A stretch of DNA of 64,000 bases from Bradyrhizobium sp. ORS 285 (lineage in GTDB: Bacteria; Pseudomonadota; Alphaproteobacteria; Rhizobiales; Xanthobacteraceae). Both the position numbers and the translations under genes were made by a program. This document shows, piece after piece, positions 1 through 64,000 of the stretch. Within the stretch, counting starts at the first letter, position 1, and every line of letters begins with the position of its first letter. The stretch is from the NCBI RefSeq assembly GCF_900176205.1, contig NZ_LT859959.1, positions 5,849,001 through 5,913,000 on the forward strand, given 5' to 3'. The notes beneath the pieces are model-generated. The model was not told where the DNA came from and did no database searches. It saw only the letters and a program-made list of their open reading frames with translations.

Positions 1-244
1 TGTTTATCTCCCCGCATCCCGCCTCACTGCAGTAGGGGCGTAGCGCGCGATCGTCACGACACGCGAGGCGGGATGCGGTGGCCGCGAGAGATCGCAGCGT
101 CCTCAGTCACGAGGGCGCGGACGAACGATCTGTTGCGGACGTGAAGTCGCAGCGTCCTGATACCCCGAAGCTGGTATCAAGCCGCGATGGCACTGACGTG
201 CCGCGTGGCGATGGTGGCCAACAAGCCGGCGCACCAGGGAGACT

Positions 245-380
245 GCGTATAAACGTAAAGACCATCGCGCAGGGAATGCCGGTGTGTTTCGGCTTTGCCT
301 GTGGTACCTGCCGCCTGCATTCTTTCACGCAGGCGGGCCATGGGTGAGGCTGTCACCCGGCATTCCCTGCGCCCTCTGCA
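245..380 (+). repeat. Structured repeat, copy 1 (possible non-coding RNA or palindromic element)
   Basis: Three nested stems can be drawn. The outer stem is 16 bp, 267-282 with 357-372. An internal 8 bp hairpin is CCGCCTGC at 311-318 with GCAGGCGG at 329-336. A 6 bp hairpin is GGGTGA at 342-347 with TCACCC at 353-358. A second copy at 57248-57380 keeps the architecture, and one base pair in the outer stem and one in the inner stem change on both sides. I recognise similar sequences as recurrent in Bradyrhizobium genomes. Orientation and transcription are unknown. Confidence 0.6.
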
Positions 381-489
381 CCGTTTGCGAGGGACGGACT
401 GATCGCATGGCTCGGGCATGATGTGCCGCGAGACCGCGAGGACGTGTGCTCACCAATCATCTGCTATTTGAACCGTAAATCCGCGACGC

Positions 490-660
490 CCTCCGGCGTC
501 GTCCCGGACAAGCATCGACGCGCGTCAGCGCGGCGATGCGCCGATCCGGGACCCATACGCCGCAGCAGGCGTGTTGGGCAAAAAGCCGATGACCAGCCTG
601 CCTCAAGCCGCTCCCTTGGGGGTATGGGTCCCGGCTTTCGCCTGGACGACGATGGTCGGT
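490..660. repeat. Palindromic intergenic repeat, GTCCCGGA/GGGTCCCGG family, copy 1
   Basis: The segment starts with a GTCGTCCCGGACAAGC-like end and finishes with GGGTCCCGGCTTTCGCC followed by GGACGACG, so its ends are inverted relative to each other. Both halves carry CCCATACGCCGC or TATGGGTCCCGG. Related copies lie at 17754-17918 and 57480-57612. This is typical mobile-repeat debris of Bradyrhizobium intergenic DNA. Confidence 0.55.
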
Positions 661-702
661 GCTGATGCGTTTAGGCCCATCTGACAGCGTCGATCGCGCT
701 GC

Positions 703-850
703 CGTAGGGTGGGCAAAGACGCGCACGCGGCACGGCCGCGGGCGCGGCGTGCCCACCATCGGCATTAGACGGGGCGCGCGCGGTGGGCACGGCGCGCGCA
801 CCACTTTTGTGCTCGGCAGCAGTCGTGCCGCGCCTTTGCCCACCCTACGG
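703..850. repeat. GTAGGGTGGGCAAAG palindromic repeat, copy 1
   Basis: Bounded by GTAGGGTGGGCAAAG on the left and its inverse CTTTGCCCACCCTAC on the right, with CGTGCCCACC/GGTGGGCACG motifs inside. Four more copies of the family occur in the window (6138-6233, 28479-28634, 34066-34154, 39924-40044), always between genes. Confidence 0.7.
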
Positions 851-925
851 CACCGCGTTCCCCTCGTCCCCAATCAATGCTAACAACCTCACACCACCTG
901 CCCGATCCATACCCCGGAAGCATCG

Positions 926-1831
926 ATGTTCGATCTCAACCAGCTGCGCTGCTTCGTTACCGTGGCCGAGGAGCTGCATTTCGGCCGCGCGGCCGTCCGG
1001 CTGAACATGACGCAGCCGCCGCTGTCGCGGCAGATCCAGGTGCTGGAGCACATCATCGATGCCGCGCTGCTCGAGCGCACCAGCCGCTCGGTGAAGCTGA
1101 CGCCGGCGGGACGCAGCTTCCTGCCCGAGGCGCGGCGCATCCTGAAGATGGCCGAGAGCGCGGCGCAGGTCGCGCAGCGCATCGCCAGCGGCAAGAGCGG
1201 CTCGCTGAAGATCGGCTTCACCGCGGCCGCGGCCTATGGCTTCCTGCCCGAGCTCGTCGCCGCCTGCCGCACCGAATTGCCCGAAGCTGACCTGTCGCTG
1301 AAGGAGATGGTGTCGGGCGACCAGATCGAGGCGCTGGCCTCCGGCCAGATCGATGCCGGCCTGCTGCGGCCGCCGATCGCCCGGCCCGAATTCGCCACTC
1401 GCCGCGTCGTCGCCGAGCCGCTCTGCGCCGCATTGCCGCGCCGGCATCGCCTGGCTTCGGCCGAGACCGTGTCGATCCGCGACTTCGACGGCCAGCCCTT
1501 CATCATGTATTCCCAGACCGAGGCGCGCTACTTCCACGATCTCCTGGTGTCGCAATTCATGCGTTCCGAGGTGCTGCCGCGCTACGTGCAGCATCTCAGC
1601 CAGATCCACTCGATCCTCGCGATGGTGCGCGCCGGGCTGGGGCTCGCCATCGTGCCGGAGGCGGCCACCAACCTGAAGATCGCCGACGTCCGGCTGCGGC
1701 CGCTGAAGCTGCGCAATCCCATGCCGGCCGAGCTGTTCCTGGTCTGGCGGCGCGACCACGACAATCCGCTACTGCCGGCGCTGATCGATCTCGCGGGCCG
1801 TCTCGCAGCCCTGCAGCAGCCGGAGGATTGA
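926..1831 (+). CDS. LysR-family transcriptional regulator
   Basis: A 301-residue protein, the usual LysR length. The N-terminal winged helix-turn-helix covers about residues 1-60 (FGRAAVRLNMTQPPLSRQI at 19-37). A periplasmic-binding-protein-like effector domain covers about 90-290. The ATG at 926 puts the conserved MFDLNQLRCFV start at the N-terminus. It reads in the same direction as the aldaric-acid genes that begin 135 bases downstream, with a dyad at 1846-1863 in the gap. Control of that pathway by an aldarate or a pathway intermediate is inferred from position only. Family assignment is firm; target and ligand are not. Confidence 0.93.
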   Translation: MFDLNQLRCFVTVAEELHFGRAAVRLNMTQPPLSRQIQVLEHIIDAALLERTSRSVKLTPAGRSFLPEARRILKMAESAAQVAQRIASGKSGSLKIGFTAAAAYGFLPELVAACRTELPEADLSLKEMVSGDQIEALASGQIDAGLLRPPIARPEFATRRVVAEPLCAALPRRHRLASAETVSIRDFDGQPFIMYSQTEARYFHDLLVSQFMRSEVLPRYVQHLSQIHSILAMVRAGLGLAIVPEAATNLKIADVRLRPLKLRNPMPAELFLVWRRDHDNPLLPALIDLAGRLAALQQPED

Positions 1832-1845
1832 TGCCGGCACAGCAT

Positions 1846-1863
1846 CAATCAATACCGTGATTG
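1846..1863. promoter_or_regulatory. Candidate operator dyad between the LysR gene and kdgD
   Basis: CAATCA, six bases, TGATTG: perfect 6 bp arms, 103 bases upstream of the kdgD ATG. Size and position fit a LysR-type site, though the spacing is T-N10-A rather than the canonical T-N11-A. Binding is inferred. Confidence 0.35.
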
Positions 1864-1966
1864 GCTTGGACCGGCATTGAACTTGGTCCTACGAAACCCG
1901 CGATGAGGACGCGCGCTGGTGGAGCCCGCCGTGCCGTTCCCCGGAACATTCGTGAAGGACCGCGCG

Positions 1967-2911
1967 ATGAGCAAGATGACACCCCAGGACATGGCTGCGA
2001 AGATCGGCAGCGGCCTGCTCTCCTTCCCCGTGACGCCGTTCAAGGCTGACTACTCCTTCGACGAGGCCACCTATCGCGCCAACATGGATTGGCTGTGCGG
2101 CTATGAGGTCGCGGGCCTGTTCGCCGCCGGCGGCACCGGCGAGTTCTTCTCGCTGACGGCAGCCGAGGTGCCCGAGGTGGTGCGCGTCGCCGTCGACGAG
2201 ACGCGCGGCCGCGTGCCCGTGCTGGCCGGCACCGGCTATGGCACCGCCATCGCGCGCGAGATCGCAATTGGTGCCGAGAAGGCCGGCGCCGACGGCCTGC
2301 TGCTGCTGCCGCCCTATCTGATGCATGCCGAGCAGGAGGGCCTCGCCGCCCATGTCGAGGCGATCTGCAAGTCGGTCAAGATCGGCGTCATCGTCTACAA
2401 TCGGGACAACGCGATCCTGCAGCCGGACACCCTGGCGCGGCTGTGCGAGCGCTGCCCGAACCTGGTCGGCTACAAGGACGGCATCGGCGACATCGAGCTG
2501 ATGACCCGCGTCTACAGCAAGATGGGCGACCGCCTCACCTATATCGGCGGCCTGCCGACCGCCGAGACCTTCGCCCTGCCCTATCTCGACATGGGCGTGA
2601 CCACCTACTCCTCGGCGGTGTTCAACTTCGTGCCGGAGTTCGCGACGAACTTCTATGCCGCAGTGCGCAAGCGCGACCACGCCGCGATCCACGCCGGATT
2701 GAAGGATTTCATTTTGCCGCTGATCGCGATACGCAACCGCAAGAAGGGCTACGCGGTCTCGATCATCAAGGCCGGCATGAAGGTGATCGGCCGCGATTCC
2801 GGCCCGGTCCGCCTGCCGCTGACGGACCTCACCGAGGCCGAGATGGCCGAGCTCACCGCGCTGGTGAAGGCGCTGCCGGGCGCCGCTTCGGCGCAGCAGG
2901 CGGCGGAGTAA
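1967..2911 (+). CDS. kdgD: 5-dehydro-4-deoxyglucarate dehydratase
   Basis: A 314-residue member of the DapA/N-acetylneuraminate lyase TIM-barrel family. It dehydrates and decarboxylates 5-keto-4-deoxy-D-glucarate to alpha-ketoglutarate semialdehyde in the cytoplasm. Visible signatures are GGTGEFFSL near residue 55, the tyrosine in VIVYNRDN (Y144) and the Schiff-base lysine in LVGYKDG (K170). The GTGEFFSL variant and the gudD/garD/semialdehyde dehydrogenase context separate it from true DapA. An ATG at 1967 with GAAGGA seven bases upstream is preferred over a GTG-type start at 1919. Next gene: gudD after a palindromic repeat. Confidence 0.94.
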
Positions 2912-2945
2912 ACAGGACGGCTGTCGCCGCAGCGGCAGCCTTCCC

Positions 2946-3053
2946 CCTCATCCTGAGGAGCTTGCATCAGCAAGCGTCTCGAAGGATGAGGCCGCAGTCG
3001 GGGCCTCATGGTTCGAGACGCCCGCCAAGTGGCGGGCTCCTCACCATGAGGGG
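2946..3053. repeat. CCTCATGGTTCGAGACG palindromic repeat, copy 1
   Basis: Two imperfect hairpins: a CCTGAGGAGC...GTCTCGAAGGATGAGG half and a CCTCATGGTTCGAGACG...CTCCTCACCATGAGG half. It sits between kdgD and gudD inside a presumed operon, so it would be transcribed and could act as an mRNA stability or processing hairpin. Related copies are at 25658-25773 and 35832-35962. Confidence 0.65.
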
Positions 3054-3084
3054 ACGCTCAAACGAGAGACGACGAAGGAGGAGC

Positions 3085-4443
3085 ATGATGAGTCACGAAG
3101 CCAGCAGCACAGGAATCTCCGGCGCGCCGGTCGTCACCGGCATGGAGGTCATTCCGGTCGGCGGCCGTGACAGCATGCTGCTCAATCTCTCGGGCGCGCA
3201 TGGGCCGTTCTTCACCCGCAACCTCGTCATCCTCACCGATAATTCCGGCCACACCGGCGTCGGCGAAGTGCCGGGCGGCGAGAAGATCCGGCAGACGCTG
3301 GAGGATGCGAAGAGCCTGATCGTGGGACGGAGCATCGGCGCCTGCAACACCATCCTCGCGACGATGCGCACCACCTTCGCCGACCGCGACGCCGGCGGCC
3401 GCGGCAAGCAGACGTTCGATCTGCGCGTGATGATCCACGCGGTCACGGCCGTCGAATCCGCGTTGCTCGATCTCCTGGGACAACATCTCGGCCTGCCGGT
3501 GGCGGCGTTGCTCGGCGAGGGCCAGCAGCGCAAATCGGTCGAGGCGCTCGGCTATCTCTTCTTCGTCGGCGACCGCAAGAAGACTGACCTGCCCTACGCC
3601 ACCGGCGAAGGCGAGCGTGAGGGCTGGTATACGCTGCGACATCAGGAGGCGATGACGCCCGAAGCTGTCGTGCGGCTCGCCGAGGCCACCCACGACGCCT
3701 ACGGCTTCGCCGACTTCAAGCTGAAGGGCGGCGTGCTCCAGGGCGAAGCCGAAATCGAGGCAGTGACCGCGATCGCCAAGCGCTTCCCGCAGGCGCGCGT
3801 CACGCTCGATCCGAACGGCGCCTGGTCGCTGGATGAGGCGATCCGGCTGTGCAAGGACATGCACGGCATCCTCGCTTATGCCGAGGATCCCTGCGGCGCC
3901 GAGGCCGGCTTTTCGGGGCGAGAGATCATGGCCGAATTCCGCCGCGCCACCGGCCTGCCGACCGCGACCAACATGATCGCCACCGACTGGCGGCAGCTCA
4001 GCCATGCGCTGCGGCTCGGCGCGGTCGACATCCCCCTCGCCGATCCCCATTTCTGGACCATGCAGGGCTCGGTGCGCGTCGCCCAGACCTGCAAGGACAA
4101 TGGCCTGACCTGGGGCTCACACTCCAACAACCATTTCGACATTTCGCTGGCAATGTTCACCCATGTCGCCGCTGCAGCGCCCGGCAAGGTGACCGCGATC
4201 GACACCCACTGGATCTGGCAGGACGGCCAGGCGCTGACCAAACAGCCACTGCAGATCAAGGGCGGCCAGATCGCGGTGCCCGAGCAACCCGGGCTCGGCA
4301 TCGAAGTTGACCGCGGCGCCATCGAAAAGGCTCATGAACTTTACAAGAGCCACGGGCTCGGCGCACGAGACGACGCCGTCGCGATGCAGTATCTGATCCC
4401 CGGCTGGACCTTCGACGACAAGCGGCCCTGCCTCGTGCGGTGA
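3085..4443 (+). CDS. gudD: Glucarate dehydratase
   Basis: A 452-residue enolase-superfamily enzyme, close to the ~446 residues of E. coli GudD. It converts D-glucarate to 5-keto-4-deoxyglucarate, the substrate of the upstream kdgD product. Family signatures are [11 protein letters not shown] (catalytic lysine pair), TLDPNGAW (metal-binding Asp and Asn), AEDPCG (metal-binding Glu) and [11 protein letters not shown] (catalytic His). Two ATG codons stand in tandem at 3085 and 3088. AGGAGG at 3076-3081 is better spaced for 3088, so the true protein may be one residue shorter. The neighbours supply both later steps. Confidence 0.95.
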
Positions 4444-4499
4444 TAGACGTAATCGGCTAGATTGTGCCAGCACAGTCGCGCAAGCCTGGAGAGTTTTGA

Positions 4500-5948
4500 A
4501 TGAACGCGATCCTCAAGAATTTCATTGCCGGCGAGTGGGTCGACGGCAGCGGGGTCACCCGCAACATCAACCCGTCCAACACCAACGATATCGTCGGCGA
4601 ATACGCCAAGGCCGACAAGGCGCAAACCGAGAAGGCGATCGCCGCCGCCAAGGCCGCCTTCCCCGCCTGGTCGCGCTCGACGCCGCAGGAGCGCTATGAC
4701 GCGCTGAACAAGATCTCGGCGGAGATCCTGTCGCGCAAGGAAGAACTCGGCCGCCTGCTGGCGCGCGAGGAAGGCAAGACCCTCCCGGAGGGCATCGGCG
4801 AGGTCGCCCGTGCCGGCCAGATCTTCGCATTCTTCGCCGGCGAGGCGCTGCGCCTGACGGGCGAGAAGGGCGCCTCGGTGCGTCCCGGCCTGGACGTCGA
4901 GGTCACCCGCGAGGCGGTCGGCGTCGTCGGCATGATCACGCCTTGGAATTTCCCGATCGCCATCCCCGCCTGGAAGATCGCCCCCGCGCTCTGCTACGGC
5001 AACACCGTGGTGTTCAAGCCGGCCGAACTGGTGCCGGGCTCGGCGCATGCGCTCTCCGAAATCATCGCGCGCTCCGGCATTCCGGCTGGCGTGTTCAACC
5101 TCGTCGTCGGCTCCGGCTCGGTGGTCGGCCAGACTCTGCTCGAGCACCCTGATGTCGCCGCGATCTCCTTCACGGGATCGGTCGGCACCGGACGCAAGAT
5201 CGCGCAGGCCTGCGTGCTGTCGAACCCGATGAAGAAGTTCCAGCTCGAGATGGGCGGCAAGAATCCGCTGGTCGTGCTCGATGACGCCGACGTCAAGGTC
5301 GCCGTCGAAGCCGCCGCCAACGGCGCCTATTTCTCGACCGGCCAGCGCTGCACGGCCTCGTCGCGCCTGATCGTCACCGAAGGGATCCACGACAAGTTCG
5401 TCGAGGCGCTGACCGAGCGTCTGAAGGGCCTCGTTGTCGACGACGCCGTCAAGCAGGGCACGCATATCGGCCCGGTGGTCGACGGCAACCAGCTCGAGCA
5501 GGACCAGCGTTATCTCAAGATCGGCCAGGACGAAGGCGCCAAGCTGGCCTGGGGCGGCGAGCTGCTCAACCGTGAGAGCCCCGGCTTCTACATGCAGCCG
5601 GCGCTGTTCACCGAAGCTAACAACAACATGCGCATCGCGCGTGAGGAGATCTTTGGACCGGTGGCCTGCGTCATCCGCGCCAAGAACTACGACGAGGCGC
5701 TGGCGATCTCCAACGACACCGAGTTCGGCCTCGCCGCCGGCGTCTGCACCACCAGCCTGAAATACGCCTCGCACTTCAAGCGCAACAGCGAAGCCGGCAT
5801 GGTGATGGTCAACCTTCCGACCGCGGGCGTCGACTACCACGTCCCGTTCGGCGGCCGGAAGGGCTCGAGCTACGGCGCCCGCGAGCAGGGCTCCTACGCG
5901 CGCGAGTTCTACACCACGGTGAAGACGGCCTACACCTTCCCGGTGTGA
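4500..5948 (+). CDS. 2,5-dioxovalerate (alpha-ketoglutarate semialdehyde) dehydrogenase
   Basis: A 482-residue NAD(P)-dependent aldehyde dehydrogenase. It shows the ALDH TPWNFPIAIPAWKIAP segment, the general-base glutamate in QLEMGGKNP (E250) and the catalytic cysteine in STGQRCTAS (C284). Coming 56 bases after gudD and next to kdgD, it should oxidise alpha-ketoglutarate semialdehyde to 2-oxoglutarate, feeding the TCA cycle. ALDH membership is certain. The substrate comes from context and from the overall look of the family used in aldarate and pentose oxidation; succinate semialdehyde is the main alternative. Confidence 0.9.
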   Translation: MNAILKNFIAGEWVDGSGVTRNINPSNTNDIVGEYAKADKAQTEKAIAAAKAAFPAWSRSTPQERYDALNKISAEILSRKEELGRLLAREEGKTLPEGIGEVARAGQIFAFFAGEALRLTGEKGASVRPGLDVEVTREAVGVVGMITPWNFPIAIPAWKIAPALCYGNTVVFKPAELVPGSAHALSEIIARSGIPAGVFNLVVGSGSVVGQTLLEHPDVAAISFTGSVGTGRKIAQACVLSNPMKKFQLEMGGKNPLVVLDDADVKVAVEAAANGAYFSTGQRCTASSRLIVTEGIHDKFVEALTERLKGLVVDDAVKQGTHIGPVVDGNQLEQDQRYLKIGQDEGAKLAWGGELLNRESPGFYMQPALFTEANNNMRIAREEIFGPVACVIRAKNYDEALAISNDTEFGLAAGVCTTSLKYASHFKRNSEAGMVMVNLPTAGVDYHVPFGGRKGSSYGAREQGSYAREFYTTVKTAYTFPV

Positions 5949-5990
5949 GCCTGGCGATCGTGAACTAACAGCCGGGCCGCATCCGCGGTC

Positions 5991-6125
5991 CACTCCCTCT
6001 CCCCGTTCTTCACGGGGAGAGGGCTGGGGTGAGAGGCAGCCACACGGATAGTCTCCCTGGTGCGACCTGCCCCTCACCCGGATTGCATCTGACGATGCAA
6101 TCCGACCTCTCCCTTCGGGAGAGGT
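5991..6125. repeat. CTCCCTCTCCCC.../GGGGAGAGGG repeat, copy 1
   Basis: CCCTCTCCCCGTTCTTCACGG, then GGGGAGAGGGCTGGGGTGAG, then CCCCTCACCCGGATTGCATC and GACCTCTCCC. Built of inverted pyrimidine-rich blocks. Together with the adjoining element at 6138-6233 it fills the gap before garD. Similar copies lie at 33886-33992, 37319-37444, 42233-42432 and 48987-49150. Confidence 0.6.
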
Positions 6126-6137
6126 GAAGAGAGACCT

Positions 6138-6233
6138 GTAGGGTGGGCAAAGGCGCGAAGCGCCGTGCCCACCGACAGTCGAGCGAATGAAAGAATGAAA
6201 GACGGTGGGCACGCTTCGCTTTGCCCACCCTAC
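6138..6233. repeat. GTAGGGTGGGCAAAG palindromic repeat, copy 2
   Basis: Inverted ends GTAGGGTGGGCAAAG and CTTTGCCCACCCTAC. It ends 22 bases before the garD start, so any garD promoter must lie in or upstream of the element, or garD is read from the upstream operon. Confidence 0.7.
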
Positions 6234-6255
6234 GAGTTGAGGGAACGGAGCCAGC

Positions 6256-7794
6256 ATGAACCAGCAGGTCGTGAACCAGGAGCCGCGGGTCATCAAGCTC
6301 AACGCGCGCGACAACGTCGCGATCGTGGTCAACGATTTCGGCCTGCCTGCCGGCACCAAGCTTGCTGACGGCCTGACGCTGAAGGCCTTCGTGCCGCAGG
6401 GCCACAAGACCGCGCTGGTCGACATTCCCGAAGGCGCCCCCATCATGCGCTACGGCGAGATCATCGGCACTGCCAAGTCCCCAATCGCCGCCGGCGAGTG
6501 GGTCGACGAAGCCCGCATCGACATGCCCGAGGCCCCTGCCCTCGACCAGCTCGAAATCTCCACTGCCGTCCCGGCGCCGCTGCCACCGCTCGAAGGCTAC
6601 ACGTTCGAAGGCTATCGCAACGCCGACGGCTCAGTCGGCACCCGCAACGTACTGGGCATCTCCACGTCAGTGCAATGCGTCAAGGGCACGCTGGAATACG
6701 CGATCAAGCGCATCAAGAGCGAACTGCTGCCGAAGTACCCTGGTGTCGACGACGTCGTCGCGCTCACCCACGCCTACGGCTGCGGCGTTGCGATCACGGC
6801 GCCGGATGCCGTGGTGCCGATCCGCACCTTGCAGAATCTCGCGCTCAACCCGAATTTCGGCGGCGAGATCCTGGTCGTCGGCCTCGGCTGCGAGAAGCTC
6901 GCGCCGGAGCGGCTGCTGCCGGAAGGCACTGAACATTCCATCGTGCGCATGCAGGACGAGGCCTTCGACGGCTTCGGCGCCATCGTCGACGCGATCATGA
7001 CCCAGGCCGATCGCCGCCTCGCCGAGCTCAACAAGCGCACCCGCGAGACCTGCCCCGCCTCCGACCTCGTCATCGGCCTGCAATGCGGCGGCAGCGACGC
7101 GTTCTCCGGCGTCACCGCCAATCCCGCAGTCGGCTTCGCCGCCGACCTCTTGGTGCGCGCCGGCGCGACCGTGATGTTCTCGGAAGTCACAGAAGTTCGC
7201 GATGCGATCCAGCTGCTCACCCGCCGCGCCATCAACGAGGAGGTCGGCCGCGCGCTGATCCGCGAGATGGATTGGTACGACGCCTATCTCGCCCGCGGCG
7301 GCGCCGATCGCAGCGCCAACACCACGCCGGGCAACAAGAAGGGCGGGCTCGCCAACATCGTCGAGAAGTCGCTCGGCTCGATCGTCAAGTCCGGCTCGGG
7401 CCCGATCCATGGCGTGCTGGCGCCGGGCGAGAAGGCCAAGCAGAAGGGCATGCTGTTCGCGGCGACGCCGGCCTCCGACTTCATCTGCGGCACCTTGCAG
7501 CTCGCCTCGGGCATGACCTTGCAGGTGTTCACCACAGGCCGCGGCACGCCCTATGGCCTCGCGGCCGCGCCCGTCATCAAGGTCGCGACCCGCACCGAGC
7601 TGGCGCGGCGCTGGAAAGATTTGATCGACTTCGACGCCGGCCGCATCGCCACCGGCGAGATGACCATCGAGGAGACCGGCTGGGAGCTGTTCAAGCTGAT
7701 CCTCGACGTCGCCTCCGGCCGCACCAAGCCGTGGTCGGACCGGTGGGGCATTCACAACGACCTGACCTTGTTCAATCCCGCGCCGGTGACTTGA
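6256..7794 (+). CDS. garD: Galactarate dehydratase
   Basis: A 512-residue UxaA/GarD-family dehydratase that converts galactarate (mucate) to 5-keto-4-deoxyglucarate, the same intermediate gudD makes, so the two feed one downstream path. An N-terminal SAF-like domain (about 10-100, [12 protein letters not shown] type) precedes the catalytic part with [27 protein letters not shown] and [11 protein letters not shown]. Length matches E. coli GarD (~523). Altronate dehydratase is the nearest alternative, but the glucarate-pathway neighbours favour galactarate. Separated from the semialdehyde dehydrogenase by two repeats. Confidence 0.9.
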
Positions 7795-7841
7795 GGAGGA
7801 GCTCGCTCACCCCGCCATGATTGTTGCGTCGCGCAGACCCA

Positions 7842-7955
7842 TCCCCGTCACTGCGAGCGCAGCGACGTGTCCGCCGAAGCCCATCGGGCGAAGGCGGAAG
7901 CAATCCAGAGTCCCGCCCACCATCCTGGATTGCTTCGCTACGCTCGCAATGACGC
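7842..7955. repeat. Palindromic repeat with GCGAGCG...GCAATCC ends
   Basis: GTCACTGCGAGCGCAGCGA and GGAAGCAATCCAGAG are matched in inverse by CTGGATTGCTTCGCTACG and CTCGCAATGAC. A long imperfect hairpin between garD and the exported aldolase gene; it may end transcription from garD. A degenerate relative is at 17971-18006. Confidence 0.6.
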
Positions 7956-8006
7956 GTATGCTGAGGCGGCGAGCCTAGACAACAAAGACCCGGGAGGAAG
8001 AGCCAG

Positions 8007-8801
8007 ATGCCCAGCTTCAGCCGCTTCGCCGCGATGGCCATAGCAGCCCTCCTCTTCTCCACTGGCCCTTCCCGCGCCGACGACTCCATCCCTAACGTCC
8101 CGCGCGAGCTTCTCGAAGACATCGCGACCGGCAGCCGCGTGCTCGCCGATCTCGGCGTGGTCGACGCGTTTGGCCATGTCAGCGCGCGTCACCCGACGAA
8201 TCCGAAGCACTTCCTGATGGCTCGTTCCGTCGCGCCGGCGCAGGTCACGGCCGCCGACATCATGGAGTTCGACGAGAACGGCGAGCCGGTCGATGCCAGG
8301 AATCGCGCCGTCTTCCTCGAGCGCTTCATCCATGCCGAGGTCTACAAGGCCCGTCCCGACGTCAATGCCGTGGTGCATACGCATTCGCCGGGCGTGGTGC
8401 CGTTCAGCGTCAGCCGCACGCCGTTGAAACCGCTCTATCACAACGCCGCCTTCCTCGGTGAGGGCGCGCCCGTGTGGGACATCGGCAAGGAGTTCGGCGC
8501 CACCGACATGCTGGTGCGCAACAACGCGATCGGCAAGTCGCTCGCGGCCGCGCTCGGCGACAAGGCCGTCGTGCTGATGCGCGGCCATGGCGACGTCACG
8601 GTCGGACCCGCGGTACAGGCCGCCGTGTTCCGCGCCTACTACACCGACGTCAATGCGCGGCTGCAGGCGCAGGCCATCGGCCTTGGCTCGGACGTCACCT
8701 ATCTCAGCGCGGAGGAAGCCGCGAAGGCCGACGGCGTCAACATGGTGATCATGGATCGCGCCTGGGCGCTGTGGAAACAGAAGGTGCAGCCGGGGAAATA
8801 G
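8007..8801 (+). CDS. Exported class II aldolase/adducin-family protein
   Basis: A 264-residue protein with a Sec-type signal peptide (about 1-24, cleavage after SRA), then a class II aldolase fold. Zinc ligands are visible: the HTHS pair in NAVVHTHSPG and a third histidine in MRGHGDVTVG. The glutamate/GHVSARHP region near residue 55 matches the family. Most relatives (fuculose- and ribulose-phosphate aldolases) are cytoplasmic and use phosphorylated sugars, so a periplasmic copy implies another substrate. GGGAGGAAG lies about 8 bases before the ATG. The converging gluconolactonase-like neighbour may also act in the periplasm. Reaction unknown. Confidence 0.85.
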   Translation: MPSFSRFAAMAIAALLFSTGPSRADDSIPNVPRELLEDIATGSRVLADLGVVDAFGHVSARHPTNPKHFLMARSVAPAQVTAADIMEFDENGEPVDARNRAVFLERFIHAEVYKARPDVNAVVHTHSPGVVPFSVSRTPLKPLYHNAAFLGEGAPVWDIGKEFGATDMLVRNNAIGKSLAAALGDKAVVLMRGHGDVTVGPAVQAAVFRAYYTDVNARLQAQAIGLGSDVTYLSAEEAAKADGVNMVIMDRAWALWKQKVQPGK

Positions 8802-8897
8802 TCGAGAGCGATGACGCCGCAGGCCAGACGACATCCGATCGATCCGGGGCAGCCCGACAGAGCTCGCCCCGGACTTGTTCGCGATGTGGGTCCAGTC

Positions 8898-9986
8898 CTA
8901 CACCGCGCCTTCCGTCTCGACATACAGCGCGTACAGCGAATGCGACGCCGCCATGTAGAGCCGGTTGTTCTTCGGCCCGCCGAATGTCAGGTTGGCGCAC
9001 CGCTCCGGCAGCCGAATGAAGCCGATCGGCTTGCCTTGCGGGTTGAACACCATCACGCCGTCGAGGTCCTCCGACTTGGCCTTGAGCGGAAAAACCTTGT
9101 GGCCGTTGACCTCGACCGGCTCGGACGCCAGCGCGCCGTTCGAGCCCCAGCCGCACCAGAGATTGCCGTCGCGATCGACGCGGAAGCCGTCGAGCGAGCC
9201 CTGGTCGGCCGCATCGATCAGCTTCACCTTGTTGCCCACAGTGCCGTCGGCATTGACGTCGTAGCTCCAGATGCTGCGGTTCGGCGTGCCCTTCCACTCC
9301 ACGACATAGAGCTTCTTCTCGTCCGGCGAGAACGCGAGCCCGTTGGGATTGACGAGATCGGTGATCACAGCCGCCAGCTTGCCGTCGGTGCCGATCCGGA
9401 ACACGTTGGTGTTGGCCTGCTCGGACTTGGCCTTGAAGCCCTCCCAATTGCCGTTGATGCCGAACAGCGGATCGGTGAACCAGACCGTGTCATCGGACTT
9501 CACGACGATGTCGTTCGGCGCATTCAGCCGCTTGCCCTCGAAGCTGTCGGCGAGCACGGTGACGGTGCCGTTCTTCTCGGTGCGGGTGATACGGCGCGTC
9601 ACCGAATGCTCGCAGCTCACCAGCCGCCCCTGACGATCACGGGCGTTGCCGTTGGCGTAGTTGGCCGGGCTGCGGAAGACGGTGAAGCTGCCGTCCTTCT
9701 CGCTGTACTTCATGATCCGGTTGTTCGGGATATCACTGAGCAGCAGGTAGCCTTCATCCGGAAAGTAGGCCGGCCCCTCCGCCCAGCGCATGCCGCTGGC
9801 GACCTGCTCGACGGTCGAGCTGTACAGCCGGTACTTGGCGAAGCTCGGATCGAGGATCTCGATCGCGGGATCGGGATAGCGCTGGTTGGGCTTGAAGGCG
9901 AAGGATTGCGCTCTCGCCGGACCGGAGATCGCAAGCGCCGCTCCGCTCAGCGCGGCCGACAGAATGCCGCGACGCGACAATGTCAT
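8898..9986 (-). CDS. Tat-exported SMP-30/gluconolactonase-like beta-propeller protein
   Basis: A 362-residue protein with an N-terminal twin-arginine signal (LSRRGILSAALSG, cleaved after ARA near residue 27), followed by a six-bladed propeller of the SMP-30/gluconolactonase/LRE type. Motifs are RWAEGPAYFPDEGYLLLSDIPNNRI, LNAPNDIVV, VWFTDP and NGLAFSPDEKKLYV, which carry the metal-binding Glu, Asn and Asp positions. It probably hydrolyses a lactone in the periplasm; the exact sugar lactone is unknown. The start at 9986 has GGAGGAAAC directly upstream; an in-frame extension to 10172 has no ribosome site and would bury the signal peptide. Confidence 0.88.
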   Translation of the reverse strand: MTLSRRGILSAALSGAALAISGPARAQSFAFKPNQRYPDPAIEILDPSFAKYRLYSSTVEQVASGMRWAEGPAYFPDEGYLLLSDIPNNRIMKYSEKDGSFTVFRSPANYANGNARDRQGRLVSCEHSVTRRITRTEKNGTVTVLADSFEGKRLNAPNDIVVKSDDTVWFTDPLFGINGNWEGFKAKSEQANTNVFRIGTDGKLAAVITDLVNPNGLAFSPDEKKLYVVEWKGTPNRSIWSYDVNADGTVGNKVKLIDAADQGSLDGFRVDRDGNLWCGWGSNGALASEPVEVNGHKVFPLKAKSEDLDGVMVFNPQGKPIGFIRLPERCANLTFGGPKNNRLYMAASHSLYALYVETEGAV

Positions 9987-10192
9987 CAGTTTCCTCCATG
10001 GAGATCTTGTGTTGGGCCGTGGACGGGCCAGATCCTTCCCATAGAAGCTGGATGGGGAACTTTCCATTGCTTTTGCGGTATCGATCGGCGCCGGCGCGAA
10101 GCAGCCCCCCAGATCAAAGCGCATACCGCGCATTCCGTCCGCGGACCTCTTTTTGCCGCAAAGTCGACACATCGCTTGACCGCTGCGCAGAC

Positions 10193-10798
10193 ATGATTCC
10201 TCCCAGGCTCACCCCGCGGATGCCCTTGCGTTTTCCTCGCCTCGTCGTCCTGGCGCTCGGCCTCGGCCTGGGCACGCCGTGCATCGCCCAGCAGCCGCTG
10301 CCGGTGACGAGCTCGCCCGAGGAACGGCCCGACATCGATCTCTACGCGCTGATGTCCGGCAGTTGCCGCACGGCGAAGGTCGACGGCCGCGAATTTCCCT
10401 GCAAGACCGTGGCGTTCTTCCATAGCGAGAAGGGCCGCGCGCATTTCACAGTCGCCCTCGACGATCCCAACGACGAGAGCCACATCATCGCGTTCTCCGG
10501 CATCAACGGCCGTCGGTCGATCCAGAACGTCTACGAGCTGCCGATCGACCGCATGCTGCTGAATTCGAAGCACCGCCCGAAGGTCGACGGCATTCCTGTG
10601 CCAGCCACACAGAGCTCGTCGGGCCTGTGCCGGCAGGTCGGCAATTTCGCCATGCTCAAGGTGACGAGCGTGACCTGCTCGGCCAAGGACGACACCGGCC
10701 GCGCCTATGAGCTCCAGTTCATCTCGGATGGCACGCCGATCACCCTGCGCCGGGTGCGACAGACCATGACCAACGCCGAGCATGACCCCTACCAATAA
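10193..10798 (+). CDS. Small exported protein of unknown function
   Basis: About 201 residues, with a signal peptide in the segment from residue 10 (FPRLVVLALGLGLG, cleavage near CIAQQ). The mature part has four cysteines in two pairs (GSCRTAK with EFPCKTV; GLCRQVG with VTCSAK), suggesting two disulfides in the periplasm. I recognise no domain. It is transcribed away from the gluconolactonase-like gene and reads toward the patatin gene 120 bases on, so it may be first in that operon. A start at 10220 is also possible; neither has a strong ribosome site. Confidence 0.7.
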   Translation: MIPPRLTPRMPLRFPRLVVLALGLGLGTPCIAQQPLPVTSSPEERPDIDLYALMSGSCRTAKVDGREFPCKTVAFFHSEKGRAHFTVALDDPNDESHIIAFSGINGRRSIQNVYELPIDRMLLNSKHRPKVDGIPVPATQSSSGLCRQVGNFAMLKVTSVTCSAKDDTGRAYELQFISDGTPITLRRVRQTMTNAEHDPYQ

Positions 10799-10918
10799 TG
10801 GGCCGCTCGGGGCGACCGCCTCTGTTTGCGCGCCCCGCTCCAGATGCAGAAAAACTTTCGATCCCGTTGAACGTGTGCCCGTCCACCCCGACCTATCGGC
10901 AAAGGGGAGGACACCGAC

Positions 10919-12076
10919 GTGCCGATCGAACCGACCGACCTCGATGCCGCCAATGCTCAGCATGAGGACGGCGTCACGCTGTCTCTGTCCGGCGGCGGCT
11001 ACCGCGCCATGGTGTTTCACATCGGCGCGCTGCTGCGGCTGAACCAAGTCGGGCTGCTCAGCCGCCTGAAGCGGATTTCCAGCGTGTCCGGCGGCTCGAT
11101 CACGTCAGCCTATCTCGGCCTGCGCTGGAAGGATCTGCAGTTCGACGGCGCCGGCAAGGCGCAAAACTTCGACATTGTCGTCAACGGGCTGCGCAAGATG
11201 GCGGACACATCCGTCGACATCGGCGCCGTGATCGGCGGCATCTTCCTGCCGGGCACGATCAGCGACCGCGTCGCAGCGGCCTATGACGACGTTCTGTTCA
11301 ATGGCAAAAAACTCGCGGATCTGCCCGATGACAGCGGCGGCAAGGCGCCGCGCTTCGTCATCAATGCCACCAACATCCAGTCGGCCGTGCTGTGGCGGTT
11401 CTCGCGTCCCTACATGGGCGACTATCGCGTCGGCCTCGTGGATGCCCCGGACGTAGCCCTGGCAACGGCCGTCGCGGCGTCCTCGGCCTTTCCGCCGATC
11501 CTCTCGCCGCTCACTCTGCCGATCCGCCAGCCGGTCCGGCCGGTCGAACGCGCCGACCTCGGCCGGCCGCCCTTTACGACCAGCGCGGTGCTCAGCGACG
11601 GCGGTGTCTATGACAATCTAGGCCTGGAGACCGTCAAGCGCTTTTCGACGCAGCTGGTCAGCGATGCCGGCCAGAAGATCGAGGCTGAAGAGGATCCGCA
11701 TCACGACTGGGCACGCCACTCGCTGCGCGTGCTCGACGTCATCGACAACCAGGTGCGGAGCCTGCGCAAGCGCCAGCTCATCGACGCTTATGAGCGTGGC
11801 GATCACACCGGGACTTATTGGGGCATCCGTACCAACTTCGCCGACTACAAGCTGACGGCAGATCCGCTCGACTGTCTGCACAGGAAGTCGGCCCCGCTGG
11901 CCGCGATCCCGACCCGGCTACAGAAGATGCCACACGACGTCCAGAACCGGCTGATGAATTGGGGTTACGCCATCTGTGACGCGGCGCTGCGGGCGCATAT
12001 CGACGCAAGCCTGCAGCAGAAGCTCGGCATCCAGATCACCCCGCCAACGGACTTCCCGTTTCCCGGAGGCTACTAA
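10919..12076 (+). CDS. Patatin-like phospholipase
   Basis: A 385-residue patatin-family serine hydrolase without a signal peptide. The glycine-rich oxyanion loop is SGGGYRAMVFHIG (G25-R29). The nucleophile elbow is SSVSGGS (S57 as catalytic serine). The catalytic aspartate is in SDGGVYDNLG (D227). All parts of the Ser-Asp dyad are present, so acyl-hydrolase activity on lipids is expected, probably cytoplasmic or at the inner membrane face. GTG start with GGGGAGG about ten bases upstream. It leads a compact set with the HExxH protein (42-base gap) and the MBL-fold protein. Joint function unknown. Confidence 0.88.
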   Translation: MPIEPTDLDAANAQHEDGVTLSLSGGGYRAMVFHIGALLRLNQVGLLSRLKRISSVSGGSITSAYLGLRWKDLQFDGAGKAQNFDIVVNGLRKMADTSVDIGAVIGGIFLPGTISDRVAAAYDDVLFNGKKLADLPDDSGGKAPRFVINATNIQSAVLWRFSRPYMGDYRVGLVDAPDVALATAVAASSAFPPILSPLTLPIRQPVRPVERADLGRPPFTTSAVLSDGGVYDNLGLETVKRFSTQLVSDAGQKIEAEEDPHHDWARHSLRVLDVIDNQVRSLRKRQLIDAYERGDHTGTYWGIRTNFADYKLTADPLDCLHRKSAPLAAIPTRLQKMPHDVQNRLMNWGYAICDAALRAHIDASLQQKLGIQITPPTDFPFPGGY

Positions 12077-12118
12077 TCAGACGTCATCGATCACGAGACT
12101 GCAGAGGAAGAGGGCAGG

Positions 12119-14032
12119 ATGACGCATCGACGGCGCTTCGCATGCGACGACGTCACGCCGACCGACGAGGCGCCAGCGCAGCCGCCGCGCGAGATCCCGG
12201 AGGACATCTTCTCGACGGCGGAGATTCCGTTTCCGTCGGAGCGGCCGCTGAACGTCTATGCCTTCGATCCCAGCCTCGGCAAGTTCGTCGGCAATCAGAT
12301 GGTCACGCATGTGCGCTACGAGAGCCTTGAGCCTGGGCCGATCGGCGAACGGTTCGCCGTGATCGATTACGACGGCAGCCAAAAGACGTTCTACAAGCCG
12401 GTCAATCTTGACGATCCCAAGCTGCTGATGACCCACGGCCTGACGCCCTCGGAGGCAGACCCGCGGTTTCATCAGCAGATGGTCTACGCGGTGGCGAGCG
12501 AGACCTTGCAGCGCTTCGAGTTCGCGCTCGGCCGGCGCGTGCGCTGGCGGACGCGCCTTGACCGCAGCCATGCCCCTGCGCCACGCGGCGCCTCGCGACG
12601 CCTCGGTCTGTTTCCGCATGCGATGTGCGAGGCGAACGCATTCTACTGTCCGGACGCGCACGGCATCCTGTTCGGCTACTTCAAGGCCAGCCGCACCAAT
12701 CCCGGCCGCAACCTGCCGGGTCAGACCGTGTTCACCTGCCTCTCGCACGACATCATCGTGCACGAGACCACGCATGCGATCGTCGACGGCATCCGCGAGC
12801 ATTTCATGGAGCCGACCAATGTCGATGTCGCGGCCTTCCACGAGGCCTTCGCCGATCTCGCCGCGCTGTTCCTGCACTTCTCCCACAAGGAGGTGCTGGT
12901 CGATACGCTGCAGAAGACCGGTGGCAAGCTGTTCGAATACAAGCTCAAGGGCGATGCCGAGCTGGCGCCGGGAGGTACGCCCGCGATCCAGTCGCAGCTC
13001 AGCACCGAGAATCCGCTGATCGCGCTGGCGACGCAATTCGGCGAAGCCGCCGGGCGACAATCCAGCCTGCGCAGCGCGCTGATGACCCCCGCGACACCCG
13101 ACGGCGCCAAGGAGATCTCGACCAAGATCGAGCCGCATGAGCGTGGCGCGATTTTGGTCGCCGCGGTGTTCGATGCGTACTTCACCGTCTACGGCCGCAG
13201 AACCTTCGATCTGTTCCGGATCTTTCGCGCCGGCGGCGGCAGTGTCGACAAGGCCGATCTGCCGGCGCCGCTCGCGAACCGACTGGCGATGGAGGCGAGC
13301 CGCACGGCGGAAGAGTTCTTCACCATCTGCGCCCGCGCGCTGGACTATTGCCCGCCGGTCGACATCACCTTCGGTGATTTCCTGCGCGCGCTGCTGACCG
13401 CGCATCTCGACTACACGCCCGACGATCCCGATCGCATTCGCGATGCCCTGATGCAGGCCTTCCGTTTGCGCGGCATCGTCGCCGAGAACGCAACCGCCTT
13501 TTCGGAAGATGCGCTGTTCTGGCCCAAGGTCGTACGCGGCAGCCTGCGCGTGCCCGCCCTGACATTCGGTGATCCGAACGGCCTCACGAAGGAGGAGAAG
13601 GACCACAATGGCGACGTGCTACGGGCCTTTGCCGTGACCCATGCCGACAAGCTCGGCTTCGATCCGAAGGCCGGTAAGATCGAGGCGCCATCCTTCCATC
13701 CGATGTTTTCCACCGGCAAGGACGGCAAGCTCTATGTCAGCATGGTGGTCGAGCTGGTGCAGACGACGCGGGTGCCGTTCGGCCTCGGCATTCCCGGCAC
13801 GTTCCCGCTGCGCAACGGGGTCACGCTGCTGATCGCGCAAGATCCGCCCGAGCACGACAAGCGTCCCGACCCGCGGGTGCGCTTCGTCATTCCCAAGCTG
13901 TACCGGCCCGAACGAGAGGAGCGGGTGCGCAATTTCTACATCGCGAGCGGGCGCGCGACCACCCAGCCGACCGGACATGATGACGACAAGCGCTTCCGCC
14001 TGAATTTCGCGCTGCTCCATGCAGGAGTCTGA
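12119..14032 (+). CDS. HExxH (gluzincin-like) metallopeptidase family protein
   Basis: A 637-residue protein with no signal peptide. The zinc motif HETTH occupies residues 215-219 within DIIVHETTHAIVDG. A probable third ligand, E242 in FHEAFADL, lies 23 residues on, as in gluzincins of the thermolysin type (NEAxSD). The N-terminal ~200 residues and the C-terminal ~250, including a segment near 540-620 rich in beta-strand-like sequence, match nothing I recognise. ATG with GAGGGCAGG upstream. The stop is one base before the start of the MBL-fold gene, so the two are almost certainly cotranslated. Peptidase activity is inferred from the motif only. Confidence 0.75.
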   Translation: MTHRRRFACDDVTPTDEAPAQPPREIPEDIFSTAEIPFPSERPLNVYAFDPSLGKFVGNQMVTHVRYESLEPGPIGERFAVIDYDGSQKTFYKPVNLDDPKLLMTHGLTPSEADPRFHQQMVYAVASETLQRFEFALGRRVRWRTRLDRSHAPAPRGASRRLGLFPHAMCEANAFYCPDAHGILFGYFKASRTNPGRNLPGQTVFTCLSHDIIVHETTHAIVDGIREHFMEPTNVDVAAFHEAFADLAALFLHFSHKEVLVDTLQKTGGKLFEYKLKGDAELAPGGTPAIQSQLSTENPLIALATQFGEAAGRQSSLRSALMTPATPDGAKEISTKIEPHERGAILVAAVFDAYFTVYGRRTFDLFRIFRAGGGSVDKADLPAPLANRLAMEASRTAEEFFTICARALDYCPPVDITFGDFLRALLTAHLDYTPDDPDRIRDALMQAFRLRGIVAENATAFSEDALFWPKVVRGSLRVPALTFGDPNGLTKEEKDHNGDVLRAFAVTHADKLGFDPKAGKIEAPSFHPMFSTGKDGKLYVSMVVELVQTTRVPFGLGIPGTFPLRNGVTLLIAQDPPEHDKRPDPRVRFVIPKLYRPEREERVRNFYIASGRATTQPTGHDDDKRFRLNFALLHAGV

Positions 14033-14033
14033 C

Positions 14034-15464
14034 ATGCCGCGCAGCCATACGACCTCAGCAGCGCCCAGCTCACCGCGACGCAAGCCGGCCAGCCGAGACG
14101 CAGCGGTGCGCAAGCGATCTGCGCCAGCAGCGAACGTCGCCGCCTCGCCTGCCCTCCCGGTGAAGGCCGCCAGCGGGCTGCGCGTGCGCATGTACCGCGT
14201 CGGCTTCGGCGACTTCTTCCTGCTCAGCGTCCCGACCTCGACCGGCTTAAGCCACATCCTGATCGATTGCGGCGTGCACGCCAAGGACCTCGGCAGCATG
14301 CGCGCGGCCGTCACCCAGATGGCCAGGGATTGCGGCAACCGGCTGGCGCTGGTGATCATGACCCATCGGCACGCCGATCACATCTCGGGCTTCGGCAGCT
14401 GCGCCGACATCTTCGCGCAGATCGAGGTCGCGCGGGTCTGGATGCCCTGGTTCGAAAACCCTGACAATCCCAGGGCCGCAGCGTTCCAGGCGAGCCTCGT
14501 CGCCATGGCCGGTGATCTCGGCCGCCAATTCCGGGCGCGCCTGGCGGCAGGACCTGATCCGGAGGCCGATCAGTTGCTGAGCATGGCCGAGAACATTACC
14601 GGCGGTCTCGGCGTCGCAGGCATCGCTGCCAACCAGAAGGCGCTGAACGTGCTGCACGGCGGCTTCAAGGGCCCGCAGCCGGCGCACGATTACTACAAGG
14701 CCGGCGATCCGCCGACGCTGCCGCCCGATCTCGCGGCAGCAGGTCTGACTGCCGAGATCCTCGGCCCTCCGATCGACGAGGCCCTGATCGGCCAGATGAC
14801 CAACAAGAATCAGCAATATCTGGCGGGAGCGACGGAGAGCAGCGACCCGCCCGAACGGCTTAGGCCGTTCGGCAACGCGTTCCGCGGCAAGCGCGAGGAC
14901 TATGGCGACAAGGCCTTCGCGCCCTATGGCTATGATCGCCTGCTGCGCATGCTCGCGGGCGCGCAGCCCGACGTGCTGGCGGCACAGGCGCAGGCCGCAG
15001 ACAAGACGCTGAACAATCAGAGCCTCGTCATCCTGTTCTCCTTCGGTGGAAAAAACCTCCTGTTCGCCGGCGATGCGCAATGGGGCAATTGGGAGAACTT
15101 CCTGTATGGCGGCGCTTACGGCACGCCGGGCCACACCCAGCTCACCGCCAAAGCGCAGGAGATCCTCGGGAAGATCGACTTCTACAAGGTCGGCCATCAC
15201 GGCAGCGCCAACGCTACTCCGAAGGACGCGGTAAAGGCCATGCGGATCGGCTGCGTCGGCATGTGCTCGACCCAGGAGCATGCCTACAACGAGGTGCCGC
15301 GCGTGCCGCTGCTCGACGCGCTGCGCCAGCGCATGAACGACCAGCTGGCGCGCAGCGACCAGGTCGCGGCCGGCGCCGACGCTCCGGCGAACCCCGATGC
15401 CGGTCCGCTGCCGAAGGCGTTCACCGCTCCGGCGCAACAGCTCTTCATCGACTATGACTTCTGA
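14034..15464 (+). CDS. Metallo-beta-lactamase-fold hydrolase (ComEC-like type)
   Basis: A 476-residue protein. A basic, Ala/Pro-rich N-terminal tail (about 1-45) precedes an MBL fold with the metal motif THRHADH (H111, H113, D115, H116), VGFGDFFLL before it, LLFAGDAQW as the later Asp site and KVGHHGSANAT as the last His site. This arrangement resembles the ComEC C-terminal domain and stand-alone MBL hydrolases, which act on nucleic acids or small phosphodiesters; the substrate here is unknown. The start at 14034 is chosen because CAGGAG is seven bases upstream. The 3' end overlaps the converging MocR gene by 13 bases. Confidence 0.85.
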   Translation: MPRSHTTSAAPSSPRRKPASRDAAVRKRSAPAANVAASPALPVKAASGLRVRMYRVGFGDFFLLSVPTSTGLSHILIDCGVHAKDLGSMRAAVTQMARDCGNRLALVIMTHRHADHISGFGSCADIFAQIEVARVWMPWFENPDNPRAAAFQASLVAMAGDLGRQFRARLAAGPDPEADQLLSMAENITGGLGVAGIAANQKALNVLHGGFKGPQPAHDYYKAGDPPTLPPDLAAAGLTAEILGPPIDEALIGQMTNKNQQYLAGATESSDPPERLRPFGNAFRGKREDYGDKAFAPYGYDRLLRMLAGAQPDVLAAQAQAADKTLNNQSLVILFSFGGKNLLFAGDAQWGNWENFLYGGAYGTPGHTQLTAKAQEILGKIDFYKVGHHGSANATPKDAVKAMRIGCVGMCSTQEHAYNEVPRVPLLDALRQRMNDQLARSDQVAAGADAPANPDAGPLPKAFTAPAQQLFIDYDF

Positions 15465-16912
15465 CGTCGCGAAGAGCTCAATTCCTGCAGGACCTCCTGC
15501 GTCGCGCGGCCGAGCCGCCGCGCGGCGTCGGCGAGATCCTTCGCCGCAAAGCCGGAATAACCGAGGATGAAGCCGTCCGGCCCGCGCTGTAAGATCCGCG
15601 CATCCGACAACAGGCGGCATTCGATGCCGGCCCGCTCGCGGATCAGCTTTGCCGCACCTTTCGGGGTCCCAGGCGGCAACGTCGCCAGCAGATGCAGGCC
15701 CTGCGCCGGCGCCGAGAGATGCAATGTGCCCTTGGCATGCTTGACGAGCGCCTCGGCGACCACGTCGCGCGCCTGCCGATAACGCGGGCGCATCCGCCGC
15801 ATGTGGGCTGCGATCACGCCATCGGCCATCAGATCCGCCAGCGCGTCCTGCATGAAGACAGGTGGAAACCGGTCCTGCGCAGCGCGCGCAGCAACCACGC
15901 GCGCCACCAAAGCGGGCGGCACCACGAGATAGCCGAGCCGCAAGCCCGCGAACAGCGTCTTGCCGAAGGTGCCGAGATAGATCACGCGCTCGGCGCCGAT
16001 GCCGGCCAGCGCGGTCAGCGGCGGACCGGCGAAGCGATACTCGCTGTCGTAATCGTCCTCGAAGATATAGGCATCCGCCTTGCGCGCCCAGTCGAGCAAA
16101 GCGATACGGCGGGCCATGCTCATCGCGACGCCCGTGGGGAACTGATGCGAGGGCGTGACGTAGACGGCCTTCGCGCGTGCCTCGGCCTTCTCTCCCGCGC
16201 TCACCACCAGGCCTTCATCATCGACCGGGACGGGCACCAGCTTCGCTCCCGTGATGCTCAATGTGTGGCGCGAGGCGACATAGCCAGGATCTTCGAACCA
16301 GACGGCGTCTCCAGGCTTGAGCAGCGCATCGATGCACAGCCGCAAGCCATGCTGTGTACCGCTCACGATCAGGATGCAGCTCGGGTCACAACGGACGCCG
16401 CGATTGGCGGCGAGATAGTGCGCGACTTGCGTGCGCAGATGCAGGCTGCCGCGCGGGTCGCCATAGCCGAGGTCATCGGGCGCCGCGGTTGCGATGCGAC
16501 GCCGGCTGGCCGCCGCGAGCCGCTTCAGCAGCACAGGATCGACCAGGGTGACTCCGAGCGCGAACGCCCCACGCGAGGGAATGCGGATGTCCAGTTCGGC
16601 CACGGGCGCGGCGGTCTGCGGCGCGGGCAGCTGGGCTGCAACAAAGGTGCCGGCGCCATGCCGCGCCTCGACCAGGCCATCGGACAGCAGCGCCTCATAG
16701 GCGGCGACGATCGCGTTGCGACGAACGCCGAGCTGTTCGGCCAGGCCGCGCGTCGACGGCAGCCGCAGGCCAGGCGCAAGCAGCCCGTCGACGATGGCCG
16801 ACCGGAGCGCCGAATGCACCTGCTGCGACTGGCCGCGGATGGCGCGATCGAGCCGGATCGGCAGCGCCAGCACGTCGTCCCGGCGGCGCGAAGTGGTTGC
16901 TGGATTTGGCAT
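15452..16912 (-). CDS. MocR/PdxR-family transcriptional regulator (GntR domain fused to aminotransferase domain)
   Basis: A 486-residue regulator. The N-terminal GntR winged helix is at about 20-90 (LPSTRGLAEQLGVRRNAIVAAYEAL). A fold-type I aminotransferase domain follows, with the PLP lysine in GTFGKTLFAGLRLGY and the aspartate in FEDDYDSEYRF. Such proteins bind PLP and usually control vitamin B6 or amino-compound genes. It is divergent from the PNPOx-like gene at 16977, and an inverted repeat spans the start region. ATG at 16912 chosen; an upstream start at 16954 has no ribosome site. Confidence 0.9.
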   Translation of the reverse strand: MPNPATTSRRRDDVLALPIRLDRAIRGQSQQVHSALRSAIVDGLLAPGLRLPSTRGLAEQLGVRRNAIVAAYEALLSDGLVEARHGAGTFVAAQLPAPQTAAPVAELDIRIPSRGAFALGVTLVDPVLLKRLAAASRRRIATAAPDDLGYGDPRGSLHLRTQVAHYLAANRGVRCDPSCILIVSGTQHGLRLCIDALLKPGDAVWFEDPGYVASRHTLSITGAKLVPVPVDDEGLVVSAGEKAEARAKAVYVTPSHQFPTGVAMSMARRIALLDWARKADAYIFEDDYDSEYRFAGPPLTALAGIGAERVIYLGTFGKTLFAGLRLGYLVVPPALVARVVAARAAQDRFPPVFMQDALADLMADGVIAAHMRRMRPRYRQARDVVAEALVKHAKGTLHLSAPAQGLHLLATLPPGTPKGAAKLIRERAGIECRLLSDARILQRGPDGFILGYSGFAAKDLADAARRLGRATQEVLQELSSSRRQKS

Positions 16913-16938
16913 CGAAGTGGAACTCCCGGCAACCACTT
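16891..16938. promoter_or_regulatory. Candidate MocR/PdxR operator
   Basis: AAGTGGTTGC at 16891-16900 and its exact inverse GCAACCACTT at 16929-16938, with a further AAGTGG at 16915-16920 between them. It covers the MocR start codon and sits about 40 bases upstream of the divergent flavoprotein gene. AAGTGG-type cores are what I recall for PdxR sites, which supports autoregulation plus control of the neighbour. Confidence 0.5.
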
Positions 16939-16976
16939 TGCCATGCCATTTCATCGCCGCAAACAGGAGACTGACG

Positions 16977-17699
16977 ATGACCGAGACGACAGCGGCGAGC
17001 TATCCCGTCGACGAGACCAACCGCGTGAAGCGCCGCCACGACCGCGGCCACTATGATCATGCCACGGTTCACGCGCTGCTGGATTCGGCTGCGCTCTGCC
17101 ACGTCGCCTATGTCATCGACGGCCAGCCTTATTGTACGCCGACGCTGTATTGGCGCGAGGGCACCACGCTGTATTGGCATGGGTCGAGCGCAAGCCGCAT
17201 GCTGCGCAATCTCTCGGAAGGAGAGCCGGCCTGCCTCACGGTCACGCATCTGGACAGTCTGGTTCTGGCGCGCTGCGGCTTCAATCATTCCGCCGACTAC
17301 CGGTCAGTCATGGCGTTCGGCCACGCCAAGCTGATCGAGGATCTGGCGGAGAAGGAGCGCGCCTTGGTGATGATGGTCGACCGCTTCTTCCCCGGCCGTA
17401 CCGCGACCTTGCGCCCGAGCACCACGCAGGAGATCAAGGCTACCGCTGTCGTGGCCATGGACATCGAGAAGGCGTCGGCGAAGATCCGCAGCAAGGGTCT
17501 TGCCGATGACGAGGAGGACTACGCCTTCCCGACCTATGCGGAGCGCATCCCGGTGCGCACCGTGCTCGGCGCGCCCGAGCCGTGCGACCTGCTGCTGCCC
17601 GGCGTCACGCGCCCGGCCACGCTCGCCGGCTTCAGCGCCGGACGGCTGCTCGATGACGCGCTGACGGAAGCGTATGGGATGAGCTATCCGGCGGGATAG
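16977..17699 (+). CDS. Pyridoxamine 5'-phosphate oxidase-like flavin-binding protein
   Basis: A 240-residue split-barrel protein. The N-terminal part (VKRRHDRGHYDHATVHALLDSA, AYVIDGQPYCTPTLYWREG) is typical of the PNPOx-like family often found beside MocR regulators. The YWHGSSASRMLRNL segment fits an FMN-contacting region. True PNPOx (PdxH) differs in length and signatures, so this is more likely an FMN- or F420-type oxidoreductase or a heme/PLP-handling protein than PdxH. ATG at 16977 with AGGAGA seven bases upstream. It is probably controlled by the divergent MocR gene through the shared inverted repeat. Confidence 0.85.
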   Translation: MTETTAASYPVDETNRVKRRHDRGHYDHATVHALLDSAALCHVAYVIDGQPYCTPTLYWREGTTLYWHGSSASRMLRNLSEGEPACLTVTHLDSLVLARCGFNHSADYRSVMAFGHAKLIEDLAEKERALVMMVDRFFPGRTATLRPSTTQEIKATAVVAMDIEKASAKIRSKGLADDEEDYAFPTYAERIPVRTVLGAPEPCDLLLPGVTRPATLAGFSAGRLLDDALTEAYGMSYPAG

Positions 17700-18055
17700 T
17701 TGCTTGGCGTTTTTCGGCCGTCGATGATGAGAGGCAGCAATCTCGGCAACCACCGTCGTCATCCCGGCGAACGCCGGGATCCATAACCATAGGGAGCGGC
17801 TTGAGGCACGAAGGCAACTACCAGCTCGCGCCTCAGGACCGCTGCGGCGTATGGGTCCCGGATCGGCGCCCCGCCGCGCTCCCGCGCGTCAGGGCTTGTC
17901 CGGGACGACGGCGGAAATCATCATGCGCAGACGCTCGTGTGGAAGCGTAAACGCTCAGCCAACCCGGCCGTCATCGCGAGCGCCAGCGAAGCGATCCAGG
18001 GGCGATAAGACGATCTGGGTGCTAGGCTCGTACTGACGATGTACCGAGCCAAGCC
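17700..18055. repeat. Gene-free gap with two palindromic repeats
   Basis: About 17754-17918 is the GTCATCCCGG...GGGTCCCGG family (GCCGGGATCCATAACC left, GTATGGGTCCCGGATCGG and GGGACGACGG right). About 17971-18006 is a short relative of the GCGAGCG...GCGATCC element. The gap separates the ends of the PNPOx-like gene and the convergent binding-protein gene, so the repeats probably serve as transcription end points. No gene is seen. Confidence 0.6.
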
Positions 18056-19102
18056 TTACTTCTCGATCATCCTGTTCCAACGCGTATTCCACTCGGGGCG
18101 CTTGGCGTTGATGACGTCCCAGTCCAGCGTGATCGCGGTCTTCATGTAGGTGTGGAAGGTCGCGAGCTTCTGCTCGGCGGCCGGGGTCGTCGCTTTCGCC
18201 ATGGTGTTGGACGGCACGATGTTGCCGGCCGCCAGCGCCTTGGATTGCGCCTCCGGTGACAGCAGATACGCCGCGAGCTTCTGCGCAAGCTCGGCGTCCG
18301 AATTGTTGGCGATCACGCATTGCGCAACCATCAGCACGACCGAGCCTTCCTTCGGCTGTGCGTACTCCACCGCAATGCCCTTCTCCTTCAAGGTCGACAC
18401 CGCCGTCGGCGTCAGCGGGAAGATCGCGGCTTCCCCGGTCTGCACCATCTCGGAGATCTTGGCCGAGTTCGGGATGTACTCCAGAACGTTCTTCCCGATC
18501 GTGTCCGGAAACGCCTTGAAGCCCGGCTCGACATTGGCTTCGCTGCCCCCCTTGATGCGGTTGAACATCAGGAAAGCGTGCAGGCCGAAGGTCGAGACCG
18601 AGGCCGACTGGAACACGACCTTGTCCTTGTATTTGAGATCAGCGAGATCGAGCCACGAGGTCGGGGCCGCCCAGCCCTTCTCGTCGAACAGCTTCTTGTT
18701 GTAGGCCAAGCCTGTCATGCCGATGTCGATGCCCGCGGCGATGTCGTCCTTCAGCCGCGCGAACGGCTCGAGCTGATTCAGCGCCTCGCTCGGCTTGAGC
18801 TTCTCGCACAGGCCGAGACCGGCGGCGCGGATCATCACGCCGTCGTCGAGAAACATCACATGCATCTGCGGCTTGTCTTTGGCCGCGATCGCCTTAGCGA
18901 GGATCTCCGAGGACGTGCCGGGCACGACGACGATCTTGACGTCGTTGGCCTTCTCGAAGTCGGGAAATACCGCCTGGGTGTAGGTGCGCTCGAAATTGCC
19001 GCCGTTCATGCCGACATAGAGCGTCTTGGTCTCCGCATGCGCAACTGATGTGGCGAGCATGAGTGAAAGGGCTGAGCAGAGCGCGGCGCGAGCATGGATC
19101 AT
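18056..19102 (-). CDS. ABC transporter substrate-binding protein, spermidine/putrescine (PotD-like) type
   Basis: A 348-residue periplasmic binding protein with a signal peptide (about 1-23, cleavage after AHA). The mature region has features of the family 1 binding proteins for polyamines, opines and related cations (YVGMNGGNFERTYTQAVFPDFEKAN; DDGVMIRAAGLGLCEKL; DIGMTGLAYNKKLF). It is the last gene of a seven-gene operon with its own ATPase, two permeases and a three-part dehydrogenase, so the imported compound is probably that dehydrogenase's substrate. The ligand cannot be read from sequence; polyamine, opine or betaine-like amines are possible. Confidence 0.88.
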   Translation of the reverse strand: MIHARAALCSALSLMLATSVAHAETKTLYVGMNGGNFERTYTQAVFPDFEKANDVKIVVVPGTSSEILAKAIAAKDKPQMHVMFLDDGVMIRAAGLGLCEKLKPSEALNQLEPFARLKDDIAAGIDIGMTGLAYNKKLFDEKGWAAPTSWLDLADLKYKDKVVFQSASVSTFGLHAFLMFNRIKGGSEANVEPGFKAFPDTIGKNVLEYIPNSAKISEMVQTGEAAIFPLTPTAVSTLKEKGIAVEYAQPKEGSVVLMVAQCVIANNSDAELAQKLAAYLLSPEAQSKALAAGNIVPSNTMAKATTPAAEQKLATFHTYMKTAITLDWDVINAKRPEWNTRWNRMIEK

Positions 19103-19114
19103 GGCGAAATCTCC

Positions 19115-20266
19115 TTATCCTGTCGTCGTTGGGTAGGGAGCATCGCCCGGCTGCGATGCGGGTGAGAAACGGGTGATCGCGAAGGCGTCGATCGGAGTCG
19201 CAGTCCGGCCATCGCGCACCAGCTCGGCGAGCACTTCGCCGACACCAGGCGCGATCTGGAAGCCGGCGCCGGAGAAGCCGAAGGCGTGGATGAGTCCTGG
19301 TGTCGTCGCGCTCGGCCCGATCACCGGATTGCGGTCGGGCATCGTGGCCTCGGTGCCGCTCCAGAACCGGATCGCCTGCGCGTGGCGCAACGGGCCGAAC
19401 AGCTCGCTGGCGCGCTGCATGATCGTGAGCGCGCCGTCGCTGCGCGGGCGCGAGTAATCGGGATCGGCAAGCGGCGCGGCGCGTTCGCCGCCGACCACCA
19501 CGTTGCCGCGCGTCACCTGCCTCGCATAGATGCCGCCGCCCTCGATGCCGATATTGACGGTGAGGAACGGATCGAGCGGCTCGGTCACGATCATCGACGG
19601 ATAGGTGCGCTCCAGCGGCACTGTCTCGCCGAATGCGGCCGCAAAACTGTCGGCCCAGGCGCCGGCGCTGTTGATCAGCGTGCGCGCTTTGATGGTGACG
19701 TCACCGGCTTCCAGTGTAAAGCCCTCGAATGTTCGGGTGGCGCCAACCACGTTCGTATTTTCCAGCACCTCAGCTCCGGCGCGGCGAGCTGCTACCGCAA
19801 AGGCGGTCGCAACCAGCCGCGGATTGGCGTGGCCATCACCGGAACAGAACGAGCCGCCCATGACGCCGCCGCCGATGCCGAAGCGTTCGCTCAGCTGATT
19901 GTGGCCGACGAGTTCGAGATCGAGCCCGAAGGCTGCGACCTCGGCGGCATAGCGCTCCAGGCTCGCCATGTCCTCAGGCGTCCGCGCCAGCTTGAGATGG
20001 CCGGAGCGCAGGAATTCGCCATCGATGCCAATCAGCTGCTTGAGCCGCGGCCAGATCGCGTGCGAGCGTTGCGACAATGGCAATTGTTCGGGCGGTCGGC
20101 CCTGCCGGCGCACACCGCCATAGTTGACGCCGCTCGCCTGCGCGCCGCAAAAGCCCTTGTCGAGCAGCGTGACGGAAAAACCCATTCCGCGCAGCGCCAG
20201 CGCCGCGGAGCTGCCGACCAGCCCGCCGCCGATGATCGCGACATCGCAGTCAATGCGCCGGGTCAT
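19115..20266 (-). CDS. FAD-dependent amine/D-amino-acid dehydrogenase, small flavoprotein (beta) subunit
   Basis: A 383-residue DAO/DadA-family flavoprotein. The N-terminal FAD motif is CDVAIIGGGLVGSSAALAL. The remainder shows LLDKGFCGAQASGVNYGGVRRQG and the C-terminal VIGPSATTPGLIHAFGFSGAGFQIAPGVG. It overlaps the preceding subunit gene by 17 bases, implying coupled translation. With the two genes upstream it forms the composition of opine oxidase, hydrogen-cyanide synthase (HcnABC) and D-hydroxyproline dehydrogenase complexes. It likely oxidises the C-N bond of a secondary amine or imino acid. ATG at 20266 chosen because the longer frame lacks family sequence. Confidence 0.85.
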   Translation of the reverse strand: MTRRIDCDVAIIGGGLVGSSAALALRGMGFSVTLLDKGFCGAQASGVNYGGVRRQGRPPEQLPLSQRSHAIWPRLKQLIGIDGEFLRSGHLKLARTPEDMASLERYAAEVAAFGLDLELVGHNQLSERFGIGGGVMGGSFCSGDGHANPRLVATAFAVAARRAGAEVLENTNVVGATRTFEGFTLEAGDVTIKARTLINSAGAWADSFAAAFGETVPLERTYPSMIVTEPLDPFLTVNIGIEGGGIYARQVTRGNVVVGGERAAPLADPDYSRPRSDGALTIMQRASELFGPLRHAQAIRFWSGTEATMPDRNPVIGPSATTPGLIHAFGFSGAGFQIAPGVGEVLAELVRDGRTATPIDAFAITRFSPASQPGDAPYPTTTG

Positions 20267-21644
20267 GCTGCCTCTCGTCGGTTGACAGACTGACGGCCAA
20301 AGGGATCGGCTTGATCGGCGCTTGCGCGCGCAGCCGGCCGACCGCGCCGATGTCACGCCGCGCCTGCGCCGCGAGCAGCTCGGCCGCAGCCGCGCCGCAC
20401 ATGCGGCCCTGGCAGCGGCCCATGCCGATACGCGTCACCGCTTTCAGTCGATTCATTTCGGTGAGTGCAAAATCGTCGATCGCGCGCCGCGCCTCGCCCG
20501 CGCTGATCTCCTCGCAACGGCAGAGCAGCGTGTCGTCGGCAATGCCGTCGGCCCAATGCGCCGGAAAGGGAAAGGCAGCTTCGAGGGCGTCGCGCAGACG
20601 GTCAATCCTCGCGAGCGTGTGTTCGAGCGCCGTGGCCCGCGCGGCGTCATGCGGCAGGCCACGATCTTCCAGCAGCGCCAGCGCGGCGCGCTCGCCGGCC
20701 GCTTCCGCCGCGTCGGCGCCGGCGATGCGCGCGCCGTCGCCGGCGAGGTAGACGCCCGCGACACTGCTGCGGCCGCTGGCATCGCGCACAGGCAGATGCG
20801 CGCGGTCGCGGGACTTGAAGCGGAAGGCACAGCCGGCGAGATCGGCGGCCTGTGTCTCCGAACGCAGGTTCAGGCCATAGCCGACCCCATCGCAGGCGAT
20901 CGTATGCTCACGTCCGCCGGCCCGATAGAGGATGCGTGCAACCCGGCGCTCGCCTTCGAGGCGAAGAGCGGAGACGCCGAGTTGCACGCGCGTGCCGCGC
21001 AGCGCCAGCTCCGCCGCCATGCGTATGCCGCGCAGCACGATATCAGGCGCGAGCGGCAGCGCGCGCAGCAAATTGAGTTTCGCCGACAGCGGCGCTGCGT
21101 CGAGCACGGCCGCGACGTCGACGCCGGCTTTCATATATTGCCAGGCGACGAGATAGAGCAGCGGGCCGGAGCCGGCGAACACCACGCGCCGGCCAATCGC
21201 GCAGCCCTGCGCCTTCAGCGCGATTTGCGCGCCACCGAGCGTGAACACGCCGGGCAAGGTCCAGCCGGGAATCGGCAGCACGCGATCGGTCGCGCCGGTC
21301 GCGAGGATCAGGCCGTCATAGCTTACGCGGTGATTGACGCCGTCGCAGAGAAGATCGGCGGCACCGTCGCGCAGATTCCACAACAATGTATTCGGCCGGT
21401 AGTCGACATCGTTGCCGAGCGCCGCGAAGTCGCGATGCAGCCGGGTCGCCTTCGCAACCTCCGAGCCGTAACGCGCCTCGGCATCGCGGCCATCCGAAGC
21501 GAGCGGCTGACGATAGATCTGGCCACCGCAGGCGTGGCCTTCGTCAACGACGATCGGCCGCAGGCCTGCGGCGGCGAGTGTGATCGCGGCGCGGATGCCG
21601 CCCGGGCCGGCGCCGAGGATCAAAGGCGGTGCGCGCTCAGCCAT
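20250..21644 (-). CDS. FAD/NAD(P)-type oxidoreductase with C-terminal BFD-like 2Fe-2S domain (alpha subunit)
   Basis: A 464-residue protein. The N-terminal Rossmann motif ILGAGPGGIRAAITLAAAG sits near residue 10, a second nucleotide-binding segment near 160 (GRRVVFAGSGPLLYLVAW), and a C-terminal cysteine cluster LCRCEEIS...GMGRCQGRMCG fits a BFD-like 2Fe-2S module. This is the alpha-subunit architecture of opine oxidase (OoxA), HcnB and LhpE-type dehydrogenases, passing electrons from the beta flavoprotein. It overlaps both neighbours (8 and 17 bases). Substrate unresolved; the ABC transporter in the same operon suggests an imported amine. Confidence 0.85.
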   Translation of the reverse strand: MAERAPPLILGAGPGGIRAAITLAAAGLRPIVVDEGHACGGQIYRQPLASDGRDAEARYGSEVAKATRLHRDFAALGNDVDYRPNTLLWNLRDGAADLLCDGVNHRVSYDGLILATGATDRVLPIPGWTLPGVFTLGGAQIALKAQGCAIGRRVVFAGSGPLLYLVAWQYMKAGVDVAAVLDAAPLSAKLNLLRALPLAPDIVLRGIRMAAELALRGTRVQLGVSALRLEGERRVARILYRAGGREHTIACDGVGYGLNLRSETQAADLAGCAFRFKSRDRAHLPVRDASGRSSVAGVYLAGDGARIAGADAAEAAGERAALALLEDRGLPHDAARATALEHTLARIDRLRDALEAAFPFPAHWADGIADDTLLCRCEEISAGEARRAIDDFALTEMNRLKAVTRIGMGRCQGRMCGAAAAELLAAQARRDIGAVGRLRAQAPIKPIPLAVSLSTDERQHDPAH

Positions 21645-21930
21645 GGCTGCGCCTCCGCTGCGTGATGATGTGCATGCCCTCCGTGAGCGGAGTCGTGCAG
21701 GCGCGCAGACGCTCGCCGGTGTCGAGTTGCACCCAGCAATCCTGGCACGCGCCCATCTGGCAGAAGCCGGCGCGGGGCGCGCCGGAGAACTCGCTGTGGC
21801 GCAGCTGCTCGCCGTGGCAGAGCACGGCCGTCAACACCGTATCGCCCGCGCGGCCCTCGCAGGGCACGCCGTCGATGGTGAAGAAGATCACCGGGCTTTT
21901 GGTGCGGACGAGGCGATGCAGCAACGGCAT
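21637..21930 (-). CDS. Small 2Fe-2S ferredoxin-like subunit of the amine dehydrogenase
   Basis: A 97-residue protein with the cluster motif GFCQMGACQDCWVQ (C-x4-C-x2-C) and a fourth cysteine in RLRACTTPL, the arrangement found in HcnA, OoxX and SoxA N-terminal domains. It should shuttle electrons inside the heterotrimer. It starts three bases after the upstream permease stop and overlaps the alpha-subunit gene by eight bases, so all are translated from one message. A 97-residue length is normal for this subunit. Confidence 0.88.
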   Translation of the reverse strand: MPLLHRLVRTKSPVIFFTIDGVPCEGRAGDTVLTAVLCHGEQLRHSEFSGAPRAGFCQMGACQDCWVQLDTGERLRACTTPLTEGMHIITQRRRSHG

Positions 21931-21933
21931 GTG

Positions 21934-22737
21934 TCAGCCCTGGCCTACGAGGATCTTGTCGAGGCCGAAGATGCGATCGAGCAGCAACATCGCGGCTGCC
22001 GTGACGGCGATCATCAGGGCCGACACCGCGGCCATCATTGGGTCGATCGACTCGGTCGCGTACATGTACATGCGGACCGGCAGCGTGACGGTGGCAGGCG
22101 AAGTGATGAAGATCGACATCGTGAGCTCGTCGAAGGAATTGATGAAGGCGAGCAGCCAGCCGCCGGTGATGCCGGGAAGGATCATCGGCACGGTGATGCG
22201 TCGGAACACGATCCAGCTGGACGCGCCTAGCGTCACCGCCGCCTGCTCGGCGCTGCGGTCGAGGCCGGAGAGCGCCGCCAGGACGAGCCGGAGCACATAG
22301 GGCGTGACGACGACGATGTGACCTGCGGTCAACCAGACGAGGCTGCCGGTGGCGCCGAGCAGCGCGAACAGCCGCAACAGCGCGACGCCGAGCACGAGAT
22401 GCGGAATCATCAGCGGCGACAGGAACAGCGCGTTCAGCGCCGCCCGGCCACGGAAGTCGTAGCGGTCGAGCGCGAGGCCGGCGGCGACCGCGAGCACCAC
22501 GGCGATCGTCGCCGCTGTTGCTGCGACCCACAGGCTGTTGAGGAAGGAGGCGACGAAGTCCGGATGCGCGAACACCGCCGTGAACCAGCGCAGCGAAAAT
22601 TGCGTCGTCGGCAGGGTCAGCGTGTTCGCGGGCGTGAACGCGACGAGGCAGATCACGATCAGCGGCGCCAGCACGAAGCCGACGACGAGGGTGTGAAACA
22701 GCAATGCGATCGGACCGTTGCGGTGCATGCCGTTCAC
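21934..22737 (-). CDS. ABC transporter permease, PotC-like
   Basis: A 267-residue inner-membrane protein with about six hydrophobic segments and the permease EAA-type loop EQAAVTLGASSWIVFRRITVP near residue 165. It starts with GTG in the GTGA overlap with the previous permease gene (an ATG nine bases on is an alternative), so the two are coupled. With the PotB-like partner and the ATPase it makes a complete polyamine/opine-class importer. Confidence 0.9.
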   Translation of the reverse strand: MNGMHRNGPIALLFHTLVVGFVLAPLIVICLVAFTPANTLTLPTTQFSLRWFTAVFAHPDFVASFLNSLWVAATAATIAVVLAVAAGLALDRYDFRGRAALNALFLSPLMIPHLVLGVALLRLFALLGATGSLVWLTAGHIVVVTPYVLRLVLAALSGLDRSAEQAAVTLGASSWIVFRRITVPMILPGITGGWLLAFINSFDELTMSIFITSPATVTLPVRMYMYATESIDPMMAAVSALMIAVTAAAMLLLDRIFGLDKILVGQG

Positions 22738-23591
22738 CCCAACGTCCGCCGCGCGCGGGCCTCGACCACGCGCTGATAGGCCAGCATGATGACGAGGTTG
22801 ATGACCAGCACCAGGATCGCGATGGCCGCGCCGAGCGGCCAGTTCAGCTCGTGCATGTATTCGTCATAGACCAGGGTCGCCGCCATCTTCAGCCGGCGGC
22901 CGCCGAGCAGCGCGGGGATCGCGAAGGCCGAGGCCGAGAGCCCGAACACGACGAGGCTGCCGGACAGCACCCCCATCGTGACCTGCGGCAGCACCACGCG
23001 GCGCAGCGCGGTGAAACGCGAGGCGCCGAGCGTCCAGGCGGCGGCTTCGACCATCGGGTCGAGCTTCTGCAGCGAGGTCCACACCGGGATCACCATGAAC
23101 GGCAGCATGACGTGAACCAGCGCGATCACGATCGCGGTCTCGGTGTAGAGGATCTTGATCGTGCCCAGGCCGAGCGCGCGGAACGCTTCGTTGACGAGGC
23201 CGGTGGGACCGAGCAGCATGCTCCAGCCGAACGCACGCACCACGACCGAGACCAGCAGCGGACCGATGATCGCGAGCAGGAAGATCGAGCGCCAGGGCTC
23301 GCGCATGCGCGACAGGATGTAGGCCTCGGGCGCGCCGATCACGGCGCAGATCAAGGTCGTCAGCGCTGATAGCCGCAAGGTGCGCCAGAAGATGTTGAGG
23401 AAGTAGCTGTCGGTGAGGATGGCGATGTAATGCGCCAGCGTGGTCTCGTCCTTGACGCCGGTCGCGGTGTCGTAGACATGGAACGAGAGGATAAAGGTAA
23501 GCGCGAGCGGCATGACGACGAGCGCGGTGAACAGCAGCGCGCCGGGCGCGGCGAGCAGCCAGGGCGTTGTGCCGGCGCGTGCGCTGCTCAT
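22734..23591 (-). CDS. ABC transporter permease, PotB-like
   Basis: A 285-residue membrane permease. The first membrane segment is ALLFTALVVMPLALTFIL near residue 20 and the EAA loop is VEAAAWTLGASRFTALRRVVLP near residue 185. It starts at an ATGA overlap with the ATPase stop and ends in a GTGA overlap with the next permease, so the transporter genes are translated as a chain. Pairs with the PotC-like protein to form the membrane channel. Confidence 0.9.
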   Translation of the reverse strand: MSSARAGTTPWLLAAPGALLFTALVVMPLALTFILSFHVYDTATGVKDETTLAHYIAILTDSYFLNIFWRTLRLSALTTLICAVIGAPEAYILSRMREPWRSIFLLAIIGPLLVSVVVRAFGWSMLLGPTGLVNEAFRALGLGTIKILYTETAIVIALVHVMLPFMVIPVWTSLQKLDPMVEAAAWTLGASRFTALRRVVLPQVTMGVLSGSLVVFGLSASAFAIPALLGGRRLKMAATLVYDEYMHELNWPLGAAIAILVLVINLVIMLAYQRVVEARARRTLG

Positions 23592-24643
23592 GTCGGCTGT
23601 GCTCCCTCCGGCTTGGCGGCCTTTGCGCTGGATTTGCTCCAATCCAGCCCGACCGGATCGCCCTCGCGCGCCGGCTCCTCGCCGGCATTGGGCAGGGACA
23701 CGCCGATCAGTCCGGCATCGGTCTCGACGGTGAAGAACCACGCGCTACCGAGGAAGAAGCGCGCCTTGACGCGGCCGTCGAGCACGCCGGCGCCGGGCGA
23801 GGTCAGCGCGATCTTTTCTGGTCGGATCGCCAGCACGGCGGCAGCGCCATCGGCGAGACCCGCGCCGTCGCACGGCAGCACGCGGCCGTTGCTTTCGATG
23901 CCGCTGTGACGCCAGACGCCGGGCAGCCGGTTCATCTTGCCGACGAAGGAGGAGATGAACGGCGTCGCCGGATTCTCATACAGCCGGTATGGCGCGTCGA
24001 CCTGCATGATGCGGCCCTGCTCCATCACGACGACGCGGTCGCTCATCGACAGCGCCTCGCCCTGGTCGTGCGTCACCATGATCGTGGTGGTGCCGACGCG
24101 CTGCTGGATGCCGCGCAGCTCGAACTGCATCTCCTCGCGCAGCTTGGCATCGAGGTTGGACAAGGGCTCATCGAGCAGCAGGACCGGCGGATCGATGACG
24201 AGCGCGCGCGCCACCGCGACGCGCTGGCGCTGGCCGCCGGAGAGCTGGCGGGGATAGCGGTCGGCGAGCGCCGCGAGTTGCACCAGCGCCAGCGCCTGCC
24301 TGACGCGCGTGTCGCGCTCTGCGCGCGGCACCTTGCGCATCTCCAGTCCGAAGGACACGTTCTGCGCCACCGTCATGTGCGGAAACAGCGCGTAGCTCTG
24401 GAACACGATGCCGAGGCCGCGGCGGTCGGGCTTCTCATGGGTGATGTCGCGGCCGTCGAGGGTGATGCGGCCCGCAGTCGGCTCGACCAGGCCGGCGATC
24501 ATCTGCAGCGTCGTGGTCTTGCCGCAGCCGGACGGGCCGAGCAGCGAGATGAACTCGCCCTTGGCGACACTGAGAGTGACGTCGCTGACCGCAGCGGCCT
24601 CGCCATAGTGCTTCGTCAGACCGTCCAGCGTCAGGAAACCCAT
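23588..24643 (-). CDS. ABC transporter ATP-binding protein, PotA-like
   Basis: A 351-residue ATPase. Walker A is GPSGCGKTTTLQ, the Q-loop is GIVFQSYALFPHMT, the signature is LSGGQRQRVAVARAL and Walker B is LLLDEPLSNLDAKL, followed by a C-terminal TOBE-like domain (about 270-351). First gene of the operon that runs through two permeases and three dehydrogenase subunits to the binding protein. ATG at 24643 with GAGG eight bases upstream; a longer frame to 24721 has no family sequence. Divergent from the IclR gene, with a dyad in the 177-base gap. Confidence 0.93.
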   Translation of the reverse strand: MGFLTLDGLTKHYGEAAAVSDVTLSVAKGEFISLLGPSGCGKTTTLQMIAGLVEPTAGRITLDGRDITHEKPDRRGLGIVFQSYALFPHMTVAQNVSFGLEMRKVPRAERDTRVRQALALVQLAALADRYPRQLSGGQRQRVAVARALVIDPPVLLLDEPLSNLDAKLREEMQFELRGIQQRVGTTTIMVTHDQGEALSMSDRVVVMEQGRIMQVDAPYRLYENPATPFISSFVGKMNRLPGVWRHSGIESNGRVLPCDGAGLADGAAAVLAIRPEKIALTSPGAGVLDGRVKARFFLGSAWFFTVETDAGLIGVSLPNAGEEPAREGDPVGLDWSKSSAKAAKPEGAQPT

Positions 24644-24747
24644 GCATCCTCGCGCGGGAGGCTCCCTGCCATTGCCCGGAAGTGGCCGCCCTGGACGGAT
24701 TTCACGTCGGGCGGCGACCAACCGTCAATCATGAATTCCGGTATCCT

Positions 24748-24768
24748 GAATTTATCTCACCTAAATTC
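24748..24768. promoter_or_regulatory. Candidate IclR operator in the AT-rich divergent promoter region
   Basis: GAATTTA, seven bases, TAAATTC: perfect 7 bp arms in an unusually AT-rich stretch (about 24728-24790) between the transporter/dehydrogenase operon and the IclR gene. Flanking ATCATGAA motifs at 24729-24736 and 24777-24784 add a second symmetry. It is the obvious site for local repression. Confidence 0.5.
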
Positions 24769-24820
24769 TGCTATATGAAATCATGAACCAATTCGCTCCT
24801 TCCGTTTTTCGCTGAGGCAG

Positions 24821-25642
24821 ATGACGACCGCCGATACCGACTCCACATCAAGCCTGCGACGGGCTCTGAAACTGCTGCGGGTGCTCGCCGAAGGCGATCC
24901 CGAGGGGCTGCGGCTCAAGGACATCGCCGAGGCCGCCGGCTGCAGCCAGCCGACCGCACATCGCATGCTCGCCGACCTAACAGCCGAAGGCTTCGCCGAA
25001 CAGGCCGCCGGCAAGCGCTATCGCCTTGCCCTCGACTTCTACGTGCTCGCCGCCCGCGCCGGGCAGGCCAGCGGATTGCGCGACGCGGCACGGCCAGCGC
25101 TGCTGCGACTGTCGGCCACCCTGAGCGACACGATCTTCCTGCTGGTGCGCAACGGCTTCGATGCGGTATGCCTCGATCGCGTCGAGGGGCCGTTTCCGAT
25201 CCGCTCCTTCACCGGTGACATCGGCGGCAAGGTCCCGCTCGGCCTCGGCCAGGGCAGCCTCGCCATTCTCGCCAATCTGCGGGAAGACGAGCAGGAGGCG
25301 GTGATCCGGTTTAACATCCCGCGCCTGCTCGACCGCGGCTTCCTCGACGAAGCCTCGCTGCGCAGCGCCCTGGCGCAGGCACGCGCACAAGGCTGGGTCA
25401 ACACCAGCACGGGCCTCATTCCAGGCATGGCCGGCGTCGGCGTACCCGTGCTCGACGCGCAGGGCCGCGCGGTTGCGGCCCTGAGCGTCGGGACATTGGC
25501 GGAGCGGTTGAATGCCGATAGACTGCCGCATGTCGTGAAGATCCTGCAAGGCGAAGCACAGGCGCTCGCCGGCAAGCTCAACCCGTTCGACGTCGCGTTG
25601 CGCTATCCATCGCGCAGCCTGAGCACGATCGGCGGGAGCTGA
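24821..25642 (+). CDS. IclR-family transcriptional regulator
   Basis: A 273-residue regulator. The winged helix is at about 10-70 (LRRALKLLRVLAEGD, LKDIAEAAGCSQPTAHRMLADL). An IclR effector-binding domain covers about 85-255 (GVGVPVLDAQGRAVAALSVG). It is divergent from the seven-gene amine transport/oxidation operon with an inverted repeat between them, so local control by the transported compound or a breakdown product is likely. The family is certain; the ligand and the sign of regulation are not. Confidence 0.92.
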   Translation: MTTADTDSTSSLRRALKLLRVLAEGDPEGLRLKDIAEAAGCSQPTAHRMLADLTAEGFAEQAAGKRYRLALDFYVLAARAGQASGLRDAARPALLRLSATLSDTIFLLVRNGFDAVCLDRVEGPFPIRSFTGDIGGKVPLGLGQGSLAILANLREDEQEAVIRFNIPRLLDRGFLDEASLRSALAQARAQGWVNTSTGLIPGMAGVGVPVLDAQGRAVAALSVGTLAERLNADRLPHVVKILQGEAQALAGKLNPFDVALRYPSRSLSTIGGS

Positions 25643-25657
25643 TCAAGCAGCGGTCGG

Positions 25658-25773
25658 GGCCTCATGGTTCGAGACGCGCCGCGAGCGGCGCTCCTCACCA
25701 TGAGGGGAGAAATCTCGCCGGGGAGTTCAGCCCTCGTCCTGAGGAGCCCGCGCGAGCGGGCGTCTCGAAGGAC
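25658..25773. repeat. CCTCATGGTTCGAGACG palindromic repeat, copy 2
   Basis: CCTCATGGTTCGAGACGCGCC...GGCGCTCCTCACCATGAGGGG forms one hairpin. A second half, CCTGAGGAGCCCGCGCGAGCGGGCGTCTCGAAGGAC (split here only for description), forms another. It lies between the convergent ends of the IclR and CobW genes, a likely bidirectional terminator. Confidence 0.6.
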
Positions 25774-25826
25774 GGCCGCGGGCACCATGCCTGCTCACGC
25801 TGCTCCTTCTCCGACAGTTCATGCCG

Positions 25827-26837
25827 TTACGTCACCCACTCCGCCCGAATGCCGCGCGGCGCGTCTCTGCTCTCGGGCTCGCGCCAGGAGAACGTGAACA
25901 GCCCCGCTGGTTCGACCTGCTCCAGCTCGGCGCGGACGATGTCGCGCGCGATGACGACGATGAAGGACGCGGGCGGATTGTCGGCCGTCAGCTGCCGTGG
26001 CGGCGAGAATACTGTGCCGACGCTCTCGACGAGCAGCGGCCGCGGTGCCTCGGGCACCTTCACCAGGCCCTTGATGCGCAGCAGGCGTTCGCCGAGACGG
26101 CCGGCGACATTGTCGAGCCAGCTGGCGAGATCTGCGTACACGATATCGGCCAGCGGGCGAACGAGACAGAGCGCGAGGCGCGGATGTGCGGCAGCCAAAG
26201 CGGGCGCGACCTCGCGCAGCGGCGGTGCTGATGACAACGGCGCAAAGGCCGCCGACACGGCCATGGCACGATCGGCATCGACGATGGCCTCGGCCACCGG
26301 ATTGAGCTGCGCGATCGCAACCGGCGCTCCAGCAAGCGCTTCCGGCGCGAGATCGCCTTTGGTTGCCACGATGCGGTGCGCTGCCGCCCATTGCGCTGCG
26401 GCTTCCTCGAACGTAGCAACATCCAATCCGCGTGTGAGATCGTAGGTCGCGACCACGGCGACGCGCATGCGGTGCTCGGCCAAGGTCGCGAGCTGACGCA
26501 GCACCGGGCCGGGCATCGACAGGCCGGAGGTCTCCAGGATGATCCGGCGCAACGGCGGCAGGCCGTCGGGTCGCGGCGCCATGATCAGGCGGTCGATGGT
26601 GAAGGCGAGATCGCTGCCGACCTGGCAGCAGACGCAGCCGTTCGACAGCATCGCCATCGGCACATCATCACCGCTCTCGCGCAACAGCACGCCGTCGAGC
26701 CCGACCTCGCCGGCTTCGTTGACGATGATGGCGGTGTCGGCCGCCGTCTCTACGCTGAGCACATCGCGCAACAGCGTCGTCTTGCCCGAGCCGAGGAAGC
26801 CGGTGAGGACGAAGAAGTCGATTGTCACGGCGCTCAT
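25827..26837 (-). CDS. CobW/COG0523-family GTPase (metallochaperone type)
   Basis: A 336-residue G3E GTPase. The P-loop is GFLGSGKT (13-20), the metal-binding CxCC is C68-V-C-C71 within SNGCVCC, and a Switch-II-like segment LETSGLS and the guanine motif TKGD also show. A CobW C-terminal domain occupies about 215-320. The family inserts Zn or Co into client enzymes or supports metal homeostasis. It begins in an ATGA overlap with the amidohydrolase stop, so the two are made together; the amidohydrolase, a metal-dependent fold, is the natural client candidate. That pairing is inference. Last gene of the operon. Confidence 0.9.
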   Translation of the reverse strand: MSAVTIDFFVLTGFLGSGKTTLLRDVLSVETAADTAIIVNEAGEVGLDGVLLRESGDDVPMAMLSNGCVCCQVGSDLAFTIDRLIMAPRPDGLPPLRRIILETSGLSMPGPVLRQLATLAEHRMRVAVVATYDLTRGLDVATFEEAAAQWAAAHRIVATKGDLAPEALAGAPVAIAQLNPVAEAIVDADRAMAVSAAFAPLSSAPPLREVAPALAAAHPRLALCLVRPLADIVYADLASWLDNVAGRLGERLLRIKGLVKVPEAPRPLLVESVGTVFSPPRQLTADNPPASFIVVIARDIVRAELEQVEPAGLFTFSWREPESRDAPRGIRAEWVT

Positions 26838-28453
26838 GGCGCCGCGGCATCCTTGTCACTATCTTTGGTGGCGTATTTCTCCGGCACGTCGCTCTCCCAG
26901 CTGGCCTTCACCAGCTCGCGCACGTCGGCCAGCAATTCTTCCGTGTCGTAGATGATGCCGTCCTTGATGGTGTATTTCAGGCCCCGATGCCATTCGACGG
27001 CGTTGGTGGCGTCGTTGAAGCGCATCGCGCCGGTGCCGTAGAGCAGCTTGAAGTCGGTCAGCGGATTGTGGTCGTGCACCAGCAGGTCGGCGCGCATCCC
27101 GACGTCGACCGTGCCGATCTCATTCTCCAGGCCGCACAGCGCAGCACCCTGCGAGGTCGCCGAGCGGATCACCTCGAGCGGATGGAAGCCGGCTTCCTGC
27201 AGCAGCTCCAGTTCACGAACATAGCCGAAGCCGAAGATCTGGTAGATGAAGCCGGAATCCGAGCCGGTGCAGACGCGGCCACCGCGGTTCTTGTACTCGT
27301 TGATGAAGGCCATCCACAGACGGTAGTTCTCCTTCCACTCGATCTCGTTCTGGGTCGACCAGCGATACCAGTACGAGCCGTGCCCGCCGCGCTGCGGCGT
27401 GAAGTAGTCCCACATCGACTTCCAGGTGTACTCCTTGTGCCAATAGGCCTGGCGCGCCCGCATCAGGTCACGGTTGGCGTCGTAGATGGTGAAGGTCGGC
27501 ACGAAGGTGAAGCCGATCTCCAGAAACTGCTCCAGCACCTCGTTCCACTTCGCCGAGCCCGGCTCGGCGCCCTGGCGGAACATCTGGCCCGAGACCGAGA
27601 AACGGAAATATTCGTCAGTGTAGTTGTAGTCGAGCGGGAAGTTCTGGACGACGCGATCCTCGAACAGCGCCTCCGGCAGGCCGTAATAATGCTCGGCGCT
27701 GGTCAGGCCCCATTTCGCCGTGGTCAGTGCGTTCATGCGCGACACCGCCATCTGGGCGTGGTGGCAGCCGGTGCGCAGGCCGATCTGCTTGCACTCGTCG
27801 AGCGCGGCTTCCATGATCGCGGGCGGTGCGCCGAAGAACTTGATGCCGTCGGCGCCGCGCTCCTTCACCGCGCGCAGCCACTCCCGCCCCTGCTCCGGCG
27901 TGTAGATCGTCTTGACCATGTCGTTGACGGCCGGGAAGTAGGCATAGGCGAGCAGCCGCGGCGCGGCGATCGTATTCTCCTCGGCGCGCTGCTTCTGGTC
28001 GAGCATCCAGGACAGGCCGTTCATCGAGCCCATCTCGCGCACCGTGGTGACGCCATGCGCCAGCCAGAGCTTGTAGACGTAGTCGACCGGCGGCACCCAG
28101 CCATTGGCGGAGTGATAGGCGACGCCAGCATGGGCGTGACAGTCGACGAAGCCCGGCGTCACCCATTTGCCGCGGCAGTCGATCTCGTGATCGGCCGGCT
28201 CGCCGGTCTTGCCGGCATAGCCGTAACCGACGACCTTCTTGATGCTGACGATGCGGCCATTCTCGACGATGATGTCCACCGGACCGATCGGCGGCGCGCC
28301 GGTGCCGTCGATCACGGTCGCGCTGCGCAGCGCCAGCCGCTTGAACGGCCCGATGCCGCGATCACGCGTCGTCGCCTTCGGCACGATCGGCGCCGCACCC
28401 TTGTTCCGGATGAAGGCGAGCTCATCGCCCGGCAGTGTGGCTTGGTCGGTCAT
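26834..28453 (-). CDS. Metal-dependent amidohydrolase of unknown substrate
   Basis: A 539-residue amidohydrolase-superfamily enzyme. Metal ligands are visible as FVDCHAHAG (H106, H108), later histidines in TGCHHAQ and SAEHYYG, and the final aspartate in CTGSDSG. The composite beta-sandwich is assembled from ATVIDGTG at the N-terminus and TVDVGMRADLLVHDHNPL near the end. It has no signal peptide, so it acts in the cytoplasm. Its substrate presumably comes through the ABC transporter encoded just upstream. ATG at 28453 chosen. About 60-100 residues longer than typical dihydroorotase or hydantoinase members, so an isofunctional guess is unsafe. Confidence 0.85.
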   Translation of the reverse strand: MTDQATLPGDELAFIRNKGAAPIVPKATTRDRGIGPFKRLALRSATVIDGTGAPPIGPVDIIVENGRIVSIKKVVGYGYAGKTGEPADHEIDCRGKWVTPGFVDCHAHAGVAYHSANGWVPPVDYVYKLWLAHGVTTVREMGSMNGLSWMLDQKQRAEENTIAAPRLLAYAYFPAVNDMVKTIYTPEQGREWLRAVKERGADGIKFFGAPPAIMEAALDECKQIGLRTGCHHAQMAVSRMNALTTAKWGLTSAEHYYGLPEALFEDRVVQNFPLDYNYTDEYFRFSVSGQMFRQGAEPGSAKWNEVLEQFLEIGFTFVPTFTIYDANRDLMRARQAYWHKEYTWKSMWDYFTPQRGGHGSYWYRWSTQNEIEWKENYRLWMAFINEYKNRGGRVCTGSDSGFIYQIFGFGYVRELELLQEAGFHPLEVIRSATSQGAALCGLENEIGTVDVGMRADLLVHDHNPLTDFKLLYGTGAMRFNDATNAVEWHRGLKYTIKDGIIYDTEELLADVRELVKASWESDVPEKYATKDSDKDAAAP

Positions 28454-28478
28454 GCCTGCGTATCCTCGTTGTCGAAGC

Positions 28479-28634
28479 GTAGGGTGGGCAAAGGCGCGCC
28501 CCTCCCTCATATTTTGTGGTCGCTACCCGACCGCGCCGTGCCCACCATTTCACGGCGAGACTACCGTCGTCACGGTGGGCACGTCGCTCCAAGCGATGCG
28601 TCGCATCGCTCGGAACGCCTTTGCCCACCCTACG
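28479..28634. repeat. GTAGGGTGGGCAAAG palindromic repeat, copy 3
   Basis: Inverted ends GTAGGGTGGGCAAAG and CTTTGCCCACCCTAC, with GTGCCCACC and GGTGGGCACG inside. It separates the permease gene from the amidohydrolase gene within one apparent operon, so it would be transcribed and could set the transporter-to-enzyme expression ratio. Confidence 0.68.
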
Positions 28635-28649
28635 AAAATGCACACGCCC

Positions 28650-29480
28650 TCACCCCGTCCGATACTTCCGCGCGAACGCGACGCTGCCGAACACGGTGAA
28701 GGCCATGGTCACCGCGAGCAGCATGAAGGCGAGCGCGGCGCCCATGGGCCAGTTGTTGCCGCGCACGAATTGATCGTACACCGCGGGCGCCATCATCTTG
28801 AATCGCGGGCCGCCGAGAAGCACCGCCGTTGCATAGGTGTTCATGCACAAAACGAACACCAGGATCGAGCCGGCGGCCACCCCCGGGCCGGACAGCGGCA
28901 GGATCACCCGCCAGAACACCCGCGCGCCGGAGGCGCCGAGATTGGCGGCGGCGTATTCCAGATCGCGCGGAATGCTCTCGATCACGGCCGAGAGCGTCAG
29001 GATCATGTAGGGCAGCACCACCGCGATGATGCCGATGATCACCGCCTTGGTCGTGAACATGATCTCGAGCGGCGTCGAGATCAGGCCGAGCTTCAGCAGG
29101 CTGGCGTTGACGAGGCCGTCACGCGCGAACAGCGCCATCCAGCCGGCCGAGCGCACGACGTTGCCGACCAGCAGCGGGAACAAGGTCGCGATCACGACCA
29201 GGCTCTTCCAGCGGCTCTCCATGCGTCCGAGCCAATAGGCCGCCGGAAACGCCAGGATCAGCGTGAGCAAGGTGCACAGCAGCGCGATGCCGAGCGTCGC
29301 CAGGATGATCTGCTGGTAGTAAGGATCGGTCGCGGCCTTGATGTAGTTGTCCGGCGACAGCGCCTGCACCATCAGCTGGGTCGGGCTGAACTGGTTGAGC
29401 GAGATCCGGAACATCAGGATCATCGGCCCGATCAGCAGCGCCAGGACCAGGAGACAGGCAGGGACGATCAGCAGCGCCAT
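28650..29480 (-). CDS. ABC transporter permease (PotB/ThiP-like)
   Basis: A 276-residue inner-membrane protein. The first membrane segment is LLIVPACLLVLALLIGPMI and the EAA loop is EYAAANLGASGARVFWRVILP. It lies downstream of the binding protein and pairs with the permease at 31688-32512. A TTG-type start at 29558 would add 26 unfamiliar residues, so the ATG at 29480 (GGAG nine bases upstream) is preferred. The order permease, ATPase, binding protein, permease is common in this importer class. Confidence 0.88.
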   Translation of the reverse strand: MALLIVPACLLVLALLIGPMILMFRISLNQFSPTQLMVQALSPDNYIKAATDPYYQQIILATLGIALLCTLLTLILAFPAAYWLGRMESRWKSLVVIATLFPLLVGNVVRSAGWMALFARDGLVNASLLKLGLISTPLEIMFTTKAVIIGIIAVVLPYMILTLSAVIESIPRDLEYAAANLGASGARVFWRVILPLSGPGVAAGSILVFVLCMNTYATAVLLGGPRFKMMAPAVYDQFVRGNNWPMGAALAFMLLAVTMAFTVFGSVAFARKYRTG

Positions 29481-29561
29481 CGCGCGAGCTCCGATTGCAG
29501 ATGAGCGGCCGATCGGCCGCGTGCTCCCGCGGCCGAGGCCGCAGGAGCGATGAGACAAGGC

Positions 29562-30593
29562 TCAGGCCTTGAACTCCTTGTTCCAGAAGTCGAGCGTGCG
29601 CTGCGAGCGTCCGGCGGCATAGGCGTAGTCCGGCTTCAGCAGCCGCGCGCGCTCGGCCTCGGTGAGGCTGACCTGCTTGGCGAGATCCTCCGGCAGCGGC
29701 GCGTCGGTGACGGTCGGGACGTAGCCCATCTTGTCGGCGAAGCCGCCTTGCGCCTTGGCGTCGAGCATCGCGTCGAGATAGGCGAAGCCGCCGGCCTTGT
29801 TCTTGGCGTTCTTCGGCACCGACGCCTGGAACACGATCGCCGGCGTACCTTCCTTCGGCACGACATGGGCGAGCGGAATGCCGGACTTCTTCCACATGAA
29901 GCCGCGGGCGAGCCACATCGTGGTGATCCAGACCTCCTCCGACTTCAGCGCCGCCGCCAAGGCCTCGTTCGACGGATAGATCTTCACGTCGAGCGAGCGC
30001 CATTCCATCAGCTTCTTCTCGGCCGGATCGAGATTGCTGACGCCGCCGCCGCCGGCGAGCGCCGCGGCCAGCGTGTTGTTGGGATAGAGAATGTCGGCGA
30101 GGCCGATCTTGCCGCGCCATTTCGGATCCCAGAGATCGGCGAAGGATTGCGGCGGCGTCTTCACCTGGTTGGTGTTGTAGAGGATGACCTGCGCCGAATA
30201 GATGTGCGGGATCGCGATCTCGCTTCTGAGCTCCGGGAACACCTTGTCGAGCCGCTTCACCTGCGCCGCGTCGATCTTCTCGAACACGTCGGACTGCGAG
30301 ACGATGTAGGCGTCGTTGTCGGACAGGCAGGAGACGTCCATCGAGCCGCGGCGGCTCTGCCGCTCGGCGAGCAGCTTGGTCTTGCGCGGATCGGCATTGG
30401 CGACGTCCTGCACGATCTCAAACCCCTTCGGCGTCATGATCGGCTTGTCGATGATGTCGGAGAGCAGCTGGCCGTAGTCGCCGCCCCAGGTGCCGACCAC
30501 GACCTGCCCGCCCTCGGCGCGGGCCGTCGGCATGCCGGAGGCCAGCGCGGCCATGCCGGCGCTGGCGGAGAGAAAGTGACGTCGCGAAATCAT
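29562..30593 (-). CDS. ABC transporter substrate-binding protein, Tat-exported
   Basis: A 343-residue periplasmic binding protein with a twin-arginine leader (ISRRHFLSASAG, cleaved near ARA at about 26). The mature segment begins VVVGTWGGDYGQLL, typical of polyamine/iron-like family 1 binding proteins (WDPKWRGKIGLADILYPNNTLAAAL; YLDAMLDAKAQGGF). It belongs to the six-gene operon with the amidohydrolase and CobW. Use of the Tat route suggests folding before export; the ligand is unknown. Confidence 0.88.
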   Translation of the reverse strand: MISRRHFLSASAGMAALASGMPTARAEGGQVVVGTWGGDYGQLLSDIIDKPIMTPKGFEIVQDVANADPRKTKLLAERQSRRGSMDVSCLSDNDAYIVSQSDVFEKIDAAQVKRLDKVFPELRSEIAIPHIYSAQVILYNTNQVKTPPQSFADLWDPKWRGKIGLADILYPNNTLAAALAGGGGVSNLDPAEKKLMEWRSLDVKIYPSNEALAAALKSEEVWITTMWLARGFMWKKSGIPLAHVVPKEGTPAIVFQASVPKNAKNKAGGFAYLDAMLDAKAQGGFADKMGYVPTVTDAPLPEDLAKQVSLTEAERARLLKPDYAYAAGRSQRTLDFWNKEFKA

Positions 30594-30623
30594 GGGAGAA
30601 CCTCTCGCTTGGGATGAACGCTT

Positions 30624-31688
30624 CTACTTGGATGTTTGCGGCACGAGACGCGGGACCTTGCGGTCCCATTGCAGCGACACGGCATCATTGGGCTTGAGCG
30701 CGGCCAACGGCTCGCCGGCATCGGGCGTCGGCCTCACGGCGACCAGCGTCTCGTCGCCGAGCGCCACCACATATTCGGTCTGCGCGCCCATATAGGTGAT
30801 CGCCTGCACGCGGCCGCGCACCTCGCCCGAGTCGCCGGGGACGATGCCGATCCGCTCCGGGCGCAGCGCGAAGGCGTCGGCATCATCGCGCTCGCCCGCG
30901 ATGACATCGACCGGAAGCAGCAGGCCGCCGCTGGTACGGAACTCCCCGTCATTCGCTCGCCGGCCGCCCAGGATGTTGCAGCGGCCGACGAAGTCGGCGA
31001 CGAACGCATCGACAGGCGAATCATAGAGTTCTTGCGGCGTGCCGATCTGGCGCACGCGGCCGCCCTCCATGACGACGAGGCGGTCGGCCATGGTCAGCGC
31101 CTCCTCGCGGTCATGCGTCACCATCAAGGTCGTCAGGCCGAGCCGTTGCTGCAGCGCACGGATCTCCAGCCGCACTTCGGCGCGCAGCTTGGCGTCGAGA
31201 TTGGACAAGGGCTCGTCGAGCAGGAAGATGCGCGGATTGATCACCAGCGCGCGCGCCAGCGCGACGCGCTGCTGCTGGCCGCCCGACAATTGCCGCGGCA
31301 GCCGGTCGGCGAGATGCGACAACCGCACCAGCTTCAGCGCCTCGTCGATCTTCGTCTTGCGCTCGGCCGCGTTGAGGCCGCGCATCTCCAGGCCGAAGCC
31401 GACATTGTCGGCCGCGCTCATATGCGGAAACAGCGCGTACGACTGGAACACCATGCCGGTCGATCGCTTGTACGCCGGCAGTTGCGTGACGTCCTCGCGA
31501 TCGAACAGCACGCGGCCGCTGGTCGGCGGCAGGAAGCCCGCCACCATGCGCAAGGTCGTCGTCTTGCCACAGCCGGACGGACCGAGCAGCGCAACCAGCT
31601 CGCCCTGGTTGACCGAAAGATCGAGGCCCTCGACGCCGATCGACGTGCCGAAGCGCTTGGTGAGCTTCTCCAGAATGAGCTGCGCCAT
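30624..31688 (-). CDS. ABC transporter ATP-binding protein
   Basis: A 354-residue ATPase. Walker A is GPSGCGKTTTLRM, the Q-loop is GMVFQSYALFPHMS, the signature is LSGGQQQRVALARAL and Walker B is FLLDEPLSNLDAKL, with a C-terminal TOBE region. The ATG overlaps the upstream permease stop as TGATG; a GTG one codon earlier is also possible. It energises the two permeases of this operon and is a close paralogue of the PotA-like ATPase at 23588-24643. Confidence 0.93.
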   Translation of the reverse strand: MAQLILEKLTKRFGTSIGVEGLDLSVNQGELVALLGPSGCGKTTTLRMVAGFLPPTSGRVLFDREDVTQLPAYKRSTGMVFQSYALFPHMSAADNVGFGLEMRGLNAAERKTKIDEALKLVRLSHLADRLPRQLSGGQQQRVALARALVINPRIFLLDEPLSNLDAKLRAEVRLEIRALQQRLGLTTLMVTHDREEALTMADRLVVMEGGRVRQIGTPQELYDSPVDAFVADFVGRCNILGGRRANDGEFRTSGGLLLPVDVIAGERDDADAFALRPERIGIVPGDSGEVRGRVQAITYMGAQTEYVVALGDETLVAVRPTPDAGEPLAALKPNDAVSLQWDRKVPRLVPQTSK

Positions 31689-32512
31689 CACACCACCCGC
31701 GACAGTTTGACGAAGCGGTCGGTGATCACCATCAGCAGCCCGACCAGCGTGATCTGCACGGTGGCGACGGCGGCGAGCGTCGGATCGATGCGGAATTCGA
31801 GATAGTTCAGCATGGCCACAGGGAGCGTGATCCGTCCGGGGCCGACCAGCAGCATCGACAGATCGAGGTTTTCAAAACTCTGGATGAAGGAGAACATCGC
31901 GGCGGCGACGATCCCCGAGCGCATCATCGGCAGGGTGATGCGGCGGAACACCGTGAACGGGCTGGCGCCGAGATTGGCGGCCGCCTCCTCGGCGGCGCGG
32001 TCGAGGCCTTGCAGGCTGGCGACGACGAGGCGCACCGTCCACGGAATGGCCAACAGCGTATGCGCGGCGACGAGTCCCTCCGTGGTGGCCTTGATGTCGC
32101 GGTCGAGCAGATCCTCGGCCAGCACGTAGAACATATAGAGCCCGGAGCCGGCGACCACGCCGGGCACCGCGAGCGGCGCCAGCAGGAACGACGACAGCGC
32201 CTGCCGGCCGCGGAATTCGCCGCGCACGATCGCGAGCGCCGCGGCAGTGCCGAGCGGCACGCCGATCGCGGTCGCGAGCAGCGCCACCTGGAAACTGGTG
32301 CCGAGGCCACGCAGGAATTCCGGCTTGCTCAGCGCGTTCGCGTACCATTTCAGCGACAGCCCCGACGGCGGGAAGCTGACGATCTCCTGCGCGAAGAAGC
32401 TGGTCATCACGATCATGACGACCGGCGCGAAGATGATGGCGTAAGCGACGACGATCAGTGTCCGCACTGCGAATTGGCCGATAGACAGTTGTCCCGTAAA
32501 ACGGAACAGCAT
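31688..32512 (-). CDS. ABC transporter permease (PotC-like), first gene of the operon
   Basis: A 274-residue membrane permease. The first membrane segment is LIVVAYAIIFAPVVMIVMTSF and the EAA loop is EEAAANLGASPFTVFRRITLP. ATG at 32512 with GAGG eight bases upstream; the frame extends far upstream, but only in low-complexity non-family sequence. It leads the operon permease-ATPase-binding protein-permease-amidohydrolase-CobW and is divergent from the amino-acid binding-protein gene across a 434-base control region. Confidence 0.9.
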   Translation of the reverse strand: MLFRFTGQLSIGQFAVRTLIVVAYAIIFAPVVMIVMTSFFAQEIVSFPPSGLSLKWYANALSKPEFLRGLGTSFQVALLATAIGVPLGTAAALAIVRGEFRGRQALSSFLLAPLAVPGVVAGSGLYMFYVLAEDLLDRDIKATTEGLVAAHTLLAIPWTVRLVVASLQGLDRAAEEAAANLGASPFTVFRRITLPMMRSGIVAAAMFSFIQSFENLDLSMLLVGPGRITLPVAMLNYLEFRIDPTLAAVATVQITLVGLLMVITDRFVKLSRVV

Positions 32513-32946
32513 TGCAGACACCTCAACAAACAAAAGGGCAGGTTGCGCGGCGGCATCGTAGTCGGCGGCTCCGCTGCCGCCAAGCCTGCGGTCCGAGTTA
32601 TCGCAATGCACATGTGCATGGACTGACGTCGTGCGGTGCCGCGATCCTGACGCGCAAATGGCCCGGCACTCCATCTGCGCGCTAATAGCACCCCGCCATT
32701 TCCGATCTTCAGCACTCGACGGCTGACCGGCCGTCCAGCCGGCCGGCGCCGCGCTCCATCGCAGCGGCGCGGTTTTGGGCAAAGGCTGCCCAATCCTTGC
32801 ACCGGCGCGATGCAAGATTTTGTGCGCCCCCGGACAAGTCATCCGCGCGGGCGCGCACCTAAGCTTGGTCCTGAGCTTGGACCGGGGCGACGGCACCCAT
32901 GCACCGCCGGACCAGCGCGACATCATCGTTCGAAGGAGCTGGCAAC
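32513..32946. promoter_or_regulatory. 434-base divergent control region with two dyads
   Basis: There is no gene here. Two symmetric sites stand out. ATGCACATGTGCAT at 32606-32619 is a perfect 14 bp palindrome. TTGGGCA, five bases, TGCCCAA at 32775-32793 has perfect 7 bp arms. The first is about 95 bases upstream of the leftward operon, the second about 155 bases upstream of the rightward binding-protein gene. They are candidate operators for regulators not encoded nearby. Confidence 0.45.
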
Positions 32947-33837
32947 ATGCAGACAAGGCTATTCACCGGAGCGCGACGCGCGTGGCTTGCCGCGTTCGGC
33001 GCCATCATCGCGGTGGGGCTTCTCGCCCCCATCGACGCGCAGGCGGCGACGCCGGCGGGCTGCGCGGCGCTGAAGGAGAAATATCCGGACTGGAAGGGCA
33101 AGACGCTCGTCAACGCCATCAATCCGCACACCCCGGGCTATGAGTCGATCGACCCGAAGGATCCAAGCAAATATGTCGGCTTCGACATCGATCTCGGCGA
33201 GGCGATCGGCGACTGCCTCGGCTTCAAGCTGACGTATAAGGCCGTGACGTTCGCCGCGCTGCTGACGACGCTCTCAAGCGGCCAGGCCGACATCGTCATC
33301 TCCGACATCTATGCCACCAAGGAGCGCGCCAAGGCCGCCGACTTCATCACCTATTCCAAGGTGTTCGACGGCGTGCTGGTCGCCAAGGGCAACCCGAAGG
33401 GCATCAACGGCATCAATCTGTCGCTGTGCGGCGCGGCCGCGGCCGAGAACACCGGCTATGTCGAGGTGCCGCTGATCCAGGATCTCGCGCCGAAATGCAA
33501 GGAAGCCGGCAAGCCCGAGCCGACCGTGCAGCTCTATGACAACAACGCCAACTGCATCCAGGCGATCCTCGCCGGCCGCGCCGACACCTATATCAACGAC
33601 GTCAACACGGTCGACCAGGCGGTGAAGGCCTATCCGGACAAGCTGGAAAAGGCCATCGCCGTGACCATCCCCTATTCGGTGGGCATCGCCGTGCCGAAGG
33701 ACAAGCCCAAGTTCCGCGACGCCGTGCTGGCCGCCCTGATCGAGGTGCAGAAGGAAGGCATCCACCAGGAGCTCTTGAAGAAGTGGCAGCTCGATCCGGC
33801 CAACTTCAAGGAGCCGGATATCCTGACGGCGGACTAA
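32947..33837 (+). CDS. Amino-acid ABC transporter substrate-binding protein (family 3)
   Basis: A 296-residue periplasmic binding protein. The signal peptide covers about 1-34 (WLAAFGAIIAVGLLAPIDAQA). The mature protein has the family 3 signature YVGFDIDLGEAIGDCLG and the SGQADIVISDIYATKERAKAADF segment. It contains an unusual number of cysteines for the family (for example CAALKE, DCLGF, LCGAA, KCKEA, NCIQA), suggesting disulfides. GAAGGAG lies about ten bases before the ATG. It probably feeds the fused permease-ATPase encoded 340 bases downstream. A polar amino acid or derivative is the likely ligand. Confidence 0.9.
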   Translation: MQTRLFTGARRAWLAAFGAIIAVGLLAPIDAQAATPAGCAALKEKYPDWKGKTLVNAINPHTPGYESIDPKDPSKYVGFDIDLGEAIGDCLGFKLTYKAVTFAALLTTLSSGQADIVISDIYATKERAKAADFITYSKVFDGVLVAKGNPKGINGINLSLCGAAAAENTGYVEVPLIQDLAPKCKEAGKPEPTVQLYDNNANCIQAILAGRADTYINDVNTVDQAVKAYPDKLEKAIAVTIPYSVGIAVPKDKPKFRDAVLAALIEVQKEGIHQELLKKWQLDPANFKEPDILTAD

Positions 33838-34176
33838 TAGCTCGCAGTTTTGAAGCTGAAGTTTTGGCCACGCGGGCAGTGCGCTCCCCTCCCCCTTGCG
33901 GGGAGGGGTCGGGGGTGGGGGTCCACACGAAAAGTCTTTCCTGGGTACCCCCCTCCCTAGCCCTCCCCCACAAGGGGGGAGGGAGCGAACCGGTTCATTG
34001 GCGACATATGCGTGAACCACACACGTAGCTAACGATCTCAGCACCGGCGCCGTACGACGCGACTTCGTAGGGTGGGCAAAGCGAAGCGTGCCCACCGTCT
34101 TTCTTCCGCAGCACCGCGGTGGGCACGGCGCGTCGCGCCTTTGCCCACCCTACGTCCTCAGCCAGGCCGCCTGCTC
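33838..34176. repeat. Gene-free gap with two palindromic repeats
   Basis: 33886-33992 holds the CTCCCCTCCCCC...GGGGAGGG element and 34066-34154 holds copy 4 of the GTAGGGTGGGCAAAG element. Both lie between the binding-protein gene and its presumed transporter. Nothing else is recognisable. The second repeat ends 22 bases before the transporter start, as in the garD case. Confidence 0.65.
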
Positions 34177-35805
34177 ATGTCCCTCTTCCTGCACTATCTC
34201 AGCATGCCGTATCTCCTGCAGGGCATCGAGCTGACCCTGCAGGTCACCGCGCTCGGCCTGGTCGGCGGACTGATCCTTGGCCTGATCCTCGCCGCGATGC
34301 AGCTCAGCCGGTTCTGGCCGCTGGCTGTGATCGCGCGCGGCTACACCGTGATCTTTCGCGGCACGCCGCTGATCCTGCAGATGGTGTTCGCCTACGACGC
34401 CCTGCCGCATATCGGCATCAAGCTGCCGGCGGTGCTGGCCGCCGGCCTTGCGCTGGCCTGCAACGAGGCGCCGTTCATCGCCGAGATGCTGCGCTCCGGC
34501 GTGCTCGGCATCGATCGCGGCCAGCTGCTCGCCGGCCAGGCGCTCGGCATGACACCGTCCGTGCTGATGCGCCGGATCATCGCGCCGCAGGCGATCCGCA
34601 CGATGATCCCCGCCTTCGGCAACGAGGCGGTGAGCGCGCTGAAGAACTCCTCGCTCGCCTCGGTCATCGCCGTGCAGGAGCTGACCCTGCGCTCGACGCA
34701 GCTGGCGTCCTCGACCTTCGATTTCTTCTCGATCTTCTTTGCTTCTGGCCTGCTCTATCTGGTGCTGACCGGGGCCATCAGCGTCATCCAACTCGCCCTG
34801 GAGTGGCTGCTCGATCTCGACCGCACGGCGAAGCAGCGCAAGCTGGCGGATTACTTGCCGTGGCGCCGTGTCGATCTCGCAACCAAGCTGGAGCTGGCGG
34901 CGAAGACCTCCCCCGCCATCGAGGCCGCCCCACCCGAACCCGCCGAATTGAAAGAGACACCGCCGCTCGCCTTGTCGATCGAAGACCGTGCCCGACGCGC
35001 CGCCACGATTGCTCGCAACAACGTCGCTGTCGAGGTCAAGGAGCTCCGCAAGGCCTATCACGGCAACAAGGTGCTCGACGGTCTCGATCTCACCGTGCGC
35101 ATCGGCGAGGTGATCGCGCTACTCGGGCCGTCAGGCTCCGGCAAGAGCACCCTGCTCCGCTGCATCAATCATCTGGAGAACTGGGACTCTGGTGAGATCC
35201 GTGTCGGCGGCCGCAAGCTCGGCTTCGACGACAAGGGGCGCAAGCTGTCGCCGCGCGCCATCGCCAATGAGCGCGCCAATGTCGGCGTCGGCATGGTGTT
35301 TCAGCAGTTCAATCTGTTCGCGCATCTCACGGCCAAGGAGAACATCGCGGGTCCGCTCCGGTGGGTCCATGGCCTCGGCCGTATCGAGGCCGAGCGTCGC
35401 GCGGTCGAGCTGCTGGAGCGCGTCGGGCTGTCGCATCGCGCCGATGCGCTGCCGCGGCATCTCTCCGGCGGGCAGCAGCAACGCGTCGCCATTGCGCGTG
35501 CGCTGGCGCCGAACCCGAGCGTGCTGCTGCTGGACGAGCCGACCTCGGCGCTCGATCCCGAGTTGGTCAACGAGGTGCTGGAGGTGATCCGCCGCCTCGC
35601 GATCGACGACGGGCTGACCATGATCATCTCGACGCATCAGATCCGCTTCGCCGACGAGGTCGCCGACCGCGTTGCCTTCCTCAATGGCGGCGTGATCCTG
35701 GAACAGGGCCCCGCACACGAGGTGCTGACCAACCCGCGCCACCCGCTGACCGCGCGCTTCCTCTCGGTGATGGAGGCCGAACGGCCGAAGGACGCGGTCG
35801 CATGA
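34177..35805 (+). CDS. Fused amino-acid ABC transporter permease and ATP-binding protein
   Basis: A single 542-residue chain. Residues 1-225 are a HisM/GlnP-type permease with several membrane segments and the loop GQALGMTPSVLMRRIIAPQAIR. A linker of about 70 residues follows, then an ATPase of the GlnQ/HisP class with Walker A GPSGSGKS (317-324), Q-loop GMVFQQFNLFAHLT, signature LSGGQQQRVAIARAL and Walker B LLLDEPTSALDPEL. The two are normally separate proteins. Dimerisation would give a complete transporter core. ATG at 34177 chosen; upstream in-frame sequence lies in a repeat. The partner binding protein is at 32947-33837. Confidence 0.92.
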   Translation: MSLFLHYLSMPYLLQGIELTLQVTALGLVGGLILGLILAAMQLSRFWPLAVIARGYTVIFRGTPLILQMVFAYDALPHIGIKLPAVLAAGLALACNEAPFIAEMLRSGVLGIDRGQLLAGQALGMTPSVLMRRIIAPQAIRTMIPAFGNEAVSALKNSSLASVIAVQELTLRSTQLASSTFDFFSIFFASGLLYLVLTGAISVIQLALEWLLDLDRTAKQRKLADYLPWRRVDLATKLELAAKTSPAIEAAPPEPAELKETPPLALSIEDRARRAATIARNNVAVEVKELRKAYHGNKVLDGLDLTVRIGEVIALLGPSGSGKSTLLRCINHLENWDSGEIRVGGRKLGFDDKGRKLSPRAIANERANVGVGMVFQQFNLFAHLTAKENIAGPLRWVHGLGRIEAERRAVELLERVGLSHRADALPRHLSGGQQQRVAIARALAPNPSVLLLDEPTSALDPELVNEVLEVIRRLAIDDGLTMIISTHQIRFADEVADRVAFLNGGVILEQGPAHEVLTNPRHPLTARFLSVMEAERPKDAVA

Positions 35806-35831
35806 GCGTGTGGTTCGCAGCTCGCCCGGGG

Positions 35832-35962
35832 CCATCCTTCGAGACGCCCGCCTGCGGCGGGCTCCTCAGGATGAGGTCTGTGGGTGAGGTGCGCTCGCTT
35901 CACCCCCCGACACCCAACCCTCATGGTGAGGAGGCGCGCAGCGCCGTCTCGAACCATGAGGC
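35832..35962. repeat. CCTCATGGTTCGAGACG palindromic repeat, copy 3
   Basis: CCATCCTTCGAGACGCCCGCC...GGCGGGCTCCTCAGGATGAGG on the left and CCTCATGGTGAGGAGGCGCGC...GCGCCGTCTCGAACCATGAGG on the right, each able to fold. It lies between the fused transporter and the formamidase gene. Confidence 0.63.
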
Positions 35963-36035
35963 CCGAATGGCGCCCAATACAACGCGCTCTTTCAAACTCT
36001 CAACTTCCTCGATCTCTGAGCAAAGAGGCCCTCGC

Positions 36036-37277
36036 ATGAAGCACCATCTGCTGCCGGTGTCCAACAAGACCGTCCACTGGGGCTATTTCTCCAAGGTGGT
36101 GACACCCGCGCTCACCTTGCGCTCCGGCGACCGCGCCACGATCGAGACGCTGACGCATCACGCCAATGACGACTATGAGCGGATGATCAAGGACGATCCG
36201 GGCGCCGAGAGCGTGTTCAAATGGACGAAGGAACATAAGGCCGTGGCGCGGCGCGGTTCGGGGCCGACCGAAGGGCCCTTCATCCGCGGTTCCGGCGAAG
36301 GCATCGGCGTGCATCTGCTCACCGGTCCGGTCGCGATCGACGGCGCAGAGCCCGGCGACGTGCTGGAGGTACGCATCCTCGACATCCGGCCGCGGCCGAG
36401 CCAATGCGGCTGCCATGCCGGCAAATGCTTCGGCTCCAATGCCGCGGCCAATTGGGGCTTTCACTATCACGATCTCATTGAGGAGCCGAAGCCGCGCGAG
36501 GTCGTGACCATCTTCGAACTCGATACCGCAGGCGAGCCGTTCGCCAAGGCGGTCTACAATTACGTCTGGACGCCGCAAACCGATCCCGACGGCATCGTGC
36601 ATCCGACCATCGACTATCCCGGCGTGCCGGTCGACCACACCACGATCAAGAAGCGCGAGAACATCCTGCCCGGCATCAAGGTGCCGGCCCGGCTGCATTT
36701 CGGCACGATGGGGCTGGCGCCGTCGGAAGCCGACTACGTGTCCTCGATTCCGCCGAGCTACACTGGCGGCAACATCGATGATTGGCGCATCGGCAAGGGC
36801 TCGCGGATGTATTATCCGGTCGCGGTGCCGGGCGCCTATTTCTCGGTCGGCGATCCCCACGCGGCGCAGGGCGACAGCGAGCTCGGCGGCACCGCGATCG
36901 AGACCTCGCTGACCGGCGATTTCGAGTTCATCCTGCACAAGAAGAGCGATCTCGCCGGCACCTCGCTCGAAGGCCTCACGCATCCGCTGCTCGAGACCAG
37001 CGACGCCTGGTCGGTCTACGGCTTCACCTATCCGAACTATCTCGCCGAGCTCGGCGCCAACGCCCAGACCGAGATCGCCAACCACTCCAGCCTCGACCGC
37101 GCCATGCGCGACGCCTTCCGCAAACTGCGGCGCTTCCTGATGACGGTGCACCATCTCAGCGAGGACGAGGCGATCTCGCTGATGTCCGTCGGCGCGGATT
37201 TCGGCGTGACGCAAGTGGTCGATGCGAATTGGGGCGTGCACGGCACGATCCGGAAGAATGTGTTCCGGTGTGATTGA
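36036..37277 (+). CDS. Acetamidase/formamidase family protein
   Basis: A 413-residue FmdA/AmdA-type amidase that hydrolyses short aliphatic amides to ammonia and the acid. Family landmarks are KTVHWGYFSK near the start, GDVLEVRILDIRPRP, WTPQTDPDGIVHPTIDYPGVPVD (in two parts), SIPPSYTGGNIDDWRIGKG and SVGDPHAAQGDSELGGTAIE. Length equals bacterial formamidases. No signal peptide. AAGAGG about eight bases before the ATG supports the start. It lies after an amino-acid transporter and before a second copy fused to an AraC regulator, with which it shares most landmarks. The exact amide is unknown. Confidence 0.93.
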   Translation: MKHHLLPVSNKTVHWGYFSKVVTPALTLRSGDRATIETLTHHANDDYERMIKDDPGAESVFKWTKEHKAVARRGSGPTEGPFIRGSGEGIGVHLLTGPVAIDGAEPGDVLEVRILDIRPRPSQCGCHAGKCFGSNAAANWGFHYHDLIEEPKPREVVTIFELDTAGEPFAKAVYNYVWTPQTDPDGIVHPTIDYPGVPVDHTTIKKRENILPGIKVPARLHFGTMGLAPSEADYVSSIPPSYTGGNIDDWRIGKGSRMYYPVAVPGAYFSVGDPHAAQGDSELGGTAIETSLTGDFEFILHKKSDLAGTSLEGLTHPLLETSDAWSVYGFTYPNYLAELGANAQTEIANHSSLDRAMRDAFRKLRRFLMTVHHLSEDEAISLMSVGADFGVTQVVDANWGVHGTIRKNVFRCD

Positions 37278-37578
37278 GTCCGTCGATGCTGGCTCAAGCT
37301 CCCTCGCCGAAGGCGGTCTGCTCCCTCCCCCCTTGTGGGGGAGGGTTGGGGAGGGGGGTACCCCAGGCGACACTGCCGCCGGGGACCCCCACCCCTAACC
37401 CCTCCCCGCCTAGCGAAGCTCCGCTTCGCGCGGGGGGAGGGGAACAGACCGCGCAAGTGGCGACAGGGTCGATCACCAAAGGACCACGGGAAGAGCACTG
37501 AGCACCAACGGCACACGACCTACAGTGAAACTCATCTGGCACGGGGGTTGCTTCGAAATCCCGGACCCGGGGCGTGCC
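37278..37578. other. Gap holding a GC-rich repeat and the sigma-54 promoter
   Basis: 37319-37444 is a CTCCCTCCCCCCTTGTGGGG / GGGGGAGGGG repeat of the family at 5991 and elsewhere. The remaining 130 bases carry the sigma-54 promoter at 37537-37553. No gene is seen. Confidence 0.65.
37537..37553 (+). promoter_or_regulatory. Sigma-54 (RpoN) promoter
   Basis: TGGCACGGGGGTTGCTT matches the consensus TGGCACG-N4-TTGCW without a mismatch. The invariant GG (37538-37539) and GC (37550-37551) are exactly ten bases apart. Transcription would begin near 37563, giving a leader of about 16 bases before the ATG at 37579. Sigma-54 usually means nitrogen or stress control through an activator such as NtrC, which fits an ammonia-releasing amidase. 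No enhancer site was identified with confidence. Confidence 0.8.
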
Positions 37579-39912
37579 ATGAGTTTCCGTCCGTTCACCA
37601 GCGAATCCTATGCGCAGGGCGAGCGCCCCGAGGCGTGGCGCGATGTGCTGAATTCGGTCGGGCTGCAGCCTGCCGCAAAATCGCCGTTCGACGATGGGCA
37701 CGCGACCGCCTCGAATCGCAGCGCGCCGGGCGTTGCGCTGTCGCGGCTGTCGGCGGGCGCGCAGGCCATCGCTGCGGTTCCACAGGTCCAGGAGGACCTG
37801 CCCATCGCGCTGCTCGCGATCGAGGATGGCGCCGTGCTCCGCTGCGGCGACGCGCACCGCATCATCCCGTCCGGCCATCTCATCCTGCTGCCGCGCACAG
37901 GCGATTGGAGCCTTGCCTTCCAGCGCGATCTGCGCGCGATCGTGCTGTCGGTCACGTCAGCCGCCCTCCACGGCCGCATCAGCGGCAAGCTGAAATTCGC
38001 CAAGCCCCAGGTGATCGCGCCGAGCGGGCTCGCCGACGTGGTCTGCCGCACCATGGAGGCGGCCGCGCGGACCCTCGATACCCTGAGCGACGCCGAATGG
38101 AGCACGGTCGCGCAGAGCCTGGTCGATCTGCTGCTGACGCTCGCACATCAGCAGGCGGTGCCGACCTCAGAGGCTGGCAGCAGCGCGACCCAGGCTGCGA
38201 TCCTGCACCGGATCTGCCAGGCGATCGAGCGCCAACTCGAAGACGCCGAGCTGACGCCCACGCGCGTCGCCCAGGCGGAAGGCATCTCTGAGCGCTATCT
38301 GCAAAAACTGTTCGAGAGCGCCGGCGACAACTACACGCACTACGTCAAGGAACGGCGGCTGCAGCGCGCCTGGGCCGATCTCTCCAATCCGGCCGAGGCG
38401 CATCGCTCGATCTCCGAGATCGCCTATCGCTACGGCTTTGCCGACTCGGCCCATTTCAGCCGCAGCTTCCGTGCCCGTTTCGGCCTGTCGCCGCGCGAGT
38501 TCCGGCAGCAGAAGGCCGAGCAGGCGGTGACCTCAGTGGCGCCACGCGGCCAGCGCGGCTGGCCGCAGGATGCGCTGGCGCAGCAGCGCGGCTGCCAGGC
38601 GCCGGCCTCACTGAAAAGCAGCACCGCCCTGCCCGCACCTGCCAACGACCGGGATGCGCAACAGCGGCATCACCATCTCGCGGTATCCGCCGAGCGCGTG
38701 CATTGGGGCTATTTCAGCCGCTCGCTGCCGCCGCAGATCGAGATCTCATCCGGCGACACGATCACCGTGGAGACGCTGACCCAGCATGCCTCCGATGATC
38801 CGGAGCTCATGATCGCGGGCGACGACGGCGCGCTCAGCGTGTTCGGCTGGAGCAAGGCTAAGAAGAACGTCGACCGTCGTGGCGCAGGTCCAATGGACGC
38901 CAGCGTGTTCGGCCGCGGCGCGGGCGAGGGGTTTGGCGTGCACATCTGCACCGGGCCGGTCGCGATCAAGGATGCGCAGCCCGGCGACGTGCTCGAAGTG
39001 CGCATCCTCGACATCGTGCCGCGGCCGAGCAGGAGCGCGAAGCATAGGGGACGCGTGTTCGGCTCCAGCGTCGCGGCGTGGTGGGGCTATCACTACAACG
39101 AGCTAATTGCTTCGCCGCAGCCGCGCGAAGCCGTGACCATCTACGAGATCTTCGCTGACACCCCCGAGCCGCATGCGCGTGCGCTGTACTCCTATCGCTG
39201 GGAGCCGCAGACCGACCCGGCCGGCGTGGTGCATGCGACCTACGACTATCCCGGCGTGCCCGTCGCGCCCGACAGCATCAAGCGCCGCCACGGCGTGCTC
39301 GACAACATCCGCATTCCGCTGCGGCCGCATTTCGGCGTCATCGCCGTCGCCCCGCGCGAGGTCGATTTCGTCGATTCGATTCCGCCGTCCTACTTCGGCG
39401 GCAATCTCGACAATTGGCGGCTCGGCAAGGGATCGACCGTGTATTTGCCGGTCGCGGTCCCCGGCGCGCTGCTCTCGGTTGGCGATCCCCATGCGACGCA
39501 AGGCGACGGCGAGCTCGGCGGCACCGCGATCGAATGCTCGATGACCGGCACGTTCCAGGTCATCCTCCACAAGAAGACGCAGCTCGCGGGCAAACCGTTT
39601 GCCGATCTCAGTTATCCCTTGATCGAAACCGAAACCGACTGGGTGCTGACCGGGTTCAGCCATCCGAACTATCTGGCCGAGTTCGGCGCGCAGGGCCAGA
39701 GCGAGGTCTACGCCAAATCCTCGCTCGACCTCGCGATGAAGGACGCCTTCCGCAAGATGCGCCGCTTCCTGATGCACATCAAAGGTCTCAGCGAGGACGA
39801 GGCGATCGCGCTGATGTCGGCCGCGGTGGATTTCGGCGTGACGCAAGTCGTCGACGGCAATTGGGGCGTGCACGCGATCCTGAGCAAGCGGCTGTTCGAG
39901 GATGCGGATTGA
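37579..39912 (+). CDS. AraC-family regulator fused to an acetamidase/formamidase domain
   Basis: A continuous 777-residue chain. Residues 1-190 resemble the FeaR-type AraC ligand-binding domain (FRPFTSESYAQGERPEAWRDV). Residues 208-311 are an AraC double helix-turn-helix (VAQAEGISERYLQKLF; ISEIAYRYGFADSAHFSRSF). A basic, Ala/Gln-rich linker runs to about 365, and 366-777 is a full formamidase domain (RVHWGYFSRS, SIPPSYFGGNLDNWRLGKG, SVGDPHATQGDGELGGTAIE). The enzyme part is a paralogue of the preceding gene product. Start 37579 is preferred over a GTG at 37525 because the sigma-54 promoter lies between them. Possible roles: an enzyme that senses its own substrate, or a regulator with a repurposed sensor domain. 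Confidence 0.9.
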   Translation: MSFRPFTSESYAQGERPEAWRDVLNSVGLQPAAKSPFDDGHATASNRSAPGVALSRLSAGAQAIAAVPQVQEDLPIALLAIEDGAVLRCGDAHRIIPSGHLILLPRTGDWSLAFQRDLRAIVLSVTSAALHGRISGKLKFAKPQVIAPSGLADVVCRTMEAAARTLDTLSDAEWSTVAQSLVDLLLTLAHQQAVPTSEAGSSATQAAILHRICQAIERQLEDAELTPTRVAQAEGISERYLQKLFESAGDNYTHYVKERRLQRAWADLSNPAEAHRSISEIAYRYGFADSAHFSRSFRARFGLSPREFRQQKAEQAVTSVAPRGQRGWPQDALAQQRGCQAPASLKSSTALPAPANDRDAQQRHHHLAVSAERVHWGYFSRSLPPQIEISSGDTITVETLTQHASDDPELMIAGDDGALSVFGWSKAKKNVDRRGAGPMDASVFGRGAGEGFGVHICTGPVAIKDAQPGDVLEVRILDIVPRPSRSAKHRGRVFGSSVAAWWGYHYNELIASPQPREAVTIYEIFADTPEPHARALYSYRWEPQTDPAGVVHATYDYPGVPVAPDSIKRRHGVLDNIRIPLRPHFGVIAVAPREVDFVDSIPPSYFGGNLDNWRLGKGSTVYLPVAVPGALLSVGDPHATQGDGELGGTAIECSMTGTFQVILHKKTQLAGKPFADLSYPLIETETDWVLTGFSHPNYLAEFGAQGQSEVYAKSSLDLAMKDAFRKMRRFLMHIKGLSEDEAIALMSAAVDFGVTQVVDGNWGVHAILSKRLFEDAD

Positions 39913-39923
39913 TGTGACGTTGC

Positions 39924-40044
39924 GTAGGGTGGGCAAAGGCGCGCCCGCGCTGCCGCTGTATCAGATGAAGTGTCCCGCGCCGTGCCCACCGCCGCTCCGA
40001 ATGGTGGGCACGCGTCGCCTGCGGCGCCGCTTTGTCCTCCCTAC
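39924..40044. repeat. GTAGGGTGGGCAAAG palindromic repeat, copy 5 (right end degenerate)
   Basis: The left end GTAGGGTGGGCAAAGGCGCG is intact; the right end has decayed to CTTTGTCCTCCCTAC. It starts 12 bases after the fusion gene stop and ends 29 bases before ridA-like gene. Confidence 0.62.
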
Positions 40045-40072
40045 TCATTCATTCACAGAAGGACCCCTCACC

Positions 40073-40456
40073 ATGCAGTTCCACATGATCGCCGGCGCGA
40101 CCAAGCCGGTGGCACCGTTCAGCCATGCCGTCGAGACCGACGGCTTCGTGTTCGTCACCGGCCAGATGCCGGACTCACCGGAGGCGAAGGGCGTGCTGCC
40201 GGAGGGGATCGTGGATCAGACGAAGGCGGTGATGCAGAACTTGAAGTACATCCTCCAAGGTCTCAACCTCGGCCTCGAACATATTGTGATGTCTCGGATT
40301 TACCTGACCGAGTTCAAGCGGGATTACGCGGCAATGAATGAAACCTATCGTTCATTCTTCCCGCCGGACCGGTTGCCGGCCCGCACCTGCGTTGGCGTCA
40401 CCGGCCTTGCCTATGACGCGCTGATCGAGATCGATCTGGTCTGCCGACGACCCTAG
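40073..40456 (+). CDS. RidA-family (YjgF/UK114) protein
   Basis: A 127-residue RidA-family protein. Landmarks are KPVAPFSHAVETDGFVFVTGQMP, QNLKYILQGLNLGLEHIV, and RTCVGVTGLAYDALIEID, with the arginine before TCVGV at the expected active-site position. Classical RidA deaminates enamine/imine intermediates formed by PLP enzymes; related subgroups act in degradation of nitrogenous ring compounds. GAAGGA about nine bases before the ATG at 40073; the longer frame reads through a repeat and is rejected. Its neighbours suggest help in clearing reactive intermediates of amide or amino-acid breakdown. Confidence 0.9.
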   Translation: MQFHMIAGATKPVAPFSHAVETDGFVFVTGQMPDSPEAKGVLPEGIVDQTKAVMQNLKYILQGLNLGLEHIVMSRIYLTEFKRDYAAMNETYRSFFPPDRLPARTCVGVTGLAYDALIEIDLVCRRP

Positions 40457-40597
40457 TTCCGAATGGTAAATTAATCCTCAACAGCCACTTGGGTCATTCG
40501 ATCTGAGCTGAGGAGGCAGACGCTGGCGCGGATTGTGTGTCGGCGGCGACCGGTGTCAATTCGCCCGACGAATGAGGCGGATCGAAGGGGAGATATC

Positions 40598-42193
40598 ATG
40601 CCGTATCAGTTTTCCAATCGCCAGGAGATCCGCAAGCCGGCGGTGACCAGTAAGGGCGGCATCGTCGCGGCGCAGTCGCGGCGGGCGGCCGAAATCGGCG
40701 CCGAGGTGCTCGCGGCTGGCGGCGACTGCATCGATGCGGTCATCGCCACCGGCTTTGCGCTCGGCGTCGTCGAGCCGTGGATGAGCGGGCTCGGCGGCGG
40801 CGGCGCCATGGTGCTGTACCGCGCAAAGGAGAATCGCGTCGAGGTGATCGACTACGGCATGCGCGCGCCCGACTCCTTGCGTGTCGAGGACTATCCGCTG
40901 ACCAATGACGGCAGCGTGTCCCGCGACATCTTCCCGTGGCCCCGCGTCAAGGACGACCGCAATCTGCATGGTCCAGGCGCCATCGCTGTGCCCGGCGTGG
41001 TCGCCGGCATGGAGGCGGCGCACCGCCGCTACGCCAGGCTGCCATGGCACGACCTGGTGAAGCCGAGCGTCGCGCTCGCGGCCGAGGGCCTGCTGGTGGA
41101 CTGGTGGACCACCGTGATGATCTCGAGCTGCGCCGCCGATCTGCGCCGCTATCCCGGCAGCGCCGCGGCCTATCTCAAGGACGGCCTGCCGCCCAACCCG
41201 CAATGGGGCGCCAAGGCGGTGACGCGGCTGCCGCTGGAGCAGCTCAAGGCGACGCTGGCGCATCTCGCCAGCGCCGGCGCCCGCGACTTCTACCAGGGCG
41301 ACATCGCGCGCTCCATGACCCGCGACATCCAGGCCGCCGGCGGCGCGCTGTCGGTCGAGGATCTCGCTGGGTTCGAGGCGCATGTCCGCGAGCCGCTACG
41401 CATTCCCTATCGCGACGGCACGGTGTTCGCCACGCCGGAGCTGACGGCCGGGCCGACGCTGGCGCATGCGCTCCGGCTGATGCAGACGAGCATCGCGGCC
41501 TCCGGCAAGGCGCCCGATGCCGGCGCCTTCATCGCCTATGCCGAGGCGATGCAATCAGCCTATCGCGAGCGCCTCAACGACATGGGCGATGCGGCGGGCA
41601 AGCGCGCGCTCGGTGCCGAATATCTCGCGCCCGCCTGCACCACGCACTACTCCGTGGTCGATCGCGACGGCAACATGGCCGCGGTGACGCAGACCCTGCT
41701 GTCCGGCTTCGGCTCGAAATTCCAGGCGCCGCAGAGCGGCATCATGATGAACAACGGCATCATGTGGTTCGACCCGACGCCCGGCACCACCAACTCGCTC
41801 GCGCCCGGCAAGCGCTGCCTCACCAACTACACGCCCGTCGTGGCACAGGCCGCCGACGGCCGCCGCCTCGCACTCGGCGCCTCCGGCGGCCGCCGCATCC
41901 TGCCCGCGGTGGCGCAGATGCTGTCCTTCGTGATGGATTACGGCATGGACCTCGACGCTGCGATCCATCAGCCGCGCATCGACGCCAGCGAAGGCGACGT
42001 GGTCGGCGCCGATACGCGGCTGCCCGCGGAAGTGATGAGCGCGCTCTCGGCGAAGTTCGAGACCGTACCGGCACCGGTGCAGACCATGCCGATGAAGTTC
42101 GCCTGCCCCAGCATCGTGCTGCGCGACCGCGACGTGAACAGCGGCGCGACGGAGATCGCGCACGCCTGGGGCGATGCGGTGGCGGAGAGCTGA
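40598..42193 (+). CDS. ggt: Gamma-glutamyltransferase family protein
   Basis: A 531-residue Ntn-hydrolase precursor. The self-cleavage and catalytic threonine is T348 in ACTTHYSVVDRDGN, giving a large subunit of about 347 and a small one of about 183 residues. Near the end LGASGGRRILPAVAQ supplies the glycine pair typical of the oxyanion site. No signal peptide is visible (MPYQFSNRQEIRKPAVTS), unlike classical periplasmic GGT, so it probably acts in the cytoplasm on imported gamma-glutamyl compounds. Start at 40598 with GAAGGGGAG upstream. Last gene of the nitrogen-scavenging region. Confidence 0.9.
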   Translation: MPYQFSNRQEIRKPAVTSKGGIVAAQSRRAAEIGAEVLAAGGDCIDAVIATGFALGVVEPWMSGLGGGGAMVLYRAKENRVEVIDYGMRAPDSLRVEDYPLTNDGSVSRDIFPWPRVKDDRNLHGPGAIAVPGVVAGMEAAHRRYARLPWHDLVKPSVALAAEGLLVDWWTTVMISSCAADLRRYPGSAAAYLKDGLPPNPQWGAKAVTRLPLEQLKATLAHLASAGARDFYQGDIARSMTRDIQAAGGALSVEDLAGFEAHVREPLRIPYRDGTVFATPELTAGPTLAHALRLMQTSIAASGKAPDAGAFIAYAEAMQSAYRERLNDMGDAAGKRALGAEYLAPACTTHYSVVDRDGNMAAVTQTLLSGFGSKFQAPQSGIMMNNGIMWFDPTPGTTNSLAPGKRCLTNYTPVVAQAADGRRLALGASGGRRILPAVAQMLSFVMDYGMDLDAAIHQPRIDASEGDVVGADTRLPAEVMSALSAKFETVPAPVQTMPMKFACPSIVLRDRDVNSGATEIAHAWGDAVAES

Positions 42194-42505
42194 GGTTCAA
42201 TTAAATTCGAGCTATTCCCGCAACGGCGGTGAGCTCCCCTCCCCCTTGCGGGGAGGGGTTGGGGGTGGGGGTCCACGAATCCCGCTCGACGTGAGGCGTA
42301 CCCGTAGTTCTTTGGATACGCCACGAGAATTGACGCGTCTTACACTTGCCGCATCCCTACAGCGTTCCTAATCGATTTCATCGCCCGGAGCCCCCCACCC
42401 CCGACCCCTCCCCGCAAGGGGGAGGGGAGATGAGGTCGCGGCGCCTTCATCGCAGAACGTACGAACAGAGCGCGCTGGGAGAGCGGTAATCGAGAAGCCT
42501 CGCGA
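42194..42505. repeat. Gene-free gap with paired GC-rich repeats
   Basis: CTCCCCTCCCCCTTGCGGGG at 42233 and its inverse CCCCGCAAGGGGGAGGGG ending at 42432 enclose about 160 bases of unremarkable sequence. The arms could pair to form a long hairpin between the converging ggt and kynB genes. No gene is seen. Confidence 0.62.
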
Positions 42506-43330
42506 CTACTCCACCAACGCCTTCACCAGTCCGCTCTCTGCGTCCGCCAGCTCCTCGATCACATCGAAATGGTGCCGGTCCGGCGCCTCGACATAGGCCG
42601 TGGATGCACCGAGCCCCGTCCAGATATTCGCGAGCAGCTGGGCCTGGCGGCGGAATTCGTTGCGCTCGGCGCCGCCGACCCAGGCGGTCACCTCAACGCC
42701 GTCGACCGGCACCAGTAGCGCCGGGCTCTCGCGCAGCGCGGTGGCATCGTCGATATGCAACGTCTCATTCATCGCGGTCCGCTGCAGCGGACGCAAATCG
42801 TGCAGGCCAGAGATCGAGACCACGCTGCTGATGCGCTTCTGCCGTTCTGCCGACAACGGCGCGCCGCGGCAGATCATGCGGCTGACGAGATGGCCGCCGG
42901 CGGAATGGCCAGTGAGCGCGACAGGCCCGTCGACCTCGTCCATCGCCTTCGCAATGGCCTGCGCGACATCGACGCTGATCTCAGCGATGCTGACCTCAGG
43001 GCACAGTCGATACGAGGGCATCGCCACGGCAAAGCCGTGGGCGATCGGTCCCTGCGCCAGATGCGACCAGAAGCTCTTGTCGAGCCGCATCCAGTAGCCG
43101 CCATGCACGAACACGACGAGGCCCTTCGGCTTGCCTTCGGGCAGGAACAGATCCAGCCGCTGCCGCTCGTGCCCGCCATAGGCGATGTCGAGCTTTGCAC
43201 GCCCCTGCCCTGTGAGTTCAGCGCGATACGCTTCCGCCGGCGCGACCCATAGCCCGGGCCAGCGCTCGCCGCCGGGGATGTTCGGGCCGTTGGCATAGGC
43301 GTTGTCCCAGTCCTTGACGGCATACAGCAT
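42506..43330 (-). CDS. kynB: Arylformamidase (kynurenine formamidase), alpha/beta-hydrolase type
   Basis: A 274-residue alpha/beta hydrolase of the HSL-like HGG class: oxyanion motif VHGGYWM, nucleophile elbow TGHSAGGHL, and the acid/base pair near the C-terminus in VEAPDRHHFDVIEELAD. It follows tryptophan dioxygenase by 30 bases in an operon with kynureninase, so hydrolysis of N-formylkynurenine is the evident role. It is not the cyclase-fold KynB of many bacteria but the eukaryotic-like alpha/beta-hydrolase type, a non-homologous replacement; the symbol describes function. Cytoplasmic. Confidence 0.82.
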   Translation of the reverse strand: MLYAVKDWDNAYANGPNIPGGERWPGLWVAPAEAYRAELTGQGRAKLDIAYGGHERQRLDLFLPEGKPKGLVVFVHGGYWMRLDKSFWSHLAQGPIAHGFAVAMPSYRLCPEVSIAEISVDVAQAIAKAMDEVDGPVALTGHSAGGHLVSRMICRGAPLSAERQKRISSVVSISGLHDLRPLQRTAMNETLHIDDATALRESPALLVPVDGVEVTAWVGGAERNEFRRQAQLLANIWTGLGASTAYVEAPDRHHFDVIEELADAESGLVKALVE

Positions 43331-43360
43331 GAGTATCTCCTGATCGAATGAGCGCGCGGC

Positions 43361-44200
43361 TCAGAGCCCTGTGCGCAGCTTCCAGAGTTCGGGGAACAGC
43401 ACGATCTCCAGCATCTTGCGTAAATAGTTCACGCCCGAGGTGCCGCCGGTGCCGGTCTTGAAGCCGATGATGCGCTCCACCGTCGTGACGTGGTTGAAGC
43501 GCCAGCGGCGGAAATAGTCTTCGAAATCGACCAGCTTCTCGGCGAGCTCATACAGCTCCCAATGCCGCTGCGGATCGCGGTAGACGCTGGTCCAGGCCGC
43601 CGCGACCTCCGGGCTCTCGGTGCGGGTGCCGCGCCAGTCGCTGCGCTGGCCATCGGCGCCGATGAAGAAGCCGCGGCGCGCCAGCAGCCGCAGCGCTTCG
43701 TCATACAGGCTGGGCTTGGCAAGGATCGCCTCGAGCTCGGCCGTCAGTTCGGGATGATGCGCATGCGGACGCAGCATCGCGAGATTGCGGTTGCCGAGCA
43801 GGAATTCGATGGAGCGATACTGAAACGACTGGAAGCCGGAGGACTCGCCGAGCTTGTCACGAAACAGCGTGTATTCGCTGGGCGTCATCGTGCGCAGCAC
43901 GTCCCAGGCGCCGTTGAGCTGCTCGAAGATGCGCGACACCCGCGCCAGCATCTTGAACGCCGGCTGCACGTCATCCCGCGCGATCGCCGCCATCGCCGCC
44001 TTGATCTCGTGGATCGCGAGCTTCATCCACAATTCGGAGGTCTGGTGCTGGATGATGAACAGCAGCTCGTCATGGGCCGAGGACAGCGGCGCCTGCGCAT
44101 CGAGCAGGCGATCCAGCATCAGATAGTCGCCATAGGACATCCGTCCCTTGAAGTTCATCCGCGCGCCTTCGGTGGCGGGATCGTAGGGACCGTTGCTCAC
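43361..44200 (-). CDS. kynA: Tryptophan 2,3-dioxygenase
   Basis: A 279-residue heme dioxygenase that opens the indole ring of L-tryptophan to N-formylkynurenine. Landmarks are [32 protein letters not shown] (distal site), [17 protein letters not shown] and [19 protein letters not shown] with the proximal heme histidine, then [13 protein letters not shown]. Length matches bacterial TDO. The start is taken as GTG at 44200, which overlaps the kynU stop as GTGA, so the two are coupled; the in-frame ATG MNFKGRM lies 14 codons in. Confidence 0.95.
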
Positions 44201-45390
44201 GTCACGAGCTCCTTCTGGCGATATTCGGGCTTGTCCCAAAGCTTGTTGTCGAGGACCTCCGCGAGGATGTCGACGGCGCCGCGCACCTCGGCCTCGCCGA
44301 TGTAGAGTGGCGTGAAGCCGAAGCGCAGCGCGTCCGGCGCGCGGAAGTCGCCGATGACGCCGCGGGCGATCAGCGCGCGCATGATCGCATAGCCGTCGGG
44401 ATGACGGAACGACACCTGGCTGCCGCGCCGCGTCGCATCGCGCGGCGACGCCAGCGTCAGCGACGGGCAGCGCTTCTCGACTTCAGCGATGAACAGCTCG
44501 GAGAGCGCCATCGAGGCCTTGCGCACATCCTGCATCGACACGCCGTCCCAGGCGTCCAGCGCCGCATCGAGGGCTGCAAGCGCGATGATCGGCGGCGTGC
44601 CGATGCGCATGCGCTCGATGCCGCCGCCGGGGCGATAGTCGAGATCGAAGGCGAACGGCGCCTCGTGACCCATCCAGCCCGACAGCGCGGGAGGTGCGAT
44701 ATCGGCATGACGTGGCGCGACATAGATGAAGGCCGGCGCGCCGGGGCCACCGTTGAGATATTTGTAGGTGCAGCCGACCGCGAAATCCGCGTCGGCACCG
44801 GCGAGATCGACCGGCACGGCGCCCGCGGAATGCGCGAGATCCCACACCGTGAGCGCGCCAACGACATGGGCCTTCTTCGTCAATGCCGCCATGTCGTGCA
44901 TGCGGCCGGTGCGGTAGTCCACCTCGGTCAGCATCATCACGGCGACATCGCCGTCGATCGCGGCCTCGACCTGCTCGGGCTCCACCACCTTCAGCGCTGC
45001 GCGATCGCCGAGCATGCGGATCAGGCCTTGCGCCATGTAGAGATCGGACGGAAAGTTGCCGCTGTCCGACAGGATCACGCGGCGACCCGGATTGAGCGAC
45101 AGCGCCGCGGCGAGCGCCTGATAGACCTTGATCGACAGCGTGTCGCCCATCACGACCGTGCCGGGCGCTGCGCCGATCAGCCGCGCGATGCGGTCGCCGA
45201 CGCGGCGCGGCTGCACCATCCAGCCGGCGCTGTTCCAGCCGCGGATCAGCTCCTGGCCCCATTCCGCCTCGAGCATCCGGGCCACGCGGGCGGGCACCGC
45301 CGCGGGCAGCGCGCCGAGCGAATTGCCGTCGAGATAGATGACTCCGTCAGGAATCCTGAAAAGCGATCGGGTGTGAGAAAAATCCGCCAT
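44197..45390 (-). CDS. kynU: Kynureninase
   Basis: A 397-residue PLP enzyme that cleaves L-kynurenine to anthranilate and alanine. Landmarks are [43 protein letters not shown] and [14 protein letters not shown] with the PLP lysine. It starts at 45390 (an upstream frame to 45510 has no family sequence) and is the first gene of kynU-kynA-kynB. A perfect dyad 23 bases upstream is a likely control site. Anthranilate from here has no degrading genes in the window. Confidence 0.95.
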
Positions 45391-45412
45391 GCTGCCTTGC
45401 TCTGTTCGCCAT

Positions 45413-45431
45413 CCCGAATGCATGATTCGGG
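45413..45431. promoter_or_regulatory. Candidate operator of the kyn operon
   Basis: CCCGAAT-GCATG-ATTCGGG: perfect 7 bp arms around five bases, 23 bases upstream of the kynU ATG and 85 bases before the divergent DUF4864 gene. In other bacteria the kyn operon is controlled by an Lrp-type KynR; no such gene is in the window, so the binder is unknown. Confidence 0.45.
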
Positions 45432-45515
45432 CCGCAAGAGACCAGATCGACCGGCGCCCCATTGTCCGCCGCCTGATCTTGGCTCTGTCATGACAGCCGT
45501 CACGGAGCAAGTGCG

Positions 45516-45920
45516 ATGCGCGTTTCAGCCTGGCTCATCTGCCTCAGCCTGCTTTCGACGCCGGCCCTCGCCGGCAGCGACGTCACCGCCGCGCAGGGTG
45601 TCATCCGCGCCCAGGAGCAGGCGCTGGCCCGCGACGACGGCGCGAGCGCCTATGCGCAGGCGGCCCCGGAAATCCAGGCGCTCTTCCCGAGCATCGAGGT
45701 CTTCATGGCGATGGTGCGCGAGGGCTATGCACCGGTCTACCGCCACAAGAGCTTCGAGTTCGGCGCAGCGCAGGCGGAGGACGGCGTAATCGCCCAGCGC
45801 GTCCACATCGTCGATGCCAATGGCGAGGCCTGGGAGGCGCTCTACACCCTGCAAACGCAGCCGGACGGCAGCCTCAAGATCACCGGTTGCTCGCTGTTGA
45901 AGACCGGCCAGTCGGTGTGA
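45516..45920 (+). CDS. Exported DUF4864 protein
   Basis: A 134-residue protein with a signal peptide (WLICLSLLSTPALA, cleaved near residue 19), then an NTF2-like small domain (AQGVIRAQEQALARDDGASAYAQAAPEIQALFPS in outline; WEALYTLQTQPDGSLKITGCSL at the end) matching DUF4864 as I know it. Periplasmic. Function unknown. It is divergent from kynU, shares its promoter region and ends seven bases before the converging TAXI gene. Confidence 0.82.
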   Translation: MRVSAWLICLSLLSTPALAGSDVTAAQGVIRAQEQALARDDGASAYAQAAPEIQALFPSIEVFMAMVREGYAPVYRHKSFEFGAAQAEDGVIAQRVHIVDANGEAWEALYTLQTQPDGSLKITGCSLLKTGQSV

Positions 45921-45926
45921 ATCAGT

Positions 45927-47249
45927 TCAGCGCGACGGCGTCGGCGGACCGCCGTGCTGCTGGCGCCATTGCAGGAATTGGCGGAACAGCGCGCTGCGCT
46001 CGGCTGGATCATTCGAGATCTGTCCGCCGGTCCGGCGCACGAAATTCTCGAACTGCTGCTGCTGCACGTCGGCGACCTGCGGCCGCGGCGTCATGTTGCG
46101 GGCAACCAGCCAGTCATCCGCCGCCTTGAAGCGCTTCCAGCCGGGAATGACAGCCACGATGCTTGATTCCTTCCACTTCGGATGCCGCGGCGGCTTCATG
46201 AACTCGTCGTAGTTGGCGAAGAACGCGTCGACGAAGCGCGCGACCTTGCGGTAGCGCTCGGTATTCTCAGGCCAGTTGTAGCTGACCAGCAGCATGCCGA
46301 TCGCCACCGTCTCGACGGTCTCGCCGGGATTGAGCAGGTTCGGATACTCCTCCGCCGCCAAGGTCGTCGGCAGATACAGGTCCTGCAGCCGGCGATCGTA
46401 GGGGATCGTCACCAGATGCAGCGCGCGGTTTTCGTTCCTGATGTTGCGGGCGAGCTGGAACACCTTGCCGGTCGAGACGATGTAGGCGTCGGCCTCGCCG
46501 TCGATCAGCTTCTGGATCGATTTCGCATCGTCCGTCGCGTAGTCGAACGACGCGGTCATGCCGAGCCGGTTGAAGATCACGCGCGCCGAATAGAAGCCGA
46601 CATCGGTCGGCGCGATGATGCGCTTGCCGTTGAGATCGAAGATCGAGCGGATCGAGGACCGCGCGATGACGTGAATCTCGTTGTGATAGAGCCGCGCGAT
46701 GTAGCGGAGCTGCGAGGTGATGTCCGGGATGCCGTATTGCAGGCGGTAGAACTCGGGCACGTCGGCGGCGACCGCGCCCATGTCGATGCTCTTGAGGAAC
46801 AGGATGTCGGACACGTTGCGCACCGGCCCCTTGCCGAGCACCGGCAGCACGCGGACATTGGTCTGGTCGTCGAGCACGCGCGCCATGTCGGAGCCGAACA
46901 CCGAAGTCGCGCCGCCGGCCGGCGCGGTGATGATGGTGACGGTGCCGTCATTGACGTCGTTCGGATTGGGCAGCCGCCACACGTCGGGTCCGCTGCCGGG
47001 CACCGGCGACAGCGACGCCGGCAGGCCGGCGGGACGCGGCGGCGCCGGCGCAATGGCCGCGTTGGGCTTGGCTGGCGCGGGCGCGACCGGCACGATCACT
47101 GAGCGGGTGGCCGCGGAGCGCGGCGGCTGCGATGCTTGCGGCTGCTGTTGCAGTTGCGGCCAGGCCTGCGCGGAGGCATCGCTCATCATGAGCCCGGCGG
47201 CGAGCGCGGCAACAACCCCAAGCGAAACGGCGCGTGAAACGATGGACAT
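45927..47249 (-). CDS. TAXI-family TRAP transporter solute-binding protein (orphan)
   Basis: A 440-residue exported protein. The signal peptide covers about 1-28 (VVAALAAGLMMSDASA), then a low-complexity Gln/Pro/Ala-rich segment (about 30-85), then a TAXI/NMT1-like binding domain (TVTIITAPAGGATSVFGSDMARVL; VGFYSARVIFNRLGM; DAYIVSTGKVFQLARN). No TRAP membrane subunits are encoded nearby, and the disordered N-terminal insert is unlike standard TAXI proteins, so it may work as a periplasmic sensor or with a distant permease. Start at 47249 with AGGAGG about eleven bases upstream. Confidence 0.82.
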   Translation of the reverse strand: MSIVSRAVSLGVVAALAAGLMMSDASAQAWPQLQQQPQASQPPRSAATRSVIVPVAPAPAKPNAAIAPAPPRPAGLPASLSPVPGSGPDVWRLPNPNDVNDGTVTIITAPAGGATSVFGSDMARVLDDQTNVRVLPVLGKGPVRNVSDILFLKSIDMGAVAADVPEFYRLQYGIPDITSQLRYIARLYHNEIHVIARSSIRSIFDLNGKRIIAPTDVGFYSARVIFNRLGMTASFDYATDDAKSIQKLIDGEADAYIVSTGKVFQLARNIRNENRALHLVTIPYDRRLQDLYLPTTLAAEEYPNLLNPGETVETVAIGMLLVSYNWPENTERYRKVARFVDAFFANYDEFMKPPRHPKWKESSIVAVIPGWKRFKAADDWLVARNMTPRPQVADVQQQQFENFVRRTGGQISNDPAERSALFRQFLQWRQQHGGPPTPSR

Positions 47250-47555
47250 AGCGCAACGGCCTCCTGCACCATCGCGATGCCGCCGCAGCAATCTCACTGG
47301 CCCTGAGCATTCGCCTCGGTGCCTGCCCTGCGTCAGGCAAGCGACGGGCGACCGCGGCCTCGGCTGAGACCTCGCGACAAATCCACTTCGCGATGCGAAG
47401 CGCGCGGGACCCCACAGCCCTCGCTGGCCTCGATCGAGATCGTAGTTGCGGAATCGGATTCGATGGATTTGCGGCGGCGGACGGGATTTTGTATGACGGC
47501 GTGCATATGAAGCCGGATCGGGTCCGACTGTTGCCCCCGCGCAACGGCGCTCCGC
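47250..47555. other. Gene-free gap
   Basis: 306 bases between the start of the TAXI gene and the end of the MFS gene. I see no gene, strong hairpin or repeat; the promoter of the TAXI gene should be in the left part, but no clear -35/-10 pair is visible. Confidence 0.6.
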
Positions 47556-48857
47556 TTAGGCCGCCAGCCGGTGTTGCCGCCGGGCCAGAATGAGAAGCGT
47601 CACCACGATCGCGAGGTTGAGCGCATTCCAGGCGATGCCGTTGGCGAAGGCCGCGGCGTAGGACCCGGTGGCGTCGAAGATCACGCCCGACACCCAGCCG
47701 CCGAAAGACATGCCGAACACCGAGGCGAAGATGACGATGCCGACCCGGGTCGCTGCCTCGCGGGCCGGCATCGCCTCGCGCACGATGATGGCGTAGCTCG
47801 GCACGATGCCGCCCTGGAACAGGCCGAACATGCCGGAAATCAGATACAACGACGTGAGGCCGTCGAAGAACAAATAGAACAGCAGCGCAAAGCCCTGCGC
47901 CAGCGAGCCGATCAGCAGCGTGCGCATGCCGCCGACGCGGTCGGCGAGGAAGCCCGAGCCGATCCGGCTGACGATGCCGAGCGCCATCATCAGGGACAGC
48001 ATCTGCGCGCCGACCGCGACGCCGTAGCCGAGGTCGCCGCAATAGGCGACGATATGCACCTGCGGCATCGCCATCGCCACGCAGCAGGCGATCGCGGCGA
48101 CGCTGAGCAGCACGGTCAGCGCATTGGTGGAGATCGGCAGGCTCAGTTGCGGCGGCGGGGCCTGGCTGTGGTCATGCGCTCCGGCGCCGCCCATCCGCGC
48201 GCGCAGCACCAGCAGCAGCGCCGACATCGTCACCGCGCAGAAGATGCCGAGCGCGACATGGGTGGCGCGCCAGCCGATCTGCTGCACGCCGTAATTCACC
48301 AGCGGCGGCCACACCGTGCCGGCGACGTAGTTACCCGAAGCGACAATCGTGACGGCGAGCCCGCGATAACGCTCGAACCAGTGCGACGCCTCGGCCATCA
48401 GCGGCGCGAAGGTCACGGACGAGCCGAGCCCGATCAGGAAATACACCGCCTGGAACTGCCACAGCGTCACCGAGGCCCCGGCCAGCAGATAGGCTGCGGC
48501 CGTGGTGGCGATGGACAGCGCCATCGCGGTGACGATGCCGAAGCGGTCGGTGATGCGGCCGACGATGACGCCGCCGAGGCCGAAGCCGAACATCGTCAGC
48601 GTATAGGCCAGCGACACCGCGCCGCGGCTCGCCGCATATTCGGCCTGCACGGTCGGCAGCACGACCACGACGGTCCACATCCCGGCGCCGCCGATGGAGC
48701 CGATCACGAGCGCCAGCGCCAGCCGCGCCCAGGCCTGGCGCGAGTCCGGTGTGAAGTGAGGCGCGTCCTCGAATCTTGTGGTGGGTCCGTGCACGATGCC
48801 GGCAACTTCGTCGCCGCATGCCGCGGGGTCAAGCCGCATTGCTGCGGGCTTGGGCAT
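47556..48857 (-). CDS. MFS transporter
   Basis: A 433-residue major facilitator with about twelve hydrophobic segments. The first follows LALALVIGSIGGAGMWTVVV, and the loop 2-3 signature region reads GGVIVGRITDRFGI. A histidine-containing central loop (GGAGAHDHSQAPPPQ) separates the halves. The N-terminal 55 residues are soluble. The substrate cannot be told; the general look is of the organic-anion (OFA-like) group. ATG at 48857 (48839 possible); the longer frame reads through a GC-rich repeat. No local regulator. Confidence 0.85.
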   Translation of the reverse strand: MPKPAAMRLDPAACGDEVAGIVHGPTTRFEDAPHFTPDSRQAWARLALALVIGSIGGAGMWTVVVVLPTVQAEYAASRGAVSLAYTLTMFGFGLGGVIVGRITDRFGIVTAMALSIATTAAAYLLAGASVTLWQFQAVYFLIGLGSSVTFAPLMAEASHWFERYRGLAVTIVASGNYVAGTVWPPLVNYGVQQIGWRATHVALGIFCAVTMSALLLVLRARMGGAGAHDHSQAPPPQLSLPISTNALTVLLSVAAIACCVAMAMPQVHIVAYCGDLGYGVAVGAQMLSLMMALGIVSRIGSGFLADRVGGMRTLLIGSLAQGFALLFYLFFDGLTSLYLISGMFGLFQGGIVPSYAIIVREAMPAREAATRVGIVIFASVFGMSFGGWVSGVIFDATGSYAAAFANGIAWNALNLAIVVTLLILARRQHRLAA

Positions 48858-49334
48858 GCAGAAGCAGCGCAACAAAAGTGGGCTTGGGTCGCGCGTGCGC
48901 GCGCATTTCCGAACTGCCGTTCGCACGAGGTGATGAGGAGCGATCGTATTGAATGTGGGTGCAAGCTCGCGCCTCACGCACGGTGCGCTCCCTCTCCCCG
49001 TTCTTACGGGGAGAGGGTTGGGGTGAGGGGCAGCCACACGGGAAGTGTGAGTTGGGCAGACACGCGGGCACCGCCCCCGCGGAAAGCCCCCCTCACCCGG
49101 ATGGCATCTGACGATGCCATCCGACCTCTCCCCGCCTTAGCGAAGCTGCGCTTCGCCCTGGCGGGGCGAGGTACACCGAGCGCGCGGTGGGACTTTCCCA
49201 AACGCGAGCGGCGCGAATTGTGGCCAAAGCCGGCACCAGCAGCAGGAAGAGTGGACTAGGTGTCTTCTCCCCCCCTTTGCCGCCCAGCGCCTCCTGCGCT
49301 AAGGTGCACCCCTCACGGAGCGATTTGCGCGCGG
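48858..49334. repeat. Gene-free gap with GC-rich repeat
   Basis: 48987-49150 holds the CCCTCTCCCC...GGGGAGAGGG repeat in its longest form, with GATGGCATC/GATGCCATC and a GAAGCTGCGCTTCG hairpin inside. It divides the MFS gene from the copper module. The promoter of the copper module should lie at about 49200-49330; I see no certain element. Confidence 0.6.
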
Positions 49335-49811
49335 ATGTCATTGGGGCTCACTCGGAACATGCTGATGGTGGCCGGGCGGTTGCTCGTGCTCGCTTACCTC
49401 GTCTGCGTGCTCAGCCCGGGTATCGCGCTCGCCTTCACCCCTGGCGCGGCGCCCTGTCTCGACGACGGTTCCGTGACGATGACGGTCTCGCATTCTCACG
49501 CTGCGCATCACGCAAGCAGCGACGGCACGATGATGCCGCAGATGCATGCGGCGCATCCGCATCATCACGGCAATGGTCTCGTGGCCGATGCCGGCCTGCA
49601 AACGCGGGACGCTCCTGCGCCCTCCGACCACGACCACGACAAGCTGCCCGGTCCCTGCTGCGCCATGATGTGTGCGGTCGGCCTGACCGCCGCATTGCCG
49701 GGCGTGACCCTGCCCTCGCCGGTGGCCACGGCCAGCGAGTCCGTCGGCGAGGCCAGCCTGCCCGGCCGCGCGCCGCCACTCCTGTATCGGCCCCCCATCG
49801 TCCTGATCTGA
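49335..49811 (+). CDS. Histidine- and methionine-rich exported small protein, copper module
   Basis: A 158-residue protein with an N-terminal hydrophobic signal or anchor (MLMVAGRLLVLAYLVCVLSPG) and a metal-ligand-rich middle: SHSHAAHH, MMPQMHAAHPHHHGNG and SDHDHDK, then PGPCCAMMCAVG. The pattern is that of DUF2946-like proteins found at copper and cobalt resistance loci. It probably binds Cu or another soft metal in the periplasm. First gene of the module, 71 bases before a small lipoprotein gene. Start choice is tentative: the ribosome site is weak. Confidence 0.72.
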   Translation: MSLGLTRNMLMVAGRLLVLAYLVCVLSPGIALAFTPGAAPCLDDGSVTMTVSHSHAAHHASSDGTMMPQMHAAHPHHHGNGLVADAGLQTRDAPAPSDHDHDKLPGPCCAMMCAVGLTAALPGVTLPSPVATASESVGEASLPGRAPPLLYRPPIVLI

Positions 49812-49882
49812 GCGAACGACGCCGGCTGCGCGCCTCGCACGCGCCGCTGCTCTGTTGTCATCGACAGATCAAGGGACTCTTC

Positions 49883-50170
49883 ATGTTGTCGCAATCGAAG
49901 GCGACGTCCGCGGCTGCTCGTGCGGCGCGGCGCAGCCTGCTTCTTCCATGCGTCGTGAGCGCCACGCTGCTCGCGACGACAGGGCTCGCCGCCTGCCAGA
50001 CGCGCACGCTCGCGCTGTCCGACGCCGATCCCGCCGATCCCTCAGCGCGCGTTGAGCCGGTGCGCACCTCCTCCGTCATCGCGCCCTACACGCCGCTGCG
50101 GCCCGTGGCCCCAACACGTTGGGGCCAGCGCGACTCATCCCGCGCGCCGCGAACCGAACCGAGCCGTTAG
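49883..50170 (+). CDS. Small lipoprotein, copper module
   Basis: A 95-residue protein with a basic N-terminus, a hydrophobic stretch and a lipobox TGLAAC (lipidated cysteine near residue 38), followed by about 57 residues with no recognisable domain. AAGGGA eight bases before the ATG. It ends nine bases before the TolC-like gene, so it is cotranscribed and may assist the outer-membrane component. Confidence 0.7.
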   Translation: MLSQSKATSAAARAARRSLLLPCVVSATLLATTGLAACQTRTLALSDADPADPSARVEPVRTSSVIAPYTPLRPVAPTRWGQRDSSRAPRTEPSR

Positions 50171-50179
50171 GAGCGCCCG

Positions 50180-51592
50180 ATGCAGGGGATTAAACGGATC
50201 GCGGCCCTCGCTGCTGCAATGGCGCTCGCCGGCTGCGCCTCGTTCTCGCCTGACGGCGGCATGAGCGTCGTCACCGACATCACCGCACGCACGACCGCCA
50301 AGGAGGTCGCCTCGGTCCGAACCGAGGACGATGCCGCGCGCGTGCGCGACGCCACGCATAGACTGCTCGCCCGGCCGCTGTCGGCGGATGCCGCGGTGCA
50401 GGTTGCGCTGTTCAACAACAAGGGGCTGCAAGCGGCCTTCCATCAGCTGGCGCTGAGCGAGGCGGATGCAATCGAGGCCAGCCTGCCGCCGAACCCGACC
50501 TTCTCGCTGATGCGCATCAGCGGCGACGGCGCGTTCGAGGCCGAGCGCCAGGTCGCCGGCGACATCCTGGCGCTTGCCACCCTGCCGCTGCGCTCGGAGA
50601 TCGCACGCGAGCGCTTCCACCAGGCGCAGCTGCGGGCCGCACTCACCACGGTCCGGCTCGCCGCCGAGGTTCGCCGCGCGCATGTGCGCGTCGTCGCCGC
50701 CAATCAGCTCGTGACGCTGCTGGTCGAGGCGCAATCGGCGGCGGAAGCCACCGCAAAGCTCGCCGCCAAGCTCGGCGAGACCGGCGCGCTCAACCGCCTC
50801 GACCAGGCCCGCGAGCAGGTGTTCTACGCCGAGACCACCGCCGAGCTCGCAACGGCCCGCCGCGCCGCGGGAAGCGCGCGCGAGCGGCTGATCCGGCTGA
50901 TGGGCCTGTGGGGCGACGACCTCACCTTCCGCCTGCCCGACCATCTCCCCACGCTGCCACGCCGGCCGCTGACCGAGCCCTTCATCGAGCGCGATGCGGT
51001 GGCGCATCGCATCGACCTGCAGATCGCGCGGCAGGAGCTGACCGCGCTGGCGACCTCGCTCCAGCTCACCGAGGCGACGCGCTTCGTCACCTTGCTCGAC
51101 CTCGCCGGCCTCGACCGCAGGACCGGCGAGGCGGATGGCCGCGTCATTCGCGAGCGCGGCTATGATGTGCAGTTCCAGATCCCGATCTTCGACGGCGGCG
51201 AGGTACGCCTGCGGCAGGCGGCCGAGACCTACAACATCGCCTTCAACCGCCTCTCCGAGCGCGCCGTCACGGTCCGCTCCGAGGCGCGCGATGCCTATCA
51301 CAGCTATCGCGCCGCCTACGACATCGCCGGCCACTACGCCCGCGAGGTGCTGCCGCTGCGGCAGATCATCAGCGAGGAGATGCAGCTGCGCTATTCCAGC
51401 ATGCAGGTCGACATCTTCGCCCTGCTGCTCGAGGCGCGGCAGCGCCTCGCATCACGCCGCGCCGCGATCGATGCGGTCAGGGACTTCTTCCTGGCCGAGG
51501 CCGAGCTGTCGGCCGCCGTCGATGGCGGAGTGACGGCCGGCGAAGATACGACACAGCAGACCGCGAGCGCGCTCGCGCCAAGCAACGACTGA
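50180..51592 (+). CDS. TolC/CusC-family outer-membrane efflux lipoprotein
   Basis: A 470-residue outer-membrane factor with a lipobox signal (MALAGC, acylated cysteine near residue 19). The TolC-type repeated helical regions follow (QVALFNNKGLQAAFHQLALSEADAIEA; ETGALNRLDQAREQVFYAE; AYHSYRAAYDIAGHYAREVLPL). It normally partners an inner-membrane pump and adaptor, but neither is in the window, so it either works with a distant system or serves only as an outer-membrane exit. Next gene 13 bases on: multicopper oxidase. Confidence 0.87.
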   Translation: MQGIKRIAALAAAMALAGCASFSPDGGMSVVTDITARTTAKEVASVRTEDDAARVRDATHRLLARPLSADAAVQVALFNNKGLQAAFHQLALSEADAIEASLPPNPTFSLMRISGDGAFEAERQVAGDILALATLPLRSEIARERFHQAQLRAALTTVRLAAEVRRAHVRVVAANQLVTLLVEAQSAAEATAKLAAKLGETGALNRLDQAREQVFYAETTAELATARRAAGSARERLIRLMGLWGDDLTFRLPDHLPTLPRRPLTEPFIERDAVAHRIDLQIARQELTALATSLQLTEATRFVTLLDLAGLDRRTGEADGRVIRERGYDVQFQIPIFDGGEVRLRQAAETYNIAFNRLSERAVTVRSEARDAYHSYRAAYDIAGHYAREVLPLRQIISEEMQLRYSSMQVDIFALLLEARQRLASRRAAIDAVRDFFLAEAELSAAVDGGVTAGEDTTQQTASALAPSND

Positions 51593-51605
51593 CAGGAGAG
51601 CACGC

Positions 51606-52925
51606 ATGTTGTCACGCCGAACCCTGCTCGGCTCCGCGGCGCTGGCCGGCGCCTCCGCCGTGTCTGGCCGCGTCCAGGCCGCCGCGATTCCGGAAGCCGT
51701 CACCATGGACAAGACGGTGATGCAGCCGCCGCTGCGCCCCTCAGCCGGCCCGGACTATCAGCCGGTGGTGACGCTGAACGGCTGGTCGCTGCCGTTCCGC
51801 ATGAACGGCGATTGGAAGGAATTCCATCTCGTCGCCGAGCCTGTCACGCGCGAATTCGCACCGGGCATGACCACGCATCTCTGGGGCTATAACGGTCAGT
51901 CGCCGGGCCCGACCATCGAGGCGGTCGAGGGCGATAAGGTCCGGATCTTCGTGACCAACAGACTGCCGGAATACACCACCGTGCACTGGCACGGCGTGAT
52001 CCTGCCCTGCGGCATGGACGGCGTCGGCGGCCTGACCCAGCCGCACATCAAGCCCGGGAAGACCTTCGTCTACGAGTTCGAGATGAAGCATGCCGGCACC
52101 TTCATGTATCACCCGCATGCCGACGAGATGGTGCAGATGGCGATGGGCATGATGGGCATGATCGTCGTGCATCCGCGGGGAGCCGTGCCGCCGCCCGTCG
52201 ACCGCGACTACGTGTTCGTGATGTCGAGCTATCGCATCGAGCCCGGCAGCTATCTGCCCAAGGTCAACGAGATGACCGACTTCAACATGTGGACCTGGAA
52301 CGCGCGGGTGTTTCCCGGCATCGATCCGATGCCGGTGCGGCTCGGCGATCGCGTGCGCATCCGCATCGGCAATCTCACCATGACCAACCATCCGATCCAT
52401 CTGCACGGCCACAAGTTCAAGGTGACCGGCACCGACGGCGGCTGGCTGCCCGAGGCCGCACAATTCCCTGAGACCACCACGGACGTGCCGGTCGGCGCGG
52501 TCCGCGTGCTCGACTTCATCGCCGACAATCCCGGCGACTGGGCGTTGCACTGCCACAAGTCGCATCACACCATGAATGCGATGGGCCATGACATGCGCAA
52601 CCTGATCGGCGTCTCGCGCAAGGAGCTCGCGGCCGCCGTCGGCAAGCTCGCGCCGGAGGGCATGGTGATGGGCCACACCGGGATGGCGATGGGCACCATG
52701 GAGATGCCGGCGCCGGACAACACGCTGCCGATGATGACGGGCAACGGCCAGTTCGGCCCGATCGAGATGGGCGGCATGTTCACGACCATCAAAGTGCGCG
52801 AAGGCCTCGCGCGTGACGACTATCGCGATCCCGGACCGTATCAGTTCCCGCAAGGCACCGTCGCCTACGAGGTCGCCAGCGCGCCGGAGCCGGTGCGGCA
52901 GCGCACGAACCGTAGGGCGGATTAG
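51606..52925 (+). CDS. Multicopper oxidase (CopA-like), Tat-exported
   Basis: A 439-residue laccase-type oxidase with a twin-arginine signal (LSRRTLLGSAALAG, cleaved near VQA). All copper motifs are present: HWHG, HPHAD, HPIHLHGH and HCHKSHHTMNAMGHDM. A methionine-rich tail segment (MVMGHTGMAMGTMEMPAP) is typical of copper-resistance oxidases. It should oxidise Cu(I) to Cu(II) or phenolics in the periplasm. The last four codons and the stop (CGT AGG GCG GAT TAG) are the beginning of a palindromic repeat, so the original C-terminus has been altered. Confidence 0.92.
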   Translation: MLSRRTLLGSAALAGASAVSGRVQAAAIPEAVTMDKTVMQPPLRPSAGPDYQPVVTLNGWSLPFRMNGDWKEFHLVAEPVTREFAPGMTTHLWGYNGQSPGPTIEAVEGDKVRIFVTNRLPEYTTVHWHGVILPCGMDGVGGLTQPHIKPGKTFVYEFEMKHAGTFMYHPHADEMVQMAMGMMGMIVVHPRGAVPPPVDRDYVFVMSSYRIEPGSYLPKVNEMTDFNMWTWNARVFPGIDPMPVRLGDRVRIRIGNLTMTNHPIHLHGHKFKVTGTDGGWLPEAAQFPETTTDVPVGAVRVLDFIADNPGDWALHCHKSHHTMNAMGHDMRNLIGVSRKELAAAVGKLAPEGMVMGHTGMAMGTMEMPAPDNTLPMMTGNGQFGPIEMGGMFTTIKVREGLARDDYRDPGPYQFPQGTVAYEVASAPEPVRQRTNRRAD

Positions 52926-52993
52926 CGCCAGCGTAATCCGCCGCCTCGGCGGCCCCGGACCATGGCGGATGACGCTCCGCTAATCCGCCCTAC
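52911..52993. repeat. CGTAGGGCGGATTAGCG palindromic repeat, copy 1, overlapping the oxidase stop codon
   Basis: CGTAGGGCGGATTAGCG at the left, GCTAATCCGCCCTACA at the right, forming an imperfect hairpin. Its first 15 bases are the last codons and stop of the multicopper oxidase gene. Confidence 0.72.
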
Positions 52994-53042
52994 ACAACCA
53001 TACCGCGATCACGCGTGACAAACAGATGATCAGGAGCCCATT

Positions 53043-53504
53043 ATGAAGACCGCAACCTCACTCGTCGCGGCAGCCGCGGCCGTGCTGCTCGCCCTCGCGC
53101 CTGCGCACGCCCATGAGCAGCATGGCACGCGCGGCTATGCCGCCGGCGAGCCCGGCGATCCCAAGCAGCCGTCGCGCACCGTCGAGGTGCTGCTCAGCGA
53201 GATGGAGTTCACGCCCGCACGCATCGAGGTGAAACGCGGCGAGCAGATCCGCTTCGTGCTGCGCAACACCGGCAAGGAGGATCACGAATTCCTGCTCGCC
53301 ACCAAAGCCGAGAACCTGAAGCACGCCGCCGTGATGAAGAAGCACCCGCATATGGAGCACGACGAGCCGAACGGCGCGCGGCTCGCCCCCGGCAAGACCG
53401 CCGAGCTGCTGTGGCGCTTCAGCAAGCAAGGCACGTTCGAATATTCCTGCCTGATCCCCGATCACCGCGAGTTCGGCATGACCGGCCATGTCACCGTCAA
53501 GTGA
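53043..53504 (+). CDS. Exported cupredoxin-domain protein
   Basis: A 153-residue periplasmic protein. The signal peptide covers about 1-23 (cleavage after HAHA/AHA). The cupredoxin domain has copper ligands H81 (KEDHEFLL), C136 (YSCLIPD), H141 (DHREFG) and M146 (GMTGH), the type 1 blue-copper set. An extra His/Met-rich loop (KHAAVMKKHPHMEHDEP) may bind additional copper. Directly downstream of the multicopper oxidase, it probably passes electrons or copper to it. Confidence 0.9.
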   Translation: MKTATSLVAAAAAVLLALAPAHAHEQHGTRGYAAGEPGDPKQPSRTVEVLLSEMEFTPARIEVKRGEQIRFVLRNTGKEDHEFLLATKAENLKHAAVMKKHPHMEHDEPNGARLAPGKTAELLWRFSKQGTFEYSCLIPDHREFGMTGHVTVK

Positions 53505-53523
53505 CGATTGTCAATTTGTAGTT

Positions 53524-53606
53524 CGTAGGGCGGATTAGCGCAGCATAATCCGCCGCCACTGAACCCGAGCGAGACGGCGGATTACGCTGCGCTAATCCGC
53601 CCTACG
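53524..53606. repeat. CGTAGGGCGGATTAGCG palindromic repeat, copy 2
   Basis: CGTAGGGCGGATTAGCGCAGC...TAATCCGCC and GGCGGATTACGCTGCGCTAATCC then GCCCTACG face each other, forming a long near-perfect hairpin between the cupredoxin and CusF-like genes. Confidence 0.75.
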
Positions 53607-53632
53607 CGTTCACCAACAGAAGGAAGCACAAC

Positions 53633-53920
53633 ATGAAAAGCCTCACCACCGCCGCCGCGCTGGTCCTCGCTCTCATGACTCCTGCCTTCGCCGCCGACAC
53701 GATCAGCGGCGACGTCAAGAAGGTCGACGAGGCCGGCGGCAAGATCACCCTCCATCACGGTCCGGCCAAGAGCCTCGGCATGGACGAGGCCATGACCATG
53801 GTCTACCGCGTCAAGGACGCCGCCCTGCTCAAGGGCCTGAAGCCCGGCGACAAGGTCAAGTTCGAGGCCGTCGAGGAGCCCTCGGGCTACACGGTGACGA
53901 AGATCGAGAAGGGCAAGTAG
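53633..53920 (+). CDS. CusF-like periplasmic copper-binding protein
   Basis: A 95-residue protein with a signal peptide (about 1-21) and one small barrel resembling CusF (ISGDVKKVDEAGGKITLHHGPAKSLGM, then MTMVYRV). Expected ligands are a histidine (H41 or H42) and the methionines M54 and M56. The tryptophan that caps Cu(I) in E. coli CusF is replaced by methionine (M50) in KSLGMDEAMTM. It should ferry Cu(I) in the periplasm. Last gene of the copper module; AAGGA lies about nine bases before the ATG. Confidence 0.85.
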   Translation: MKSLTTAAALVLALMTPAFAADTISGDVKKVDEAGGKITLHHGPAKSLGMDEAMTMVYRVKDAALLKGLKPGDKVKFEAVEEPSGYTVTKIEKGK

Positions 53921-54149
53921 TCCCCTATCTCCTGTCATTCGGCGACCGCCGGGAAACAGGCAGCCCCCCTAATAGGTCGCCTCCTGTTGCGACGCACATA
54001 TGGCGCGCCTCCGACAGCCGGGGACGACGTCATGCGCTCTATCCTGGGAAGTCGAAAAGCAGGGCTCGGAGCACTCACGACTTTCGATTGTATCGGGACA
54101 ATATCACCTATAGAATTCGTCCATACGATCTCATCGGATGATTTGAGAA

Positions 54150-55256
54150 ATGCCGTCGTTGTATGGGCGATTATTCAAATATCGAGAGCGCGAATCGCGA
54201 TCACCACGAGAAGATTACTTGACGGAGTGTCTGGCTGATCTCTTCAATCGACTACCTCTCGGGTCGCAGATCGACCTCTCAAATTCGCTGTTCGTTCCCA
54301 AGCTGGCTCAAAATAGGTTCACCGAGCTCGCCTCCGAGCATGGCGCATTGAGACTTGAAACGCAGCATCCAATCGAGGGAGGCCGGATCGACCTCGTCCT
54401 GTACGTCGGAGATGATCCGACGATTGCAATCGAAAGCAAGATCAGCGCTCCTCTTCCTGAAGACCAGCTAGCGCGTTACGGCCGGTGGATTCGCGATGAG
54501 GCTGCGGGGTCGTTAGCGATCGTCTGTTTCCTCACACACACGACGCCACCTCCTCCGGGGTTTCGAGATGGCGGCCCGGTCAGCGGAAAGGCGATGCCAC
54601 ACGTCGTCAACTGGGCCGACGTCGCAAGACGCTTTTCCCAGCTCGGCAATGACGACAAGCTCGATCCAAGCCTTCGGCTGATCGTGAATGAATTCAGACG
54701 TTTTTTGGAGGAAAACAACATGAGCACCGAGTATGCGGGGCGCGACGAATTCGCTGCGGCTCTTGTCTATCTACGGGCAGGATCCCTCATGGATCGGACC
54801 TTCAGCGAAATATACTCGCACGTAAAGGCACTGGACGGGCACTTTCGAAAGAACGAATCGATCACAGAATACAGCTTGAAGTTCAACAGCGAGTTGAAGC
54901 TGATCTGGGGCTGGGCTTACCTTGCTCACCCGACGTTGGGGGCACTCTTTTTCGGGTATGGAATCGCTCTGGACCCGAGCTCAACTTTCAAAGGTGGCAA
55001 TATCCCCACGACTGACTCGGTCTTCATCTGCTTGGGGGCCGAAGACAGACGAAGCATTCAGTCGGTCCGTGCAGTCAAGGATGTGCCACAGAAGCCCTGG
55101 ACTTGGGCGGATATTGATGACTGGTTTGCGATCATATCTTTCAAGCCGCTCCACGAATTTCTCAAGGTCCCAACCGAATTTTCCTCGAAGATGAAAGCTT
55201 GGATTGACGAGGAAAAGGACGACATCAACCATTTCGTGGACGGACTAACTCTGTAA
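54150..55256 (+). CDS. PD-(D/E)XK nuclease-superfamily protein
   Basis: A 368-residue protein with a restriction-type core: E26 in DYLTECLADLF, D81 in GGRIDLVLYVG, E95 and K97 in IAIESKI, then Q106 and Y110 in DQLARYGRW. This E...D...ExK...QxxxY pattern fits the PDDEXK_4 group. The C-terminal half (about 190-368) is unrecognised. Base composition is visibly more AT-rich than its neighbours, and an IS element begins 54 bases after the stop, so it is probably acquired DNA. The ribosome site is weak. A defence or DNA-processing role is possible but unproven. Confidence 0.75.
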   Translation: MPSLYGRLFKYRERESRSPREDYLTECLADLFNRLPLGSQIDLSNSLFVPKLAQNRFTELASEHGALRLETQHPIEGGRIDLVLYVGDDPTIAIESKISAPLPEDQLARYGRWIRDEAAGSLAIVCFLTHTTPPPPGFRDGGPVSGKAMPHVVNWADVARRFSQLGNDDKLDPSLRLIVNEFRRFLEENNMSTEYAGRDEFAAALVYLRAGSLMDRTFSEIYSHVKALDGHFRKNESITEYSLKFNSELKLIWGWAYLAHPTLGALFFGYGIALDPSSTFKGGNIPTTDSVFICLGAEDRRSIQSVRAVKDVPQKPWTWADIDDWFAIISFKPLHEFLKVPTEFSSKMKAWIDEEKDDINHFVDGLTL

Positions 55257-55270
55257 AGAAGATACAATTG

Positions 55271-55302
55271 CCCGTCGGGTTACTTTGTCGCAACCCGACG
55301 GG
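55271..55302 (+). terminator. Hairpin terminator after the PD-(D/E)XK gene
   Basis: CCCGTCGGGTT (55271-55281), a ten-base loop, AACCCGACGGG (55292-55302): a perfect 11 bp stem 15 bases after the stop, with no strong T-tract. It ends eight bases before the IS left end. Confidence 0.6.
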
Positions 55303-55309
55303 CCTTGCG

Positions 55310-57008
55310 CCGACGAGGCTGGGCAAGAATCCAAATTAGGAGGCTAGGAGGGCTCGGCGCGGTGCGACTTCGAGCCATAGCCGTATCATCGTCCAGTTTC
55401 GTATCAAGGCAAGCGGAATCGCCTCTCGTGCGGCGTTGGCCTCGGCAGAGGCGGCGTGTTGAGCTGCAATAGCCCACGCGGTGATGCGGGCGAGGAAGTC
55501 GTTCAGGCCGAGAATGTTGAGGACGCGGCTAAAGTTGTAAGAGAGCGCCATGAGGCTCCATTCCCCGCGAACCTTGTCGAAGCTGCGGACGAGGAAATGC
55601 TGATACCCGGCGCGGCACTTGAGTGTGCCGAACGGATGTTCGACGAGGGCTGAGCGGCGACGCATCAGCTGGCCAGCCTGTTCGCTCGCCATTCTCTGGC
55701 GGTGACGATCCAGCACCTCCTCGTGCTCCCACCGAGAGACGTTGCGGCTTTTGGCCTTCGCGGAGAGGCAAGACGCCTTGAGGGGGCAGACGCTGCAGGT
55801 CGGCACTGAGCCCAGGTAACGGCGTTCCATTCTGCCGCTCGTATTCTTCCAGAGCTTCTTCGTGGGATGCAGCGCCTGGCCTGCGGGACACCGGTAGGTG
55901 TCGGTTGCGGAATCGTAGGTGAAGTCAGCTCGCGTGAAGCGCGTGTGCTTCTTGCCATTGCCGTGATGCAGCGGGACATAGGCGGTGATGCCATCATCCT
56001 CGCAAGCCTTGATATCCTCGCTGTTGTAGTAGCCGACATCGGCCAATATCTGCAGCGACGAGACCTCCAGGTTCTCCTTGGCCGCTATCGCCATCATATG
56101 CAGGTGTCGGACATCGCTGCGATTGACGACCTCGCTGGCGACGATCAGCTTGTTCTTGTCGTCAACGACGCTCTGGACGTTGTAGCCTGCAATCGTCTGA
56201 TCGCCCTTGCTCAGCAGCCGCGCATCGGGGTCGGTCTTCGACACCTGTCCCTTGTCGTTTTTGTCAAGGTTCTCCAGATCGGACTGAGCGCGCTCACGCC
56301 GCGCCATCAGTTCCTTGATCCTGTCCCCGACATCGCCGCCGCCATTGCCATCCTTGCCGTTGTCGGGCCGCTTGGCTTCTGCTGCATCGTTGGTGTCGAG
56401 GGACTTGCCGTACGCCTCGATCTCCTCATCGAGCTTGGCGATCTGTTTGGCGAGCTTCCCGCGCGTGAAGATGCTGTCCTTGCTGGCATTGCCGTGGAAT
56501 AGCGCCCCGTCGACCGCGACCAGGGTCCCGCCGATCAGATCGAGTTCGCGAAGCAGCAGCACGAAACTGCGGTTCGCGGCCTTCAGGGCCGCCCAGTTCT
56601 CCTTGCGGAAATTGGCGATCGTCCGGTAGCCGGGCTTGAGAGACTTCAGCAGCCAGATCAGTTCCAGATTGCGGCAGGCTTCACGCTCCAGCCGGCGTGA
56701 TGACCGGATCTGGTTGATATAGCCATACAGGTACAGCTTCAGCAGATCGGACGGGGCGTATGGCGGCTGTCCCGCTCCCGCCGCGCGCCGGTCGGCGTGC
56801 CGAAATCCAAGCTTGGCAAGGTCGAGCGCATCGACATAGCCATCGATCGCACGAACCGGATTGTCCGCAGATACGTAATCCTCGATCCGCGGTGGAAACA
56901 GGCTGGCTTGCTCGCGGCTCTCACCGCTCTTGAACGGGCGATTCGTCATAAGCCGAATCGTACATCCCGCCACGCAAAACGCCCGAGATTCTTGCCCAGC
57001 CTCGTCGG
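55310..57008 (-). mobile_element. IS1182-family insertion sequence
   Basis: About 1.7 kb bounded by a perfect 22 bp inverted repeat, left 55310-55331 and right 56987-57008 (reading GATTCTTGCCC inward on the right). It contains one intact transposase gene. No convincing target duplication flanks the repeats (left flank CCTTGCG, right flank GCAAATC), so the true ends may be a few bases off or the insertion is old. It is the only intact transposable element in the window. Confidence 0.85.
55336..56949 (-). CDS. IS1182-family transposase
   Basis: A 537-residue DDE transposase. An N-terminal DUF772-like region (AGAGQPPYAPSDLLKLYLYGYINQI in outline, SLKPGYRTIANFRKEN) is followed by the catalytic RNase-H-like domain (VAVDGALFHGNASKD with the first Asp, ILADVGYYNSEDIKACED with the second, HPFGTLKCRAGYQHF with the glutamate-region equivalents) and a cysteine cluster PTCSVCPLKASC. 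A hydrophilic insert (about 185-235) is normal for the family. ATG at 56949 is used; the frame extends through the inverted repeat to 57012, which cannot be the natural start. No frameshift or stop, so probably active. Confidence 0.92.
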   Translation of the reverse strand: MTNRPFKSGESREQASLFPPRIEDYVSADNPVRAIDGYVDALDLAKLGFRHADRRAAGAGQPPYAPSDLLKLYLYGYINQIRSSRRLEREACRNLELIWLLKSLKPGYRTIANFRKENWAALKAANRSFVLLLRELDLIGGTLVAVDGALFHGNASKDSIFTRGKLAKQIAKLDEEIEAYGKSLDTNDAAEAKRPDNGKDGNGGGDVGDRIKELMARRERAQSDLENLDKNDKGQVSKTDPDARLLSKGDQTIAGYNVQSVVDDKNKLIVASEVVNRSDVRHLHMMAIAAKENLEVSSLQILADVGYYNSEDIKACEDDGITAYVPLHHGNGKKHTRFTRADFTYDSATDTYRCPAGQALHPTKKLWKNTSGRMERRYLGSVPTCSVCPLKASCLSAKAKSRNVSRWEHEEVLDRHRQRMASEQAGQLMRRRSALVEHPFGTLKCRAGYQHFLVRSFDKVRGEWSLMALSYNFSRVLNILGLNDFLARITAWAIAAQHAASAEANAAREAIPLALIRNWTMIRLWLEVAPRRALLAS

Positions 57009-57247
57009 GCAAATCACTGGCACCATCTCGCGCATCCCGGCCCGCCAGGAGGGGCGCTTCGCGATCGTCACGAACGTAGGGCTGGGGATGCGATGGACGC
57101 GACAGGTTGCAGCGGGCAAAGGCCTGCGGACGAACGGCATGGCGCGGACGGCGAAAGCGTGTGGTCCTGGCCTCCCGACGCTGAGGTCAAGCAAGCGGTG
57201 ATGATCCGCTCGTGACGGGGGCAAGACAGCCGGTCCCCGGGGAGAGC

Positions 57248-57380
57248 ACGTATAAGCGTTAACACCATCGCGCAGGGAAGGCCGGGATGATCCGGCTGAA
57301 CCTGTGGTTCTGCCGCGTGCTTATTTGTTGCACGCGGACCATGGGTGTCGGTCGGCACCCGGCCTTCCCTGCGCCCTCCG
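57248..57380 (+). repeat. Structured repeat, copy 2 (possible non-coding RNA or palindromic element)
   Basis: Same stem plan as 245-380. The 16 bp outer stem is 57270-57285 with 57359-57374. The internal stem is CCGCGTGC (57313-57320) with GCACGCGG (57330-57337). The third stem is weaker (GGGTG/CACCC). Base pair 57280-57364 is G-C where copy 1 has T-A, and 57317-57333 is G-C where copy 1 has C-G: both partners changed. Confidence 0.6.
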
Positions 57381-57479
57381 ATGTCAGGAGGGACGAGGAT
57401 AGAGCATCACTCGGGCTGAGAGGTCGCGAGAACGAGAAGTCACGTCTGCAACAGTTGTCATGTCCGGGATCGCGCCACG

Positions 57480-57612
57480 CATACACTGTCGTCCCGGCCT
57501 TGAGCCGGGACCCATACGCCGCGGCGGACGTGGTGAAAGCGGGATGGCTGACACTTGCGTGACAAATGTCGGCCGGTGGCTATGGGTCCCGGCTCAAGGC
57601 CGGGACGACGGC
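57480..57612. repeat. GTCCCGG palindromic repeat, copy 3
   Basis: GTCGTCCCGGCCTTGAGCC and GGGACCCATACGCCGC at the left are mirrored by GGCTATGGGTCCCGGCTC and AAGGCCGGGACGACGG at the right. It ends 64 bases before the caspase gene stop. Confidence 0.6.
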
Positions 57613-57675
57613 GGAGGGTGGCGCGAACACCACCCGTCTCGCTGTCGAAACAGCGCGCAGCACGCGCTCAACCAC

Positions 57676-59358
57676 TCACTTCGCCGCAACGAAGAAGAAA
57701 TCCTCCCGCCCCGGCGGCGAGCCGTAGGTGAAGGGCTGCTGGCGTTGCTTGGTGGCGGCCCAGACGTCGTCGCGGACGATGTCGAACAGCTTGCGCACTT
57801 CGACGCGCGGCTCCTTGATGGTGCGGGCGAGCGCTGTCGCGAACGGGCTGTTGGCGCCGTCGCCATCGAGCGCGGTGGCGCCGTGCTTGGCGGCGTAGAC
57901 CACCATCATGCCGGCACCCGGCTCGATGTTGGAGAAGCCCCTGTCGACCAACTTCAGCGCCAAGGTCTGCTTCATGCTCGGCGCAAACGGGTTGTCGCGA
58001 CAGGCGTCGAGGATGACGAGCCGCAGCTTGCGCGCGGCGCCGACCGCGGCGAGCACCTGCTCGAGCGCGACGGCTTCCGTCTCGGCGTCCTTGTCGGCCG
58101 CGAGCCTGGCATCGACGGGCACGAGATAGTTGACGCCGCCGATCTCGAAGCCGTGGCCGGCGTAATAGACCACCGCCCAGTCGGCCTTCTCGGCCTCCGC
58201 CCCGAAGCTGCGCAGCGCCTCGAAGAACTTGTCGCGCGACAGGTCGCTCGCCAGCGTCACCGATTGGAAGCCGGTGCTGCGCAGCGTGTCCGCGATCAGC
58301 TTGGCGTCGCGCGGCGGGTTGGCCAGCGGGTGCACGGATTTGTAGCCGCCATTGCCGATCACCAGCGCGACGCGCCGGACGGTCGGCGCTCCGCCCGGCG
58401 TTTGCGGCGTGAGCGCCGCGAGCCGGTCCTGCGCCAGCTTGCGCGCGCGGGCGACCTCGACCGGATCGAAGGTGGTCAGCGCAAAGGCCGCGGCGCGATA
58501 ATCGGCGCGCGCCTGCGCGAGATTGCCGCGCTTCTCGAACAGCTGGCCGCGGCCGGTATGGGCGCGGACATTGTTCGGGTTCATGGCGAGAACGGCATTG
58601 AGGTCATTCAACGCCGCGTCGAGATCGCCCTTGCGCAGATAAGCATCGGCGCGGCCGGTGAGGGCGTATTGGTTCTTCGGCGCCTTCTCGATCACCGCAT
58701 TCCAGCTGGCGATCGCCTCCTCCGTCCGGCCCATCGCGGTCAGCGCATCGCTGCGAAACACGGCCGTCACCTGCATCGTCGGATCGGTCTTCTCCGCCTG
58801 CTCGAAATCGGCCAGCGCGCTGTCGTAATCCCCCATCAGGATGCGGACGCGGCCGCGATTGACATAACCGAGATAGAGCGTCGGCGCACTGCGCACGGCG
58901 GCATTGAAATCGTCGAGCGCACTCTGCAATGCGCCACGACGGAGATGAATGGTGCCGCGATTGTTGTAGGCAAGGCCGAAATTAGGCCGCTTCTGCAGGG
59001 CCGCGTCGTAGTCGGCGAGCGCCAGGTCATCCTTGCCCTTTCGCTCATAGACATAGCCGCGGCGGTTCAGGATCATCATGTTCTCGGGATCGGCGGCCAT
59101 CGCCGCCGTCAGCGCCTCGATCGCCTTGTCGTCCTCGCGCTTGTTGATCGCGACCACGGCGCGAACGTCGAGCGCATTGGCGAGGTCCTTGCCGGTCAGA
59201 TTGCCGGCCCCGAGCAGCCGCTCGCAGGCTTCCGCGCGGGTCGGCAGATCGCCTTGGCGGCTGCGGCAGACGGCGGGATCATCGGTGAGAACAGGGCCGG
59301 CCACAGCAGGGAGGGCAGAGCAGACCAGCAGAAGAAGCAGCAACAGCAGGCGCGGCAT
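57676..59358 (-). CDS. Exported caspase-like (orthocaspase) protein with TPR repeats
   Basis: A 560-residue protein. A leucine-run signal peptide (about 1-20) is followed by about six TPR units (60-290; e.g. AYNNRGTIHLRRGALQSALDDF), then a peptidase C14 caspase domain (325-560). The catalytic histidine is H402 in YYAGHGFEIGG and the cysteine is C453 in LDACRDNPF; both are intact. The S1 preference should be for basic residues if it follows metacaspases. Periplasmic or membrane-tethered. ATG at 59358; the extension to 59454 lacks a signal. Role unknown; msrA lies divergent 241 bases away. Confidence 0.9.
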   Translation of the reverse strand: MPRLLLLLLLLVCSALPAVAGPVLTDDPAVCRSRQGDLPTRAEACERLLGAGNLTGKDLANALDVRAVVAINKREDDKAIEALTAAMAADPENMMILNRRGYVYERKGKDDLALADYDAALQKRPNFGLAYNNRGTIHLRRGALQSALDDFNAAVRSAPTLYLGYVNRGRVRILMGDYDSALADFEQAEKTDPTMQVTAVFRSDALTAMGRTEEAIASWNAVIEKAPKNQYALTGRADAYLRKGDLDAALNDLNAVLAMNPNNVRAHTGRGQLFEKRGNLAQARADYRAAAFALTTFDPVEVARARKLAQDRLAALTPQTPGGAPTVRRVALVIGNGGYKSVHPLANPPRDAKLIADTLRSTGFQSVTLASDLSRDKFFEALRSFGAEAEKADWAVVYYAGHGFEIGGVNYLVPVDARLAADKDAETEAVALEQVLAAVGAARKLRLVILDACRDNPFAPSMKQTLALKLVDRGFSNIEPGAGMMVVYAAKHGATALDGDGANSPFATALARTIKEPRVEVRKLFDIVRDDVWAATKQRQQPFTYGSPPGREDFFFVAAK

Positions 59359-59599
59359 GGCCGTTATGGATCTCGCGTGACGAACCGGGCGATCGTTTGT
59401 CGAACGAATATCGTCGCGGTTCGGCCAAGGCCAGAGGCGACAACCGGGAATCACGGCATCCGCGCCGCCCGCAGCCGTTCACGCAGTCGTGTGGCGCCCC
59501 CTGTAACGCCCGCAACTCACGCACGTATCTTGCGACAGAGGCCGGACCGGGTCAGTGTTTCGGTCGGCCAACGAGACAGACAACCCACGAGGATCGAAG

Positions 59600-60316
59600 A
59601 TGCGCCTCACCCGCTCCATGTTCCTGAAAACGGCCGTGCTCGGCGCCCTCGCTGTGGCCGGGATCCTAGCTTGGCAGCCGCTGCACGCCGCGGAGGAGGC
59701 GGTGGTGATCCCGCCCCCGGCGCAGGACCAGCCGGCCGGCGACGGGTTGGAAACCGCTGTGGTCGCCGGCGGCTGCTTCTGGGGCGTCCAGGGCGTGTAC
59801 CAGCACACCGCGGGTGTGGTCAGCGCGGTGTCCGGCTATGCCGGCGGCACCAAGGCCACGGCCGACTATCGCACGGTGTCGAGCGGCAGCACCGGCCACG
59901 CCGAGTCCGTGCAGATCAAGTTCGACCCGAAGAAGGTGTCCTACGGCAAGATCCTGCAGATCTTCTTCTCGGTGGTGCACGATCCGACCCAGCTGAACCG
60001 CCAGGGCCCGGACTCAGGCCCGCAATATCGCTCGGCGATCTTCACGACGTCGGAGGCGCAGAAGAAGGTGGCCGAGGCCTATATCGCCCAGCTCGACAAG
60101 ACGAAGCTGTTCGGCAAGCCGATCGTCACCAAGGTCGGCAAGCTCGAGGCGTTCTACCCGGCCGAGGACTATCACCAGGACTACCTGACGCTGCACCCCA
60201 GCCAGCCCTATATTGCCTATAACGACCTGCCGAAGATCGACAATCTGAAGAAAATCTTCGCCGAGAACTACATCGACAAGCCGACGCTGGTCAGGGACGC
60301 CAAGGCCACCAACTGA
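59600..60316 (+). CDS. msrA: Peptide-methionine (S)-S-oxide reductase, exported
   Basis: A 238-residue MsrA. Residues 1-30 form a signal or anchor (MFLKTAVLGALAVAGILAW, cleavage near HAA), then the catalytic domain has the nucleophile C59 in AGGCFWGVQGVYQ and the segments GYAGGTKATADYRTVSSGSTGHAES (split by length here) and FYPAEDYHQDYL. Only one cysteine is seen in the domain, so recycling must use an external thiol partner. It repairs oxidised methionine in the envelope. GAGG lies eight bases before the ATG. msrB follows 68 bases on behind a hairpin. Confidence 0.93.
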   Translation: MRLTRSMFLKTAVLGALAVAGILAWQPLHAAEEAVVIPPPAQDQPAGDGLETAVVAGGCFWGVQGVYQHTAGVVSAVSGYAGGTKATADYRTVSSGSTGHAESVQIKFDPKKVSYGKILQIFFSVVHDPTQLNRQGPDSGPQYRSAIFTTSEAQKKVAEAYIAQLDKTKLFGKPIVTKVGKLEAFYPAEDYHQDYLTLHPSQPYIAYNDLPKIDNLKKIFAENYIDKPTLVRDAKATN

Positions 60317-60349
60317 GGCGTTGAACGAGCCCGATCACGCAATGACAGG

Positions 60350-60370
60350 GGCGGACCATTCGGGTCCGCC
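60350..60370 (+). promoter_or_regulatory. Hairpin between msrA and msrB, touching the msrB ribosome site
   Basis: GGCGGACC (60350-60357), five bases, GGTCCGCC (60363-60370), immediately followed by the msrB Shine-Dalgarno GGAGG at 60371. It may modulate msrB translation or protect the processed message end. Confidence 0.5.
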
Positions 60371-60384
60371 GGAGGAACAAGACG

Positions 60385-60810
60385 ATGAGCGACACGAAGA
60401 CGAGCGCCCTCAAGACGAGCGACAAGGTCGTCAAGAGCGAGGCCGAGTGGCGCAAGGAGCTGACGCCGATGCAGTACGCCGTACTGCGCGAGAAGGCGAC
60501 CGAGCGTCCGTTCTCGGGCGAGTACGAGCATGACCACCGCGCCGGGACGTATGTCTGCGCCGGTTGCGGCCAGACCCTGTTCGAATCCGACGCCAAGTTC
60601 GACTCCGGCTGCGGCTGGCCGAGCTTCACGCAGCCGGCGACGGAGAGCCATATCGACGAGGAGACCGATTATACCCATGGCATGGTCCGTACCGAGGTGC
60701 TGTGCTCGAAATGCTCGGGCCACCTCGGCCATGTCTTCCCCGATGGTCCCGGGCCAACCGGATTGCGCTACTGCATCAACTCGGCGGCGCTGAAGCTGAA
60801 GCCGCGCTGA
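60385..60810 (+). CDS. msrB: Peptide-methionine (R)-S-oxide reductase
   Basis: A 141-residue MsrB. Zinc site C58-x2-C61 (CAGC) and C107-x2-C110 (CSKC). The catalytic cysteine is C130 in [20 protein letters not shown] and [18 protein letters not shown] match the family. No signal peptide, so it works in the cytoplasm, whereas its operon partner MsrA appears exported. Its role is reduction of methionine-R-sulfoxide with thioredoxin. GGAGG lies about ten bases before the ATG. Confidence 0.95.
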
Positions 60811-61212
60811 CCCACGGGATCGCGCCCTCGGATATCGCCATATGGCGGTATCCGCGGGCAGGCAGAGCTCAATGGGTCCGGCTCGGGCGGTCAAAATCAG
60901 CCACAACAGCCCAGAATTTCGCTGTGCGCATGAAGCTCGCCTACATTCACAAGTTGCAGAGCAATTAAGTTATTGAAAAAATAGGACATTTCAAAAGAGC
61001 TGCGGGCAGGCCGGATTTACGATGTGACCGGGCAGGATTCGCATTTCTGTCAAATCGGCCTATATTAGGGGCCGTAACTGACATGCAGGGCTGGGCCGCC
61101 TGGAGCGGCAAGATTCCGCCCTCCACACCCGCAATCGCTGGCGTCATTGCCAAGCTTGATCGTTCGAAAGCTCGCGTCAGCGCTCTTAGCCGACAAGAAG
61201 AGGTCTCAGACC
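60811..61212. other. Gene-free gap with one near-perfect palindrome
   Basis: A 24-base near-palindrome at 60830-60853 (GGATATCGCCAT / ATGGCGGTATCC, one mismatch), 20 bases after msrB, could be a terminator-like or regulator site. An AT-rich zone at 60940-61000 and a TATATT box near 61060 could hold the promoter for the small gene at 61213. No other gene is seen. Confidence 0.5.
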
Positions 61213-61500
61213 ATGCGTCCAATGCGTCCGTTCAACTTCAACACCTCTGCCGAACTGTTCCCCGCCGCCATTCGCAAGAAGAAGCGGGCGGGCTTCGCCT
61301 ATCGGCGGTTCGGCACCGCGGCCGAGGCCGTGCGCTTCGCCATGGAGGAGTTGCCGGCGGACTCGCTCAACGGCGCCTATCTGCAGGTCGAGGAGGCCCG
61401 GTTCGACCAGAACGGCATCCGCACCCTGTATGAAAGCGAGGCGTTCCCGCTGCCGCGCCGGGCGGTCGAGGACAAGGCGCCAGACGCCGATGCAGCCTGA
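61213..61500 (+). CDS. Small conserved basic protein of unknown function
   Basis: A 95-residue protein (MRPMRPFNFNTSAELFPAA) with a basic KKKRAGFAYRRFGTAAEAVRFAME segment and an acidic C-terminus. It looks like a small rhizobial conserved protein, but I know no function. AAGAGG about nine bases before the ATG; a longer start at 61147 is possible but has no ribosome site. A strong intrinsic terminator follows 27 bases after the stop, which supports a real, separately transcribed gene. Confidence 0.78.
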   Translation: MRPMRPFNFNTSAELFPAAIRKKKRAGFAYRRFGTAAEAVRFAMEELPADSLNGAYLQVEEARFDQNGIRTLYESEAFPLPRRAVEDKAPDADAA

Positions 61501-61526
61501 CGGCAGCCCAACGATCAGACGACACC

Positions 61527-61556
61527 CTGCCCCGCCCAGTGCGGGGCAGTTTTTTT
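61527..61556 (+). terminator. Intrinsic terminator
   Basis: CTGCCCCGC, CCAGT loop, GCGGGGCAG, then seven T: a textbook rho-independent terminator after the gene at 61213-61500, 33 bases from the end of the converging DUF4112 gene. Confidence 0.92.
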
Positions 61557-61588
61557 ATGGGGGTGCTTTTGTTCGCTTTTGCCAGCGC

Positions 61589-62149
61589 TTACCGCGACTG
61601 GGTATCGAGCCACCGCCGCAGGATCTTGGCGTTGCGCATATTGGCGCGGAACAGCACGTCGAACGCATCGCCGGCCACCGGCACCATGCCGATCACGCCC
61701 TCGACCGCGACATTGCCGAGCATGCGGGTGATGACGTGCCAGGGCGCGCCGAGCGCGCGGGCCTCGCGCACCAGCCACAGCGAAAGCGCGGTCGCGATGA
61801 GGTCGCCGACGACGGGGATCAGGCCGATGATGCCGTCGATGCCGTAGCGGATGTTGGTGCCGGGCAGGACGAAGGCGACGTCGAGCAGCTTCGCCACCGC
61901 CTCCAGCCGGGCGATGCGCTGCTCGCGCGTGAGGTTGCCGAACGGATTGGCGCCCTGGAAGTCGAAGCGCACGCCCCCCGGGCCGACAAAGGCGCCATTG
62001 AACGTGGACTGGAACGGTCCTTCCTGCGGAATCTCCCGTCCGTCCTGGTCGATGATCGGCCCGCGTGCCTCCTTGGCGTCGAAATGCGCCTGCGAGGCAC
62101 GTCCGGAGGCGCGGCGGGACGAAGTGGGGCTCTGGTTCTGCATGGCCAT
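61589..62149 (-). CDS. DUF4112 membrane protein
   Basis: A 186-residue protein. A hydrophilic N-terminal half (to about 85) is followed by the DUF4112 segment (RIARLEAVAKLLDVAFVLPGTNIRYGID in outline, GLIPVVGDLIATALSLWLVREA, GMVPVAGDAFDVLFRANMRN), with two hydrophobic stretches carrying the repeated G-x-P-V-x-G-D motif. Probably inner membrane; function unknown. Starts at 62149 or 62143; neither has a strong ribosome site. Confidence 0.85.
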   Translation of the reverse strand: MAMQNQSPTSSRRASGRASQAHFDAKEARGPIIDQDGREIPQEGPFQSTFNGAFVGPGGVRFDFQGANPFGNLTREQRIARLEAVAKLLDVAFVLPGTNIRYGIDGIIGLIPVVGDLIATALSLWLVREARALGAPWHVITRMLGNVAVEGVIGMVPVAGDAFDVLFRANMRNAKILRRWLDTQSR

Positions 62150-62206
62150 GACATGGCAACGCGCGAGGCAGGACACAAGTTGCGTCGAATGGCCGCCGGG
62201 CTGCCG

Positions 62207-63166
62207 CTAGCGCCCGCGCGCGCCGGTCGGGGTCAGCCCGAAGCGGCGCCGGAAGCAGCGGTTGAAATAGGACAGATCGTTGAAGCCGCAGGCAAAGGCG
62301 ATATCGCTGATGCGCCGCGCGTCCCCAGACAGCAGATCCATGGCCTTGCGCAGGCGCAGCTCGTTCAGGCGCGCGGAGAAGCCGGCCCCGGCCTCATGGA
62401 GCAGATCGTTGACGTAGCGCTCCGACAGGCCAGCCGCGGTCGCGAGCTTCTGGGCCGAGAAGTCGGGCTCGGCAAAGCGCTCGTTGAGGATCGCCAGCAC
62501 GCCGCTCAGGCGAACGTTGCGCAGGCCGCCCCGCCGGGCCTTGAGCATCACCTCGCCGCGGGCGCCGAGACCGAGCGCGACGAGATCGAGCAGATGCTGC
62601 GCGACGGCCGTGCCCGCCTCGTCGGCGGCAGTGGGGTGGGCGAGCAGCAGCTCGCTGTAGTCCATCGCCAGCGACAGCGCCCCGCCCGCCTCGAGCTCGC
62701 GTCCGACGAGATCGTCGACGCCGGGCACCATCGAGCGCAGCGTCACCATCGGCAGATGCACGTTGACGAAGCGCTTGTGGCTCGCGCCGTCGGCGCTGAA
62801 GAACGGCTCATCGAGCTTGAGCAGCACCATGGCGCCGGGACGCAGCACGAACTCGCGGCCGCGATGCACGACCATCGCCTCGCGGCTCCCCGCGTTGCGC
62901 GCCAGGCAATAGCGGTCGTCATTGGTGGCAAGCACCTGGCGCCGCTCGCGCCGCACTTGGGTGAAGGTGCCGTCGCAACGGCCGAGCAGTGTGGTGCCGA
63001 TATGGATCGCATTCATTGCAGCGCGAAACGGCACGTCCTCGGCGGGGTCGAGCTCACCTGTGTTGGAGAAGTGCTCGAACAATTCCGCAAAGCACAAGAA
63101 GCGCTGCCTGTCGTCGAGCTCTTTCGGCAGCATGTCGGTGGACAGCATTTTCCTGACGATGGTCAT
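62207..63166 (-). CDS. AraC-family transcriptional regulator
   Basis: A 319-residue regulator. A FeaR-like N-terminal ligand-binding domain (about 20-190) precedes a C-terminal AraC double helix-turn-helix (215-315; LATAAGLSERYVNDLLHEAG and ISDIAFACGFNDLSYFNRCF). ATG at 63166; a TTG seven codons upstream is possible. The neighbours (DUF4112 and two small exported proteins) suggest no pathway, so the target is unknown. It shares its general plan with the N-terminal half of the fusion at 37579-39912 but is not fused. Confidence 0.9.
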   Translation of the reverse strand: MTIVRKMLSTDMLPKELDDRQRFLCFAELFEHFSNTGELDPAEDVPFRAAMNAIHIGTTLLGRCDGTFTQVRRERRQVLATNDDRYCLARNAGSREAMVVHRGREFVLRPGAMVLLKLDEPFFSADGASHKRFVNVHLPMVTLRSMVPGVDDLVGRELEAGGALSLAMDYSELLLAHPTAADEAGTAVAQHLLDLVALGLGARGEVMLKARRGGLRNVRLSGVLAILNERFAEPDFSAQKLATAAGLSERYVNDLLHEAGAGFSARLNELRLRKAMDLLSGDARRISDIAFACGFNDLSYFNRCFRRRFGLTPTGARGR

Positions 63167-63433
63167 CGCGGCCGGACCCGAGGGCAAGGGAAAATCTGCA
63201 AGGGAAAATCTGCAAGATCAATGTGGCAGGCGCGGGATGAACGGCCGCTGAGGCCAGCGGAGCACATCGAGCGGAGAGCGGGAGCGCCGATCAGTCCAAG
63301 TCGCGGCCCCGTCCATGCTGATGAGTCCAAGACGGCGGCATCGGGTTCAACTACCGATGCCGATGGACGCACGCCAACATGCATGCGGCTCCATTATTCC
63401 AGTCGACAGCTATCAGTGCGAGGAGAGATTGAG

Positions 63434-63679
63434 ATGACCATGTCTTCCGCAGCCCGCAGGCTCGGCCTGGGCGCCGCCCTCACGGTCGGCATCGGGATCG
63501 GCTACGCGCTCGGCGCGCAGCCGCACATGACCGCAACCGTCACCCTGCTGCAATCGGCGCGGGCTGAGCTCGCTCAGGCGACACCCAACAAGGGCGGCCA
63601 TCGCGAGCGCGCCCTCGGGCTGATCGATCAGGCCATCACTGAAGTCCGTGCCGGCATCGCCTTCGCGGCGGGCGGCTAG
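63434..63679 (+). CDS. Small exported or membrane-anchored protein
   Basis: An 81-residue protein with one hydrophobic segment (LGLGAALTVGIGIGYALGA) and a mature helix-forming part (LLQSARAELAQATPNKGGHRERALGLIDQAI in outline). It resembles small rhizobial periplasmic proteins, but I know no function. AGGAGA about eight bases before the ATG supports expression. The next small gene starts 26 bases downstream. Confidence 0.75.
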   Translation: MTMSSAARRLGLGAALTVGIGIGYALGAQPHMTATVTLLQSARAELAQATPNKGGHRERALGLIDQAITEVRAGIAFAAGG

Positions 63680-63705
63680 CCAGAATCACACCAGGGAGAT
63701 CATCG

Positions 63706-63954
63706 ATGCGAACCATCCTCGCCAGCGTCCTCCTCTTGGGAGGCCTCACCGCCACTGCGGCCGCGATGCCGCTGGCCCCCATCAGCACGAGCTCCGAGCC
63801 GGTGATCATCCAGGTCGCCGGCGGATGCGGACCGGGCTGGCATCGCGGCCCGTATGGCGGCTGCCTGCGCAACTTCGCCAACCCCGCAGCTCACGCCTGC
63901 CCGCGCGGCTTCCACATCGGCCCCGGCGGCCGCTGCCGCGGAAATGGCAGATAG
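63706..63954 (+). CDS. Small secreted cysteine/glycine-rich protein
   Basis: An 82-residue protein with a signal peptide (about 1-20, ASVLLLGGLTATAAA) and two related motifs, GCGPGWHRGPYGGC and ACPRGFHIGPGGRC, each with two cysteines and a His-x-Gly-Pro core. It matches the short GCG-x-G-x-x-R-G-P type proteins common in Bradyrhizobium and relatives, whose function is unknown. GGGAG about nine bases before the ATG. It likely forms an operon with the preceding small gene. Confidence 0.8.
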   Translation: MRTILASVLLLGGLTATAAAMPLAPISTSSEPVIIQVAGGCGPGWHRGPYGGCLRNFANPAAHACPRGFHIGPGGRCRGNGR

Positions 63955-64000
63955 AACGGCGGATCGCGCTACGCCGTCGGTGGCTCCGCGAGGGCGGCCG

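Follow-up and report, generated by a model that had tools for sequence, protein, structure and literature searches.

To our knowledge, few regulators bear a working enzyme that acts on their own probable inducer, and the textbook cases are either repressors or proteins whose enzyme-type domains are no longer catalytic. PutA and BirA bind DNA through RHH and winged-helix parts, respectively. In the MocR/GabR regulators, a helix-turn-helix (HTH) regulator is combined with an enzyme-type domain, which in GabR is a PLP aminotransferase-like domain joined to a GntR HTH. An AraC-type HTH is paired with catalysis in Ada, which acts as a suicide methyltransferase and not as a turnover enzyme. In the GATase-1-type AraC regulators (GATRs, such as GbdR and CdhR), a glutamine-amidotransferase-1-like domain is located at the N-terminus and is not known to be catalytic.

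The locus described here encodes an AraC regulator fused to an amidase. Like this fusion, GATRs join an AraC-family DNA-binding half to a domain of enzyme ancestry, and they control the catabolism of quaternary amine compounds (PMC5806209). Unlike in GATRs, the added domain of the fusion belongs to the FmdA_AmdA family, is C-terminal, has the complete set of family residues and is attached to a complete AraC protein; a Pfam scan of the fusion found no DJ-1/GATase-1-type domain, which places it outside the GATRs. The trigger enzymes PutA and BirA, in which the pathway enzyme is itself the DNA-binding regulator of its operon, resemble the fusion as proposed below and function as repressors (PMC6978683), but differ from it in folds and chemistry. 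The free FmdA_AmdA amidases 3b9t (Methylobacillus flagellatus), 2ii1, 2f4l, 3tkk, 5ubu and 2wkn share the fold and the family motifs of the amidase half and, unlike the fusion, are stand-alone proteins; moreover, 3b9t is named as a Tat-signal protein, whereas the fusion must remain cytoplasmic to bind DNA. In a haloarchaeon, growth on acetamide reportedly depends on an acetamidase gene (PMC5052560). A search of the open literature returned no description of an AraC::FmdA fusion, and an earlier report in subscription papers is possible.

Architecture of the fusion protein

Within the 64,000-nucleotide stretch of Bradyrhizobium sp. ORS 285 DNA that was analyzed here (the window), positions 37579-39912 (+ strand) form a single open frame from ATG to stop that encodes 777 aa and has no stop or frameshift in the linker, just as the original prediction had claimed. 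An alternative GTG start at 37525 would yield 795 aa; the ATG appears to be the likelier start, because this column is Met in 37 of the 50 aligned fusion rows (alignment A2). All Pfam domains were above gathering scores (795-aa numbering): AraC_binding_2 at 54-205, HTH_18 at 249-329, HTH_AraC at 295-328 and FmdA_AmdA at 472-777, which bears out the further claim that a complete AraC regulator is joined to a complete amidase domain. In the 777-aa numbering used below, the protein consists of an N-terminal AraC_binding_2 domain of the ligand/dimerisation type (residues 36-187; 37684-38139, +), a double HTH DNA-binding domain (HTH_18, residues 231-311; 38269-38511, +) placed by Pfam and fold matches, a linker (residues 312-364; 38512-38670, +) and an FmdA_AmdA amidase domain (residues 365-770; 38671-39888, +) placed by Pfam and the fold of 3b9t.

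The regulator half belongs to the AraC/XylS family with a double HTH (HTH_18, 73.2 bits against a cut-off of 33.6; HTH_AraC, 40.6 against 26.6), and the fold of the HTH region matches AraC-type DNA-binding domains including those of CuxR, Rns and ToxT. Its score against the NCBIfam FeaR equivalog NF007243 was 121.5 bits over residues 36-329 of 795, below the cut-off of 199; judged by its profile, this half is a relative of FeaR and not FeaR itself. Membership of the amidase half in FmdA_AmdA is evident from both the domain (PF03069, 100.6 bits against a cut-off of 27) and the fold (TM 0.91 to 3b9t). Against the NCBIfam formamidase FmdA equivalog NF045496 (cut-off 500 bits), the fusion (58.6 bits) and the upstream free amidase (66 bits) were both below the cut-off. 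A DNA-binding domain and an enzyme domain, each intact in sequence, are present in one polypeptide, as in a trigger enzyme.

Distribution of the fusion

To assess the genus, 60 genomes including the window's own were searched with the 795-residue query at E 1e-60: 26 contained the fusion, 11 an amidase match only and 23 neither. One of the 26 fusion matches (G016) extends only to residue 733 of the query, and one of the 11 amidase-only genomes (G049) has a fusion cut by a contig end, the remnant of which is 96% identical to the fused amidase of locus L020. Match tables for the order, class and phylum samples, which overlap and each include the window's genome, contain the fusion in 10 of 297 (spread over five families), 4 of 385 and 8 of 398 genomes, respectively. 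Among the named GTDB contigs, the best 80 of 274 relatives all match the fusion across nearly its whole length, the shortest match (L103) reaching residue 715; being taken from a best-match list, 80/80 is not a frequency. These 80 loci lie in Alpha-, Beta- and Gammaproteobacteria, and their genera include Bradyrhizobium, Tardiphaga, Rhodopseudomonas, Ancylobacter, Roseibium/Labrenzia, Martelella, Rhizobium, Thioclava, Paraburkholderia, Caballeronia, Nevskia, Pseudoxanthomonas and others. The closest named relatives among the matches listed are Bradyrhizobium, and many of the 120 full-length relatives among the matches listed bear the JGI name 'acetamidase/formamidase/AraC-like DNA-binding protein'.

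A sequencing, assembly or frame artefact that joined two genes might be suspected from the copies whose frame is not whole in four of these 80 loci (interrupted in L108 and L127; cut off by a contig end in L103 and L145). The window shows no such break, and a join made in a draft assembly is unlikely, because the source genome is a single contig of 7,797,098 bases and the fusion recurs elsewhere. The identical architecture in 26 of the 60 genus genomes and in the best 80 of 274 named loci refutes an artefact by recurrence and leaves it with practically no probability. The same domain order thus recurs in other genomes, where the original prediction had suggested looking for it, and homologues that are always two separate genes, the outcome that would have spoken against it, did not occur: homologues are mostly fused, with one unfused related pair (L156).

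Origin of the fusion

Fused and free amidase domains were compared in a tree of 51 rows thinned at 86% identity. All 25 fused domains fall on one side of a single branch and 24 free domains on the other, and this branch has support of 99/91 and is present in 100% of 200 bootstrap trees. The root is unsure, since the branches leading to the outgroups are very long (about 5 and 8-10); the one-clade result is independent of the root. Because the fused amidase domains form one clade, the tree indicates that the fusion arose once.

The free-standing amidase directly upstream in the window (413 aa; 36036-37277, +; identified by Pfam) had been taken as a paralogue of the fused domain. This view stands insofar as the two are paralogues (57% identical), but the fused domain is not a recent copy: the free amidase falls in a clade of its own with support of 98/97. 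These separate supported clades rule out a local duplication in which the neighboring amidase was copied into the fusion, and the upstream gene is, by its place in the tree, an old paralogue. In this tree, the free amidase of L045 is sister to the fused clade (90/87, not a starred branch). The L045 operon consists of a binding protein, an ABC importer and the amidase without the fusion, and a GntR-type regulator gene is located upstream on the opposite strand.

Orthologues of the AraC half that are not fused were considered by reading 16 tails among the 120 matches listed, and were not accepted. The 11 matches that are at least 50% identical end or change frame at one of three places, namely just past the HTH, within the linker or near the start of the amidase, and the five that are at most 38% identical end soon past the HTH without the RGxP motif of the linker (see below); among all 120 matches listed, RGxP is present in 43 and the amidase start in 30. 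P0128, which has 310 aa and shares 68% identity with the AraC half, stops just past the HTH and could be a separate AraC gene rather than a cut fusion. When a separate free AraC relative was used as the query, it was found in one of 398 genomes at E 1e-60 (L156). In this genome, 7 bases separate an FmdA_AmdA gene, which is 39% identical to the amidase half, from the free AraC gene (34%) that comes after it, and the pair adjoins Rieske, LigB and TauD genes and a TonB receptor. Such a gene pair could be the source of the fusion, yet its gene order is opposite to the domain order.

Operon and genomic neighborhood

The fusion lies in an operon, all on the + strand, that begins with a family-3 solute-binding protein (32947-33837, inside ORF 32899-33837; start chosen by eye) and continues with a syntenic ABC importer of the amino acid type whose permease and ATPase are in one polypeptide (34180-35805; approximate start codon), the free amidase, the fusion and a RidA-family protein (40073-40456; profile match and synteny), the last gene of the conserved core. 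An automatic gene picture was drawn for 95 fusion rows (94 distinct loci, L039 and L122 being one record); 66 of them have the binding protein, ABC importer, free amidase and fusion in this order and on the same strand, with RidA next in 40; the window is an extra case beyond the 66, its importer ORF being plain from the ORF list and profile matches. A free amidase is located directly upstream of the fusion on the same strand in 80 of the 95 rows, several others being contigs that end early, and the same holds for 24 of the 26 genus genomes that carry the fusion (57-60% identity); in the other two (G004 and G010) it is divergent and 61-62% identical.

Other arrangements were also observed. A second fusion type shares 42-47% identity with the window fusion. 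In L020, L021, L036 and L038, its gene is divergent from that of a free amidase whose N-terminus is longer; in L037, it stands beside a TRAP importer and a gamma-glutamyltransferase, and L035 carries genes belonging to these clusters. Among the Burkholderiales loci, L131 and L133 have an inverted fusion gene, and L134, L138 and L142 have a divergent operon. Two gammaproteobacterial loci (L128 and L146) have the fusion with TauD dioxygenases, a short-chain dehydrogenase, a TonB receptor and an isochorismatase-type hydrolase, the last identified by scan in L128 and by gene cluster in L146. No free amidase of the FmdA_AmdA family was found in the fetched stretch around the fusion in L128, L141, L146, L035 and L037.

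Two further contexts were rejected. In the window, genes for a dioxygenase and a kynureninase are located 3-4 kb downstream on the opposite strand, and this kynurenine pathway context does not recur among those gene clusters shared by more than two loci that were named. A gamma-glutamyltransferase cluster was found in just three loci (window, L067 and L119), which argues against its being an operon member. Separately, a relative adjoins the TRAP-type locus L037 and clusters with L035.

Formamide or acetamide, named in the original prediction, is doubtful as the inducer, because the importer of the operon consists of a family-3, polar-amino-acid type binding protein and an ABC importer, and RidA is present. 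Since the importer is of the polar-amino-acid type, an amino-acid-like amide would be expected as the substrate and would fit it better than formamide, with formamide and acetamide as possible substrates.

A conserved site in front of the operon

Alignment of the regions upstream of the binding-protein gene (71 rows, 70 loci at most, with the window included twice, L039/L122 being one record and many rows close relatives) revealed a consensus block, CAA-N6-GTGCG-N6-GACAAG. In the window, this block lies at 32813-32838 (+); the 7.8-Mb genome contains no other exact match, and we regard the site as a putative operator. A weakly conserved -10-like element in the same alignment, TAAGCT (32860-32865, +), lies 21 bp past this site and is not listed by a consensus promoter scan.

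A site matrix was trained on 46 Bradyrhizobium-group rows (window twice) and used to score 45 held-out fusion rows. The top match was located upstream of the binding-protein, amidase or fusion start in 35 of the 45, with 5.8 expected from the length covered by the counted zone (within about 450 bases upstream); with the doubled record L039/L122 counted once, the result is 34 of 44. A binomial figure for this count disregards relatedness among the rows and is not to be taken as a probability. Among the ten misses (L038, L099, L103, L120, L126, L128, L141, L146, L158 and L159), L103 is a short contig without the upstream region, and in L120, L126 and L158 the second-best match stands before the binding-protein gene. 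Several of the 35 matches score low (down to 1.4), under the 95% point of 210 shuffles (5.9; maximum 12.7), so that position and not score carries the argument there. The site was also detected at differently arranged loci, between the fusion and divergent amidase or TRAP genes. For 11 control loci, which have a free amidase but lack the fusion, the best matrix score was 3.6; L049, which is 96% identical to the L020 fused amidase and cut by a contig end, was left out of these controls. A wide regulon was also considered and rejected, since the exact site is the sole one and allowing up to two mismatches gave 50 matches in all versus 32 for the reversed control, a weak excess. The conserved site, as a predicted operator, is the best evidence that the fusion regulates these genes, and it is likely to be a dedicated one.

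Integrity and constraint of the amidase half

The AlphaFold2 model of the fusion has a mean pLDDT of 79.8 and a pTM of 0.70, and its amidase half is 60-62% identical to 3b9t with a TM of 0.91-0.92. Alignment, the check proposed originally for the active site, showed that the family residues persist: G607, G608, N609 and D611; G635, D636 and H638; G642, D643 and E645; and E652 are invariant in 50 of 50 fusions (A2). They correspond to GGNxD, GDxH, GDxE and the following Glu, which are common to distant solved family members. Q641 is likewise invariant in all 50 fusions and only partly common to those members, and position 644 is occupied by Gly in 41 fusions and by Ser in nine; the motif is therefore QGDxE, not QGDGE. 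The invariant positions of the family motif GDPHATQGDGE (residues 635-645; 39481-39513, +) are also invariant across 25 fused and 21 free domains. This comparison, which excluded two outgroups and three distant free amidases of Burkholderiales, gave 86 positions that do not vary in either set, and the sole position that distinguishes them is 623, which is Leu in fused and Tyr in 20 of the 21 free domains. A search of the open literature for catalytic residues of the FmdA_AmdA family returned none; in our reading, the invariant family residues are probably the catalytic ones.

Mean identity to the window over 79 rows (both amidase genes within 800 bases on one strand; L039/L122 as one record) was lowest for the AraC N-domain (54.9%), followed by the HTH (73.2%), the fused amidase (82.1%) and the free amidase (84.2%), the fused copy being the less identical of the two amidases in 65 rows. 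In four pairs, dN/dS was 0.10-0.18 for the fused amidase, 0.02-0.14 for the free amidase, 0.08-0.19 for the HTH and 0.18-0.38 for the N-domain, and the fused value exceeded the free one in all four. AraC_binding_2 is the fastest-evolving domain of the fusion. These values indicate that the amidase half is under enzyme-like constraint, slightly weaker than that on its free neighbor, which would fit partial relaxation.

The weaker constraint is also what a catalytically silent sensor might show, that is, an intact pocket that binds the amide with slow or no hydrolysis while the free neighbor catalyzes. The aminotransferase-like half of GabR is reportedly of this kind, binding its ligand with slow or no catalysis. 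With a free amidase directly upstream (80 of 95 rows; 24 of 26 genus genomes), a second enzyme would be redundant. However, all 50 aligned fusions keep the recognized family residues unchanged, a single position distinguishes fused from free domains, and the five loci named above have the fusion and no free FmdA_AmdA amidase in the fetched stretch. We consider a silent sensor unlikely.

The linker

The linker had been described as about 55 residues long, basic and flexible-looking. It has 53 residues, is mildly basic (7 K/R versus 4 D/E) and is predicted to be mostly disordered: residues 319-360 have pLDDT below 50, and blocks within 321-360 have mean values of 29-36. With this linker and a pTM of 0.70, the relative placement of the two halves is without confidence in the model. 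Mean column identity of the linker is 0.41. Nevertheless, RG[W/L/R/V]P is present in the linker of 95 of 95 fusion rows (94 distinct loci; W in 77, L in 10, R in seven and V in one), the window having RGWP (residues 326-329; 38554-38565, +), and none of the three free AraC paralogues examined in the source genome has this motif. Two roles for RGxP were not adopted: the model gives no support for docking onto the amidase, and an AT-hook would rely on the mere likeness of RGRP, present in seven of the 95 rows.

A long, disordered and variable linker would suit simple tethering, in which an ordinary AraC regulator senses through its own N-terminal domain and the amidase is attached for equal dosage, the halves not communicating. 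AraC_binding_2 is indeed retained, L156 suggests that such a regulator can exist alone beside an amidase gene, and P0128, whether a cut fusion or a separate gene, ends just past the HTH. On the other hand, the fusion has been maintained in three classes after one origin, every fusion row has the linker motif, and the N-domain is the fastest-evolving part, which is odd for a conserved effector pocket. Tethering is, in our judgment, rather improbable, though it retains some weight.

Proposed mechanism

We propose that the fusion is a local, single-operon trigger enzyme, namely an activator of its operon whose amidase half recognizes and probably hydrolyzes the inducing amide; on balance, this reading is modestly favored. 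The AraC half would bind CAA-N6-GTGCG-N6-GACAAG and activate the operon, activation rather than repression being suggested because the site abuts the expected -35 region. The incoming amide would then bind in the complete FmdA_AmdA half, whose amidase site would serve as the effector site. Occupancy or turnover of this site would set the activity of the regulator, and hydrolysis would remove the inducer, so that the switch would reset itself. That the amidase half sees and probably splits the imported amide is suggested by its intactness, by constraint stronger than that on the AraC ligand domain and by the importer beside it.

The original prediction had offered two possibilities, coupling of catalysis to gene control or an amidase fold reused as a sensor. 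Coupling seems to be the best reading, because of the single polypeptide, the conserved domain order, the retained family residues and the conserved site before the amidase operon. A degenerate, sensor-only fold is disfavored, because no family residue has been lost and the constraint is enzyme-like; a sensor with an intact amidase site is a possible reading. Counter to the best reading, the retained AraC_binding_2 domain could be the sensor.

A more specific form of the trigger-enzyme proposal, which we put forward tentatively, is a self-extinguishing activator that hydrolyzes its own inducer while controlling the promoter, with RGxP as a coupling element or an extra DNA contact. If this were true, gene output would track the flux of the amide and not its concentration.

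Implications

As judged from sequence, this is a real and conserved enzyme-regulator fusion that was born once. Its kind is already known, either as a trigger enzyme or as a regulator with an enzyme-type domain, and the AraC::FmdA_AmdA combination appears to be new as a described system. Because the fusion is widespread and apparently once-born, has a likely dedicated target site and usually adjoins a free paralogue of the same enzyme, the question of whether catalysis sets transcription is tractable, and could be addressed by point mutations in one protein and with one promoter. Moreover, the fusion supplies a probable regulon and a transporter for a subfamily of amidases.

Genomic surroundings of the fusion gene

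Within the operon, the permease and ATPase of the ABC importer are encoded as a single polypeptide (34180-35805), an arrangement that is kept along with the operon. A second ABC importer (29562-32956, minus strand), comprising ORFs 29562-30593, 30624-31691 and 31688-32956, is divergent from the operon and, judged by eye, looks to be of the polyamine type. A GC-rich interspersed repeat also occurs twice inside the operon, once between the free amidase and the fusion gene (37300-37445) and once between the binding protein and the importer (33898-33992). A search of the whole genome with the 146-base repeat stretch resulted in 60 matches, its own copy counted.

Downstream of the operon, a group of kynurenine-pathway genes occupies 42506-45510 on the minus strand. 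Domain and family profile matches identified tryptophan 2,3-dioxygenase (43361-44239), kynureninase (44197-45510) and, at 42506-43330, an alpha/beta hydrolase of the hormone-sensitive-lipase type, all on this strand; as a guess, the hydrolase could serve as the kynurenine formamidase.

Fusion loci in other genomes

Two fusions of the second type, i.e., those 42-47% identical to the window fusion, were detected in one sampled genome (G343) in differing surroundings (loci L035 and L036), one of them being divergent from a free amidase. In two Burkholderiales loci (L131, 5423-9649; L133, 1854-6032), the free amidase and RidA genes flank a fusion gene that is encoded on the other strand, as if it had been inverted inside the operon. 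The open frame of the fusion is broken at L108 (6001-8307) and L127 (5950-8340), both from metagenome-assembled genomes, which may reflect either a genuine break or an assembly error.

In some Paraburkholderia and Caballeronia loci (L136, L137, L140 and L143), a polysaccharide-deacetylase-like gene is located 3' of the fusion gene. This assignment comes from a Pfam scan of L136 only, with a match slightly below the cut-off; the presence of such a gene after the fusion hints at a cyclic amide or imide step.
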